Source: Oscillospiraceae bacterium (GTDB lineage Bacteria > Bacillota > Clostridia > Oscillospirales > Ruminococcaceae). Taken from it: a stretch of 46,272 bases of DNA. The notes under the pieces are model-generated. The model was given only the letters and a program-made list of their open reading frames with translations, made no database searches and was not told the origin of the DNA. The position numbers and the translations under genes are program-made. Each line of letters starts with the position of its first letter. Position 1 is the stretch's first letter. The stretch spans positions 1 through 46,272 of the forward strand of contig JAFYPL010000027.1 of assembly GCA_017547525.1 (NCBI GenBank), in the 5' to 3' direction. Shown here piece after piece: positions 1 through 46,272 of the stretch.

Positions 1-273
1 CCAGCATTTCGAAGAATGTACCATGACGAGCTGTGATACCTACACGTTCAATGTCAGGAGTTCTGATACATTTCTGACATGTAGTAGCACGGTTATTAGG
101 CATTGTAGCCTGACCCATAAAGTATTTTTTCAGTGGAGCCATACCGGAGTTGATCAGCAGCAGGCGGTTATCGTCCTGAGGAATCAGTGGGAATGAGTCA
201 AGACGAGTATGATTTTTTTTCTGGAAGAATGACAGGTATTTTCACGCAGATCATTCAATGAAGTCCATTCCAT
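1..273 (-). CDS. alaS: alanine--tRNA ligase, N-terminal fragment, frameshifted
   Basis: This is the start of alanyl-tRNA synthetase, which charges tRNA-Ala; the rest lies off the left edge. The ATG at 273-271 follows a good AGAGGTG site (281-287). The first 11 codons read [11 protein letters not shown], as is usual for Clostridia. The family continuation ([11 protein letters not shown], then [10 protein letters not shown] and [12 protein letters not shown]) is encoded only after a shift of one base: the T run at 239-242 has four bases where five would keep the frame. Without the missing base, translation would stop at about codon 30. From there to the edge the alaS frame is intact, including [12 protein letters not shown]. 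Because alaS is essential and single-copy in most bacteria, a sequencing or assembly error in the homopolymer is the simplest explanation; a real frameshift or a slippage site cannot be excluded. Confidence 0.9.
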
Positions 274-552
274 AATAGTCACCTCTTATAAAAATTACGT
301 ATATTGTATGAAAAACAAAAGTCCCATAGGAAAAATCCTATGGGACGATTAAACACCGTGGTACCACCCAAATTACACACCTGTAGTGTGTCACTTTGAT
401 ATGCGTTAACGCCGCATATACGACCGATTTATTTCACCGGTAGCAAAAGGGTGGCTCTTAATATCTCTTTTAAAAGTCTCGCACCAACCGACTCTTCTCT
501 GATAAAAGAATATATTATTATTCCCTTTTATGGCCTTTTATTATTCATTACA
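274..552 (-). promoter_or_regulatory. T-box leader of alaS (tRNA-Ala sensing riboswitch)
   Basis: The leader between the promoter and alaS contains the classic T-box antiterminator core GGGTGGTACCACGGTG on the minus strand (354-370), directly before a terminator hairpin (321-346). Such leaders bind uncharged tRNA and allow readthrough when the cognate amino acid is short. A GCT triplet at 444-442 followed by A, in the Stem I region, is the best specifier candidate for alanine; GCC in AGAGCCACC is the alternative. The gene downstream is alaS, which fits. Transcript start is inferred from the promoter. Confidence 0.93.
321..346 (-). terminator. T-box leader terminator
   Basis: An 11-base-pair hairpin (GTCCCATAGGA paired with TCCTATGGGAC, short A/T loop) is followed on the minus strand by TTTTGTTTTT. 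It is the conditional terminator that the T-box antiterminator competes with. Confidence 0.9.
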
Positions 553-558
553 AAGAAT

Positions 559-587
559 ATTTTAATATTTTTTATACTGTTTGTCAA
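559..587 (-). promoter_or_regulatory. sigma-A promoter of alaS leader
   Basis: On the minus strand a perfect TTGACA (-35, 587-582) is separated by 17 bases from TAAAAT (-10, 564-559). Transcription would begin near 552 and run into the T-box leader. Confidence 0.85.
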
Positions 588-597
588 GTAATATATA

Positions 598-2235
598 TTA
601 TTCTGCATATCGCAGATAGTACAGATTATCACAGATTTTTTTGAACAATGGTGTGGTTGAGTAACTGCTTTCTCCCCCATCATACAGCATTACACATATG
701 GTATATTCCGGGCTGTTTCCGGGATAAAAACCACAAAACCATGACACGAATATCTCTTCACCATTTTCATCCGTTTTCCCGGTCTGGGCAGTTCCTGTTT
801 TTCCAGCCGCCGTTAAATATTCCGGATTGGCTCTACCTCCATTACCTTTTTCCACTACCTTCTTCAGCATATTTTTTACTGTTTCTGCTGTATGTTGCGA
901 TATAACCCTTTTACTCTGATAATTATACAGATTTTCCGTTTTCTCCCCTGTTTCTTTTAAAAACATTCCTTCTGCAATCTGCGGATAAACATATATTCCG
1001 TCATTGGCGAATATATTCATATATGCTGCCACGTGCACAGGACTTACAAGAAAATCTCCCTGACCGAAACTGACTGCAGACTGTACCCCTGTATTTTTAA
1101 GTTTTTCGGCCCGCGGAAAATATCCGCTTTTGGTAGTGTAATTTTGACACAGAGTAATCGATCTGCCAATATTTACCTGGTTTGTATACTGTTTTTGAAT
1201 GTATCCCTTGTTTTCAATCATTGTATCTATAAAATAGCAGTTGCACGAAACTATCAACGCCTGTTCCATATCCACCATACCATGAGCATTATTATTTGCA
1301 CAATGGTAGATATGCCCATTTACATCTGTATATCCTTTACATTCATACAGTTTTTCTTTATCTATACCGTTTTCCAGAAAAGCCGCTGCCCATAGCGGTT
1401 TTATAACGCTACCGGGTTCATATGCCTGTAACGCTTTGTTCAGTAAAGGAGAATCAGGTTCATCCAGACTGGCAGCAATATTATTGGCATCATAGCACGG
1501 CATGGAAACCATAGCCTTTATTTTACCTGTTGCTGTTTCCATAATAACTATACTACCGTTTGATATATATTCCCTTGCTACGCTTTCACACATTCTTTGT
1601 ATAGAATTGTCTACTGTAAGAGACAATACCTGTGCTTCATCAGAAATACTACTGTGAACATCCCCATATATATCCCCATTTCCGTTTACATTGAATGACA
1701 ATGTGATTTTTTCGCCCTTATCTTTCAATTTCACATCAAATGCTTTTTCTATGCCTGTTAAACCGTTGCTGTCAGAATCAGTATAGCCTATGAGATGCTG
1801 TGCTATGTTTGATGAAGAATATCTTTTGGTCGTTGTATATATAGTTTCAGAATCTATGGGATTTGCCAGGTTGACAACCATCCTTGTTTCATTTTGTATT
1901 CTGTTATAAAATTTCTCCCTGTCCTGTGGGCGTATGTTTTCGTAAATATCCTGAAGATTAGTTTGCGAAGTAATCAATACTTTTATCTCATCTTCTGTAC
2001 CTGTGATTTTTTTCAGGTTACAATCGGTTATATCCGCTCTGCCTGTAGATATATTCACGTGTTTTACTGTCTGCCGTATGGCTTTTTCATAATAATCATT
2101 ACATATTATGAAAACCATTCTTAACTGCAGAATAAACGCAAAAACCACAAATAGATATACTAGTTTCAACAGTTTCTTCTCCGTCAAAAAAACACCCCCA
2201 TAACTATTATCGTCACAAGGGTGATGTGTATTCAT
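598..2235 (-). CDS. penicillin-binding transpeptidase, SpoVD/FtsI (class B PBP) type
   Basis: A class B penicillin-binding protein that cross-links peptidoglycan. A membrane anchor lies at about residues 22-45, with the rest outside the cell. The transpeptidase motifs are all present: S276-V-I-K279 in a PGSVIKP context, S330-C-N332, and K479-T-G in AAGKTGTAQTG. At 545 residues it is shorter than typical FtsI or SpoVD proteins (about 600-750); the N-terminal dimerisation region is compact and there is no C-terminal PASTA domain. Its ATG overlaps the last codon of the upstream sigma factor gene (ATGA, 2232-2235), so the two are probably translated together. Coupling to a SigK-type factor suggests a role in spore cortex synthesis, like SpoVD, but this is inferred from context; a vegetative role is possible. 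Confidence 0.9.
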   Translation of the reverse strand: MNTHHPCDDNSYGGVFLTEKKLLKLVYLFVVFAFILQLRMVFIICNDYYEKAIRQTVKHVNISTGRADITDCNLKKITGTEDEIKVLITSQTNLQDIYENIRPQDREKFYNRIQNETRMVVNLANPIDSETIYTTTKRYSSSNIAQHLIGYTDSDSNGLTGIEKAFDVKLKDKGEKITLSFNVNGNGDIYGDVHSSISDEAQVLSLTVDNSIQRMCESVAREYISNGSIVIMETATGKIKAMVSMPCYDANNIAASLDEPDSPLLNKALQAYEPGSVIKPLWAAAFLENGIDKEKLYECKGYTDVNGHIYHCANNNAHGMVDMEQALIVSCNCYFIDTMIENKGYIQKQYTNQVNIGRSITLCQNYTTKSGYFPRAEKLKNTGVQSAVSFGQGDFLVSPVHVAAYMNIFANDGIYVYPQIAEGMFLKETGEKTENLYNYQSKRVISQHTAETVKNMLKKVVEKGNGGRANPEYLTAAGKTGTAQTGKTDENGEEIFVSWFCGFYPGNSPEYTICVMLYDGGESSYSTTPLFKKICDNLYYLRYAE

Positions 2236-2915
2236 TTGTATATGTTATCTCTTAATATTCCTATTGCTTTCGTTTCTATTCTGGAAACATAACTGCGGCT
2301 GATTCCAAGTATTTCACACACCTGTTGCTGTGTCATAGGTGCAGCGCCATTAAGGCCATATCTCATTACTATTACCTGTCTTTCCCTGCCTGACAGTTTA
2401 TGCGACACAAGTTTATGTATCATTTCTTTTTCTTCTTTTTTCCGACACCAATCTGTCACGTCAAACTCATCGGCAATACTGTCTTTTAAAGATAACCGAC
2501 TGACATCGTTATTCATTTCCAGCATATCATCTAATGACACAATATTTTCACTGCCTTTTTGCCTGCGGAAACTCATAAGTATTTCGTTCTCTATACATTT
2601 CGCTGCATAAGTTGAAAAGCGTGTACTTTTATCATAAGAAAAATTCTGTACAGCTTTTATCAGGCCTATTGTACCTATACTTATCATATCTTCTATATCC
2701 TGAGTATTTGCAGAAAACTTTTTTACTACATGAGCAACTAAACGCAGATTATGTTTTATTAACCTGTCTCTTGCTTGCTTATCGCCATTGTGATATTTAT
2801 TGAATTCTTCCTTTTCTTCTTTCTCTGTAAGTGGCTTTGGTAATGTGCGACTTTCCAGATGCAGTGCAAAAAGCAACATTTTACCCAGAATAATACTTAT
2901 GATGGCAGAAAACAT
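2232..2915 (-). CDS. sigK: RNA polymerase sporulation-specific sigma factor SigK
   Basis: A 227-residue sigma-70 family factor. The N-terminus is hydrophobic (about residues 1-20), as in the membrane-tethering pro-region of pro-SigK, followed by region 2 (LIKHNLRLVAHVVKKF, DIEDMISIGTIGLIKAV, RFSTYAAKCIENEIL) and region 4 with a helix-turn-helix (LSGRERQVIVMRYGL, EILGISRSYVSRIETKAI). SigK drives late mother-cell gene expression during sporulation. The gene is continuous; there is no skin-type element dividing it. The start has a strong GGGAGG site. A weak promoter is possible upstream (TTAACA at 2961-2956, 17 bases, TATATA at 2938-2933). It overlaps the downstream PBP gene by four bases. SigE is the closest alternative, but the pro-region and length fit SigK better. 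Confidence 0.88.
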   Translation of the reverse strand: MFSAIISIILGKMLLFALHLESRTLPKPLTEKEEKEEFNKYHNGDKQARDRLIKHNLRLVAHVVKKFSANTQDIEDMISIGTIGLIKAVQNFSYDKSTRFSTYAAKCIENEILMSFRRQKGSENIVSLDDMLEMNNDVSRLSLKDSIADEFDVTDWCRKKEEKEMIHKLVSHKLSGRERQVIVMRYGLNGAAPMTQQQVCEILGISRSYVSRIETKAIGILRDNIYK

Positions 2916-2983
2916 AATTACCTCCCGTAAATTATATAGTTAATCTTATTCGTTATGTTAATAAAAATAACCCGGGAAATAAA

Positions 2984-3011
2984 AAACTATCCTCCGCCAG
3001 AAGGATAGTTT
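2984..3011. terminator. intrinsic terminator after sfsA
   Basis: AAACTATCCT and AGGATAGTTT form a 10-base-pair stem. On the minus strand a T run follows, ending the amidase-sfsA unit just before the sigK promoter. Confidence 0.8.
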
Positions 3012-3015
3012 TTGT

Positions 3016-3687
3016 TTAAAGTATTACCGGTACTGGTTTGTCTATTTCCAGACTTTCAGGAGTAACTTTACAGCTATATGCCAGTATATTCACTCCCATA
3101 TCACGGGCTTCTTTAAGCGCCTGCCCAAACCGTGGCTGGGTATCGTAATTAGGCGAAAAGGATTTTACATCTTCCATCTGTATTACAAAAAACACCTGTG
3201 CTTTATATCCGTTAGCTACAGCATCTATAAGTCCGCGTATGTGTTTGATACCACGTTCAGTAGGTGCATCTGGAAATCGTACGTAACCATCTTCTTCAAG
3301 AGTAACACCTTTTACTTCTGTAAAAATTTTATCTTCACCATCGGAAATAAAGCAATCAAATCTGGAATCTTTGTAGGTAGTTTCCCTTTTAATAACTGCA
3401 CCCGGATAATTCTGTGTTGCCCACTCCCGGAAAACTGTATTTGGTGCCTGTGAATCCATATTAATAACTCTGTGACCTTTCTGTACTGCAATCAGGTCGT
3501 ATGCTGTTTTTCTGGCAGGGTTATCTGAATACTGAAGGTATACGGTCACACCCGGTATAAGCAATTCTTTGCATCTGCCAGTGTTTTTCACATGTACAGT
3601 ATGTTCTATATTTTCTATTTCTACTTTCGCTATAAATCTGTTAGGACGGGAAATAAATATCCCCTGAACAATATTTGTATATTTCAT
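3016..3687 (-). CDS. sfsA: DNA/RNA nuclease SfsA family protein
   Basis: A 223-residue protein of the SfsA family (sugar fermentation stimulation protein), now usually described as a putative nuclease with an N-terminal OB-fold-like part and a C-terminal restriction-endonuclease-like core. Recognisable blocks are FISRPNRFIAKVE, HVKNTGRCKELL, NTVFREW, SRFDCFI, FTEVKGVTLE and FPDAPTERGIKHI. The D in SRFD and the E and K in TEVKG are the likely metal-dependent catalytic residues of the PD-(D/E)XK type. Full length for the family. The start ATG overlaps the TAA of the upstream amidase gene by one base, so translation is probably coupled. Biological role is uncertain in any organism. Confidence 0.93.
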   Translation of the reverse strand: MKYTNIVQGIFISRPNRFIAKVEIENIEHTVHVKNTGRCKELLIPGVTVYLQYSDNPARKTAYDLIAVQKGHRVINMDSQAPNTVFREWATQNYPGAVIKRETTYKDSRFDCFISDGEDKIFTEVKGVTLEEDGYVRFPDAPTERGIKHIRGLIDAVANGYKAQVFFVIQMEDVKSFSPNYDTQPRFGQALKEARDMGVNILAYSCKVTPESLEIDKPVPVIL

Positions 3688-5981
3688 TATTTCTGTATCG
3701 CTTTCACTATAGCCTGGACCGTACCATAAGCCGCCCTGTAAATATCAATATCTGAATACGTAGTTGAATAATCCGCTGGATTTATTATAAACGAATACTC
3801 CATCAGAACACTAGGTGCTATATCTGTACGGGTAACATAATAATATCCCTTTTTGGCACCACGGTTTCGCCTGCCCGTAAACTGTGATACATTATCACTC
3901 ATATAGCCTGCCAGTTTTTTGCTACGCCGTGTAAAATAATAACATTCACTGCCATAGGCTTTTGTGGAGTCGTATGAATAGTCCATACTATTATGATGAA
4001 CTGCCACAAATATATCAGGCTTTGCTGTGCGTGAAAGATTGCGTCTTTCTTCCAGTGTAAAGAATGTGTCATCATCTCTGGTCATTATTACAGAAGCGCC
4101 TTTTTCTTCCAGCAAATACTTCGTAGCCTGAGCCACCGCCAGATTCAAATCTTTCTCTGTGGCCGATGCTATGCCTGCCACACCAATGGCGCCATTATCC
4201 TTACCGCCATGACCTGCATCCAGCATAATTGTCACATCAGACAGAGGTCTGTCACCTGTTTTCAGTTCCGGTGCTTTTTTCAGATAAAGTTTCACTGCAT
4301 TTTCTTCTGAAGATACATCGTATCCCCACAGCTGTTTTTCACCTGAAAACTGCATTGTAAGCCTTACCCCATTATCCTGCTGTACAACATAATATTCCGA
4401 AAAGAACTCCGTCGGCATCAGAGCCAGATTTTCAGCAACTGCATCAAGAAAATGGAGAGTAAGTGCATCGTCATCCTGATGGGTAAATACACCTGGACTA
4501 TTATTTACAATAAATGTAATTACTTCATCGCCAGTGTCCAGTGCTTCGTATTTTATTTCTGACACAACAGGCTGTGACATAAGTGTATATGATGTGGCCG
4601 TTGTGTTTTTACTGTTTTTGGATTTTTTCGCTATTTTATAATCTGATGTTATATATTCCGTAACCTCCACATCTGCCGCCAATACAAAACCTCCATTAGA
4701 CAACTGGTAAGCATAGGTCTTTTTGCCGTCACGTTTAGTTTCATGTGAAGATATTACTTTCAATAATGTACCTTTTTCCAGACCTGCCATTATTGAAGAA
4801 TCATCATCTGCATCATTAAGGACATCTGTCAACCGGGCGGTAGTTACCACCACCTGCCCTTTATTCAGCTTTTTACTGTCATCCCATGGAGTAGATGTGG
4901 CACCACCACCTGAATATGAATAAGTTTTACGAGTAACCGTAATGGTACGAGACTCACTGCCCCGTCTGATATTCAGCTCATTGTCACCGGTTTCAAGCGC
5001 CAGATAGACACCAAAAGTACCATCATATTGTGCAGGATATTCGGTATCATTTATAGTAATCACACCATTATCCGCACCGGTACCCGTTACAAAAATACCG
5101 TCATAATATGTGGACATATCCTTTTCTGGATATGTCACTGTAAAATTCTGTGGGGCTGTGTAACCGAAAGACGGAATATTTCCATCCGGGATAAAACAGT
5201 CCAGAAGGTCCTGTGATATTTCATCATCCAATAAAGTCGCCAGCACAGCACCATCAAGGTTATCAAAGTTTGTAAGCGCAAAAATATCACTTTCTATTGA
5301 TGACGAAGTATAGTGCAATAATACATTCTCTTCTCTGTAACCATTATTTTTAAGCCGTATATACTGATGCACATCCATGTTTTCGATGATTACACCATCC
5401 GGTTTGCAGGATGCAGGAATCGTCCGTAGACTTTCATAGTTATCTGTCTGAAATATGAACTGTGGTTTTATAAATCCTTTCCTGACAGTTTCATATGCAA
5501 CCGGGAAAATTTCGCTGTCTGTACTCAACCCTTTTATAACAATGCCTGCGAAAGCGGTTTCTTTTTTCAGGTATTCAATTGCGGAAAGTACATCTTCATT
5601 TGTAAGCTCAGTGCAATCCAATAACACATATACCTGTACATGTCTTGCTTCCAGAGATCCTTTCAATTGGCTCAAAAAGTCACTTTCTCGTATAACACAG
5701 TTGAACCCTTCTGTTTCAGCTATACTATCAGTGCCTGTATTAAATTTAATTATAGCTGTATTCAGCCCGTTTTCAGTGTAAAAGCCGACCGTGCTTTCAA
5801 CAATATCAGCCCGATCCACAGACTCGGCATACATCTGTATAATATCTGCTTCTGTAGCCTTAATAACAGCATTTTCTACTTTATACCGTCTTTCAACTGA
5901 CAATATAAGAAAAGCTGCAACCAATATAACGAGCATTGTCCGGCACACAGCTGCCAATGCTTTGTTTTTCCTGTTATTCAT
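3687..5981 (-). CDS. N-acetylmuramoyl-L-alanine amidase (Amidase_3), large secreted form
   Basis: A 764-residue cell-wall hydrolase. An uncleaved signal or membrane anchor spans about residues 13-32. The C-terminal domain (about 583-764) is a zinc amidase of the AmiC/CwlD type that cuts the bond between muramic acid and L-alanine; zinc and catalytic residues are H591 (LDAGHGG), E609 (ATEKDL), H662/H663 (VAVHHNS) and E728 (VLMEYSF). The preceding 550 residues include a possible TIM-barrel-like region (about 60-270, repeating beta-alpha pattern with VYVLLD, GIVIKG, DGVIIEN) and a region around 380-440 that may be SH3-like (KGQVVVTTARLTDVL, GTLLKV, GGFVLAADV). These middle assignments are tentative. 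It overlaps sfsA by one base; a 16-base palindrome lies just upstream of its ribosome site. Confidence 0.88.
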   Translation of the reverse strand: MNNRKNKALAAVCRTMLVILVAAFLILSVERRYKVENAVIKATEADIIQMYAESVDRADIVESTVGFYTENGLNTAIIKFNTGTDSIAETEGFNCVIRESDFLSQLKGSLEARHVQVYVLLDCTELTNEDVLSAIEYLKKETAFAGIVIKGLSTDSEIFPVAYETVRKGFIKPQFIFQTDNYESLRTIPASCKPDGVIIENMDVHQYIRLKNNGYREENVLLHYTSSSIESDIFALTNFDNLDGAVLATLLDDEISQDLLDCFIPDGNIPSFGYTAPQNFTVTYPEKDMSTYYDGIFVTGTGADNGVITINDTEYPAQYDGTFGVYLALETGDNELNIRRGSESRTITVTRKTYSYSGGGATSTPWDDSKKLNKGQVVVTTARLTDVLNDADDDSSIMAGLEKGTLLKVISSHETKRDGKKTYAYQLSNGGFVLAADVEVTEYITSDYKIAKKSKNSKNTTATSYTLMSQPVVSEIKYEALDTGDEVITFIVNNSPGVFTHQDDDALTLHFLDAVAENLALMPTEFFSEYYVVQQDNGVRLTMQFSGEKQLWGYDVSSEENAVKLYLKKAPELKTGDRPLSDVTIMLDAGHGGKDNGAIGVAGIASATEKDLNLAVAQATKYLLEEKGASVIMTRDDDTFFTLEERRNLSRTAKPDIFVAVHHNSMDYSYDSTKAYGSECYYFTRRSKKLAGYMSDNVSQFTGRRNRGAKKGYYYVTRTDIAPSVLMEYSFIINPADYSTTYSDIDIYRAAYGTVQAIVKAIQK

Positions 5982-5994
5982 ATAATCACCTCAC

Positions 5995-6010
5995 TGATAA
6001 TATATTATCA
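5995..6010. promoter_or_regulatory. palindrome upstream of the amidase gene
   Basis: TGATAATATATTATCA is a perfect 16-base palindrome 10-15 bases upstream of the amidase start, next to its AGGTGA ribosome site. It may be an operator or only an AT-rich chance palindrome. Confidence 0.35.
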
Positions 6011-6043
6011 CTGATATGTGAATCTGATATCGCTATAATATCC

Positions 6044-6505
6044 TTATTTGCTGTTTTTATATATCTGAACATCTACTTTTTCGTTTACAAAGTCCAGATG
6101 ATATATACAACTGTCGCCTTTTTCATACAGCCAATCTATTGCTTTTTCCGGAATAATTTTTATAACTACTTCAGTTTCAACCTTTGAATACATTTCATAG
6201 CTGTCAGGATAATATTTTTTCAGCATTTCTGCAAATTTTTCATTCCCCTCGTCCAGTGGATGACCACACAGCAGTGCTTTACCTTCTATCTGTACTGGTC
6301 CTTTGCACAGCGCTACCTGACTGTTATTTTTAATCTGGTCGTATTTTGGAAATTTTTTATCTGTCTGCATCCAGATTGCACCATCAAACACTACGCAAGT
6401 CATCATACTGGCCAGAGGATAATCGTTGTGTGTTGTAGCCAGTACCATATAACAGTTTTCGCCCAAACGGTCAAAAAATTCGTTTTTCTTTTCTGTAAAA
6501 TTCAT
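6044..6505 (-). CDS. pyridoxamine 5'-phosphate oxidase-like FMN-binding protein
   Basis: A 153-residue protein of the split-barrel flavin-binding family related to pyridoxamine phosphate oxidase. The start (MVLATTHNDYPLASMM) and the following beta strands (AIWMQTDKKFPKYDQI, SQVALCKGPVQIEGKA) match the family, in which the conserved T/S and K residues contact FMN phosphate. Members act as flavin- or haem-linked reductases or oxidases, and the substrate cannot be told from sequence. It has its own promoter and AAAGGAGTG site and is divergent from the glycerophosphodiesterase gene. Confidence 0.82.
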   Translation of the reverse strand: MNFTEKKNEFFDRLGENCYMVLATTHNDYPLASMMTCVVFDGAIWMQTDKKFPKYDQIKNNSQVALCKGPVQIEGKALLCGHPLDEGNEKFAEMLKKYYPDSYEMYSKVETEVVIKIIPEKAIDWLYEKGDSCIYHLDFVNEKVDVQIYKNSK

Positions 6506-6530
6506 AGTATCACTCCTTTTATGATATTAA

Positions 6531-6559
6531 ATTTTAACATTACATAATAAAGTTGTAAA
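6531..6559 (-). promoter_or_regulatory. sigma-A promoter of the FMN-binding protein gene
   Basis: On the minus strand TTTACA (6559-6554), a 17-base spacer and TAAAAT (6536-6531). Confidence 0.7.
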
Positions 6560-6565
6560 TAGATG

Positions 6566-6594
6566 TTGTTCCTTATGAAATATGATGATAGAAT
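6566..6594 (+). promoter_or_regulatory. sigma-A promoter of the glycerophosphodiesterase gene
   Basis: TTGTTC (6566-6571), a 17-base spacer and TAGAAT (6589-6594), 31 bases before the ATG. It is back to back with the promoter at 6531-6559. Confidence 0.65.
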
Positions 6595-6625
6595 ATGACT
6601 AACAATATACTCAAGGAGTGTAAAA

Positions 6626-7342
6626 ATGAAAAGAATTATAGGTCACAGAGGCTGGGCATCCCTGGCACCAGAAAATACAATTCACGGTTTTAGAATGGCA
6701 CTGGAAAATGACAAAGTATGGGCAATTGAATGTGACGTTCATCTGACAAAAGACAAAAAAGTAGTAGTTGCACATGACCCATTTCTTGGCAGATGCTGCA
6801 ACGGTAAAGGCAGAATCGCTGACTATACATACGAAGAACTTCTAGAATTTGATTTTGGTGGCTGGTTTGGCGAAGAATTTAAAGATACCAAAATCATGCT
6901 GTATAAAGATCTGCTTAAAATGATCGACGGTAAAAAAAGACTGGTTTGTGAAATCAAATCCGAATACTGCCTGAATGATGAGATTGTTCCTTACATTCTG
7001 GAAGACAGCAAAGGTGTACCACACGAAATGTTGTGTTTCAAATCATTTGACCACCGTATTATGAAGAAACTTCACGATGCTGGCTGTGAATATGATCTGG
7101 GGCTGCTGTTTATGGATAAACCATATATGATGGTAGAAGAACTGAAAGCATGTGGTTGTAATTTTATCTCTATGCTGTTCTATAACTACGATCAGGCCAT
7201 TTTCGACGAACTGAAAGAAGCTGGTATAGACTGCTATGCATGGACAGTTGACAGAATAGAAGACGCCGACTATATGTATCAGTTCAATAATCACGAAATT
7301 GCTATCATAACAAATAAACCACAACTGTTTTATGAATACTGA
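6626..7342 (+). CDS. glycerophosphodiester phosphodiesterase
   Basis: A 238-residue cytoplasmic GDPD enzyme (no signal peptide) that splits glycerophosphodiesters into sn-glycerol 3-phosphate and an alcohol. The TIM-barrel catalytic set is visible: H7-R-G, E16 in PENT, E35 and D37 in ECDVH, and H50 in VAHDP. Length is that of the short UgpQ-like bacterial enzymes. ATG follows CAAGGAGTG. The S51 peptidase gene begins 26 bases downstream and is probably co-transcribed. Confidence 0.95.
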   Translation: MKRIIGHRGWASLAPENTIHGFRMALENDKVWAIECDVHLTKDKKVVVAHDPFLGRCCNGKGRIADYTYEELLEFDFGGWFGEEFKDTKIMLYKDLLKMIDGKKRLVCEIKSEYCLNDEIVPYILEDSKGVPHEMLCFKSFDHRIMKKLHDAGCEYDLGLLFMDKPYMMVEELKACGCNFISMLFYNYDQAIFDELKEAGIDCYAWTVDRIEDADYMYQFNNHEIAIITNKPQLFYEY

Positions 7343-7368
7343 TATCCTGTGTTCAAGGAGTACACTGA

Positions 7369-7983
7369 ATGATTTTTCTTACATCTAATGGGCTAACAAG
7401 TGAAGAGTTACAGAATGAGTTTTTATCGGCGATTCGCAACACAAATATGAAATGTGCTGTTATCCCTACTGCCATGGAAAAGGAAAAAGACAAGGATATA
7501 TGGCTAGAAAAAACTATCGCTGAACTAAAAAAATACGGTCTGACATGCGAATTCTTTTACTTTGGCATTGATAATAACGACAAGCTAAATGAGTATGATA
7601 TTCTCTATATCTGCGGTGGAAATGTGTTTTATCTGCTGAGCACAATAAAACAATGTTGCGTAGAAAATCACCTAAAAACAGCGGCAAATGAGCGTATTAT
7701 AGTCGGAGTTTCTGCCGGAAGCCTTATAATGCAGGCAAATCTTGAGCTTATACGCGATTTAATACCAAGAATGAACAAACGTGTGAAGCTAAAAGACTTT
7801 ACAGGTTTAAATCTGACAAATGGCATCGAACATCTGCCACACCGAACCCGATATATAGAAAGTATAGATTCTTTTGAAAAAAGAGTAAAAACTTACCAGC
7901 GTAAAACCGGCATTCCTGTTATATGCCTGGAAGATGGACAGGGAATAATTATAAACGATAACGATATAAAAGAAATATTTTAA
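7369..7983 (+). CDS. peptidase S51 family (dipeptidase E-like)
   Basis: A 204-residue serine peptidase-like protein of family S51. Motifs are YICGGNVFYLL (residues about 80-90) and GVSAGS with nucleophile S115. Peptidase E hydrolyses Asp-X dipeptides; other S51 members act on cyanophycin, and the short Firmicutes branch is mostly uncharacterised. It follows the glycerophosphodiesterase with a CAAGGAGT site and has no separate promoter that I can see. Substrate is unassigned. Confidence 0.85.
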   Translation: MIFLTSNGLTSEELQNEFLSAIRNTNMKCAVIPTAMEKEKDKDIWLEKTIAELKKYGLTCEFFYFGIDNNDKLNEYDILYICGGNVFYLLSTIKQCCVENHLKTAANERIIVGVSAGSLIMQANLELIRDLIPRMNKRVKLKDFTGLNLTNGIEHLPHRTRYIESIDSFEKRVKTYQRKTGIPVICLEDGQGIIINDNDIKEIF

Positions 7984-8082
7984 GTTTACATATTGTTAAC
8001 ATAATTTAACTGATTATTTACACTTTTCTTTACTGGATAGATTATAATCAATATAAGGAAATTTATGTAAAGGAGTACAGGT

Positions 8083-8292
8083 ATGTTGTATAGTGTTTCT
8101 GCTACCCCATCCGCAGAGCGAATGATGATAGATACAATATTTACAGAACCCGTGTTTCTATTACTTATTTTACTAATTCCTGCAGGTATTTACCTGTTGA
8201 AAAAAGATTTAATCGCTGCCAAACTCATCGGCATTCTTTCAATTGCATCTGGTTGTATTTATCTTGTATCCCGTATAATGTACAACTTATAA
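8083..8292 (+). CDS. small membrane protein, unknown function
   Basis: A 69-residue protein with two predicted membrane segments (about residues 23-40 and 47-65) joined by a short basic loop (KKDLIAAK). It has a good AAAGGAGTA ribosome site and is followed by a strong terminator, which supports expression. I do not recognise the family. Confidence 0.7.
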   Translation: MLYSVSATPSAERMMIDTIFTEPVFLLLILLIPAGIYLLKKDLIAAKLIGILSIASGCIYLVSRIMYNL

Positions 8293-8302
8293 TTTTAATT
8301 TA

Positions 8303-8327
8303 AAAGGCACCCATTAAGGGTGCCTTT
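8303..8327. terminator. bidirectional terminator
   Basis: AAAGGCACCC and GGGTGCCTTT form a 10-base-pair stem with loop ATTAA and T-rich tails on both sides, serving the small membrane protein gene and the convergent MerR gene. Confidence 0.88.
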
Positions 8328-8333
8328 ATTTTA

Positions 8334-9095
8334 TTATGCAAGGTATATTTGCATAGCTTTGTAGAGGAACTCTGCGCCACCTTCTGCAATTTTTTCATAA
8401 TATTCTTTGAATCTTTCATCCTGTGTGTACATCATACACAGATTAAGATGTGCTTCTTTACTGTAAAAATTCCAGTAGAATCCCAGCCATCTTCTATGAA
8501 GTTCACAAGCTTTCTGTGCTATGGCTGATGATGGATCTCCATTCTCTACCGCAGCCCGTAGTGCTTCATTCAGCGCTTCATTAACCTCTTCCAAATTCCT
8601 GTATTCTTCCCGGCTCATGTCCAGCAGTTTCTGATTTCTGGCGTTTACAGCTTCGTCACCATATTTTTCTCTTATTTCTTTACCGTACTTTCTTTCATTT
8701 TCTTCTACAAGCCCGGCTTTGAAAGCTTCAAATTTTTCTTTGTTATTCATCATGGTTTCTCCTTTCAGCATTTTTATTGTTTTTTCAGCATTTTTGATTA
8801 GATTATCCAGTTCTTTGCGCTGTTGCAACAACTTCTCCTTGTGTTGCTCCATTGCATTCAGCGGGTCAAAATCTTGTGAACAGATTATAGCTTTAATATC
8901 ATTCAAGGCCATACCTGATTGCCTGTAAAACATAATCTGATGAAGAATATCAACCTCCGACTGTGTATAAAACCTGTATCCGGAACGGTTTTTACCACTG
9001 GGTCTAAGCAAACCTATTTCATCATAATATCGTAATGTTCTGCTGGATATTCCAGCTATATCTGACAGTTGACCGATATTATATTCTTTGTCCAT
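8334..9095 (-). CDS. MerR family regulator with TipAS drug-sensing domain
   Basis: Residues 1-70 are a MerR winged helix-turn-helix (YNIGQLSDIAGISSRTLRYYDEIGLL), then a coiled linker (about 80-115) and a C-terminal TipAS-like domain (about 125-250, including MSREEYRNLEEVNEALN and WLGFYWNFYSKEAH) that in TipAL and SkgA/Mta relatives binds antibiotics or other hydrophobic ligands. I chose the ATG at 9095 because it has an AGAGGT site six bases upstream and starts with the canonical MDKEYNIGQLS; an upstream ATG at 9131 would lie inside the operator. No obvious target gene is adjacent on the same strand, so autoregulation is the only control that can be inferred. Confidence 0.92.
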   Translation of the reverse strand: MDKEYNIGQLSDIAGISSRTLRYYDEIGLLRPSGKNRSGYRFYTQSEVDILHQIMFYRQSGMALNDIKAIICSQDFDPLNAMEQHKEKLLQQRKELDNLIKNAEKTIKMLKGETMMNNKEKFEAFKAGLVEENERKYGKEIREKYGDEAVNARNQKLLDMSREEYRNLEEVNEALNEALRAAVENGDPSSAIAQKACELHRRWLGFYWNFYSKEAHLNLCMMYTQDERFKEYYEKIAEGGAEFLYKAMQIYLA

Positions 9096-9117
9096 AACTA
9101 CCTCTGAAAAATAAATT

Positions 9118-9173
9118 AAACCTGTATACATGTTCTGATAACAGTATACAGGTTTACGTTACGTCAATGTCAA
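9118..9173 (-). promoter_or_regulatory. MerR-type promoter with 19-bp spacer and inverted-repeat operator
   Basis: On the minus strand TTGACA (9173-9168) and TATACT (9148-9143) are separated by 19 bases, the long spacing typical of promoters that MerR-family activators twist into alignment. An imperfect dyad TTGACGTAACGTAA lies in the spacer. A second, perfect 12-base inverted repeat (AAACCTGTATAC at 9118-9129 and GTATACAGGTTT at 9144-9155) overlaps the -10 and the transcript start. Autoregulation by the adjacent MerR/TipAS protein is inferred. Confidence 0.8.
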
Positions 9174-9180
9174 TACTTTT

Positions 9181-9624
9181 TTAAAATTCTTCAGATTTTT
9201 TACCGGTAATTTTATTCATGACCGATGTACCAGCAAAAATTCCTCCGGTAATACCAAATGCCACTTTCAGCATATATGTAAAGTGATAAGAAACCAGCGG
9301 CCAGTCCTGAGTCATAAGACCAAGAAAAACTTTATAAAAAGATGCGCCAGGACCTATGCAGTAAATAACAGGAATAACTATAAAAAGATAACCGTGTTTA
9401 CCCATACGGTGACTGATACCCATAAGTACTGCCGCAAGAAAACCGCCTGAAATTCCAGCCACAAGTGTGTGCCCTGACAAATGCAGATAGTTAAATACAA
9501 AAGCCACACAGAATGCTGCAGGATAGATGTATGTAACCAGTTTAATTTTTGCACCGCGTAATATGGCTATACCTGCACTGAGGAATCCGCAATAAAATGC
9601 AATTTTTAATATATCTGTTATCAT
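9181..9624 (-). CDS. threonine/serine exporter family protein, ThrE_2 type
   Basis: A 147-residue protein with about five membrane helices, matching the small ThrE_2 (DUF3815) subunit of split threonine/serine exporters (AFVFNYLHLSGHTLVAGISGG, YCIGPGASFYKVFLGL). The partner is encoded immediately upstream with a four-base ATGA overlap (9621-9624), so the two are made together. Transport of threonine or serine is inferred from the family; it has not been shown for this protein. Confidence 0.82.
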   Translation of the reverse strand: MITDILKIAFYCGFLSAGIAILRGAKIKLVTYIYPAAFCVAFVFNYLHLSGHTLVAGISGGFLAAVLMGISHRMGKHGYLFIVIPVIYCIGPGASFYKVFLGLMTQDWPLVSYHFTYMLKVAFGITGGIFAGTSVMNKITGKKSEEF

Positions 9625-10067
9625 ATTACCGAAACCCCTCTGATTTTAGTAATTATCAACGCCATGAATACGCCCAGCGCCAGAAATATTGATACGAGCA
9701 CAGCGTTCATCACCTTTTTTCTGCCGGAAATATTGCGGAATGTGCACATGCCTTCAATCAGCATGGCGCCCGCAGCAGCAGGTGGAATCATAGCAGCAAT
9801 AACATCTATAACTTCACTGTTAACAAAACCTGTGCGGAAGCATATCTCTATAATAAGCAGGGCGGCAAAAAATGCACCTGCGCCACGACATATATATACG
9901 GGCTGATTTAATTTCTCTATCTTTACTATAACATAGCCCAGTAAAATGCCAGCAATACCGCTGATAACCATATCAGGAAAGGTCAATAGATCTTTACCTG
10001 CACGGGCAAAAGCCATAATACCATATGTGGCTATTATCAGCCAGTCAGGATGTTTTGTTTTATCCAT
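9621..10067 (-). CDS. threonine/serine exporter family protein, short ThrE_1-like subunit
   Basis: A 148-residue protein with about five membrane helices. It resembles the membrane half of ThrE_1 (DUF1212) proteins (HPDWLIIATYGIMAFARAG, DMVISGIAGILLGY, MIPPAAAGAMLIEGMCTF) but lacks the roughly 100-residue N-terminal soluble part that these proteins usually have. The ATG at 10067 was chosen for its GGGGGATATT site; in-frame starts at 10079 and 10124 are possible but still too far downstream to restore the missing part. It is upstream of and overlaps the ThrE_2 partner. Confidence 0.72.
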   Translation of the reverse strand: MDKTKHPDWLIIATYGIMAFARAGKDLLTFPDMVISGIAGILLGYVIVKIEKLNQPVYICRGAGAFFAALLIIEICFRTGFVNSEVIDVIAAMIPPAAAGAMLIEGMCTFRNISGRKKVMNAVLVSIFLALGVFMALIITKIRGVSVI

Positions 10068-10199
10068 AATATCCCCCATAATTTTCGTAATTATAATATT
10101 ATATTCATAGCTATATTTTGTCAATATTACAGTGATAATGTAGATTTAGGAATAGAAATATGGTATAGTAGTATAACAAATATTACAGAGGAATTTAAA

Positions 10200-11135
10200 T
10201 TGAAACAGATACATATACAGAAAAACGAGGCCAGCCTCTCCGGATTTCTTTCGGCAACTTACCCTATGCTGAAAACCGGTACTTTGAACAAATTTTTACG
10301 AAACAATAAAATAAAATTAAACGGTAAAAAAGTACCGCTGAATACTCCGTTAAAAAAAGGCGATATTATCAATCTTTTCATAGATGATTCATATCTTGAA
10401 AAACCGAATATAAATAATGCCTTTAAATTCAGTAGTAAAAATCTGGAAATAATATACGAAGATGACAATCTTCTGGTAGTGAACAAGCCTGCCGGAATAC
10501 CTGTAAATGACGACAACTGGCAGAATTTTGATACTCTCATAAACAGAGTTAAAAACTACTATTACATAAATAATATTGACCGGTCTCCTGCCCTGTGCCA
10601 CAGACTGGACACAGGTACACAAGGTCTGGTTATGCTTGCCAAGAATGAAACATTTCTTAAGTTTATGCTGGATATGTTCCGTGATAAAAGTCTGGAAAAG
10701 GAATATATCTGTATAGTAAAAGGTATACCTAAGAAGAAAAATGCCCTGTATTCTGCATATCTTACTAAAAATGCAAAACAAGGTTATGTAACCATAAGTG
10801 ATAAAAGTAAAGACAATAATTCAAAACCTATACAGACGCAGGTTACATTGCTGGAAAGCTATAATGACTACTCTCTGCTGAAAGTAGGTCTTATAACCGG
10901 ACGCACTCACCAGATACGCGCCCATCTGGCCTATCTGAACATGCCTGTATTGGGTGACAGCCGATACGGTATAAACAGTCTTAATCGTCAGCTGAAACTG
11001 AAATATCAGACACTTTGCAGCCGTAAAATAGCATTCGGTAAGATAGACCATCCTGAATATGGATATCTGTCAGGTAAAGGTTTTATCTGTCCTGATCCAT
11101 GGTTTGTGGAAAGCTTTAACAAAAGAGAATTCTGA
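10200..11135 (+). CDS. RluA family pseudouridine synthase
   Basis: A 311-residue RNA pseudouridine synthase. An S4-like RNA-binding region occupies about residues 15-75 (GTLNKFLRNNKIKLNGKKV), followed by the catalytic domain: VVNKPAGIPV, HRLDTGTQGLVMLAKN with the catalytic aspartate in HRLD, EKEYICIVKG and GRTHQIRAHLAYL. It isomerises uridines in rRNA or tRNA; the exact site (RluC, RluD or other) cannot be told. I chose a TTG start at 10200 because it is seven bases after AGAGGA and the preceding in-frame codons are not conserved and lie in the promoter region of the divergent gene. Confidence 0.92.
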   Translation: MKQIHIQKNEASLSGFLSATYPMLKTGTLNKFLRNNKIKLNGKKVPLNTPLKKGDIINLFIDDSYLEKPNINNAFKFSSKNLEIIYEDDNLLVVNKPAGIPVNDDNWQNFDTLINRVKNYYYINNIDRSPALCHRLDTGTQGLVMLAKNETFLKFMLDMFRDKSLEKEYICIVKGIPKKKNALYSAYLTKNAKQGYVTISDKSKDNNSKPIQTQVTLLESYNDYSLLKVGLITGRTHQIRAHLAYLNMPVLGDSRYGINSLNRQLKLKYQTLCSRKIAFGKIDHPEYGYLSGKGFICPDPWFVESFNKREF

Positions 11136-11146
11136 TACATATAATA

Positions 11147-11173
11147 AAGTACACTCCCTTTAAGAGAGTGTAC
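11147..11173. terminator. bidirectional terminator between convergent genes
   Basis: AAGTACACTC pairs with GAGTGTACTT, with T-rich tails in both directions. It separates the pseudouridine synthase and class A PBP genes. Confidence 0.85.
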
Positions 11174-11189
11174 TTTTATTTTTATTATA

Positions 11190-13406
11190 TTAATGTCTTG
11201 AGCAGTATCCTGGCATATTGTCAGCTGTATAATAGCCCTGTTCCCTGCCTGGGCAGTTACCATTAGCAAGGTTGCCGGATTCTTTACAGAATTCAATAAC
11301 CTGAATGTCCGAAGGCACATCAAAACTCTTCAGTGGAAGATTTTTCTGGGCTTTGTTCATTACATTACGCCATGCTGTGGTAGGTGGATGTGTAGAATAG
11401 CTTACAGAAAGTGTAGCAGGTTCGTCATAACCCCACCATACAGCTGTTGAGTAATATGGTGTAACACCGATAAACCAGTGGTCTTTGTCGTCTGATGTAG
11501 TACCAGTTTTACCTGCAGAATCCATACGTTCTGTAGCCAGACCAGCACCTGTACCATCAACCAGTACCTGTTTAAGTGCGCGGTTCATAATGTATGCTGT
11601 TTCTTCAGAAATAGCCTGAACAGTTGTAACTTTGGATTCCAGCAGAACTTCGCCGTTGGCGTCTTCTACTGTAGTATAACAATATGGTGTGGTATATTTA
11701 CCGCCATTACCGAAAATAGCATAAGCAGCGGCCATTTCCAAAGGTGAAATACCATATGTCATAGCACCCAGGCCCATCTGTGCATAGCCTATGTCATTGT
11801 CTACCAGAGAAGTTACATGGAGAGTGTTCTTTACAAAATCATAGGAAGCAGATGGTGTAACCATACGCAGTGACCAGATAGCACATGTGTTAAGGGATTT
11901 CTTAATAGCATGAACCATAGGAACATCCACTTTACTATAAGTTCTGGAATAGTTTCTTGGCCATTCAATTTCTTTTTCTGGATCTTCAGGATCTTCTTCC
12001 ATCCAGCAGTAATCATCATACAGTGGGTATGAGTAGTTCAGATAATGATAATCAAGCGCCAGTGCATAAGCACCGATAGGTTTCATTGTGGAACCGGTCT
12101 GACGCTGTGCATCTACAGCACGGTTAAGAACACGGTTAGTTGTTTTTTCACCCAAGCCACCTACTACACCTACTATACGACCTTCGTAGTCAACAGAAAC
12201 CATAGCAGCCTGTGGTGTCTGTGTCAGTTTTTCACCGTTTCTAGTGTATGTGTTTTCTTTTATAGGGAAAAGATATGTGCCGTTTGAACGCTGTGCGTTC
12301 AGCAGTTCTTCCTCCATTGCTGTCTGAACATCAGGATTTACGGTTGTGTAAATTTTCAGACCATCATTGTAAATAGCGTCTGTGGCAACAGCTCTTGTGA
12401 TGTTGTACTCAGCCATCAGATCTTCAATAACTTGATCAATAACCATATCAGTAAAGTAGCTGTTTACAGAAGATTTTTCACTGATCCGTTTATCCAGAAC
12501 CAGTTCTTCAGCAAGAGCGGCTTCATACTGTTCTGTTGTAATTCTGCCCTGTTCATGCATAAAGTACAGGATATCATTACGACGATCCAGGTTGTTTTCA
12601 GGGTTTGTATAAGGGTTATATACAGACGGATTTTTAGTGATACCCGCCAGGGACGCCGCCTCGGCTATGGTTAGCTCGCTGACATCCTTGCCAAAGTAGT
12701 TATTGGCCCCGGCCTGTACACCGGCCCAGTCATATGAAAGACGAAGAGTATTCAGATATGCTTCCAGAATTTCTTCTTTTGTGTACTGTTTTTCAAGTAC
12801 GAAAGCTCGGAAAATTTCTCTTACTTTACGGAAAGCACCGGCAATACCGTTACCTTCGTTGTCGTTTGTAAGGTTTTTTACCAACTGCTGTGTAATTGTG
12901 GAAGCACCACGTTTACTGGAGAACAACTTGATTGGTGTGTATTCGTTAATCATCGCCGCAACTGTAGCCACAACGTCAACACCATGATGTTCATAGAAAT
13001 CTTTATCTTCTACCGCAATGTAGGCATCCTGAACATGCTGTGGAATATCTTCCAGATCAACCCAGATACGGTTTTCTGTACCATCCAGACGCTGATATTC
13101 ATGATATTCACCTGTAGTTACATCCTGATAGTAAAGCACAGATGTGAAACTGAGTTCCCTGTTATGCAGGTTTAATACATCACCATCCTGCGCAGTAACA
13201 TCCACCAGATAAAGTGACAAAGCTACAGCTGCCACACTGCCTACCATAACACCGATACAAATCAGATAGCCAAAAATTGTCAGCAATTTTTTCCAGTTAA
13301 AAGATTTACCGGACTTCTTTTCTCTTTTTGGTGCTGCTTTGTTTGCAGTGCTTTTTCCTACAGTCTTTTTATCGCCTTTTGCAGAGGATTTATCGTTTGT
13401 TTTGAT
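11190..13406 (-). CDS. class A penicillin-binding protein (PBP1A), non-ATG start
   Basis: A bifunctional peptidoglycan synthase: basic cytoplasmic tail, one membrane segment (about residues 42-65), GT51 glycosyltransferase domain (catalytic E133 in VEDKDFYEH; RGASTITQQLVKN) and a transpeptidase domain (S439-T-M-K442, S504-L-N506, K633-T-G). Numbering assumes a start at 13406. No ATG, GTG or TTG exists between an in-frame TAA upstream and a TTG at 13286, yet a strong AGGAGGGAG site lies at 13419-13411, and the codons after it encode a typical lysine-rich tail. The start at ideal distance is ATC (13406-13404), or ATT at 13409-13407. Starting at the TTG at 13286 would remove the cytoplasmic tail and has no clear ribosome site. 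The C-terminus ends in a short cysteine-containing segment. Confidence 0.93.
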   Translation of the reverse strand: MKTNDKSSAKGDKKTVGKSTANKAAPKREKKSGKSFNWKKLLTIFGYLICIGVMVGSVAAVALSLYLVDVTAQDGDVLNLHNRELSFTSVLYYQDVTTGEYHEYQRLDGTENRIWVDLEDIPQHVQDAYIAVEDKDFYEHHGVDVVATVAAMINEYTPIKLFSSKRGASTITQQLVKNLTNDNEGNGIAGAFRKVREIFRAFVLEKQYTKEEILEAYLNTLRLSYDWAGVQAGANNYFGKDVSELTIAEAASLAGITKNPSVYNPYTNPENNLDRRNDILYFMHEQGRITTEQYEAALAEELVLDKRISEKSSVNSYFTDMVIDQVIEDLMAEYNITRAVATDAIYNDGLKIYTTVNPDVQTAMEEELLNAQRSNGTYLFPIKENTYTRNGEKLTQTPQAAMVSVDYEGRIVGVVGGLGEKTTNRVLNRAVDAQRQTGSTMKPIGAYALALDYHYLNYSYPLYDDYCWMEEDPEDPEKEIEWPRNYSRTYSKVDVPMVHAIKKSLNTCAIWSLRMVTPSASYDFVKNTLHVTSLVDNDIGYAQMGLGAMTYGISPLEMAAAYAIFGNGGKYTTPYCYTTVEDANGEVLLESKVTTVQAISEETAYIMNRALKQVLVDGTGAGLATERMDSAGKTGTTSDDKDHWFIGVTPYYSTAVWWGYDEPATLSVSYSTHPPTTAWRNVMNKAQKNLPLKSFDVPSDIQVIEFCKESGNLANGNCPGREQGYYTADNMPGYCSRH

Positions 13407-13493
13407 AATGCTCCCTCCTGTTCCTGTTGAGTATTATTCAATAGTATTATTTTCAGAAAATCAGCAACACTATTATGTAAGTGAGGTGCTTTT

Positions 13494-13793
13494 ATGAAAA
13501 AAACAATAATTTGTCTGTGTACAATATTTTGTACCGCTTTAATAGCTATAAGCATATATCAGATGAAAAATACTATGCCACAGCCAGCAGACACCCCATC
13601 ACCCGTAGCCTATGTAGTAAAGGAATACGGCGGTAAGATAGCGGTATTCTGTCCGGATGAAGACCAGCCAATAGCTGTGTATGAAGTATACGTACATCTT
13701 TTGCCGGAAAACGACATCGAAATACTGCGCAAAGGTATAAAAGTGGATGATGATTATACCCTTATAAAAACGCTGGAAGATTTCGGATTGTAA
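13494..13793 (+). CDS. BofC C-terminal domain-like secreted protein
   Basis: A 99-residue protein with an N-terminal membrane or signal segment (about residues 4-22) and a domain resembling the C-terminal part of BofC (YVVKEYGGKIAVF, PIAVYEVYVHLLPENDIEILRKGIKV). In Bacillus, BofC is a forespore protein that restrains the SpoIVB protease and so affects pro-SigK processing. Many Clostridia encode short stand-alone versions of unknown role. GTGAGGTGC precedes the ATG. It is divergent from the class A PBP gene; whether it acts in sporulation is inferred from the family only. Confidence 0.8.
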   Translation: MKKTIICLCTIFCTALIAISIYQMKNTMPQPADTPSPVAYVVKEYGGKIAVFCPDEDQPIAVYEVYVHLLPENDIEILRKGIKVDDDYTLIKTLEDFGL

Positions 13794-13985
13794 ATGACAT
13801 ACTTCTTCACTATATGCTTACGATAGATATTATACTTTTTTCGCTATTAAATTTCAACCTTAAAATAATAACAAAATGGTCACAGATTCCCCGGAAAACA
13901 CACGTATGCCCGTAATATTACTATATATCTATACAATATTATATTGTTTTAATAAATAATTTACAAAAAGAATAGGTATATATTA

Positions 13986-14014
13986 TTGCTCCTTTTGTCA
14001 GTATATGGTATAAT
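13986..14014 (+). promoter_or_regulatory. extended -10 promoter of the FkbH-acyl carrier protein unit
   Basis: TTGCTC (13986-13991), a 17-base spacer and TGGTATAAT (14006-14014), an extended -10. The upstream 13794-13985 stretch is AT-rich and holds nothing else that I recognise. Confidence 0.7.
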
Positions 14015-14050
14015 TTTATAGAATATGGATTATACAAAGGAGTGTAAAAT

Positions 14051-15832
14051 ATGTCTGTATTAAAATGGCCTTTTGATAATGCTTACATTCTGAAAAAGAA
14101 AAGAAGCATCAAAAAAGAATTGCTGGAAAAAGAAAATTTTATTGAAAAGAAAATCGCTGTAATGAGCGGTTCTACTATAGGTGAAATAGAAAAAATACTT
14201 GAACTGTTCCTGTTGGATTATGGTATCAAACCTGAATTCAAAGTTGGCGGTTACAACCGTTACTATGAAGAACTGATGTTTGATGATGGTAATCTTGCTG
14301 CTTTTGCACCTGATTTCGTCTACATCCACACATCAAATAAAAATATCGAAAACCTGCCTATACCACAGGATTCTGCTGAAGACGTACAGGTTAAACTGGA
14401 AAAAGAATTTACAAAATATAAAGCTGTAGTTGAAAAAGCACTTTCATACGGTGCAGTTGTTATTGTAAACAACTTTGAAATGCCTTTCTACCGTATGTAT
14501 GGCTCAAAAGATGCTGTGGCTGTTCAGGGTGTAGTAAACTTTACTACAAAACTGAATATGATGATTGCAGATTACATTGCAACAAAAGACAATGTATATC
14601 TTAATGATATCAACTACCTGTCTTCCCTTGTAGGTCTTGATAACTGGCATAATCTGGAAAACTGGTACCTGTACAAATATGCTCTGTCAGTAGACAAAAT
14701 TCCTGACCTGGCATTTGCTATCGCTAAAATCATCAAATCTGCTCTGGGTAAAAACAAAAAGAGCGTTGTGCTTGACCTTGACAACACTCTGTGGGGCGGC
14801 ATCATCGGTGATGATGGCGTGGAAGGAATTGCTATCGGTAACGAACAGCCTGCAGGTATGAGCTATACAGAATTCCAGAGCTATCTGAAAAAACTTTCCG
14901 GTCTGGGCATTATGCTGAACGTTTGCTCCAAAAACGAAGAAGCTATCGCAAAACAGGGCTTTACAGACAGAAAAGAAGCTCCTCTCTCTGTAGATGATTT
15001 TATCTGTTTCAAAGCTAACTGGGAACCAAAGTCAATCAACATTTCAAATATAGCTAAAGAAATCAATATCGGTGAAGACAGTCTGGTATTTATCGATGAT
15101 AACCCTGCTGAAAGAGAAATTGTTCGTCAGTCTCTGCCTACAGTAACTGTACCTGAAGTTAAATCGCCTGAAGATTACATCAAAGCTATTGACCGTGCAG
15201 GTTTCTTCGAAATCACATCTTTCACAAAAGATGACGCGAAGAGAAATGAAATGTACAAGCAGAATGCACAGCGTGCAGCCGCTGAAAGCAGCTTCACAGA
15301 TTATACAGATTACCTTCTTAGCCTTAACATGACTGGTGAAATCGGTGCATTCTCTACAGCACACTGTGAAAGAATAACACAGCTGATTAACAAAACAAAC
15401 CAGTTTAACTTCACCACACGCCGTTACGCACAGAGTGAAGTGGAAGCTATTATCGAAGATAAAACAAACTACATCTCTGCATACGCAAAACTGGTAGACA
15501 AATTCGGTGATAACGGTATCACAGCATGCTTTATCGCATCTGTTGAAGGCACAAATGCAAACATCGACCTGTGGGTAATGAGCTGTCGTGTATTCAAACG
15601 TCATTTTGAATATGCAATGTTGGACTACGTAATTGCAAAATGTAAAGAAATGGGTGTGAAGACAATCACAGCCAGCTGGATTGGTACTGCTAAAAACGTA
15701 ATTATCAAAGATTTCTATGAAACTGTAGGCTTCGAAGTAACCCTTGACAGTGAAACAGAAAAAAGATATATTTTTAATATACCTGACGATTACGAAGTTA
15801 AAAACAAAGTTATTGACATGGAAATTGTATAA
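14051..15832 (+). CDS. FkbH-like HAD-IIIC family protein (glyceryl-ACP synthase type)
   Basis: A 593-residue FkbH-like protein. The N-terminal part (about 35-215) resembles the SGNH-like region seen in this family (IAVMSGSTIGEIEKIL), the middle is a HAD phosphatase domain (D242-L-D244-N-T in VVLDLDNTLWGG; FIDDNP with D349/D350; NWEPKS), and the C-terminal part (about 430-570) is GNAT-like (RITQLINKTNQFN, WIGTAKNVIIKDFYE). Characterised relatives dephosphorylate 1,3-bisphosphoglycerate and load the glyceryl group onto an acyl carrier protein. The next gene, 12 bases downstream, encodes exactly such a carrier. There is no polyketide synthase nearby, so the glyceryl-type group probably decorates a surface molecule; that is inference. 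AAAGGAGTG precedes the ATG. Confidence 0.9.
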   Translation: MSVLKWPFDNAYILKKKRSIKKELLEKENFIEKKIAVMSGSTIGEIEKILELFLLDYGIKPEFKVGGYNRYYEELMFDDGNLAAFAPDFVYIHTSNKNIENLPIPQDSAEDVQVKLEKEFTKYKAVVEKALSYGAVVIVNNFEMPFYRMYGSKDAVAVQGVVNFTTKLNMMIADYIATKDNVYLNDINYLSSLVGLDNWHNLENWYLYKYALSVDKIPDLAFAIAKIIKSALGKNKKSVVLDLDNTLWGGIIGDDGVEGIAIGNEQPAGMSYTEFQSYLKKLSGLGIMLNVCSKNEEAIAKQGFTDRKEAPLSVDDFICFKANWEPKSINISNIAKEINIGEDSLVFIDDNPAEREIVRQSLPTVTVPEVKSPEDYIKAIDRAGFFEITSFTKDDAKRNEMYKQNAQRAAAESSFTDYTDYLLSLNMTGEIGAFSTAHCERITQLINKTNQFNFTTRRYAQSEVEAIIEDKTNYISAYAKLVDKFGDNGITACFIASVEGTNANIDLWVMSCRVFKRHFEYAMLDYVIAKCKEMGVKTITASWIGTAKNVIIKDFYETVGFEVTLDSETEKRYIFNIPDDYEVKNKVIDMEIV

Positions 15833-15844
15833 GGAGATTTTAAA

Positions 15845-16087
15845 ATGACAAGAGAAGAAATTTTTGCTCAGCTTACTGAAATTTTTCAGGATGTTTTCGA
15901 TGATGATGAAATCGTTCTGACTGATGATACAACTGCTGACGATATCGAAGACTGGGACAGCCTTGAACAGATCAACCTGCTGGTAGCTATTGAAAAAGAA
16001 TTCAAAATCAAATTCCAGCTGTCTGATGTAAGCAGCCTGGAAAATGTAGGCGCTATGGTTGACCTGGTAGAAAAACTGGTTGGCTAA
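15845..16087 (+). CDS. acyl carrier protein (FkbH-associated)
   Basis: An 80-residue, acidic acyl carrier protein. Phosphopantetheine would attach to S39 in the EDWDSLEQINLL motif, which has the DSL core but differs from the GADSLD of fatty-acid AcpP, as expected for a specialised carrier. It follows the FkbH-like gene by 12 bases with an AAGGAGAT site and is followed by a terminator, so the pair forms a two-gene unit. The likely partner is the FkbH-like enzyme. Confidence 0.93.
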   Translation: MTREEIFAQLTEIFQDVFDDDEIVLTDDTTADDIEDWDSLEQINLLVAIEKEFKIKFQLSDVSSLENVGAMVDLVEKLVG

Positions 16088-16113
16088 TATATTAACACTA
16101 AACTGTTAATTTA

Positions 16114-16142
16114 GGGCATTGATTTATCAATGCCCTTTTTTA
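16114..16142 (+). terminator. intrinsic terminator after the acyl carrier protein gene
   Basis: GGGCATTGAT and ATCAATGCCC form a perfect 10-base-pair stem followed by seven T. Confidence 0.92.
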
Positions 16143-16173
16143 TACATTATATAACTATCAATTTGGAGGGAAA

Positions 16174-19100
16174 ATGAAAACTTTCAGAAAAGTTGTATCC
16201 ATGATACTGACTTTGACTATGGTATTTTCAATAATTCCGGATATGAGTGTTTTTGCTACACAACAGGACATGACACCACCTGTTGTCAGCAACGTTGTTT
16301 TCTCAATCAATGGTCATTCAATCCTTGTGGATTTTGAAGCATACGATACTGATGGCAGTGATCTGGATGCAAACCTGACAAAAATTATTATTCCTCAGTC
16401 CTCTACTCCAAACCACATTGTTTGGGCTTCTTCCCTGATTTCAAACGGTGGTAACAGCTATACCGCTGAATTTATTCTGGAAAATCACGTGGAAGGACTT
16501 GTGGAAGTAATGCAACTGAGTATCGCCGATGAATACGGTAATGCATTTGAAATATCCAATCCTAGCGGCATACCTTTATTTTCAGGCAATATCCAGTCTG
16601 TTGTAGCAAACTACATTGTCATCAAAAATATGACTTTCGATGGTCAGTCCAATGCTATATACACACTGGATGACAATAGTGTTATTCCATATAACATCAA
16701 TGTTACAGCCGATGTGGACACAAATATAAACCTGCCTAACGGTGAATTCTTTGACGTTTCTTTCATCAGCCATGAAAGCTATGACAGTACATCCCATTCC
16801 AGCACCGGTATGATTTACGATGCAGCTACAAAAACCATAAGTGGTACACTTGGCTTATCTTTCTTTTTCTTTGACAAGCCATACACTGTTGAATATGTAA
16901 AACATAATGGTAACCCTGTGGAATATTCTGGCACTTCATCATTTATGATTGATAAACAGCATACAGACCATGTAGCACCGAATGTCTATGATGTTTATTT
17001 TACTGTTGATGGCATAAAAACCGATCCTGGTTTTATTGTTGAGCCTAACCAGTCAACAGGTTCATATCCTACAGTAAAACTGCACTATAAAACAACAGAA
17101 CATCCCGAGACAAACACCATCGCATTTTCCACTGCTCTGGAAAATGTAAGTGAAAACAAAATCTGGCTTGAACAAATCAATTATGTAAATGGCGAATATG
17201 TACTTGATATCCCTGTAGCTGATATGTACGCTACGGAATGGTACATCTATGATATGCTTGTTGTGGACAAATACTGGAACCATAACGAACAGAATCATGA
17301 AGATTTTTATTTCTACATCAAAGATACAGATGGTAATATCAGTCTGCCTTACAACGAATATACTTTCGTATTCAACTATAACGGCAACTATGATGATATG
17401 GTAAGAATCACCATAAACAGCACACGTGTTACTACACTGGCAGAAATTATGGAATCCTCTGGTGTGGATGTGAAAGCAACCGAGTATCCTGGCTTCACAT
17501 TTGAAGGCTGGTGGACAGGTATGGAAGACAAAACATATGGTCTGAACGATACTATCTTCCTGCCTGAATACAACAGAGATATTTACTTTTCACCTAAATA
17601 TGATAAAGCTCCTATGGAAATCCACCTGTCTTACGTAAATTCTCAGGGAGAAATGGATACAGTACATACCATTATCCCTATGAACTATGGTGATACAGTG
17701 GCTGACTTACTGACAGAAGTTGCATCACTTCAGATTGATCACTGTGCTGATCTCGAATTCCAGCAGATATTTGTAGCTGATCAGAACCTGAGCCTTTCCG
17801 AAAAAATTGAACCCGGATTCTTCTATGTAGGCTTTGACTCCGAATACAGATATAATTACGTGTTCCTGGATTTCAGCTATATCAACACAATTGGCGATGA
17901 AATTTATGATCACAGACAGATTAAACTGCCGGCTACATCTACATATCAGGATGTTATTGACTGGTTTAATGCAAATGTATCTGTAAATCATAACCCTGAT
18001 ATGGGATTTATAGAATGGACACCATCACTCAACCCTGCTGATCCTATAGAAAATTTCTCATTCATGAACATGCAGCCTGTATATGACAAAGTACATGTAA
18101 CTACAGGTATTTTCTATTACAATCAGAACGGTAATCTGTGCGAACACATTGAGTCTCATATAGTACCACATGGCACAACTGTCCAGGACATTGTGGACAC
18201 TATCGGTTATTCATTGCCTTCTATCAATGAACACGATACAAGCCTTAATTTCACTGGATGGGTAACAGTAAATGACAGTCTCGAATCTATATCTGGTACT
18301 GACACACTCAGTAATGATAACCGCGCAGTAATACTCATGGCCGAATATCAGCAATACCCTGTGACATATTGCTATACATACAAAACTGCTCAGGGTAATA
18401 TAAAAACAATAACACATTCTGATACCGTTCCTGCTGGTACTGATCTGACAGACTTTTTCAATAACCTGACAATGCCTTCCGATGCTGTAAACGAAAGATT
18501 TATGGCATGGGCAGTGAACAGTCGGATAGCGCCAGAAGTTTCAACACTGGCAAATTATCTGGATGCTTATATGCATTTTGACAATAGCATCCCAACAATT
18601 ATAGAAGTGGAACGTGTGGATGAAAATCATGAGGTATCTCGCCTGCTTATCCCTTATTATGCAACAGCAGCGGACTACAATAACCCTGACTTCATCGGTA
18701 ATCTGATAACTTTGCTCAAGAATTATCTTAAATCAAATCCTGTTAATGATTATTCAGGATTTGTAGTAGACGACTATATGTGTGAAGGTGTTATATATGA
18801 TGATTCAAACATGGGCACTCCGTTCTATCAGACTACAGTGTTTATGATGATGCCGGTTTATGGTGCTCCTATACGGACACCAACTCCTACACCTATCCCA
18901 AGCACAACACCATCCCCTTCTCCAGCACCAGTAGCTACACCGGCGCCAACAGTTACACCTGCTCCTACTGTTACACCAATAGCTACTCCTACTCCTACAA
19001 CAACACCTTTTGTTAAACTTGAAAACACTCTGATAAGCGCTGCCGTTACATCCGTACAGCAGGCACAGTCCGGCACAAGTGTAACAGTCAGCATGATAAA

Positions 19101-19677
19101 TACTGACGGCAGTGTGGCCACAGTAGTACCAGTGGATCTGCTGGAAGCTGTAAGAGGCCAAAATGTTGATGTTGTTCTGGACATGGGTGGTTATACATGG
19201 ACAATAAATGGTATGGATATCGTGGCACCTTCCCTTTCAGAAATCAATCTGGAAGTTGTTATGGACACAACAGCCATTCCAAACAAAACTATCAGCGCCC
19301 TTGCCGGCAACAATCCTACAAGACAGCTGTCTCTGACACACAATGGTGATTTCGGTTTCAAAGCAAGACTTACCGTAAATGTGGGTAGTCAGTACGCAGG
19401 CACAAATGGTAATCTGTATTACCACGACAGCAATAACAAACTTGTGTTCATATCCAATGGTATCGTTCAGGCGGACGGCTCTGTTTCTTTGGATTTCACA
19501 CATGCTTCAGACTACGTGATTATCATGAAAACAACAGAAGCAGAAAACACAGAAACTGAAACAGTACCAGATACACAACCTGAAGAAGCAGAATCATCTT
19601 ACTTACCTGTTATTCCTGTTATCATCGCTATAGCAGTTGTTGCAGTGGTTTTAGTATTATTTAAAAAGAAAAAATAA
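16174..19677 (+). CDS. large secreted surface protein with InlB-type repeats
   Basis: A 1167-residue protein with a signal peptide (cleavage probably after A28, SVFA), beta-rich Ig-like N-terminal regions, several units resembling the Listeria-Bacteroides repeat of internalin B (about 395-475 with GFTFEGWWTG and NRDIYFSPKYD, and looser copies to about 800 with FTGWVTV and RFMAWAV), a threonine/proline-rich linker (about 899-947, repeated TPTP and PAPT), a C-terminal globular domain and a final membrane segment with a KKKK tail (about 1142-1167). There is no LPXTG signal, so it is probably membrane-anchored by its tail. Function is likely adhesion or wall interaction. It has a GGAGGG site but no clear promoter after the upstream terminator. 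It lies between two halves of the FkbH-type gene block. Confidence 0.88.
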   Translation: MKTFRKVVSMILTLTMVFSIIPDMSVFATQQDMTPPVVSNVVFSINGHSILVDFEAYDTDGSDLDANLTKIIIPQSSTPNHIVWASSLISNGGNSYTAEFILENHVEGLVEVMQLSIADEYGNAFEISNPSGIPLFSGNIQSVVANYIVIKNMTFDGQSNAIYTLDDNSVIPYNINVTADVDTNINLPNGEFFDVSFISHESYDSTSHSSTGMIYDAATKTISGTLGLSFFFFDKPYTVEYVKHNGNPVEYSGTSSFMIDKQHTDHVAPNVYDVYFTVDGIKTDPGFIVEPNQSTGSYPTVKLHYKTTEHPETNTIAFSTALENVSENKIWLEQINYVNGEYVLDIPVADMYATEWYIYDMLVVDKYWNHNEQNHEDFYFYIKDTDGNISLPYNEYTFVFNYNGNYDDMVRITINSTRVTTLAEIMESSGVDVKATEYPGFTFEGWWTGMEDKTYGLNDTIFLPEYNRDIYFSPKYDKAPMEIHLSYVNSQGEMDTVHTIIPMNYGDTVADLLTEVASLQIDHCADLEFQQIFVADQNLSLSEKIEPGFFYVGFDSEYRYNYVFLDFSYINTIGDEIYDHRQIKLPATSTYQDVIDWFNANVSVNHNPDMGFIEWTPSLNPADPIENFSFMNMQPVYDKVHVTTGIFYYNQNGNLCEHIESHIVPHGTTVQDIVDTIGYSLPSINEHDTSLNFTGWVTVNDSLESISGTDTLSNDNRAVILMAEYQQYPVTYCYTYKTAQGNIKTITHSDTVPAGTDLTDFFNNLTMPSDAVNERFMAWAVNSRIAPEVSTLANYLDAYMHFDNSIPTIIEVERVDENHEVSRLLIPYYATAADYNNPDFIGNLITLLKNYLKSNPVNDYSGFVVDDYMCEGVIYDDSNMGTPFYQTTVFMMMPVYGAPIRTPTPTPIPSTTPSPSPAPVATPAPTVTPAPTVTPIATPTPTTTPFVKLENTLISAAVTSVQQAQSGTSVTVSMINTDGSVATVVPVDLLEAVRGQNVDVVLDMGGYTWTINGMDIVAPSLSEINLEVVMDTTAIPNKTISALAGNNPTRQLSLTHNGDFGFKARLTVNVGSQYAGTNGNLYYHDSNNKLVFISNGIVQADGSVSLDFTHASDYVIIMKTTEAENTETETVPDTQPEEAESSYLPVIPVIIAIAVVAVVLVLFKKKK

Positions 19678-19698
19678 TATCTTTTATGCAAATAATAT

Positions 19699-19732
19699 TC
19701 CCCCGGAGATATAAGCTCCGGGGGATATTTTT
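19699..19732. terminator. bidirectional terminator
   Basis: CCCCCGGAG pairs with CTCCGGGGG around a short loop, with a T-rich tail on the plus strand. It ends the surface protein gene and the convergent Nudix gene. Confidence 0.85.
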
Positions 19733-20229
19733 TAAAACTCTTTCATTTCAAGGAATACCATATCATTATCTGTAGAAACTGCAGCATAAAACTTATCATT
19801 GAATCTGCCTTCTTTAAGCCAATGTCTTGTTACATGATGTGACGTGAACGGCATTTCCAGTGCAGGTATTTCAGATATATCAAACCACTTCAACTGCCCT
19901 TCATCTGAAACAAGATTTATATCATCTTTATTTTTCAGTTCAGCGAAATAATAATAGTTCTGTCGTAATTCTGCAGGCTTATTATAAAGGGATATATATC
20001 GCAGTTGTATATTACGCAACATATCCCGGGTTATTCCTAATTCTTCATTCAGTTCTCTCATAACACAAGCTGTAGCATCGTTCAACTCATCCGGCTCAAA
20101 ATGACCACCGGCAGAACCTACCCACATATTGTTGACAACTCTGGATCCCTGACGATAAAGCAGCAGAATCTGATTTTCATATGTCAGATAAATAGATGTC
20201 ATATTGCGAAGTTTCCCCATTGGCTGCAT
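19732..20229 (-). CDS. Nudix hydrolase
   Basis: A 165-residue Nudix protein that would hydrolyse a nucleoside diphosphate linked to another group. The Nudix box is visible from G42 (GGHFEPDEL, then RELNEELGI at about 58-66) but carries two extra residues between the first E and the RE pair compared with the strict GX5EX7REUXEEXGU pattern. The catalytic E and EE are kept, so activity is plausible. Substrate unknown. Starts at 20229 (MQPMGKLRN) or at the internal ATG four residues on; AAGGAGAAC precedes the first. Confidence 0.87.
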   Translation of the reverse strand: MQPMGKLRNMTSIYLTYENQILLLYRQGSRVVNNMWVGSAGGHFEPDELNDATACVMRELNEELGITRDMLRNIQLRYISLYNKPAELRQNYYYFAELKNKDDINLVSDEGQLKWFDISEIPALEMPFTSHHVTRHWLKEGRFNDKFYAAVSTDNDMVFLEMKEF

Positions 20230-20294
20230 ATAAGTTCTCCTTTATATTTATAGGTATAATTATATTCTCTGTATTACTAAAAATCAATATTTGG

Positions 20295-20324
20295 TTGCTT
20301 TGATCATCATTTATATGGTATACT
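20295..20324 (+). promoter_or_regulatory. extended -10 promoter of the MaoC-SDR-GNAT unit
   Basis: TTGCTT (20295-20300), an 18-base spacer and TGGTATACT, an extended -10 (TATACT 20319-20324), resembling the promoter at 13986-14014. The similar layout suggests the two units of the block may be expressed together. Confidence 0.6.
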
Positions 20325-20357
20325 GTCTTATTAGAAAAACACTTATATGAGGTAATT

Positions 20358-20774
20358 ATGAACAGCTACAAATTCAACGAATTGTCTGTAGGTATGAGCG
20401 AAAGCTTCACTGTGACAATTACAGAAGAAATAATGGATAAATTTATAGAAATCACTGGTGACGTAAGCCCTATTCACGTAAACCGTGAATACGCTGTAGC
20501 CCATGGTTTCAAAAACAGAGTATGCCATGGCATGCTTTTCGGCAGTATGTTTTCTACAATGGCTGGTGTATACCTTCCTGGCGAACACTGCCTGCTGCAC
20601 AGTGTGGAAACAAAATTCTCTCTGCCTGTATTTCCTGGCGATGTACTGACAGTAACTGGTAAAATCAGTGAAATCAATGATACATTCAAAACTGTTGCTG
20701 TAAAAGGTACTATTACAAATCAGGACGGCAAAAAAGTATGCAAAGCTAATATTCAGTTGGGAGTTAGAGAATAA
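20358..20774 (+). CDS. MaoC-like hydratase/dehydratase
   Basis: A 138-residue hotdog-fold protein of the (R)-specific enoyl-CoA or enoyl-ACP hydratase family. The catalytic pair D35 and H40 is in TGDVSPIHVN, and FKNRVCHGMLFGSMFSTM is the typical second block. It would hydrate or dehydrate an acyl thioester. First gene of a three-gene unit whose frames overlap: its TAA shares one base with the ATG of the SDR gene. Together with the SDR it looks like a short reduction/dehydration route for an acyl group on the carrier protein, but no ketosynthase is present, so the substrate is unclear. Confidence 0.9.
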   Translation: MNSYKFNELSVGMSESFTVTITEEIMDKFIEITGDVSPIHVNREYAVAHGFKNRVCHGMLFGSMFSTMAGVYLPGEHCLLHSVETKFSLPVFPGDVLTVTGKISEINDTFKTVAVKGTITNQDGKKVCKANIQLGVRE

Positions 20775-21502
20775 TGAGCGTATATCTTATTACAGGTGCT
20801 ACAAGCGATGTAGGTTTTGAACTTATCAGAACCGTTGCTAAAGAAGGCGATAAATTTTTACTGCAAGGATTTGGTGACAGCAATGCACTGGAAAATTTCT
20901 GTATCGAAAACAAACTGGAGTACTCATATTTTGATGTAAATCTTACAGATTCACGGGCAACTGATGATTTCATTAGTCAGTTGAAAGACTGTGAAACCCC
21001 TACTCATTTTGTACATCTGCCTGCCCTGCGCGTAATCAATACAAAGTTTAAAAACTTTGATGAAGAAAGATTTATGCTGGATATGAACGTGCAGGTTATG
21101 AGTGCTGTAAAAATCTGTAAAGCCATTCTGCCAAAAATGGCAAAAGCAAAATTCGGCCGTGTTCTGTTTATGGCTACCAGCTATGTATTGGCTAACCCTC
21201 CTAAAAACACAGGCGCATACATTATGGCCAAAAATGCGTTGGTAGGACTGATGAAGAGTTTGGCATGTGACTACGCTGCAAACGGCATCACTGTAAACAG
21301 CATCAGTCCAAGTATGATTGAAACAAAATTTCTGGCTGAAACCAGCCATCTGATCGTGGAAGCTGCTGCAAACGAACATCCTATGAAGCGCAATGCACAG
21401 GTAGGTGACGTTGTACCTGCTATGGCTTTCCTGCTCAGCGAAGAAGCAAGATTTATCACAGGTGTTAACCTGCCGATTACAGGGGGTAGTATAATTGAAT
21501 AA
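20774..21502 (+). CDS. short-chain dehydrogenase/reductase (FabG-like)
   Basis: A 242-residue SDR oxidoreductase. The catalytic triad is present: S136 (MATSYV), Y149 and K153 (YIMAK). The cofactor loop is TGATSDVG, in which the usual third glycine-region residue is D, and the common NNAG motif is replaced by HLPA (about 81-84). Such changes are seen in divergent SDRs and may alter cofactor preference. The protein ends in TGVNLPITGGSIIE, usual for FabG-type enzymes. It overlaps MaoC by one base and the downstream acetyltransferase gene by eight bases, so all three are probably translated together. Confidence 0.9.
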   Translation: MSVYLITGATSDVGFELIRTVAKEGDKFLLQGFGDSNALENFCIENKLEYSYFDVNLTDSRATDDFISQLKDCETPTHFVHLPALRVINTKFKNFDEERFMLDMNVQVMSAVKICKAILPKMAKAKFGRVLFMATSYVLANPPKNTGAYIMAKNALVGLMKSLACDYAANGITVNSISPSMIETKFLAETSHLIVEAAANEHPMKRNAQVGDVVPAMAFLLSEEARFITGVNLPITGGSIIE

Positions 21503-22472
21503 CAATATACGTCGTATACCTATGGCAGAAAAACAGCTGGTTATTGATTTTCTCAACCGGCACTGGGGTTCTCAGCATCCTCTGGTAAACAACAAAACAT
21601 TGTTTGATTACTATTATGCTGACGGTGACATGACAAATTTCTATGTACTGGAAGACGATGGCGAAGTAGCTGCCGTATGCGGATACATCAAATGCAGTGA
21701 AAAATCAGACAGCGATATCTGGATTTCCATCTGGTGTGCTAAAAAAGGCAAAAACGGTCTTGGTCTGACACTGATGGGCGCTATGAAAGAACTTACAGGC
21801 GCCAAAAATATGTCATGTAATAATATCCGTGAAAACACTATGCCTTTCTATACTTTTTTAGGCTATCATCCGGATAAAATGAATCATTTTTACCGTATTT
21901 CCGATAAAAACGAATACAAAATGGCTGTAGTTAACAATAAACTCATACCTGAAAGTGCAATTATTGATGGAACTGAACTGGTTCTGATGGAAGATATAAG
22001 TCAGGTTAAAGAACATTTTTCAATTCCAGATGGCATGAAACCACAGAAAGACTACTGGTACATCAATAAACGTTACTTTGAATACCCACACTATAAGTAT
22101 AAAGTATATGTACTTTACAGCAATAAAAAACCTGTATCCCTTGTTGTTTTCCGTGTGAATGACAGTGATGAAGGCCATGTTCTTCGTCTTGTGGACTACA
22201 TCGGTACAAAAGAAAATTTCTATCTGCTGTCCGGATGGGTTGACAAGCTGATGGCAGAGTTTGATTGTGAATTCAGCGATATGTATTGCTGGGGTGTGGA
22301 TGGTGCCAAAGCCGGTTTTGTATTACGTGATGAAAATGACACAAATATAATCCCTAACTACTTGAACACTCTGTGGCAGAAAAATATAGATTACTTCTTC
22401 TTTACCTCTGACCCTGATGGTTTTATGATGTTTAAAGCTGATGGTGATCAGGACAGAAAAAATCTGGGTTAA
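21495..22472 (+). CDS. GNAT-like acyltransferase, unknown acceptor
   Basis: A 325-residue protein with a GNAT-like N-terminal half (about 15-150: NFYVLEDDGEVAAVCGYIKC, GLGLTLMGAMKEL resembling the acyl-CoA loop, MPFYTFLGYHPDKMNHFY) and a second, more divergent half (about 165-315) rich in aromatic residues (YWYINKRYFEYPHYKYKVYVLY). Start is TTG at 21495, eight bases inside the SDR gene, preceded by AGGGGGTAG; there is no ATG close by. As the last gene of the unit it may transfer the acyl group made by the pathway. Donor could be an acyl-CoA or the acyl carrier protein; I cannot decide. Confidence 0.75.
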   Translation: MNNNIRRIPMAEKQLVIDFLNRHWGSQHPLVNNKTLFDYYYADGDMTNFYVLEDDGEVAAVCGYIKCSEKSDSDIWISIWCAKKGKNGLGLTLMGAMKELTGAKNMSCNNIRENTMPFYTFLGYHPDKMNHFYRISDKNEYKMAVVNNKLIPESAIIDGTELVLMEDISQVKEHFSIPDGMKPQKDYWYINKRYFEYPHYKYKVYVLYSNKKPVSLVVFRVNDSDEGHVLRLVDYIGTKENFYLLSGWVDKLMAEFDCEFSDMYCWGVDGAKAGFVLRDENDTNIIPNYLNTLWQKNIDYFFFTSDPDGFMMFKADGDQDRKNLG

Positions 22473-22477
22473 TTTTA

Positions 22478-22508
22478 CAGGGCACATTTCCAAAAGAGAT
22501 GTTCCCTG
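22478..22508 (+). terminator. intrinsic terminator after the acyltransferase gene
   Basis: CAGGG-ACAT pairs with ATGT-CCCTG (one mismatch in each arm), followed by TTTATTTTA. Confidence 0.75.
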
Positions 22509-22539
22509 TTTATTTTACTAACATTGAAAAGAGAAAAAT

Positions 22540-23034
22540 ATGACTTCTGAACAATATAAAAAAATAAGTGAACCTTTCCGCAGTGAATCCATGACCAAAC
22601 TGCTGAAACTTACTAATAAAGGTCTTACTATATTTGGGTTTGCCGCCTATCCTGTTTTACTTATCAGTCTTTTTATCTTAGCACCAGAAAAGTTGCTTAC
22701 CGCCATAGTTGTGCCAGGATCTGGTTTTGTCTTACTGACATTGGTAAGAAGAAAAATAAACAGACCCAGACCGTATGTAGCCCTTGATATAGACCCTATC
22801 ATACATAAGGAGAAAAAAGGCAACAGTATGCCATCAAGACATGTATTCAGCATGGCTATGATAGCAGCTATATGGTGGCTTTTGTCCCCTGCTGTCTGCT
22901 GTATACTGATGATTTTCAGTGTTATACTGGCAATTATCCGTGTGGTGGCAGGCATACATTACCCATCTGACGTTGTGGTTGGTGCCTTATGTGCAATAAT
23001 ATGGGCTATTAGTGGCTGTCGGATTTTATTATAA
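22540..23034 (+). CDS. PAP2 family membrane phosphatase
   Basis: A 164-residue type 2 phosphatidic acid phosphatase-like protein with about four membrane helices. The three motifs are complete: KINRPRP (about 72-78), PSRH with H101, and R134-x5-H140-x3-D144 (RVVAGIHYPSDV). Possible substrates are undecaprenyl diphosphate or phosphatidic acid. Its ribosome site is AAAGAGAAA. The gene before it ends in a terminator, so it is probably its own unit. Confidence 0.88.
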   Translation: MTSEQYKKISEPFRSESMTKLLKLTNKGLTIFGFAAYPVLLISLFILAPEKLLTAIVVPGSGFVLLTLVRRKINRPRPYVALDIDPIIHKEKKGNSMPSRHVFSMAMIAAIWWLLSPAVCCILMIFSVILAIIRVVAGIHYPSDVVVGALCAIIWAISGCRILL

Positions 23035-23044
23035 ACAATAAAAC

Positions 23045-23070
23045 AAACCAGATGTATAAGCATCTGGTTT
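23045..23070 (+). terminator. intrinsic terminator after the PAP2 gene
   Basis: AAACCAGATG and CATCTGGTTT form a 10-base-pair stem with a six-base loop, followed by TATTAT. Confidence 0.85.
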
Positions 23071-23081
23071 TATTATCAAAT

Positions 23082-23667
23082 AAACAAGAGCCACCGATAT
23101 TTCAGTGGCTCTTTATTATTATCACTGTTTAGTGGGCCTTTGTAATGTTCTCTCTTTGCTGTATGTGGTACGGTTTCGATGTTAATATATAACTTTCTTT
23201 ACAATTATATATTGCATATTTTTCTGTTTCACATATTTTCAAGCAATCTGTATGGTCGCGCCATTCTAGGTAATACAGTAAAGATTATCTATCTTTTTAT
23301 TTTCTAACTATACAGACCTGTCATTAAGATTTTCTATCCTTATTTTTATCTTGATATAGTTATTTCACTACTGTAGATATTTTTATGATAATTTGAATAT
23401 TTACTGTGACCGCTTATATTCTTCAATATGCTTATGTATCCTACATTTTCAGCATTGAACATCTGCAGAAAATCAATATTAATATCTGTAATCTTTTCTG
23501 ATATAGTCCTATATCACCATGATATTTTTATATCAGACAGACATTCATATCTAGGTCAATTCCTATAACCTTCTTTACGATTATTCATTGGCTTTTCTTT
23601 TTATTTTCTGCTCTTGCCAGGAACAGTATCGTTACTAATGTGCCATCGGCCCCACATCCTTTTCTTT
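23082..23667 (-). ncRNA. candidate large structured non-coding RNA, family unassigned
   Basis: The minus strand here has a consensus promoter (23674-23702) and a terminator (23086-23113) framing about 585 nt. No reading frame longer than about 55 codons occurs in any frame, and none has a good ribosome site. Near the 5' end GTGGGGCC (23655-23648) is complementary to GGCCCAC (23138-23132) just before the terminator, which would close the RNA into one large fold. Between them are many local stems: 23608-23626 (six pairs), 23498-23536 (two adjacent hairpins or one longer), 23423-23458 with an inner hairpin 23434-23446, 23395-23421, 23306-23361, 23280-23296 and 23252-23264 (ATGG/CCAT, loop TCGCG). 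Size and ornate fold are similar to ROOL, OLE or GOLLD RNAs, but I cannot assign it to any of them. It lies between an ABC-F gene and PAP2. Confidence 0.62.
23086..23113 (-). terminator. terminator of the candidate non-coding RNA
   Basis: AAGAGCCACTG pairs with CGGTGGCTCTT (one G-T wobble) around a six-base loop, followed on the minus strand by GTTTATTTG. The plus-strand tail is also T-rich, so it may work in both directions. Confidence 0.8.
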
Positions 23668-23673
23668 AGTTTC

Positions 23674-23702
23674 ATAGTAGCACAGTTTATTCAGTATGTC
23701 AA
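23674..23702 (-). promoter_or_regulatory. consensus promoter of the candidate non-coding RNA
   Basis: On the minus strand TTGACA (23702-23697), exactly 17 bases, then TACTAT (23679-23674). The upstream edge overlaps a perfect 10-base palindrome AACGATCGTT (23701-23710). This is among the strongest promoters in the window, yet no gene follows it. Confidence 0.8.
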
Positions 23703-23710
23703 CGATCGTT

Positions 23711-23888
23711 ATTTATTTAATTAAGTTTTCGACCTGTTTTATAAGTACTTTTTAATTTTAAAATTAGCCATTCGATCTTTTTCTTTATTTTATTAAAAAC
23801 AAATTCTATTTTACCATTTATATTTTTAAAGCGTTATCTTCTTGTTTTATTATTATGTTTTTATTTTTATCTTTACATCATAAAAAAT
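23711..23888. other. AT-rich spacer, nothing recognised
   Basis: Very AT-rich sequence between the ncRNA promoter and the ABC-F terminator. I see no gene, repeat or clear hairpin in it. Confidence 0.6.
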
Positions 23889-23889
23889 A

Positions 23890-23914
23890 AAAACTGCCGG
23901 AAACCGGCAGTTTT
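23890..23914 (-). terminator. intrinsic terminator after the ABC-F gene
   Basis: AAAACTGCCGG and CCGGCAGTTTT form an 11-base-pair stem with a three-base loop, with T-rich sequence following on the minus strand. Confidence 0.92.
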
Positions 23915-23918
23915 CAGA

Positions 23919-25514
23919 TTATTTTTTATGTTTATATTCGATATATTCATCGTATGTCATAGGTTTATCCACAATAGTACCATCTGGCAGTACTTCAATA
24001 ACGCGGTTTGCGATTGTCTGGATAAACTGATGGTCATGGGATGCGAAAAGAACAGTTCCTTTGAAATCCACGATACCATTGTTAACAGCTGTAATTGATT
24101 CAAGGTCAAGATGGTTAGTAGGCTGGTCAAGCATAATAACGTTTGCTTCTTTCATCATCATACGGCTGAGCATACATCTTACTTTTTCACCACCAGAAAG
24201 AACGTTTACCTTTTTGAAAACATCATCACCGCTGAACAGCATACGACCGAGGAATCCTCGCAGATAGCTGTCTGTCTGGTCTTTGGAATACTGACGCAAC
24301 CAGTCAATAATGCTGTCGTTGTTGTCTTTAAAGAATTCTGTATTATCTTTTGGGAAGTAGCTGCGTGAAGTGGAAACACCCCATTTGATACTACCTTCAT
24401 CTGGTTCCATTTCACCATTCAGGATTTTAAACAGAGCTGTCTGGCCTGCTTCGTTATCACCGATAAGAGCAATTTTATCAAGACGGTTGATAAAGAAAGA
24501 TACTTTATCCAATACTTTGATACCGTCAATAGTCTTGGATACTTCTTTTACTTCCAATACATCTTTACCTACTTCTCTGTCCTGTACAAAACCTACAAAT
24601 GGATATTTACGGGAAGATGCAGGCATTTCTTCCAGCTGGATATTATCCAGAATTTTCTTTCTGGATGTAGCCTGTTTGGATTTTGATTTATTGGCAGAGA
24701 ATCTGCGGATAAATTCTTCCAGCTGTTTGATTTTTTCTTCTTTTTTCTTGTTCTGGTTTTTGATAAGCTGGTTCATCAGCTGGCTGGATTCATACCAGAA
24801 ATCGTAGTTACCAGCATACATTTTTACTTTGTTGTAGTCAATATCTACTGTATGTGTGCAAACTGCATTCAGGAAGTGACGGTCATGGGAAACAACCAGT
24901 ACTGTGCCCGGGAAATCAATAATGAATTCTTCCAGCCATGTAATAGCATCGATGTCCAGGTCGTTGGTAGGTTCGTCCAGCAGAATGATACTTGGTTTAC
25001 CGAACAGTGCTTTTGCCAGCAGAACTTTAACTTTGTCGCGGCCTTTCAGGTTTTTCATCTGCATGTAGTGATATTCTTTATCTACACCCAGACCGTTCAG
25101 CAGCTGCAGTACTTCTGTTTCTGCTTCCCATCCATCCAGTTCAGCAAATTCGCCTTCCAGTTCAGCAGCTCTTTCGCCGTCTTCTTCAGAAAAATCAGGT
25201 TTTGCATACAGCTCATCCTTTTCTTTCATAATTTCATACAAGCGAGGGTTGCCCATAATAACAGTTTCCATTACAAAAAATTCATCATATTTGAAATGGT
25301 CCTGTTCCAGTACAGACATACGGGAATTTTTATCCATGAAAATTTCGCCTTTGGAAGGTTCGCGTACGCCGGATATAAATTTAAGCAGTGTTGATTTACC
25401 AGCACCATTAGCACCGATAATACCATAACAGTTGCCATCTTTAAAATCAAGGTTTACATCTTTGAATAAGGTCTGACCATCAAATTCATGTGTCAGGTCT
25501 TTAACTGTAAGCAT
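23919..25514 (-). CDS. ABC-F family ATP-binding protein (YbiT/YkpA-like)
   Basis: A 531-residue cytoplasmic protein with two ABC domains and no membrane part, of the ABC-F family that acts on ribosomes in translation or antibiotic protection. First domain: Walker A GANGAGKST (about 34-42), an unusual signature LKGRDKVKV, Walker B IILLDEPTNDLD. An alpha-helical linker rich in lysine (about 255-290) is followed by the second domain: degenerate Walker A GDNEAGQTALF in which the usual K is Q, signature LSGGEKVRC, and MLDQPTNHLD in which the usual E of DEP is Q. The second site may thus bind but hardly hydrolyse ATP. The branch resembles YkpA/YbiT proteins. Good AAAGGAGAA site. The convergent or following non-coding RNA lies downstream. 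Confidence 0.92.
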   Translation of the reverse strand: MLTVKDLTHEFDGQTLFKDVNLDFKDGNCYGIIGANGAGKSTLLKFISGVREPSKGEIFMDKNSRMSVLEQDHFKYDEFFVMETVIMGNPRLYEIMKEKDELYAKPDFSEEDGERAAELEGEFAELDGWEAETEVLQLLNGLGVDKEYHYMQMKNLKGRDKVKVLLAKALFGKPSIILLDEPTNDLDIDAITWLEEFIIDFPGTVLVVSHDRHFLNAVCTHTVDIDYNKVKMYAGNYDFWYESSQLMNQLIKNQNKKKEEKIKQLEEFIRRFSANKSKSKQATSRKKILDNIQLEEMPASSRKYPFVGFVQDREVGKDVLEVKEVSKTIDGIKVLDKVSFFINRLDKIALIGDNEAGQTALFKILNGEMEPDEGSIKWGVSTSRSYFPKDNTEFFKDNNDSIIDWLRQYSKDQTDSYLRGFLGRMLFSGDDVFKKVNVLSGGEKVRCMLSRMMMKEANVIMLDQPTNHLDLESITAVNNGIVDFKGTVLFASHDHQFIQTIANRVIEVLPDGTIVDKPMTYDEYIEYKHKK

Positions 25515-25693
25515 CTGATATTCTCCTTTATATTTTTCATTAACTTATTAAGTATACTATAGTTTTCTGAATTAGACAACTAAAATATAAAACTATTGTA
25601 TATATTGTTTATAATTTAATTTTAACATTGAATTGGCAGTATTACAACATTATAATATACATATACACTACTACAATTATCATGGAGGCCGAT

Positions 25694-27217
25694 ATGAGTT
25701 ATTCACCATCTCTCTCTTCTAATTTTAACGATACAAAAAACAGAAGCAAACTTATTTCTTCTTCTGGCATGTGCTCATTCTGCACAGAAGAATGTACTGG
25801 TACATGTGAACTGGGGCTTGCCGCTGTGAGAGGCAGCCAGACTGTTTATCCTACAAACACAGGTGCAAATCAGGTAGCCAGCGAAAAACAATATCCTATA
25901 GATTATTCTCACTTCAATATAAACGGGCATTGTTTCGGTGCTCATGGCACAAGACCTGTTTATGAAAAAGCCACTATTTATGATGTAAAACTGGAACGCA
26001 GCTATGGTATTGAAAACGAAGTGAAACTGGCTTTGCCATTCATGCTTCCTGCTGTTATCAAATTAAACTGGAAAGACTATTTTGCAGGCGCCGCTATGGC
26101 CGGTGTATGCGCCGTAATCGGCGAAGGTAGCCCAAGTAAAGATCCAGATCTGGAATATACCGACGGAAAAATCACAAAATTTGAAATGCTGGGCGAAATG
26201 TTTGATGCATTCAATAAATATTACCGTGGTTATGGCCAGATTATCCTGCAGTGTAATGTTGAAGATGATATGCAGGGTCTGCCTGAATACGCTATAGAAA
26301 ACCATGGTTGTGAAGCTATCGAATTTAAATTTGGCCAGTCTGCAAAAGGTGTACAGCCTGCCAGACTGTGTAAGGGCGGGTACGAAGAAGCTCTAAAAAA
26401 ACATGCAGCGGGACTCATAGTAAGACCTGACCCTTCTACAGATGAAATGAGAAAAAAACACGAAGATGGTTGCTGCCCTAATTTCTATGCTTATGACAGA
26501 CTGCCTTTATGGAACACAAAATTCATGATAAACCGAGTGAATGAACTCCGTGATATGGGGCTGAAAAATGTATATTTCAAATGTGCAGGCTATGACCCGC
26601 ACGATATGGAAACCGTCTTGCGTATTGCTGCACTTGCAGGTGTGGATATGGTTACATTTGATGGCGCTGGTGGCGGCAGCGGATATAGCCCTAACAAAAT
26701 GATGAATGAGTGGGCATTACCTACAGTATGTATGGAAGTGGCTGTAGCTGACATAGTTAACCGACTGGAAGACGAAGGACTGGACATGCCTGCAATAACT
26801 ATTACTGGTGGTATTGCTACCGAAGACCAGGCATACAAGGCACTGGCATTAGGCGAAGGTCATGTAACGGCTATAGGTATGTGCCGCGCAAGTATGGCAG
26901 CTGCCATGGCAGGCAAAAAAATCGGTGATATGATAAAAACTGGTGACGTACCAGAAAGATACAAACAGTATGGTTCCACTGTACAGGAAATATTCGCAGA
27001 CTTACCTGACCTGAGATATATTTATGGTAAAGAAGCTGATAACTTCCCAGCCGGTGCCATCGGAGTGTTCAGCTATCTGAACAAAATGGCTTTCGGACTG
27101 AAACACTTTGCTGCTCTGAACAGAAAATTTGACATCGATCTGGTAGATACTTCTGACCTTATTCCACTTACTAGAGATGCCAGAGAGCTGTTAAATGGCG
27201 AATGGTTTGACTATTGA
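25694..27217 (+). CDS. glutamate synthase large-subunit-like FMN protein with N-terminal Cys cluster
   Basis: A 507-residue protein with the TIM-barrel FMN-binding domain of glutamate synthase (GltB-like) but without the N-terminal amidotransferase or C-terminal domain. Typical elements are the barrel strands LPAVIKLNWKDYF, DGAGGGSGYSPNKMM near the FMN and TITGGIATEDQAYKALALG. An N-terminal C27-x2-C30-x3-C34-x3-C38 cluster probably binds an iron-sulphur centre. Start at 25694 was chosen for the GGAGG five bases before; in-frame ATGs further upstream are not conserved in character. No GltD-like partner is adjacent, so electron donor and reaction are unknown. Cytoplasmic. Confidence 0.88.
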   Translation: MSYSPSLSSNFNDTKNRSKLISSSGMCSFCTEECTGTCELGLAAVRGSQTVYPTNTGANQVASEKQYPIDYSHFNINGHCFGAHGTRPVYEKATIYDVKLERSYGIENEVKLALPFMLPAVIKLNWKDYFAGAAMAGVCAVIGEGSPSKDPDLEYTDGKITKFEMLGEMFDAFNKYYRGYGQIILQCNVEDDMQGLPEYAIENHGCEAIEFKFGQSAKGVQPARLCKGGYEEALKKHAAGLIVRPDPSTDEMRKKHEDGCCPNFYAYDRLPLWNTKFMINRVNELRDMGLKNVYFKCAGYDPHDMETVLRIAALAGVDMVTFDGAGGGSGYSPNKMMNEWALPTVCMEVAVADIVNRLEDEGLDMPAITITGGIATEDQAYKALALGEGHVTAIGMCRASMAAAMAGKKIGDMIKTGDVPERYKQYGSTVQEIFADLPDLRYIYGKEADNFPAGAIGVFSYLNKMAFGLKHFAALNRKFDIDLVDTSDLIPLTRDARELLNGEWFDY

Positions 27218-27228
27218 TAATTTTTTTA

Positions 27229-27255
27229 AATACAGGGTTGTTTCAACCCTGTATT
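27229..27255 (+). terminator. intrinsic terminator
   Basis: AATACAGGGTTG pairs with CAACCCTGTATT around a short TTT loop, followed by TATTTTG. Confidence 0.9.
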
Positions 27256-27300
27256 TATTTTGTAAAAGCACAAAATACTTTGATAATTAAATAACTTATA

Positions 27301-27329
27301 TTGTTTTTGTATACATTTAGTGGTACAAT
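27301..27329 (+). promoter_or_regulatory. extended -10 promoter of the MATE gene
   Basis: TTGTTT (27301-27306), 17 bases, then TGGTACAAT, an extended -10 (TACAAT 27324-27329). Confidence 0.7.
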
Positions 27330-27368
27330 TAAAAAGTTGTAAATTAATATGAGAAAAGGAGAAATATA

Positions 27369-28742
27369 ATGAGTATTAAAAGTATGTTTGTTACACGCGA
27401 CATGACAGAAGGCTCACCTTCCAAGAGAATTCTGGAATTCGCTATTCCTATGCTTATCGGTAATATTGCACAGCAGCTGTACAATACTGCTGACTCTGTT
27501 ATTGTAGGCCACTATGTAGGTGACAATGCTCTTGCTGCTGTAGGTAGCGCTATGCCTATCCTCAACCTGCTGCTGGCACTGTTTGTAGGTATTGCTACAG
27601 GTGCTGGTATCGTAGTATCCCAGAGTTTCGGTGCTAAAGACAGAGAAAAACTGACAATCAGCGTTGGCACATGTCTGGCTCTTTCACTGGTAGCTACTGT
27701 AGTTATCATGATTGTAGGCCCTATGATTACAAGACCTATGCTTGAAATGCTGGGTACACCTGCATCTATCATTGACTGGTGTACAAGCTATTTGAACATC
27801 TATTTCTACGGTATTATTGGTTTCTTTATGTATAACATGCTGTCCGGTATCCTCCGCGGTATGGGTGACAGTGCTTCTGCCCTGCTTTACCTGCTGGTTG
27901 CAGCTGTACTTAACGTAATTCTTGATATTGTTTTTGTTGCTAACTTTGGCATGGGTGTTGCTGGTGTTTCTCTGGCAACAGTTATCGCACAGGCAATTTC
28001 TGCTGTATTCTGTTATGTAAAACTGATTAAAATGACAGATACATTTGACTTGAGTATCAAAACTATAAAAATCAATAAAGAAATGGCAAAACGCATCATC
28101 AAAATCGGTGTTCCATCCGGTATCACACAGGCTATTATGTCTATGGCTGGTATGGTTGTTCTTAACCTCACAAATGCTATGGGTGAAATGGTTATTGCAT
28201 GTAACGTTATCGTTATGCGTGTTGACGGTTTTGCTATGATGCCTAACATGACATTCGGTCAGACAATGAGTGTTTACACTGGTCAGAACGTTGGCGGTAA
28301 CAGACCTGACAGAGTTCAGGATGGTATCAAAGCTGGTCTGAAAATTGCTCTGGGCTTCTCCACAGCAATCACACTGGTACTGGTAGTATTCGGTAAAGTA
28401 CTGTTTGGTTTCTTTACAAACACACCTGAACTGATCGAACTGGCTACAAACATGATCAGAGTTATGGCTGTAGGTTATATCTGCGTATCCGTAACACAGA
28501 TTCTGGGCGGTATCATGCGTGGTTGTGGTGATACAATGACTCCAATGTGGGTTTCTATGATTCAGACAATCCTGCTGCGTGTACCATTCGCTTACGTTGT
28601 TGCTTACCTCACAAGAAGCGCTGAATACCCACACGGTCACCCTGTTGCACTGTTTGGTTCCCTGCTGTTCTCATGGACAATCGGTATGGTTATCTCCATT
28701 ATCGCATTCCGTATGGGCAAATGGAAAAGAAAAATCCTGTAA
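27369..28742 (+). CDS. MATE family efflux transporter
   Basis: A 457-residue inner-membrane multidrug or metabolite antiporter of the MATE family with twelve predicted membrane helices. Family features include the start GSPSKRILEFAIPMLIGNIAQQLYNTADSV... region with VIVGHYVG, and in the second half GGIMRGCGDTMTPMW. It couples export to sodium or proton influx; the substrate is unknown. It has AAAGGAGAAA as ribosome site and its own promoter and terminator. Codon choice is strongly biased (for example CTG and GGT), more like a highly expressed gene than is usual for an exporter. Confidence 0.93.
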   Translation: MSIKSMFVTRDMTEGSPSKRILEFAIPMLIGNIAQQLYNTADSVIVGHYVGDNALAAVGSAMPILNLLLALFVGIATGAGIVVSQSFGAKDREKLTISVGTCLALSLVATVVIMIVGPMITRPMLEMLGTPASIIDWCTSYLNIYFYGIIGFFMYNMLSGILRGMGDSASALLYLLVAAVLNVILDIVFVANFGMGVAGVSLATVIAQAISAVFCYVKLIKMTDTFDLSIKTIKINKEMAKRIIKIGVPSGITQAIMSMAGMVVLNLTNAMGEMVIACNVIVMRVDGFAMMPNMTFGQTMSVYTGQNVGGNRPDRVQDGIKAGLKIALGFSTAITLVLVVFGKVLFGFFTNTPELIELATNMIRVMAVGYICVSVTQILGGIMRGCGDTMTPMWVSMIQTILLRVPFAYVVAYLTRSAEYPHGHPVALFGSLLFSWTIGMVISIIAFRMGKWKRKIL

Positions 28743-28760
28743 TATACAAGTTACATAAAA

Positions 28761-28787
28761 GACTGCATTATAATGCAGTCTTTTTTT
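28761..28787 (+). terminator. intrinsic terminator after the MATE gene
   Basis: GACTGCATTA and TAATGCAGTC form a perfect 10-base-pair stem directly followed by seven T. Confidence 0.95.
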
Positions 28788-28876
28788 ATTGATTTTAATC
28801 AAATAAAATGATAAAGTATATAATAGATAAATGTGATTTATGCGCTGAAATCACTCTATACGGAAAGGATATAATT

Positions 28877-30337
28877 ATGGAAAAAGACAGAAGATTTGAA
28901 AGCTGGGACAACTGCAGCACAATCATTGTTGGTAAAAACGCTTCCAAAACTGGCAGAGTTATTCTGGCCCACGGTGAAGATGACGTTAACACTGTTGTTC
29001 AGGTTCACAAAGTACCAAGAATGGAACACAAAGAAGGCGAAGTTCTGACATTCGACGACGGCACAGCAGTAGTACCACAGGTACCTGTAACATGGGGTTA
29101 TCTGTGGAGCGAACTCCGTTGCCCTGGCGGCGAACCATTTGCTGATGGTTTTGTAAACGAATGGGGCGTTGCAGTTGTATCTGACAGCTGTGTATCCACA
29201 AAAGAATCAAACCAGCCATATACAGGCGGTCTGGGTTATGGCATGAGAAGACTGATTGCAGAAAGATGCAAAACTGCAAGAGAAGGTGTTGAAGTTGCTG
29301 CACAGCTGATGAAAGAATTCGGATACCGCTCAACACGTTCATATCATATCGCTGATAAAGATGAAGGCTGGGTAATCCAGCTGACAGTTGGTAATAACTA
29401 TGTAGCAAGAAGAATTGATGATGATGAAATCTACTACATTCCTAACTGGCTGACACTTCATGAAGTAGACTTTACTGATACAGAACACAAAAAATACTAC
29501 TGGTCCGAAGACCTGGTAGGTTATGCTATCCGCAATGGCTGGTACACACCTGCTGTAGAAGGCGATTATTCTGACTTTGACTATGCTGCAGCATATCAGG
29601 GTGAAGGCAGTGACGTTAAATCCAACTGGGACCGTTCTGATATTGCATGGAGCATCATCACAGGTGGCGAACCAATGCCATACCGCACAACAGCTATTAA
29701 AGCACCAAGAAAATTTGGCGTAGAAGACCTGAAACCTATTCTGCGTGCTCATGGTCCTGAATATCCAGAAATGCTGGCTAAAGACCCTGCTGCTACACCA
29801 CACGTTTACTATGGTATCTGTCGTGACTGTACAATTGAAAGTATGATAGTTGAATTCCAGGACGACCCAGATCTGACAACTATCTGGAGAACAACTCTTC
29901 GCCCATGTGTAAGCCCATATCAGCCATGGTTTGCAGGCATTACATCTTCTCCAAAAGGTTGGTACTGGCTGGATGTTCCATCCACACAGTTCTCTCACCT
30001 GAAACCAGATATGGATGATTTCAAATATCATGGTGACAGAGCCTACTGGGCATTCCATATGCTGAATATGACTATGGAAATGAACTATTCCGTAGGTAAG
30101 GAACTTCTTGAAGAAGAAATCAAGAAAATGGAAGCAGAATGGGCTGCAACCGTTCCTATGGTAAGAGAAACATATACAAAACTGAAAGAAGTTAACCCTG
30201 AATATGCTAAATCTTTCCTGACTGACTATGTTCATTCACAGGCCGCAAAAACTTGGGACTGGGCTAACCAGATGACTCTGGCTATCGTAAACAAAAAAGA
30301 CCAGGAAAGCAGAGCTGCATGGAGATCAACATTATAA
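28877..30337 (+). CDS. C69 family dipeptidase (PepD-like)
   Basis: A 486-residue N-terminal-nucleophile peptidase of family C69, which includes Lactobacillus PepD and hydrolyses many dipeptides. The nucleophile is C13 in DNCSTIIVGKNAS, which becomes the N-terminus after loss of a short propeptide. Other family blocks are GFVNEWGVAVVSDSC, EGWVIQLTVGNNYVARR, and CRDCTIESMIVEF. Start at 28877 was chosen because of AAAGGA and the short propeptide; an upstream ATG at 28808 has no ribosome site. No signal peptide, so probably cytosolic. Codon use is strongly biased, as in highly expressed genes, which fits an organism that feeds on peptides. Confidence 0.93.
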   Translation: MEKDRRFESWDNCSTIIVGKNASKTGRVILAHGEDDVNTVVQVHKVPRMEHKEGEVLTFDDGTAVVPQVPVTWGYLWSELRCPGGEPFADGFVNEWGVAVVSDSCVSTKESNQPYTGGLGYGMRRLIAERCKTAREGVEVAAQLMKEFGYRSTRSYHIADKDEGWVIQLTVGNNYVARRIDDDEIYYIPNWLTLHEVDFTDTEHKKYYWSEDLVGYAIRNGWYTPAVEGDYSDFDYAAAYQGEGSDVKSNWDRSDIAWSIITGGEPMPYRTTAIKAPRKFGVEDLKPILRAHGPEYPEMLAKDPAATPHVYYGICRDCTIESMIVEFQDDPDLTTIWRTTLRPCVSPYQPWFAGITSSPKGWYWLDVPSTQFSHLKPDMDDFKYHGDRAYWAFHMLNMTMEMNYSVGKELLEEEIKKMEAEWAATVPMVRETYTKLKEVNPEYAKSFLTDYVHSQAAKTWDWANQMTLAIVNKKDQESRAAWRSTL

Positions 30338-30353
30338 TTTAACACATAATACT

Positions 30354-30383
30354 ACGGCGTGGCTTAGGTCACGCCGTTTATTT
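30354..30383 (+). terminator. intrinsic terminator after the dipeptidase gene
   Basis: ACGGCGTG and CACGCCGT form an eight-base-pair stem followed by TTATTTTT. Confidence 0.88.
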
Positions 30384-30525
30384 TTAGCTATATTCTTCCC
30401 TTCCCTGACTTACATTTTTTCAACTGAAATTAAAAATATATTTTACATTAAAAGTATTTTATATTCTGCTTTTATTTTGTATAATAAAACATGTATCATA
30501 AATCGTTTTTATAAGGAGATTTATA

Positions 30526-31206
30526 ATGATCTGGATTGTTGAAGATGATGCAAGCATCCGTGACATTGAATTATATGTACTTAACTCTGCAGGATTTCAG
30601 GTAAAAGGCTTTGAAGATGGTATTTCCGCTTGGGAAGCATTGAAAAAAGAAAAACCGGAACTTATTGTACTGGACCTTATGCTACCGGGAATGGATGGTA
30701 TTGAAATACTGACCAGAATGAAAGAGTCTGTAGATTTGTGCGATATTCCTGTCATCATGGCTACCGCCAAAGGTCAGGAGTACGACAGAATAAGAGGGCT
30801 GGATCTGGGTGCTGATGATTATCTGGTAAAGCCTTTCAGTGTAATGGAAATGGTTTCCCGTGTTAAGGCAGTATTACGCCGCAGTCAATCAAATCAGCCT
30901 TCTAACTTGCTCAAAACAGATGGTTTGGTTGTTAATCTGGATGAACATACCGTTGTGGCTGACGGCAATAAAATACAGTTAACTTTTAAAGAATTCGAAC
31001 TTCTTCGTATGTTTCTTTCTCACCCTGGCGTTGTATACACCAGAGAGCAGCTTTTCTCCCGTGTATGGCAAACAGACTATATTGGTGACTCACGTACACT
31101 GGATTCACATATCCGCACTCTACGACAGAAACTGGATAACTATGGCAAAATGATTGAAACAATACGCAATGTCGGCTATCGCTGGAGAACTGAATATGAC
31201 AAGTAA
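30526..31206 (+). CDS. OmpR/PhoB-type response regulator
   Basis: A 226-residue response regulator. The receiver domain (1-115) has the acidic pocket (E6, D7, D8), phosphoacceptor D50 (ELIVLDLMLPG) and K near 102 (GADDYLVKPFS); the C-terminal winged helix of OmpR/PhoB type spans about 125-222 (LTFKEFELLRMFL, HIRTLRQKLD, RNVGYRWR). It is phosphorylated by the sensor kinase encoded next, whose start overlaps it by 11 bases. A TATAAT (30480-30485) without a good -35 precedes it. PhoP-like in sequence, but no phosphate genes are adjacent. Confidence 0.94.
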   Translation: MIWIVEDDASIRDIELYVLNSAGFQVKGFEDGISAWEALKKEKPELIVLDLMLPGMDGIEILTRMKESVDLCDIPVIMATAKGQEYDRIRGLDLGADDYLVKPFSVMEMVSRVKAVLRRSQSNQPSNLLKTDGLVVNLDEHTVVADGNKIQLTFKEFELLRMFLSHPGVVYTREQLFSRVWQTDYIGDSRTLDSHIRTLRQKLDNYGKMIETIRNVGYRWRTEYDK

Positions 31207-32854
31207 AATTTTCAAATCTATACTTTCAGTTGTTATTGCTGTATTGATGTCCAGCCTTATAATAGTAACAGGTGTATTGTACAAATATTTTGGTAATGCA
31301 CAGGAAACTCAGCTGAAAGACGAGTTGAGTCTGGTTGCTATAGCTACTGAAGAGTTGGGTAAATCTTATCTTGAGAATCTGGATTCTGACCGGTACAGAC
31401 TGACATGGGTAAATAACGATGGTACTGTAATATTTGACAGTCATGCAGACATATCTGTTATGAGTAATCATCTGGACCGTGAAGAAATCAAAGAAGCTTT
31501 TTTGTATGGTGCTGGAAGCAGTTCCAGACAATCCAGTACACTTACAGAACAAACTATATATGAAGCCATCCGACTGAAAGATGGTAGCGTACTGCGTATA
31601 TCTGTAAGCAGGGCAACCGCCTTGGTGCTTGTAATAGATATGCTGCAGCCTGTTACTGTAATTCTTGTATTAGCAATAGGAATGTCTGCACTGCTGGCAA
31701 ATCGTATGGCAAAACGTGTGGTGGAACCACTGAACAAACTTAATCTGGAAGAACCAATGGAAAATGTTGCTTATGAGGAATTGTCTCCCCTGTTAAACCG
31801 CATTCATGCACAGCATCAGGAAATTAAATCACAGATGCAGGCACTTAAAAACAAGCAGAACGAATTCGAACAGATAACCGACAATATGAACGAAGCCTTG
31901 GTATTGCTTGATAATAGTGGTAAAGTTGTAAGCGTTAACCCTGCCGCAAAAAACCTGTTCGGTGTTGATGATGGCTGTATAGGCAAAGATTTTCTTTCTA
32001 TTGACCATAAAAAAGATATACGTCAAGCCATAGTCGAAACAATAGAATGTGGTCACGTTTATTTTTACAGTAAAAAAAATGGTCGAGATTACCAGTTTGA
32101 CTTAAGCCGCATTGACTCCTCCAGCGGCGTCCACGGTTTGGTTATACTTGCGTTTGATATTACAGATCAGGTAAACGCAGAAAAACATCGTCAGGAATTT
32201 ACCGCAAATGTGTCTCATGAACTGAAAACACCTCTGCAATCTATTATTGGTTCTGCTGAACTGATGGAAAATGGTATTGTAAAAGAGGAAGATATGCCTC
32301 GTTTCCTAAGTCATATACGCAAAGAAGCATCCAGACTGGTTTATCTGATAGAAGATATTATCAGATTGTCACAGCTTGACGAAGGTGCAGAGATGCCACG
32401 TGAAGATGTTTCCCTGCTGGCTATTTCCGAGGAAATATGTAATACACTTGCTGATTCAGCAACAAAGAAAAATGTTTCCCTTGTTATTGCAGGTGATAAT
32501 GGTATAATTCACGGTGTGCGCCGATTGCTTTATGAGATAATCTATAATCTTTGTGATAACGCTATTAAATATAATAACCCTGGTGGTACTGTAACCGTGA
32601 ATATATCCGATCTGCAGGATACAGTAAAAATCAGCGTATCTGATACCGGCATAGGTATGGCACCCGAACATCATGACAAAGTATTTGAACGTTTTTATAG
32701 AGTAGATAAAAGTCATTCAAAACAGTCAGGTGGTACAGGTCTTGGTCTTTCAATTGTAAAGCATGCTGTACAATATCATCATGGTAAAATAACCATAGAA
32801 AGTGAACTGAATAAAGGTACAACTGTTTCTGTTCTATTTGATAAAAAATCATAA
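31196..32854 (+). CDS. PhoR-like sensor histidine kinase
   Basis: A 552-residue membrane histidine kinase. Two membrane segments (about residues 9-30 and 150-172) enclose an extracytoplasmic sensor region with a cache-like pattern (ELGKSYLENLDSDRYRLTW, NNDGTVIFDSHAD). A linker, a PAS domain (about 225-325: EQITDNMNEALVLLDNSG, GVDDGCIGKDF), the HisKA domain with H341 in NVSHELKTPLQS, and the ATPase domain (NLCDNAIKYN, GIGMAPEHHDKVFERFYRVDKS, GTGLGLSIVKH) follow. The ATG at 31196 sits inside the regulator gene with GGAG upstream. The architecture is that of PhoR/WalK-like kinases; the signal is unknown. Confidence 0.93.
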   Translation: MTSKIFKSILSVVIAVLMSSLIIVTGVLYKYFGNAQETQLKDELSLVAIATEELGKSYLENLDSDRYRLTWVNNDGTVIFDSHADISVMSNHLDREEIKEAFLYGAGSSSRQSSTLTEQTIYEAIRLKDGSVLRISVSRATALVLVIDMLQPVTVILVLAIGMSALLANRMAKRVVEPLNKLNLEEPMENVAYEELSPLLNRIHAQHQEIKSQMQALKNKQNEFEQITDNMNEALVLLDNSGKVVSVNPAAKNLFGVDDGCIGKDFLSIDHKKDIRQAIVETIECGHVYFYSKKNGRDYQFDLSRIDSSSGVHGLVILAFDITDQVNAEKHRQEFTANVSHELKTPLQSIIGSAELMENGIVKEEDMPRFLSHIRKEASRLVYLIEDIIRLSQLDEGAEMPREDVSLLAISEEICNTLADSATKKNVSLVIAGDNGIIHGVRRLLYEIIYNLCDNAIKYNNPGGTVTVNISDLQDTVKISVSDTGIGMAPEHHDKVFERFYRVDKSHSKQSGGTGLGLSIVKHAVQYHHGKITIESELNKGTTVSVLFDKKS

Positions 32855-32857
32855 ATT

Positions 32858-32881
32858 AAAAGCCGCCATACGGCGGCTTTT
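32858..32881. terminator. bidirectional terminator
   Basis: AAAAGCCGCC pairs with GGCGGCTTTT around ATAC, with T-rich sequence on both sides; it ends the two-component unit and the convergent GH13 gene. Confidence 0.92.
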
Positions 32882-32896
32882 ATTATTTATTATCCT

Positions 32897-34579
32897 TTAT
32901 TTTCTTTTAGCTGTGATAGCTTCATATGGACGAAGTGTAACTGCACCTTCGATTTCTGCTACATCACCATAGTTTGTCAGAACTACTTCAAAAATACCCT
33001 GTGGAAGTTTAACTTCTACTGCATAATCTTTAAAGTTGTTAATGCTTATTACCTGTTCATCTTCGTAATCACGGCTGTAACATACTGTTGCTTCGCTTTC
33101 TATATCAAAAGGTGTTACTGTACCATATACAACACTTTTCAGTGTTTTTCTTACTTTCAGTAATCTACGATAAAAATTCAGTGGTGACTTTTCATCTTTT
33201 TCCTGTAATTCAACGTTGATTTTTGTGTAGTTACCATTTGTTTTCTGCCATGGTGTAACTGCGGAGAAACCGCCGTTAACTGTGCTGTCCCACTGCATAG
33301 GGCTACGGCCACCGTCACGTGAGCGTGTATTAAACAGATTAATCCATTTTTCAGGACTTTCGCCACCTTCCACAACTTTTTCCTGCCACATAAATGGTAC
33401 TTCAACATCGCGGAAATCGTCTACATCTGTGTAATCAAGGCTTGTCATCCCCAGTTCTTCACCCTGATAGATGTATGGTGTACCTTTCAGCATGTACATT
33501 GCATTACCATGCATTTTGCTGGACAGGTCACGATATTCATCACTGTCATTACCAAAACGGGAAACACTTCTGGCCTGGTCGTGGTTGGAGAAGAACAATG
33601 CCAGATGACCACAATCTTTCATTTCTTCCTGCCATGTGAAAACAGCTTCTTTAAATGCTTTTACATCAAATGGCAGTGGTGCGAATTTATCATAACCGTC
33701 CTGGTCAAAGTTAAGCAGTTCAAACAGATAAAGCATATCAATTTCAGGCTGGTTAAGGCCACAGTAGTTTCTGGCTGTTTCGCCATTGATGTATGCTACT
33801 TCCGCAACTGTCATCATATTGTAAGGACCGAATACTTCTCTGTTAAGACGTGCAAAGTGTTCGTTTACTTTTGGTTTATTTGCGTAGTGTTCGGTACCAA
33901 AGCCGAATTCTGAACCTGGCATTGGTTCTACATTTGGGAAATCTGGTTCTTTGTACAGGTAGTTGATAGCATCCAGACGGAAACCATCTACACCGTATTC
34001 AGCCCAGTGTTTCATAATACCAATAACTTCATCAACTACTTCTTTATTTTCCCAGTTCAGGTCAGGCTGTTTTTTATGGAATGTATGCAGATAGTATTTG
34101 TTCAGATGAGGCACATATTCCCATGCGCCACCGCCAAAAACACTGGCCCAGTTACATGGTGCTTTGCCATCTACAGGGTCGCGGAAGTAGTAGTAGTTCA
34201 TATACTTTTCATCCCCAGCCAGTGCTTTCTGGAACCATTCATGTTCGTCGGATGTATGGTTTGCAACAAGGTCCAGAACAAATTTCATATCCATTGCATG
34301 GATATCATCAATCAGTTTACGCAAATCTTCCATATTTCCACCGAAGATAGGGTCAATTTCAAAATAGTCAGAAATATCATAACCATTATCAGCCTGTGGA
34401 CTTTTGAAAAATGGGCAGAGCCATACTATATCCACACCAAGTGATTTAATATATGGCAGTTTCTGGCGTACACCTTCGATATCACCATAACCATCATTGT
34501 TTGAATCGTAGAAGCTTTTTGGATAAATCTGATACACTGATGCATCTTTCCACCAGTTTTTTTCTTTTTCCAGAATCAT
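32897..34579 (-). CDS. GH13 alpha-glucosidase (oligo-1,6-glucosidase/MalL-like)
   Basis: A 560-residue cytoplasmic glycoside hydrolase of family GH13 that removes terminal glucose from short alpha-glucosides. Conserved regions: DLVANHTSDEHEWF (about 103-116), nucleophile D203 in GFRLDAIN, acid/base E260 in TVAEVA, and D334 in FSNHDQAR. Position 204 is alanine; in characterised oligo-1,6-glucosidases the equivalent is valine, while alpha-1,4-acting relatives have alanine, so alpha-1,4 (maltose-type) preference is my inference. Full length for the family. No sugar transporter or regulator is adjacent. Ribosome site AAGGAAAC. Confidence 0.93.
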   Translation of the reverse strand: MILEKEKNWWKDASVYQIYPKSFYDSNNDGYGDIEGVRQKLPYIKSLGVDIVWLCPFFKSPQADNGYDISDYFEIDPIFGGNMEDLRKLIDDIHAMDMKFVLDLVANHTSDEHEWFQKALAGDEKYMNYYYFRDPVDGKAPCNWASVFGGGAWEYVPHLNKYYLHTFHKKQPDLNWENKEVVDEVIGIMKHWAEYGVDGFRLDAINYLYKEPDFPNVEPMPGSEFGFGTEHYANKPKVNEHFARLNREVFGPYNMMTVAEVAYINGETARNYCGLNQPEIDMLYLFELLNFDQDGYDKFAPLPFDVKAFKEAVFTWQEEMKDCGHLALFFSNHDQARSVSRFGNDSDEYRDLSSKMHGNAMYMLKGTPYIYQGEELGMTSLDYTDVDDFRDVEVPFMWQEKVVEGGESPEKWINLFNTRSRDGGRSPMQWDSTVNGGFSAVTPWQKTNGNYTKINVELQEKDEKSPLNFYRRLLKVRKTLKSVVYGTVTPFDIESEATVCYSRDYEDEQVISINNFKDYAVEVKLPQGIFEVVLTNYGDVAEIEGAVTLRPYEAITAKRK

Positions 34580-34665
34580 TTTATAGTTTCCTTTCTGTAT
34601 GTAATTACCTATAAACAGACCTATATACTATATAATTATAATACCATATAAGACTGAAAATAAAA

Positions 34666-34717
34666 AGGGCAGACCTCACCTTTGCAACATTTTAGCATGT
34701 GCAAGGTTGTCTGCCCT
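34666..34717 (-). terminator. long intrinsic terminator after the release factor gene
   Basis: AGGGCAGAC pairs with GTCTGCCCT, and inside it ACCTTTGCA pairs with TGCAAGGT with a bulge. On the minus strand TTTTTATTTTC follows. Confidence 0.88.
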
Positions 34718-34751
34718 ATAATTTATTAAATTTACGGATGATATTGTATCA

Positions 34752-36347
34752 TCAGTTCTGTGCAATGTCAACCAGTTTCAGGTCAGGGTTCTTTTCTGTA
34801 GCCCAGTTGATATTCCACTGGCTGGTAAACAGAAGAAGTTTTCTGTCACGGAAGTCTTCCAGCGCTTTTGTATCACTTGTGATATTCAGTGAACGCAGAT
34901 TTACATCTTCGTTTTCGATCCAGCGGATATACTGGTATGGCAGTGACTGCATTCTGATATCTACATTGTATTCTGTTTTCAGGCGATGTTCCAGAACTTC
35001 CAGCTGGAGAACACCTACAACACCTACAATAACTTCTTCAAAACCACCGCCTGGTTCTTTGAATATCTGGATAGCACCTTCCTGTGCAATCTGTTCCATA
35101 CCTTTTACAAACTGTTTACGTTTCATAGTATCAACCTGACTGATACGTGCGAAATGTTCTGGTGCAAAAGTTGGAATAGGGTCAAATGTGAATGGATTTT
35201 TCGATGTTGTGATAGTGTCACCTATGGAGAAAATACCCGGATCAAAAATACCGATGATATCGCCTGCATATGCTTCATCAACTGTTTCTCTTTCACTTGC
35301 CATCAGCTGTGTGGACTGTGAAAGACGTACTTTTTTACCACCCTGTACATGGAATACATCCATGCCTCTTTCAAATTTACCACTAACAATACGCATAAAT
35401 GCGATTCTGTCACGATGAGCTTTGTTCATATTAGCCTGAATTTTGAAAACAAATGCAGAGAACTCATCGTTTTCTGTTGGTTCAACCATACCTTTGGAAG
35501 AGTTGCGCGCCAGAGGTGAAGTGGTAAGTGAAAGGAATTCCTTGATAAATGGTTCTACACCAAAGTTTGTCAGTGCTGAACCAAAAAATACAGGTGTAAG
35601 TTTACCTGTGTTAATCATTTCTGTATCAAAGTCGTATGCGGCACCGTCCAGCAGTTCTACATCATCTGACAGTACAGAGTGCAGTTCAGGAGTAATAAGA
35701 TCATCCAGATCAGCATCTCCCAGTTTTGCACTGATAACCTGTGCCTGATTAACACCGATTTTACCATCGTGCTGGAAAGCCAGAATTTCCTGTCTGTGTC
35801 TGTCATAAACACCTTTGAAATCTTTACCACTTCCGATAGGCCAGTTCATAGGATATGTCTGGATACCCAGTACATTTTCGATTTCTTCCAAGAGGTCAAA
35901 TGGGTCCTGTGAATCACGGTCCATTTTATTGATAAAAGTAAAGATAGGTATGTTTCTCATTGTACATACCTTGAACAGTTTTTTAGTCTGTGCTTCAACA
36001 CCTTTTGCAGCGTCGATAACCATTACTGCACTGTCGGCAGCCATAAGAGTTCTATATGTGTCTTCAGAGAAGTCCTGGTGACCAGGTGTATCAAGGATAT
36101 TTACACAGTAACCGTCATAGTTAAACTGCATTACTGATGATGTTACAGAAATACCACGCTGTTTTTCTATTTCCATCCAGTCAGATGTAGCAGCTCTGGC
36201 ACCTTTTTTACCTTTAACAATACCGGCCTGCTGAATAGCGCCACCGTACAGCAGCAGCTTTTCTGTCAGTGTAGTTTTACCGGCGTCAGGGTGAGAGATA
36301 ATAGCAAAAGTTCTTCTTTTTTCTATCTGATTCAAATAATCTTTCAC
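34752..36347 (-). CDS. prfC: peptide chain release factor 3
   Basis: A 531-residue translational GTPase that recycles RF1 and RF2 from the ribosome. GTP-binding motifs are complete: G1 SHPDAGKTT (about 18-26), G2 region GISVTSSVM, G3 DTPGHQDF, G4 NKMDRDSQDP. RF3 is told from EF-G by the WMEIEKQRGISVTSS block and by its length. The remaining domains (FVFKIQANMNKAHRDRIAFMRIVSG; LQLEVLEHRLKTEYNVD) are also typical of RF3. It is a single gene with a strong terminator. Cytoplasmic. Confidence 0.96.
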   Translation of the reverse strand: MKDYLNQIEKRRTFAIISHPDAGKTTLTEKLLLYGGAIQQAGIVKGKKGARAATSDWMEIEKQRGISVTSSVMQFNYDGYCVNILDTPGHQDFSEDTYRTLMAADSAVMVIDAAKGVEAQTKKLFKVCTMRNIPIFTFINKMDRDSQDPFDLLEEIENVLGIQTYPMNWPIGSGKDFKGVYDRHRQEILAFQHDGKIGVNQAQVISAKLGDADLDDLITPELHSVLSDDVELLDGAAYDFDTEMINTGKLTPVFFGSALTNFGVEPFIKEFLSLTTSPLARNSSKGMVEPTENDEFSAFVFKIQANMNKAHRDRIAFMRIVSGKFERGMDVFHVQGGKKVRLSQSTQLMASERETVDEAYAGDIIGIFDPGIFSIGDTITTSKNPFTFDPIPTFAPEHFARISQVDTMKRKQFVKGMEQIAQEGAIQIFKEPGGGFEEVIVGVVGVLQLEVLEHRLKTEYNVDIRMQSLPYQYIRWIENEDVNLRSLNITSDTKALEDFRDRKLLLFTSQWNINWATEKNPDLKLVDIAQN

Positions 36348-36545
36348 GAAAGCCTCCGTATATATTAGATAAGTTAAACAATATTAAAACATAACCATAT
36401 TATTTTATCATATTTGTTAAATAATAGCAATAATTTTAAGCGATTTATACAAAGAATATTGCACCATGGTATATTTGCTGTTTTTATCACAAAACAATCA
36501 AAAATGTGTTATAATATCTATATAAAACAAAATTGAGGTGATTGT

Positions 36546-36797
36546 ATGTCTCTTAAAAAAGCCAGAAAAATAATAAATATACTCTTTTTTACCGTAATGG
36601 CGGTAGCTTTTTCAGGGCTGATATTAGGCGACAGATTTCTTCCTCTTATACTTATAACAGTAGTTGCGCTGCTTTTTACAATGATTTATATATCTGCAAC
36701 TTATTTTAAATGCCCTCACTGTAACTCCGGTTTCACTCCAAGATATTTCCCTGCAGATGCAACACACTGCCCATATTGTGGCGGTAAACTGGAATAA
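36546..36797 (+). CDS. small membrane protein with C-terminal zinc ribbon
   Basis: An 83-residue protein with two membrane segments (about residues 13-30 and 32-50) and a C-terminal zinc ribbon with two CPxC knuckles (CPHCNSGF and CPYCGGKLE). Similar small proteins are common in Firmicutes and have no known role. TTGAGGTGATT precedes the ATG, and a perfect palindromic terminator follows. Confidence 0.78.
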   Translation: MSLKKARKIINILFFTVMAVAFSGLILGDRFLPLILITVVALLFTMIYISATYFKCPHCNSGFTPRYFPADATHCPYCGGKLE

Positions 36798-36803
36798 TAA
36801 AAA

Positions 36804-36831
36804 TCCCTGTAAAGAATATTCTTTACAGGGA
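36804..36831. terminator. bidirectional terminator
   Basis: A perfect 28-base palindrome (TCCCTGTAAAGAAT and its complement) between convergent genes, with T-rich sequence on the plus side and A-rich on the other. Confidence 0.85.
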
Positions 36832-36845
36832 CTTTCTGTTGTTGA

Positions 36846-37466
36846 TTATCTTTTATCATTCATTACTGATGGATTGTATACGCTTGGAGCTTTCAGTGTT
36901 TCTACCAACTGATAAGACTGTATATCGTCCAACTGTGAAACATCAGTATTATAATAAAAGCGTGCCGCTTGTTTTACACCATAACATCTGTTACCAAAGT
37001 AAGCCATTGAACAATACAGCGCCAGTATTTCTTCCTTTGTATACATTCTTTCCAGATCAAATGCTACTAAAAGTTCAGCTACTTTTCTTTCCAATTGTTT
37101 TTCAAAAGAAAAATACATATTTTTTGCCAATTGTTGTGTAAGGGTGCTTCCTCCCTGACTATAACTACGGGAAAAGAAGTTTGCTACTATTGCTCTGGAA
37201 AAAGATATTATATCAAACCCTGAATGGCTGTAAAAACGCCTGTCTTCCGACCGGACCAATAAATCGATAAATACCGGGGATATTTCTTCATATGCAGCAT
37301 ATGTATCACCAGAACGAATCTGCTCCACTTTCACTTCAACCGGAGTATTGGTTATAGTTTCTTTATAAAGACTATAGCCGCTTTTTATTATCGGAAAGGA
37401 CACAACGCCCAAAACCGTTACCACCACCAATAAAAGGCATATCAGCCTTTTCACAAATTTTCTCAT
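36846..37466 (-). CDS. mtgA: monofunctional peptidoglycan glycosyltransferase (GT51)
   Basis: A 206-residue enzyme with an N-terminal membrane anchor (about residues 7-30) and a GT51 domain that polymerises lipid II into glycan strands outside the membrane. Motifs are RSEDRRFYSHSGFD (catalytic E about 73), QGGSTLTQQLAKN, LERMYTKEEILALY and VETLKAPSVYNP. No transpeptidase domain is present. The C-terminus ends shortly after the last motif, so the domain is near minimal length. MtgA-like naming follows the family. No partner gene is adjacent. Confidence 0.9.
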   Translation of the reverse strand: MRKFVKRLICLLLVVVTVLGVVSFPIIKSGYSLYKETITNTPVEVKVEQIRSGDTYAAYEEISPVFIDLLVRSEDRRFYSHSGFDIISFSRAIVANFFSRSYSQGGSTLTQQLAKNMYFSFEKQLERKVAELLVAFDLERMYTKEEILALYCSMAYFGNRCYGVKQAARFYYNTDVSQLDDIQSYQLVETLKAPSVYNPSVMNDKR

Positions 37467-37559
37467 TTTTTATACCTCTGCACTACAGTATATCATAAAT
37501 AAATAATTTTTGTGAAGAAAGGCTGATTTTTAATACAATTTTAACCATATTGTAATAAT

Positions 37560-38285
37560 TTATCTTATTTCTATCTGGCTGAGAACTTGACCTACGCTAC
37601 CATGTATTACCAGATCAGCCTTTGAATCCATTGGAGTAGTGTCACGATTTATCAGCACCAGATTAGGTCCGTTGAAATAACGGATAAGACCAGCCGCAGG
37701 GTAAACAGTCAGTGATGTGCCGGCTATAATCATAGTATCTGCATAACTTATGGCTTTTATAGCGCGGTTATAAAGGTCCATATCCAGGTTTTCATCATAG
37801 AGAACTACTTTAGGTTTGATAAAGCCACCACAACTGCAACGTGGTATACCTGTGGATTTCAGTATTGATTCTGCAGTATAAAACTGGCCGCAGGACAGAC
37901 ATCTGTTAGTATGTACAGAACCATGCAGTTCATAAACACGTCTGCTACCTGCAGCCTGATGCAGACCATCAATATTCTGTGTAACTATAGCATCAAGTCT
38001 TCCCTTTTTTTCCAGTTCAGCCAGCCATTTATGCGCGGCATTCGGCTGTGCATCCAGTGCCAGCATTTTATCACGGTAAAACTCATAAAAATCTTCCATA
38101 TTATTGAAAAAGAAATTATGGCTGAGAATGGTTTCAGGCTGAAATTTATATTTCTGATTATAAAGACCATCAACAGAACGGAAATCAGGTATGCCGGATT
38201 CAGTGCTTACACCTGCACCACCGAAAAACACTACATTTCTGCTGCTGTCTATAATCTGCTGTAATTTTTCTATTTTTTCCTGCAT
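37560..38285 (-). CDS. NAD-dependent protein deacylase (sirtuin)
   Basis: A 241-residue SIR2-family enzyme that removes acyl groups from lysines with NAD. Motifs: GGAGVSTESGIPDFRS (NAD loop), TQNIDGLHQAAG, catalytic histidine in ELHGSV, four zinc cysteines in CLSCG and CSCGG, and KPKVVLYDE. The zinc site has C-x2-C and C-x-C spacing. Some bacterial members prefer longer acyl groups, which sequence alone cannot tell. Stand-alone gene with a GAGGGGAG ribosome site. CobB-type. Confidence 0.94.
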   Translation of the reverse strand: MQEKIEKLQQIIDSSRNVVFFGGAGVSTESGIPDFRSVDGLYNQKYKFQPETILSHNFFFNNMEDFYEFYRDKMLALDAQPNAAHKWLAELEKKGRLDAIVTQNIDGLHQAAGSRRVYELHGSVHTNRCLSCGQFYTAESILKSTGIPRCSCGGFIKPKVVLYDENLDMDLYNRAIKAISYADTMIIAGTSLTVYPAAGLIRYFNGPNLVLINRDTTPMDSKADLVIHGSVGQVLSQIEIR

Positions 38286-38385
38286 AACTTTCTCCCCTCT
38301 TATTAACTGAAACCATTTTAATATGTTTTTTATGGAAAATCAATAAAATGTCAAAATTGTACATAATAAGGGAAAATAATACAAA

Positions 38386-38408
38386 AGCTGCGGCTATAAG
38401 CCGCAGCT
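38386..38408 (-). terminator. intrinsic terminator after the ferritin-like protein gene
   Basis: AGCTGCGGCT pairs with AGCCGCAGCT around a short loop, with TTTTGTATTATTTT following on the minus strand. Confidence 0.85.
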
Positions 38409-38416
38409 ATATTATA

Positions 38417-39694
38417 TTACTGATTACATTTAAAATTGGTGCTACCCGCAGCGCCTGGAACACGCCCCACCATTACATTATCAGAGAATCTGTCCTGTAA
38501 TTCTATATGCGGGTTTGGTTTTGTTTCATAACGGTAGTCTTTACCGCAAAGCTGAATGTGTTTATCTATCACAATATGTGACTGTACGATTTCCACATCT
38601 GGAATCAGTAGTTTCTGATAGCGGAAAAACTCTGCATCTCGTGGCAGTTTATCAAGACATTCGTAATCCTCCCTGTACCCGGTAAACCGTACCGTATCGG
38701 CCAGTATATTACGCACATAGCTGATATTTTCGTGCAGTTCCAAAGGCCGTGGAAACTCACCATCTCCAATTACCTGTTGCCAGTGTTTATTGTCGTATTT
38801 TTCCAGTAACTGTGCGGCTTTATGAAGATGTGAAATTTCTGTTTCCAACCGCTGTTCCCATATACATTTTATATTCCTGTCTGTTTCTGTTACAAAACAT
38901 GACCAGTACAGATAACACTCCACATACTCATGCCATAAAAGCATCTCCAACCATGTGGCGTCTGAATCAACCAGTGAGCCATACTGTGTAACATGTTCTT
39001 CTTCAACCAGCGCTATTTCCTCATACAGTCTGCGTGCGGCGTCGTTTGCTGCAAAATTTGAAATATTCATATAATAGTTCATGGTCTGCTGTTCTGCCGC
39101 AGTGATAATCATAGTGGACAACACCGTCTGCTTATCTGCCGTTTTTGAGCAGATTTTTCTTTTTACATTATCTTTAGGAAAACGATGATGTGCTATTGTC
39201 GGACGGCCTGGCATAATTTCTGTATAACGCCCCACTAATCTTTCCGCCTGTATCCCCTGCTCCATCTCCAGCTGATTCGCATAGCGGTACAGGTGGTCAA
39301 AGTCCTCCAACAAAGCAAAATCCAATGCTTTCTTTACATAACAATCTTTTTCTCTTTTAGCCAGCTCTGCCGTCAGGTCTACGGCCAATTGTTCGTAAGC
39401 TATAGTATGTTCCAATGGGCTTTCATTACATGGTTTAAGCAGTGCCAGTTTCTGCTGTTGCTGTTTTTCTACAGCTCTTACCAGTGAAATTTCTCTGCGC
39501 AGGTCGTTGTCTGTGATATGACGTAAAAAACAATGTGAAAACCAGTTAGCCTCAAATTCTGTACCATTCATAAGAATAATACGCGCTTTTGTATAAGGGT
39601 CTGTTTCATTTTTATTATATGCTTTAGGATATATTTCACTGAAATTACCAAACCCGTCCATAACCGGCCTTGGTTTATACTCAAAAGGGTTCAT
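38417..39694 (-). CDS. ferritin-like domain protein of unknown function
   Basis: A 425-residue soluble protein that I do not know by function. Two helical parts carry metal-ligand-like E and ExxxH patterns: the first at about 95-150 (TIAYEQLAVDLTAEL, LLEDFDHLYRY) and the second at about 200-300 (AAEQQTMNYYMN, YEEIALVEEEHVTQYG, WHEYVECYLYWSCF, TEISHLHKAAQLLE). This is typical of ferritin-like or rubrerythrin-like four-helix bundles and suggests a di-iron or di-manganese site, perhaps two. The N-terminal 60 and C-terminal 110 residues form extensions. Stand-alone gene with a good AAAGGAGAA site and a terminator. No redox partner gene is adjacent. Confidence 0.72.
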   Translation of the reverse strand: MNPFEYKPRPVMDGFGNFSEIYPKAYNKNETDPYTKARIILMNGTEFEANWFSHCFLRHITDNDLRREISLVRAVEKQQQQKLALLKPCNESPLEHTIAYEQLAVDLTAELAKREKDCYVKKALDFALLEDFDHLYRYANQLEMEQGIQAERLVGRYTEIMPGRPTIAHHRFPKDNVKRKICSKTADKQTVLSTMIITAAEQQTMNYYMNISNFAANDAARRLYEEIALVEEEHVTQYGSLVDSDATWLEMLLWHEYVECYLYWSCFVTETDRNIKCIWEQRLETEISHLHKAAQLLEKYDNKHWQQVIGDGEFPRPLELHENISYVRNILADTVRFTGYREDYECLDKLPRDAEFFRYQKLLIPDVEIVQSHIVIDKHIQLCGKDYRYETKPNPHIELQDRFSDNVMVGRVPGAAGSTNFKCNQ

Positions 39695-39925
39695 CGGACT
39701 ATTCTCCTTTCTGTTTATACACTAATTATATGCAGAAAGTAGTTTTATATGCAAAAACAGCGATGCATAATTCCGGGTACATAAACAATTATATTTCAGC
39801 CGTGTTCTTGTACGCACTACAGTGATATGATAAAATAGAGTAAACAGTTGGATAAATTTGAATTTGTCGAACAGGTTGAGTTTGTAAAAAGCAAGTCATA
39901 AACTGATTTTTTAATATGATACAGT

Positions 39926-39958
39926 AAAACCCCAGACTTTGTGAAAGTTTGGGGTTTT
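39926..39958. terminator. bidirectional terminator-like hairpin
   Basis: AAAACCCCA pairs with TGGGGTTTT, extended by ACTTT/AAAGT inside. Placed upstream of the BlaI promoter and after no gene on the plus strand. Confidence 0.7.
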
Positions 39959-39961
39959 CTA

Positions 39962-40013
39962 TTGACAAATTCTGTCTAATAGATTAGACTATAATTAGTC
40001 TAACGGAATAGAC
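39962..40013 (+). promoter_or_regulatory. promoter with two identical operator dyads for the BlaI-type repressor
   Basis: TTGACA (39962-39967), 17 bases, TAGACT (39985-39990). Two dyads of the form GTCTA-N6-TAGAC lie at 39974-39989 and 39998-40013, with centres 24 bases apart; the first covers the -10 and the second the transcript start. The middle arms also form a third palindrome (TAGACTA at 39985-39991 with TAGTCTA at 39996-40002). Binding by the adjacent BlaI-family repressor is inferred. Confidence 0.85.
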
Positions 40014-40027
40014 AAGGAGGTGCTACT

Positions 40028-40396
40028 ATGGAAAAACCAAAAATTTTTGAAAGTGAATATAGATTTTGTTTGATTTTGTGGGAAAATGAACCAGTTACAA
40101 CCGTTCAGTTGGTAAAACTGTGTCAGGACCAGCTTGGCTGGAAAAGAACAACCACATATACAGTTATCAAAAGGCTGGCAGAACGTGGTGTACTGACTAA
40201 TGATAATGGTACAATCACAGCATTGATTTCAAAAGAAGATGCTCAAGGCTACGAAATAGATGAACTGGTAGAGAAAAAATTTGAAGGCTCATTACCTGCA
40301 TTTATTGCCGCTTTTACCAAGCGTCAGGATATGTCTGAAGCTGACTTGGATGAAATTCAGCTTATGATTGACCGTATCAGAAACGGAGGAAAATAA
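40028..40396 (+). CDS. BlaI/MecI/CopY family transcriptional repressor
   Basis: A 122-residue winged-helix repressor of the BlaI/MecI family (LILWENEPVTTVQLVKLC, GWKRTTTYTVIKRLAERGVL) with a C-terminal dimerisation helix (about 85-118). In this family the repressor is cleaved after its sensor peptidase is activated. The start is ATG at 40028 after AAGGAGG. It lies one base before the downstream peptidase gene and behind two matching operator dyads, so it surely controls its own operon. Confidence 0.93.
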   Translation: MEKPKIFESEYRFCLILWENEPVTTVQLVKLCQDQLGWKRTTTYTVIKRLAERGVLTNDNGTITALISKEDAQGYEIDELVEKKFEGSLPAFIAAFTKRQDMSEADLDEIQLMIDRIRNGGK

Positions 40397-40397
40397 T

Positions 40398-42743
40398 ATG
40401 GCTGAATTGTTTTTAAACTGGTTGCAGTCGTTAATGGATTTCTCCACCATATTAAACGCAAGTATAGCAGCAAGCTGGATGGTATTGGCTGTTCTCGTGA
40501 TGCGATTTGTTTTGAAAAAATCACCTAAATGGGTTCATGTAGTGTTATGGGGATTGGTGGCTGTACGCCTTTTGATGCCTTTCTCTATAGAAAGTGCATT
40601 CAGCTTAATACCAAGTGTACAGACTGTGCCACAGGAGATATTAAGTTTTCAGGGCACGCAGTTATCACAGCCTGCATACATTGATATTGTCACAAATCCA
40701 AATTTGTTTGGAGATATTTCGGTAGAATTAAGCCAGACAGTTGACCGCGTACAATGGCGTATGGTGTATATGACATTTATCTGGATTGGCGGTATGGCTG
40801 TTATGCTGTTGTATGCAATTATAAGCTACTGGCGTTTACATCACAAAGTTGCAATATCAGTTCTTTATAAAGATAATATCTTCCAGAGCGAATATGTGGA
40901 ATCACCTTTTGTTCTTGGAGTCATTAAACCAAAGATATATTTACCGTTCAACTTGAGTACGACAGATATTGCCCATGTAGTTGCACATGAAAACGCTCAT
41001 ATCAGTCGCAAAGATCATTGGTGGAAGCCATTAGGGTTTGTTTTATTAGCAATCCATTGGTTTAACCCTGTTATGTGGCTGGCGTATATAGTGCTGTGCC
41101 GTGATATTGAGCTTGCCTGTGATGAAAAGGTTATTAAAGACCTTGAAAATGAACAGAGAGCGGATTATACACAGGCTTTGGTTTCATGTAGTATTAATCG
41201 CAGAGTAATTGCCGCTTGTCCTTTGACTTTTGGTGAAGTCAGTGTGAAAGAAAGAGTGAAATCAGTAATGAATTATAAAAAACCAGTATTTTGGGTTACT
41301 ATATTATCAATGATTGCTTGTATAATAGTAGCAGTATGCTTTTTGACCAACCCTGAAAGAGATAAATATACAGTCAGAATTGTTGTTCCCGCTGGTAGTG
41401 ATGAACAGTTTGTTTATTCAGATGAAGAAATAAGAGCCATAGGCAGAGAGATAACAATCACCGCTGGTGACAATCTGCCAGATACTGAAGTATTATTGAA
41501 GCCTGTTGATGACAGTGCTGAAACTGGATATGTAGCAGAATATATCACCCCTGGTTTACCTGTTAAATTTGATGCAGATAAAAATTTATGGCTGAAAGTA
41601 GGCGTGAATATTCAGAACCCGACAGACGAAGATTTTGTTGTTTATGTCAATGTGAAAAATGTAGAAGTAAGAATAGCAGATGAAGAAACCGAAAAATGGG
41701 CCTTAATCCCTATGGTTATGATTGACGGAAAACTTTATCTTGATACAGGCTATGAAAGTACCGTTGTTAAAAGAAATGATGTAATAGACGGAGAAATTTC
41801 CAGTCAGGTAGCATCATATGAAAAACCGACTGAAAATAATCAATCAAACTTTGGTGTAGGATATAAGTATCAGGTCGGGGCATCAGAAGGAACTGTAGAA
41901 CTGTTAATAGATGATAAATGGTGGATTTTTGCTACAGAAGAAGCACGTCAGAAAATTCAGTTTCCAGCTAAAGAATACCTTGAAATAGACCAAGCAGATA
42001 AAATTACAATCGAAAGCTTTGATGCAGGTATGAGCGTTACAATCACATCTGCAGAACAGTTTGCTACAATCACCAATGCAATTTCTTCTGCTAAATGGAC
42101 AGAGGGTACTGCAGATTGCTTGTCTGATTTTAAAATCACCATAGGCGACAAAGAATACCTATATCACCTTTCCTGTGGTACAATCAATGATAATGAAAAC
42201 AACCGCAGTATATCTCTTGATGATGTTCAAAAAGCAGAACTGAATAAAGTGATCGAAGAAGTATATTATTCAATGACGGGTAACGTATTTGAAGGTAGCC
42301 GTCCAATATCACTTCCATTCCTTGAAGTTGGAAAATATATTATGCCGTTGGATATGACAAATGAAAAAGTACGAATTTCCCGTGGATTTTCAGGTCAGTA
42401 TCCAAGCCATGATGGGCTGGACATTGCCGCACCATTGGGTACAGATATTTTCGCTTCAGCTGATGGTACAGTAGTAAAAGTTGTGGAAAGCACAGTTGGA
42501 GATGGTAATCATGTTGTTATTAGACATGCAAACGGTTATTATACTCTGTATGGTCATTGTTCTGAACTTATTGCTATAGAAGGAACCGAAGTGAAACAAG
42601 GCGATGTAATTGCAAAGGTCGGCAGCACAGGAAATTCTACTGGACCACATCTGCATTTTGAATTGATTTTCGGTTACGAAAGTGAAGAAGGCGGTTTAAG
42701 CATTGATCCATATAATGCTATTGCACAATATATAGAAGAATAA
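40398..42743 (+). CDS. membrane M56 peptidase fused to M23 endopeptidase
   Basis: A 781-residue protein. The N-terminal part (1-310) has membrane helices and a BlaR1/MecR1-type M56 zinc peptidase with H-E-N-A-H (AHENAHISRKDHWWK), the cytoplasmic protease that in BlaR1 leads to repressor cleavage. After a last membrane segment (about 290-310) an extracytoplasmic region of unknown fold (about 320-630) leads to an M23 (LytM-like) domain at the C-terminus (about 655-775): HDGLDIAAPLG with H and D ligands, GDGNHVVIRHANGYYTLYGH, and HLHFE. In BlaR1 the outer domain binds beta-lactams; here it would bind or cut cell-wall peptides. Start at 40398 chosen for GGAGG. Confidence 0.9.
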   Translation: MAELFLNWLQSLMDFSTILNASIAASWMVLAVLVMRFVLKKSPKWVHVVLWGLVAVRLLMPFSIESAFSLIPSVQTVPQEILSFQGTQLSQPAYIDIVTNPNLFGDISVELSQTVDRVQWRMVYMTFIWIGGMAVMLLYAIISYWRLHHKVAISVLYKDNIFQSEYVESPFVLGVIKPKIYLPFNLSTTDIAHVVAHENAHISRKDHWWKPLGFVLLAIHWFNPVMWLAYIVLCRDIELACDEKVIKDLENEQRADYTQALVSCSINRRVIAACPLTFGEVSVKERVKSVMNYKKPVFWVTILSMIACIIVAVCFLTNPERDKYTVRIVVPAGSDEQFVYSDEEIRAIGREITITAGDNLPDTEVLLKPVDDSAETGYVAEYITPGLPVKFDADKNLWLKVGVNIQNPTDEDFVVYVNVKNVEVRIADEETEKWALIPMVMIDGKLYLDTGYESTVVKRNDVIDGEISSQVASYEKPTENNQSNFGVGYKYQVGASEGTVELLIDDKWWIFATEEARQKIQFPAKEYLEIDQADKITIESFDAGMSVTITSAEQFATITNAISSAKWTEGTADCLSDFKITIGDKEYLYHLSCGTINDNENNRSISLDDVQKAELNKVIEEVYYSMTGNVFEGSRPISLPFLEVGKYIMPLDMTNEKVRISRGFSGQYPSHDGLDIAAPLGTDIFASADGTVVKVVESTVGDGNHVVIRHANGYYTLYGHCSELIAIEGTEVKQGDVIAKVGSTGNSTGPHLHFELIFGYESEEGGLSIDPYNAIAQYIEE

Positions 42744-42865
42744 AAATGTTTAAATTATGAGAATAGCTTTTCATTCTAAAGTTTCAAATAAAATTATCGC
42801 CTATTCGGGACAAATAGAGAATAATTGTGTCTGATAGCTTATGTGTGTTTTGAATAATGAGATGA

Positions 42866-42891
42866 AAAAAGTGGAGCTTGGCTCCACTTTT
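42866..42891. terminator. bidirectional terminator
   Basis: AAAAAGTGGAGC pairs with GCTCCACTTTTT around TTG, with more T after it; it lies between the M56/M23 gene and the convergent HTH-membrane gene. Confidence 0.92.
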
Positions 42892-42892
42892 T

Positions 42893-44467
42893 TTATTCTA
42901 TAGTATTTTGATACATTGATATCTGTGATTTAAGTTCTTCTATCTCCTGCTGATATGCCCACTCTTTTGCTATATATACATCAATTTCTTCTTCCAACTG
43001 GCGTATGGTGTTTTCATATGAGATTATAGCATCTTCCATTTGTTTTTCGTTAGTATGATAATCACTATGATTTTTCTCAAGTTTTTCTATATTTTCTTTT
43101 GTGGTGTAAATTTTCATTTCTGTAAAATCAGTATTTAAACAAATAACTTTATTGTCATTTAGGTTTTTAATTATGTCTTTTATCATTTCTGCAGGATTAT
43201 TGAATTCAGTCCACAATGTTATTATTGAGTCATCATTTTTACGCCATTTTATATCGTTGTACTTGCTTGTAGTATATTCAAGCTTGATATTTTCATTATC
43301 AGATTCAATGTATTCTATTTCGTCATATCCGTTATAATAGCTGTGAATCATCAGTTTATCTTCCATTTCAAACTCGATGTAGTCTGTTTTTATTGCATAT
43401 TTACTGTCTGTCACATATTCCAGATTCAATGTGCCAACCATAGCCATACCACATCCGGAACCGAAAACCATAAGAGATATGATAAATGCCCATATCATTT
43501 TCTTTTTGTCGTTTTTTCTGTTAAAAACAAAATTTAAAGCAATTAGTATAAGGATTACATTTATAACTGCGGCTGATAAAATGGCAGATGTGATTCCCGC
43601 AAACAATATACCTGTAGATGCAAATAAGAATGAAAGCACAAGTGCAATAAACCAACAAATCAATGATACAAACATAAAGGATGACAACACCAATACACAC
43701 AGTTTTATAGTAGCAACAACGCCTTTAAACAGTGCATTGATAAATCTGTATTCGCTGTGTTCTGGGTCACGGATAACTATTCTTTTTTCTTTTTTACCAA
43801 ACAGTTTTCTTGATTTAATATTAGTGTCATTCTCTTTCTCAACTTCATCCTGAGTTGAGTCTGCAGATTCATTACTATCCTCAGATTGCAGCACGATAGT
43901 GGTTTCTGTCATTCCTTCATAGTAATCAAGATATCTGGTTTTAAACACATGCACCATTATGATTGCTATGACCATAAAAGACAGCGAAATATAAATTCCT
44001 TCTAATATCTGGTATATAATATTAGATATGTTATTAGGTAAGGTAAAAATTATTTTGACTGCTATGCTATTACCAATTGCACCTAAGAAAGCACACATCA
44101 TCAACAGTGCTATACCTATAATAAGCTGCTCTGCCAAGCATTTACTCTTGCTTTTAAAGCTCATATCACAAAACATATTTATTGTATTTGTGACAAACTC
44201 GAGAAAATTATCAATGTATTGATTCAGTTTCTTTTTGCTTTCTTCCTCGCCTTTAACTTCTCGTATATCTTTATGCAGTAAATCATCAATATTCATATCA
44301 AACTTTTCACACAAAGCTAATATTTTATCCATTTCTGGATATGCCGTTGATGATTCCCATTTCGAAACAGCCTGCCTTGAAACACCAAGCAAGTCAGCCA
44401 ACTGCTCTTGAGAAAGATTATTTTCTTTTCTTATTTTCTTCAGGTTCTCTGAAAATTGATTATTCAT
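42893..44467 (-). CDS. XRE-type HTH protein with membrane region and coiled-coil tail
   Basis: A 524-residue protein. Residues 1-65 are a Cro/C1-type helix-turn-helix (NLSQEQLADLLGVSRQAVSKWE). About six or seven membrane helices follow in two groups (about 105-180 and 235-340), separated by an acidic and basic cytoplasmic loop. The C-terminal part (about 345-524) has a beta-rich segment (about 350-420) and a coiled coil (about 460-520: EDAIISYENTIRQLEEEI). It resembles a membrane-tethered transcription factor, as found in many Firmicutes. Its target and signal are unknown. Start follows GGAGG TATTAAT. Confidence 0.85.
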   Translation of the reverse strand: MNNQFSENLKKIRKENNLSQEQLADLLGVSRQAVSKWESSTAYPEMDKILALCEKFDMNIDDLLHKDIREVKGEEESKKKLNQYIDNFLEFVTNTINMFCDMSFKSKSKCLAEQLIIGIALLMMCAFLGAIGNSIAVKIIFTLPNNISNIIYQILEGIYISLSFMVIAIIMVHVFKTRYLDYYEGMTETTIVLQSEDSNESADSTQDEVEKENDTNIKSRKLFGKKEKRIVIRDPEHSEYRFINALFKGVVATIKLCVLVLSSFMFVSLICWFIALVLSFLFASTGILFAGITSAILSAAVINVILILIALNFVFNRKNDKKKMIWAFIISLMVFGSGCGMAMVGTLNLEYVTDSKYAIKTDYIEFEMEDKLMIHSYYNGYDEIEYIESDNENIKLEYTTSKYNDIKWRKNDDSIITLWTEFNNPAEMIKDIIKNLNDNKVICLNTDFTEMKIYTTKENIEKLEKNHSDYHTNEKQMEDAIISYENTIRQLEEEIDVYIAKEWAYQQEIEELKSQISMYQNTIE

Positions 44468-44586
44468 TATTAATACCTCCTAGATTACTCATATTTTAAA
44501 CTATTCTACTGGTAGCACACCACCATTTTTAGGTTGTTTTTTGTCAAAAGTAGGTTGCAGATTACTTGTTTATCTTGAAAACTAAC

Positions 44587-44644
44587 TATACCACAGTGAT
44601 ATACCACACATATCATTGAAAACAGCACATGTGTGTGGTATAAT
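44587..44644 (+). promoter_or_regulatory. promoter with three TATACCACA operator copies
   Basis: TTGAAA (44616-44621), 17 bases, TATAAT (44639-44644) in an extended TGGTATAAT. TATACCACA occurs twice as a direct repeat (44587-44595, 44600-44608) and once inverted across the -10 (44634-44642); a 10-base inverted pair is ATACCACACA (44601-44610) with TGTGTGGTAT (44632-44641). Binding here would block the promoter, as in self-regulated toxin-antitoxin operons. Confidence 0.75.
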
Positions 44645-44660
44645 GTTGATGGGTGAGAAT

Positions 44661-44987
44661 ATGATAATAACATCAGTAGTGAAAAATGAAGCAACAAGAA
44701 ATAGTCAAATGATAGAACAATATCAAAAATTACTTGAAGGTTTACCGAAAGGAACCTTGATATTGCGTAAAAAAGAATACTATTATTTGAAGTATCGAAA
44801 AGATGGAAAAATTTGTGACGATTACATTGGTAAAGATCCAGATAAAGTTGCTGATATAAGAAATAAATTAGAACAGAGAAAACATTATGAAAAGATGCTT
44901 TTCTCTTTACAGGAAGAACAAAAAGTAATCAACAAGATTTTGGAGGACTTAAAACGATTTTATATCACGGTAGTACAGATTGTGTAG
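44661..44987 (+). CDS. small protein preceding DUF3990, unknown function
   Basis: A 108-residue protein, soluble and basic, with a helical N-terminal part (NEATRNSQMIEQYQKLL), a beta hairpin (GTLILRKKEYYYLKYRKDGKICDDYIG) and a helical C-terminal half (KVADIRNKLEQRKHYEKML). Similar proteins are usual just upstream of DUF3990 genes, and the order suggests an antitoxin or regulator, but I cannot assign a function. Start at 44661 follows GGTGAG; an upstream ATG at 44616 would lie within the promoter. Its end overlaps the next gene by 34 bases. Confidence 0.72.
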   Translation: MIITSVVKNEATRNSQMIEQYQKLLEGLPKGTLILRKKEYYYLKYRKDGKICDDYIGKDPDKVADIRNKLEQRKHYEKMLFSLQEEQKVINKILEDLKRFYITVVQIV

Positions 44988-45439
44988 ATAAACCTGAAAT
45001 CAGAAAAGGTGATGTTTATCTTGATTTTGGTGTAGGGTTTTATACAACAACATCATATGAACAAGCTGAGCGCTGGGCTCGCATAAAAATGCGCAGAAAA
45101 AATCTGGATACAGGATATGTTTCTGTATACGAATTTGATTACGAAAGAGCTATGAATGACCTTGTTATAAAACAGTTTGAAAGCGCTGATGAAGAATGGT
45201 TAACCTTTGTTGTAAATAACCGTAAAGGTGCCCCAACAAATGATTTAGCAGATATGCATATAGGTCCTGTTGCTGATGATAATGTATATCAATCTATACG
45301 ATTGTTTGAAACAGGCGCATATGATGCAGAATATACTGTTAAAAGGTTAAAAACAGAAGTTTTGCATGACCAGTGGGCATTGCATACTGATAAAATTTTA
45401 AAATATCTCACTTTTGTTGAAGCAAAAGAAATCAGATAG
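44954..45439 (+). CDS. DUF3990 family protein, ADP-ribosyltransferase-like
   Basis: A 161-residue protein of the DUF3990 family. The N-terminal ILYHGSTDCVDKPEI block, then LDFGVGFYTTTSYEQAERWA, are diagnostic. The H5 and Y30 fit the first two residues of the H-Y-E pattern of ADP-ribosyltransferases; I cannot place the third residue. If active it would modify a host or phage target with ADP-ribose and may act as a toxin; this is inference. The family start is M before ILYHGS; here the codon is ACG at 44954-44956, seven bases after GGAGG (44942-44946). A shorter ATG start at 45089 would remove the diagnostic N-terminus. It overlaps the upstream gene and is followed after 12 bases by the next. 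Confidence 0.8.
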   Translation, partial: TILYHGSTDCVDKPEIRKGDVYLDFGVGFYTTTSYEQAERWARIKMRRKNLDTGYVSVYEFDYERAMNDLVIKQFESADEEWLTFVVNNRKGAPTNDLADMHIGPVADDNVYQSIRLFETGAYDAEYTVKRLKTEVLHDQWALHTDKILKYLTFVEAKEIR

Positions 45440-45451
45440 GGGGATAATATT

Positions 45452-45688
45452 ATGAGCAAAGAAAAATTCTTGGCAATGATACCTTACATTAGTACTGATT
45501 TGGTTAATATGATAGCTACGAAACAGAATATCACTGAAGAAGAGGCAATAATTAAATTGTATGGTTCAAAACTTTATGCAGCTTTAGAACAGGAAGAAAC
45601 TAAAGTTTGGCAATACAGTACACATATGCTTTATTCTTTGTTTGAACAGGAAGAAAATACTGGTAATTTCCAGTTTCCAGATGTATAA
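45452..45688 (+). CDS. small protein of the DUF3990 operon, unknown function
   Basis: A 78-residue protein predicted to be largely helical and acidic (DLVNMIATKQNITEEEAIIKLYGSKLYAALEQEE split around residues 15-50). I do not recognise the family, but small proteins like this commonly sit next to DUF3990. It may be an antitoxin or accessory. AGGGGGAT precedes the ATG; it lies between DUF3990 and DUF3791 with 12- and 14-base gaps, so it is part of the operon. Confidence 0.75.
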   Translation: MSKEKFLAMIPYISTDLVNMIATKQNITEEEAIIKLYGSKLYAALEQEETKVWQYSTHMLYSLFEQEENTGNFQFPDV

Positions 45689-45702
45689 GGAGAGAGTGAA
45701 TA

Positions 45703-45912
45703 ATGTCAAAAGAGATGTCTTTCGCAGTATTTTGTATGGAAAACTACAAATATCATCGTAATCTTAATGGTAAAGAAGTATCTGAGCTTTTCCAGCGTTA
45801 TGGTGTGTTTGATTATATTCGTGATTTTTATGATATTTTGCATACCACAGGACACAATTACATCAATAATGATATCGATATTTATCTTAATTCCCGTGGA
45901 GTTGTTATTTAA
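45703..45912 (+). CDS. DUF3791 family protein
   Basis: A 69-residue protein of the DUF3791 family (FAVFCMENYKYHRNLNGKEV, LFQRYGVFDYIRDFYDILHT, IDIYLNSRGVVI). Members are encoded next to DUF3990 in many Firmicutes and are candidate antitoxins or partners. The function is unknown. Ribosome site GGAGAGAG; ends the small operon. Confidence 0.85.
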   Translation: MSKEMSFAVFCMENYKYHRNLNGKEVSELFQRYGVFDYIRDFYDILHTTGHNYINNDIDIYLNSRGVVI

Positions 45913-46027
45913 AATTAAGGTGTAGCAATTTGAGAAATTAATAGAACAGATGTTAACTAGAAATTTTACATTTGTTTGGTGAAACACAGTTAAAGAACAT
46001 TTAAATTTGGCAAAGAGGTGTGTTGAT

Positions 46028-46246
46028 ATGAAATGTCCGTGGTGTAAAACAGAAATGATAGATGGTTTTATCAATAGCTCTCGAAAAGTTGTTTTTTCTC
46101 AGAAACCAAATGATGATTTTTTCTTTTTAGCAGGCAGAGAAAGTATAAATCTTACACAGCATAATTGGACAAGACCTTCTGCAAAAGCATATCATTGCGA
46201 AAATTGTAAAAAGGTAATTGTTGATTATTCAATAGAAATTGAATAA
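46028..46246 (+). CDS. small zinc-ribbon protein
   Basis: A 72-residue protein starting MKCPWCKTEM and ending with CENCKKVIVDY, giving two CxxC knuckles that would bind zinc; the middle includes SQKPNDDFFFLAG and NWTRPSAKAYH. Similar stand-alone proteins of unknown function are common in Clostridia. ATG at 46028 follows GAGGTG. No promoter is clear after the DUF3791 gene, and it may be a separate unit. Confidence 0.8.
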   Translation: MKCPWCKTEMIDGFINSSRKVVFSQKPNDDFFFLAGRESINLTQHNWTRPSAKAYHCENCKKVIVDYSIEIE

Positions 46247-46267
46247 GTTTTGATTTGGAGGTTCCAG

Positions 46268-46272
46268 ATGAA
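46268..46272 (+). CDS. start of a further gene, truncated by window end
   Basis: ATGAA follows GGAGG by seven bases at the window edge. Only the first codon and a part are visible, so nothing can be said of the product. Confidence 0.4.

Follow-up and report, generated by a model that had tools for sequence, protein, structure and literature searches.

What is encoded by some 585 nucleotides that lie between two genes, are framed by promoter and terminator motifs and carry no obvious reading frame? We know of few bacterial RNAs this large and intricate that lack a known job. The stretch lies in an uncultured Oscillospiraceae genome (G000; 1.5 Mb, 43 contigs), and the window analysed here is the whole of its contig C22, 46,272 nucleotides long. 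A sequence-only reading had proposed that the stretch encodes a large, independently transcribed structured RNA. Here we present a comparative analysis of this RNA, termed RNA A. We put at roughly 60 % the probability of the overall reading, namely that RNA A represents a putative new family of large, independently transcribed non-coding RNA, present in part of one Oscillospiraceae genus, whose octaloop hairpins serve for docking.

The ends of RNA A are set by the signals listed in Table 1. The proposed sigma-A promoter is present on the minus strand, matches 10 of 12 consensus positions and is among the two best-scoring sites of the interval 22500-24200. Since this interval holds 12 promoter-like sites against 8.8 expected in shuffles, the motif is weak by itself. 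It becomes convincing because TTGACA begins at a constant distance, 35 or 36 bases, 5′ of AAGAAAAGGA in all eight homologues. The intrinsic terminator is likewise present, with a stem that is compensated between relatives and a T run that is interrupted (GTTTATTTG). A further terminator-like stem lies just past it (23045-23070, minus strand) and is possibly shared by the convergent PAP2 gene.

Table 1. Features of RNA A and its surroundings in the window, and loci of RNA B in sister species
Feature	Position	Strand	Basis or remark
Structured RNA A, about 585 nt	23080..23667	minus	predicted start from promoter, predicted end from terminator
Promoter TTGACA-17-TACTAT, extended -10 TG	23674..23702	minus	motif and fixed spacing in 8/8 homologues
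Intrinsic terminator stem, 12 pairs	23086..23113	minus	compensatory changes between relatives
P0, 5′ hairpin AUGUG/CACAU around invariant GGGGCCGAUG	23638..23657	minus	by hand
P1 5′ strand GUGGG, end-closing	23651..23655	minus	invariant 7/7
P1 3′ strand CCCAC	23132..23136	minus	minimum-energy fold and relatives
P2 5′ strand CAGAAAAU	23603..23610	minus	8/8 pairs in 6 sequences, 6/7 in G008
P2 3′ strand AUUUUCUG	23466..23473	minus	relatives and minimum-energy fold
P3 5′ strand GAUGUUC (G008: UUUGUCC)	23457..23463	minus	compensated
P3 3′ strand GAACAUU (G008: GGACAAA)	23144..23150	minus	relatives and minimum-energy fold
P5 5′ strand AAGCGGUC	23408..23415	minus	helix enumeration, covariation test, minimum-energy fold
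P5 3′ strand GAUUGCUU	23241..23248	minus	helix enumeration, covariation test, minimum-energy fold
P5b 5′ strand ACAGUA	23402..23407	minus	helix enumeration, covariation test, minimum-energy fold
P5b 3′ strand UACUGU	23275..23280	minus	helix enumeration, covariation test, minimum-energy fold
P7 hairpin AUGG-CGCGA-CCAU	23252..23264	minus	by eye, RNAalifold, minimum-energy fold
H1 hairpin, octaloop GUAAAGAA, strongly covarying stem	23565..23584	minus	helix enumeration
H3 hairpin, octaloop GUAAAGAA, 11-pair stem	23184..23213	minus	enumeration and minimum-energy fold
ABC-F ATPase gene	23919..25514	minus	constant upstream neighbour of RNA A
PAP2 phosphatase gene	22540-23034	plus	between RNA A and gene for 325-aa protein; convergent
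T-box leader	338-540	minus	heads towards left contig end
Transpeptidase gene	598-2235		same order and orientation as in G002; 57 bases from window T-box
RNA B loci	G002:C53:1282-2032 (L244, L220); G006:C144; G014:C22; G011:C33; G004:C13; G007:C4; G013:C96

Homologues of RNA A occur in 8 of 16 congeners, all uncultured Oscillospiraceae (G000, G001, G005, G008, G009, G010, G012 and G015), and the expectation that related genomes would hold homologous sequence is thus borne out. A blastn search of 61 genomes matched RNA A in 52 of them at E ≤ 1, mostly through short chance matches. The match in G009 is nearly full length (82 %), G001, G010, G012 and G015 keep both ends around a diverged middle, and G008 and G005, first seen as paired short matches, were confirmed with the G008 sequence as query. 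In G005 the RNA is split over two contig ends (C34:1 and C11:1; L031, L032) with about 30 shared bases. Covariance models of the 5′ domain (R1, built from six of the eight sequences) and the 3′ domain (R2, from seven) score clearly in the same eight congeners. When 297 family genomes were searched, congeners alone matched, three with either model, at E up to 0.01 (R1) and 0.001 (R2); as 12 (R1) and 8 (R2) first-look candidates were scored per genome, distant members may be missed. Five weak matches were set aside: L204 (R2, in G003, E 6.4e-5), which looks like a terminator match, L185 (in G008, E 5.8e-4), L225, L231 and L205 have no octaloop hairpin on either strand.

A pattern for the 5′ end of RNA A matched 13 stretches among 84,980 species. 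Seven correspond to the carriers G015, G008, G010, G005, G009, G001 and G012 (six listed as Oscillospiraceae, one as Clostridia), and rectal samples of water buffalo, roe deer or goat are the source of five; the remaining six, in the unrelated organisms Rhizobium, Alsobacter, Melghirimyces, Thiomargarita, a Bdellovibrionales and a Krumholzibacteriia, were taken as chance. Distant blastn searches of phages and plasmids gave short matches only (best E 0.05 and 0.2), and a protein search with ABC-F found no viral loci. We also took as chance the 107 stretches of viral contigs that fit a loose RNA A pattern, because a longer pattern matched 17 of 178 collected loci, all of them RNA A, and the tight pattern AAAAGGAN{0,2}GTGGGGCCGATG had 0 matches in viral contigs. 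In the other eight congeners the ABC-F gene is present and the 775-1400 bases behind it hold no RNA A; absence elsewhere in these genomes is unproven since completeness is just 76-87 % for six of the assemblies and 96-97 % for the other two, G004 and G003. So restricted a range speaks against a function that is both essential and ancient.

RNA A lies directly behind the same-strand ABC-F gene in all eight homologues, and in the window this gene has a terminator-like stem of its own (23916-23888, minus strand). The downstream neighbour varies among the seven copies compared: PAP2 in G000 and, by eye, in G009; a 324-325-aa protein without Pfam match directly next in G001, G010, G012 and G015, where PAP2 is absent from this place; and a phospholipase-D-like protein in G008. 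Regulation of a neighbour in cis was judged unlikely because ABC-F is upstream and has its own terminator-like stem, and because the downstream gene varies and is convergent in the window. Of seven window proteins scanned, one had no match; the neighbours are ordinary chromosomal ones and none is agr-like. Farther off, 16174-19677 (plus strand) encodes what by eye is a surface-type protein of 1167 aa that is rich in Pro and Thr over one stretch and has a hydrophobic C-terminal segment and a KKKK tail.

The absence of a convincing reading frame from the stretch, also claimed earlier, was confirmed by comparing frame lengths and strands: the longest frame per copy is 36-80 aa and lies on the antisense strand in 6/7, and none is conserved across copies. 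The antisense frame over the 3′ end covers 15-80 codons and shifts its frame from copy to copy. At the 5′ end (23638-23657, minus strand), AAAAGGA is followed by AUG-6 nt-UAR in 8/8 copies, reading Met-Ala-His-stop or Met-Tyr-Tyr-stop, possibly a minimal frame or else a side effect of the 5′ hairpin.

RNA A folds far better than its composition would predict. Its minimum free energy is -129.2 kcal/mol against a mean of -96.7 (sd 5.5) for 100 dinucleotide shuffles (z -5.93), a gap of about 32 kcal/mol, and none of the shuffles folds as well. The window's sequence folded alone contains all pairs of P1, P2, P3, P5, P5b, P7, H3 and the terminator; H1 and P0 are absent from this minimum-energy fold. 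The end closure proposed earlier stands in reduced form. Both complementary segments, GUGGGGCC and GGCCCAC, are present, and relatives keep only the five-pair core GUGGG/CCCAC (P1), in 7/7 full copies. As P1 is invariant, no covariation can show for it. The P0 stem, which reads AGUG/UACU in G008, uses the same 5′ bases as P1, which would make the two helices mutually exclusive. Inside, P3 encloses P5, which in turn encloses P5b and P7, and the middle part varies in length between copies in an A+T-rich intergenic setting. All seven pairs of P3 form in 7/7 sequences, with compensation that was spotted by eye. P5 reads AAACAAUC/GAUUGUUU and GAACGGUC/GAUCGUUU in relatives, and the P7 stem GUGA/UCAC and GUGG/CCAC in other copies. 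P7 and the terminator stem are compensated also in the model that RNAalifold itself derived for the 3′ domain.

Covariation was assessed on an anchored alignment of the eight sequences, to which G005 contributes its 5′ part only; this alignment and A3 replaced alignments A1 and A4, which misplaced G008. The helix listing used no prior model and took in every 5-pair window in which 95 % of cells or more are paired and two or more pairs are changed on both sides. Overlapping windows that qualified numbered 11 with G010 as reference and 10 with G008. The 11 amount to five helices, namely H1, P5, P5b, H3 and one (221-225/456-460 of G000) that collides with H3 and is a probable artefact. When columns of equal gap pattern were exchanged, in 150 permutations per reference, the mean fell to 1.03 (G010) and 0.57 (G008) windows with maxima of 5 and 4, and no permutation reached the observed number. 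Under the most stringent criterion, which asks for double changes in four of five pairs, the one observed window was equalled in 2/150 (G010) and 0/150 (G008) permutations. In a MAFFT alignment of the P5 region, P5, P5b, H2, P6 and P7 jointly have two-sided changes in 8 of 28 pairs, against 1-2 when slid by 1-3 columns and 3.6 in shuffles, 1/500 of which was as high; on one of five measures, further pair types, the same alignment fell below the shuffles (14 vs 15.6). P6, a helix drawn by hand that would form a pseudoknot with P5, is not established: only 61.9 % of its cells are paired, it has zero two-sided changes and, in G000 and G001, its 6-pair register runs into P5b. The MAFFT alignment of its region misplaces G008 and G005. 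The compensated helices that a covariation check on homologous intergenic regions was expected to reveal are thus found, and they rest on few independent events because the eight sequences fall into three close groups. With homologues, a fixed promoter, a fold at z -5.9 and 11 compensated windows against a mean of 1, RNA A is almost certainly a real structured RNA, and the idea of a large independent one is further upheld by the conserved terminator stem.

The most distinctive element is a set of hairpins, H1, H2 and H3, that present the identical loop GUAAAGAA on differing, covarying stems. Each RNA A has two or three of them, H2 being missing from the window's copy and from G009. When each of the seven full copies was dinucleotide-shuffled 2000 times, no GUAAAGAA hairpin with at least 6 pairs appeared. 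Across the 16 genomes there are 45 copies of the word TTGTAAAGAAAG (14 in RNA A, 7 in RNA B described below, 24 elsewhere) and 22 of its reversed control. Counting outward, with the two pairs built into the word as the minimum, it sits on stems of 7-12 pairs at 21/21 sites in RNA A and RNA B and of 2-5 pairs at the 24 others. A literature search for GUAAAGAA gave only unrelated titles among the matches listed.

Seven of the eight congeners without RNA A (G002, G004, G006, G007, G011, G013 and G014) carry a second structured RNA, RNA B, at another locus; G003 has neither by these searches. The lead was a weak R1 match (E 0.3). In the six copies with a 5′ end, RNA B spans 644-727 nt when counted from AGACAAG through its terminator. 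It has its own terminator, a three-way junction, a closing stem and one octaloop hairpin, and of 114 predicted pairs 14 show compensatory changes. The model R3, made from the core of RNA B, matches the seven congeners and 1/297 family genomes (G004). Rfam 15 has no family match to the RNA B of G002. This copy is flanked on one side by a T-box leader and on the other by a gene resembling, by eye, the transpeptidase of the window; in the window itself, T-box and transpeptidase gene adjoin directly at this place, 57 bases apart. RNA A and RNA B are unalignable: R3 does not match RNA A, the best R2 match to RNA B is weak (E 0.022) and located at the octaloop hairpin, and beyond this hairpin neither RNA matches the models of the other.

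Because RNA B was found via the shared hairpin, a selection effect must be allowed for. Shuffles of RNA B yield an octaloop hairpin with a stem of at least 6 pairs in 0-2 of 2000, and coincidence is unlikely because what the weak match led to is a large, conserved RNA carried by just those species that complement the RNA A set. A tree of the ABC-F protein groups the RNA B genomes into one clade (100/100) and places the RNA A genomes as the rest of the genus, with G003 outside; the A genomes may or may not form a clade of their own. The mutual exclusion of the two RNAs is therefore a single contrast, and RNA A may be the older, B being a clade and A the rest. It is a tentative proposal, less favoured than its negation, that sister species carry one and the same functional RNA, here as RNA A and there as RNA B, with the octaloop hairpin kept as the putative docking site of a common partner. 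Either one ancestral RNA would have turned over its locus and nearly its whole fold within the genus, or two unrelated RNAs would have been recruited for the same job with only this hairpin in common. If true, a large non-coding RNA would have been replaced wholesale while its recognition element persisted.

We propose, at a little under even odds, that RNA A is an octaloop docking scaffold. RNA A would be transcribed from its predicted promoter and would serve in trans as a scaffold on which a ribonucleoprotein or an RNA assembly is built; action in trans is suggested by its sole constant neighbour, which lies upstream and has a terminator-like stem of its own. The octaloop hairpins would be repeated docking sites for one putative partner, which could be a protein or else an RNA receptor in the same or another molecule, and the variable middle would be a spacer. 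The same hairpin in the unalignable RNA of a sister species points to the partner as the conserved thing. Two forms that share one short hairpin thus raise a testable question: what recognises the GUAAAGAA octaloop in these gut bacteria?

The strongest rival, though an unlikely one, is a regulatory RNA comparable to RNAIII, dual-function or antisense, in which a ribosome-binding site at the 5′ end would precede a tiny or short frame and loops would pair with mRNAs. Both RNAs start with a Shine-Dalgarno-like stretch and an AUG. AUG-6 nt-UAR is kept throughout RNA A even though five of the six inner bases differ in G008 and G005, and in RNA B a 33-aa frame (MKTEEHSFNEEHLEDMVKDTGFSGRFEITRSIG; L244, G002) behind a good ribosome-binding site is open in 6/6 copies with a 5′ end, with no indels. 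However, the frame of RNA A is three codons only, and that of RNA B differs between G002 and G007 at 13 non-synonymous and 3 synonymous codons, so no protein-level selection is shown for it. The conserved signal, moreover, lies mainly in stems and one octaloop.

Somewhat less probable still is a protein-titrating sponge of the CsrB kind, in which the repeated GUAAAGAA hairpins would capture a regulatory RNA-binding protein. In its favour, one loop recurs on stems unrelated to each other, and the hairpin is found again in RNA B. Against it, the copies are few, from one (RNA B) to three (RNA A), and the elaborate conserved body would be superfluous.

A highly divergent ROOL, OLE or GOLLD RNA is very improbable. 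Size, end-closing helix and motifs for independent transcription are similar, and a ROOL RNA was discovered in cow rumen (PMC12286853). Against this, Rfam 15 at gathering score has a sole match in the window, the T-box outside RNA A; on the RNA A region (E up to 10) the best sub-threshold E is 0.11-0.12 and on six relatives' loci (E up to 1) 0.045, all for unrelated families far under their cut-offs. ROOL, OLE, GOLLD, tmRNA, RNase P RNA and 6S RNA each fail to match in the window and the six relatives, ARAGORN reports neither tRNA nor tmRNA within the 46 kb of the window, and the neighbours scanned are ordinary chromosomal ones. The sequence-only reading had left open a new family or a divergent ROOL, OLE or GOLLD RNA and had suggested the Rfam models of these, tmRNA and RNase P for 23082-23667 on the minus strand; none matched, which leaves the new family standing and speaks against the divergent member. 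A degraded gene, mobile fragment or chance fold, which the A+T-rich intergenic setting and variable middle might suggest, is contradicted by the conservation pattern, shuffle and permutation tests, compensated helices and single-sequence fold and was rejected.

RNA A therefore very probably founds a new family, although an earlier nameless prediction in survey supplementary tables is possible; 3161 candidate structured RNAs from human microbiomes have been reported (PMC8040213). Among large ornate RNAs, the three best known, ROOL, GOLLD and OLE, are described as forming RNA-only assemblies (PMC12286853), and OLE as a structured RNA of about 600 nt in Gram-positive extremophilic or anaerobic bacteria (PMC9723947). 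RNA A resembles ROOL in its length of about 600 nt and its gut or rumen setting, and its promoter and terminator motifs would fit independent transcription; it differs in having no Rfam match, nearby tRNA or phage setting and in octaloop hairpins and a P3/P5/P5b/P7 body that match nothing in Rfam. ROOL is typically located in phages or prophages, often near tRNA islands, and forms an RNA-only multimeric nanocage. OLE is similar in size to RNA A and GOLLD, also large, is larger; neither has an Rfam match in RNA A. OLE binds Oap proteins, with a kink turn for OapC. RNAIII of Staphylococcus is a stand-alone RNA of about 500 nt with a 5′ ribosome-binding site, from which RNA A and RNA B differ in having no reading frame under demonstrated selection and, among the proteins scanned, no agr-like neighbour. 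CsrB and CsrC carry GGA loops, and CsrB sequesters CsrA. Like them, RNA A repeats one loop sequence on several hairpins; unlike them, it does so with the octaloop GUAAAGAA, in fewer copies and on a large conserved body.
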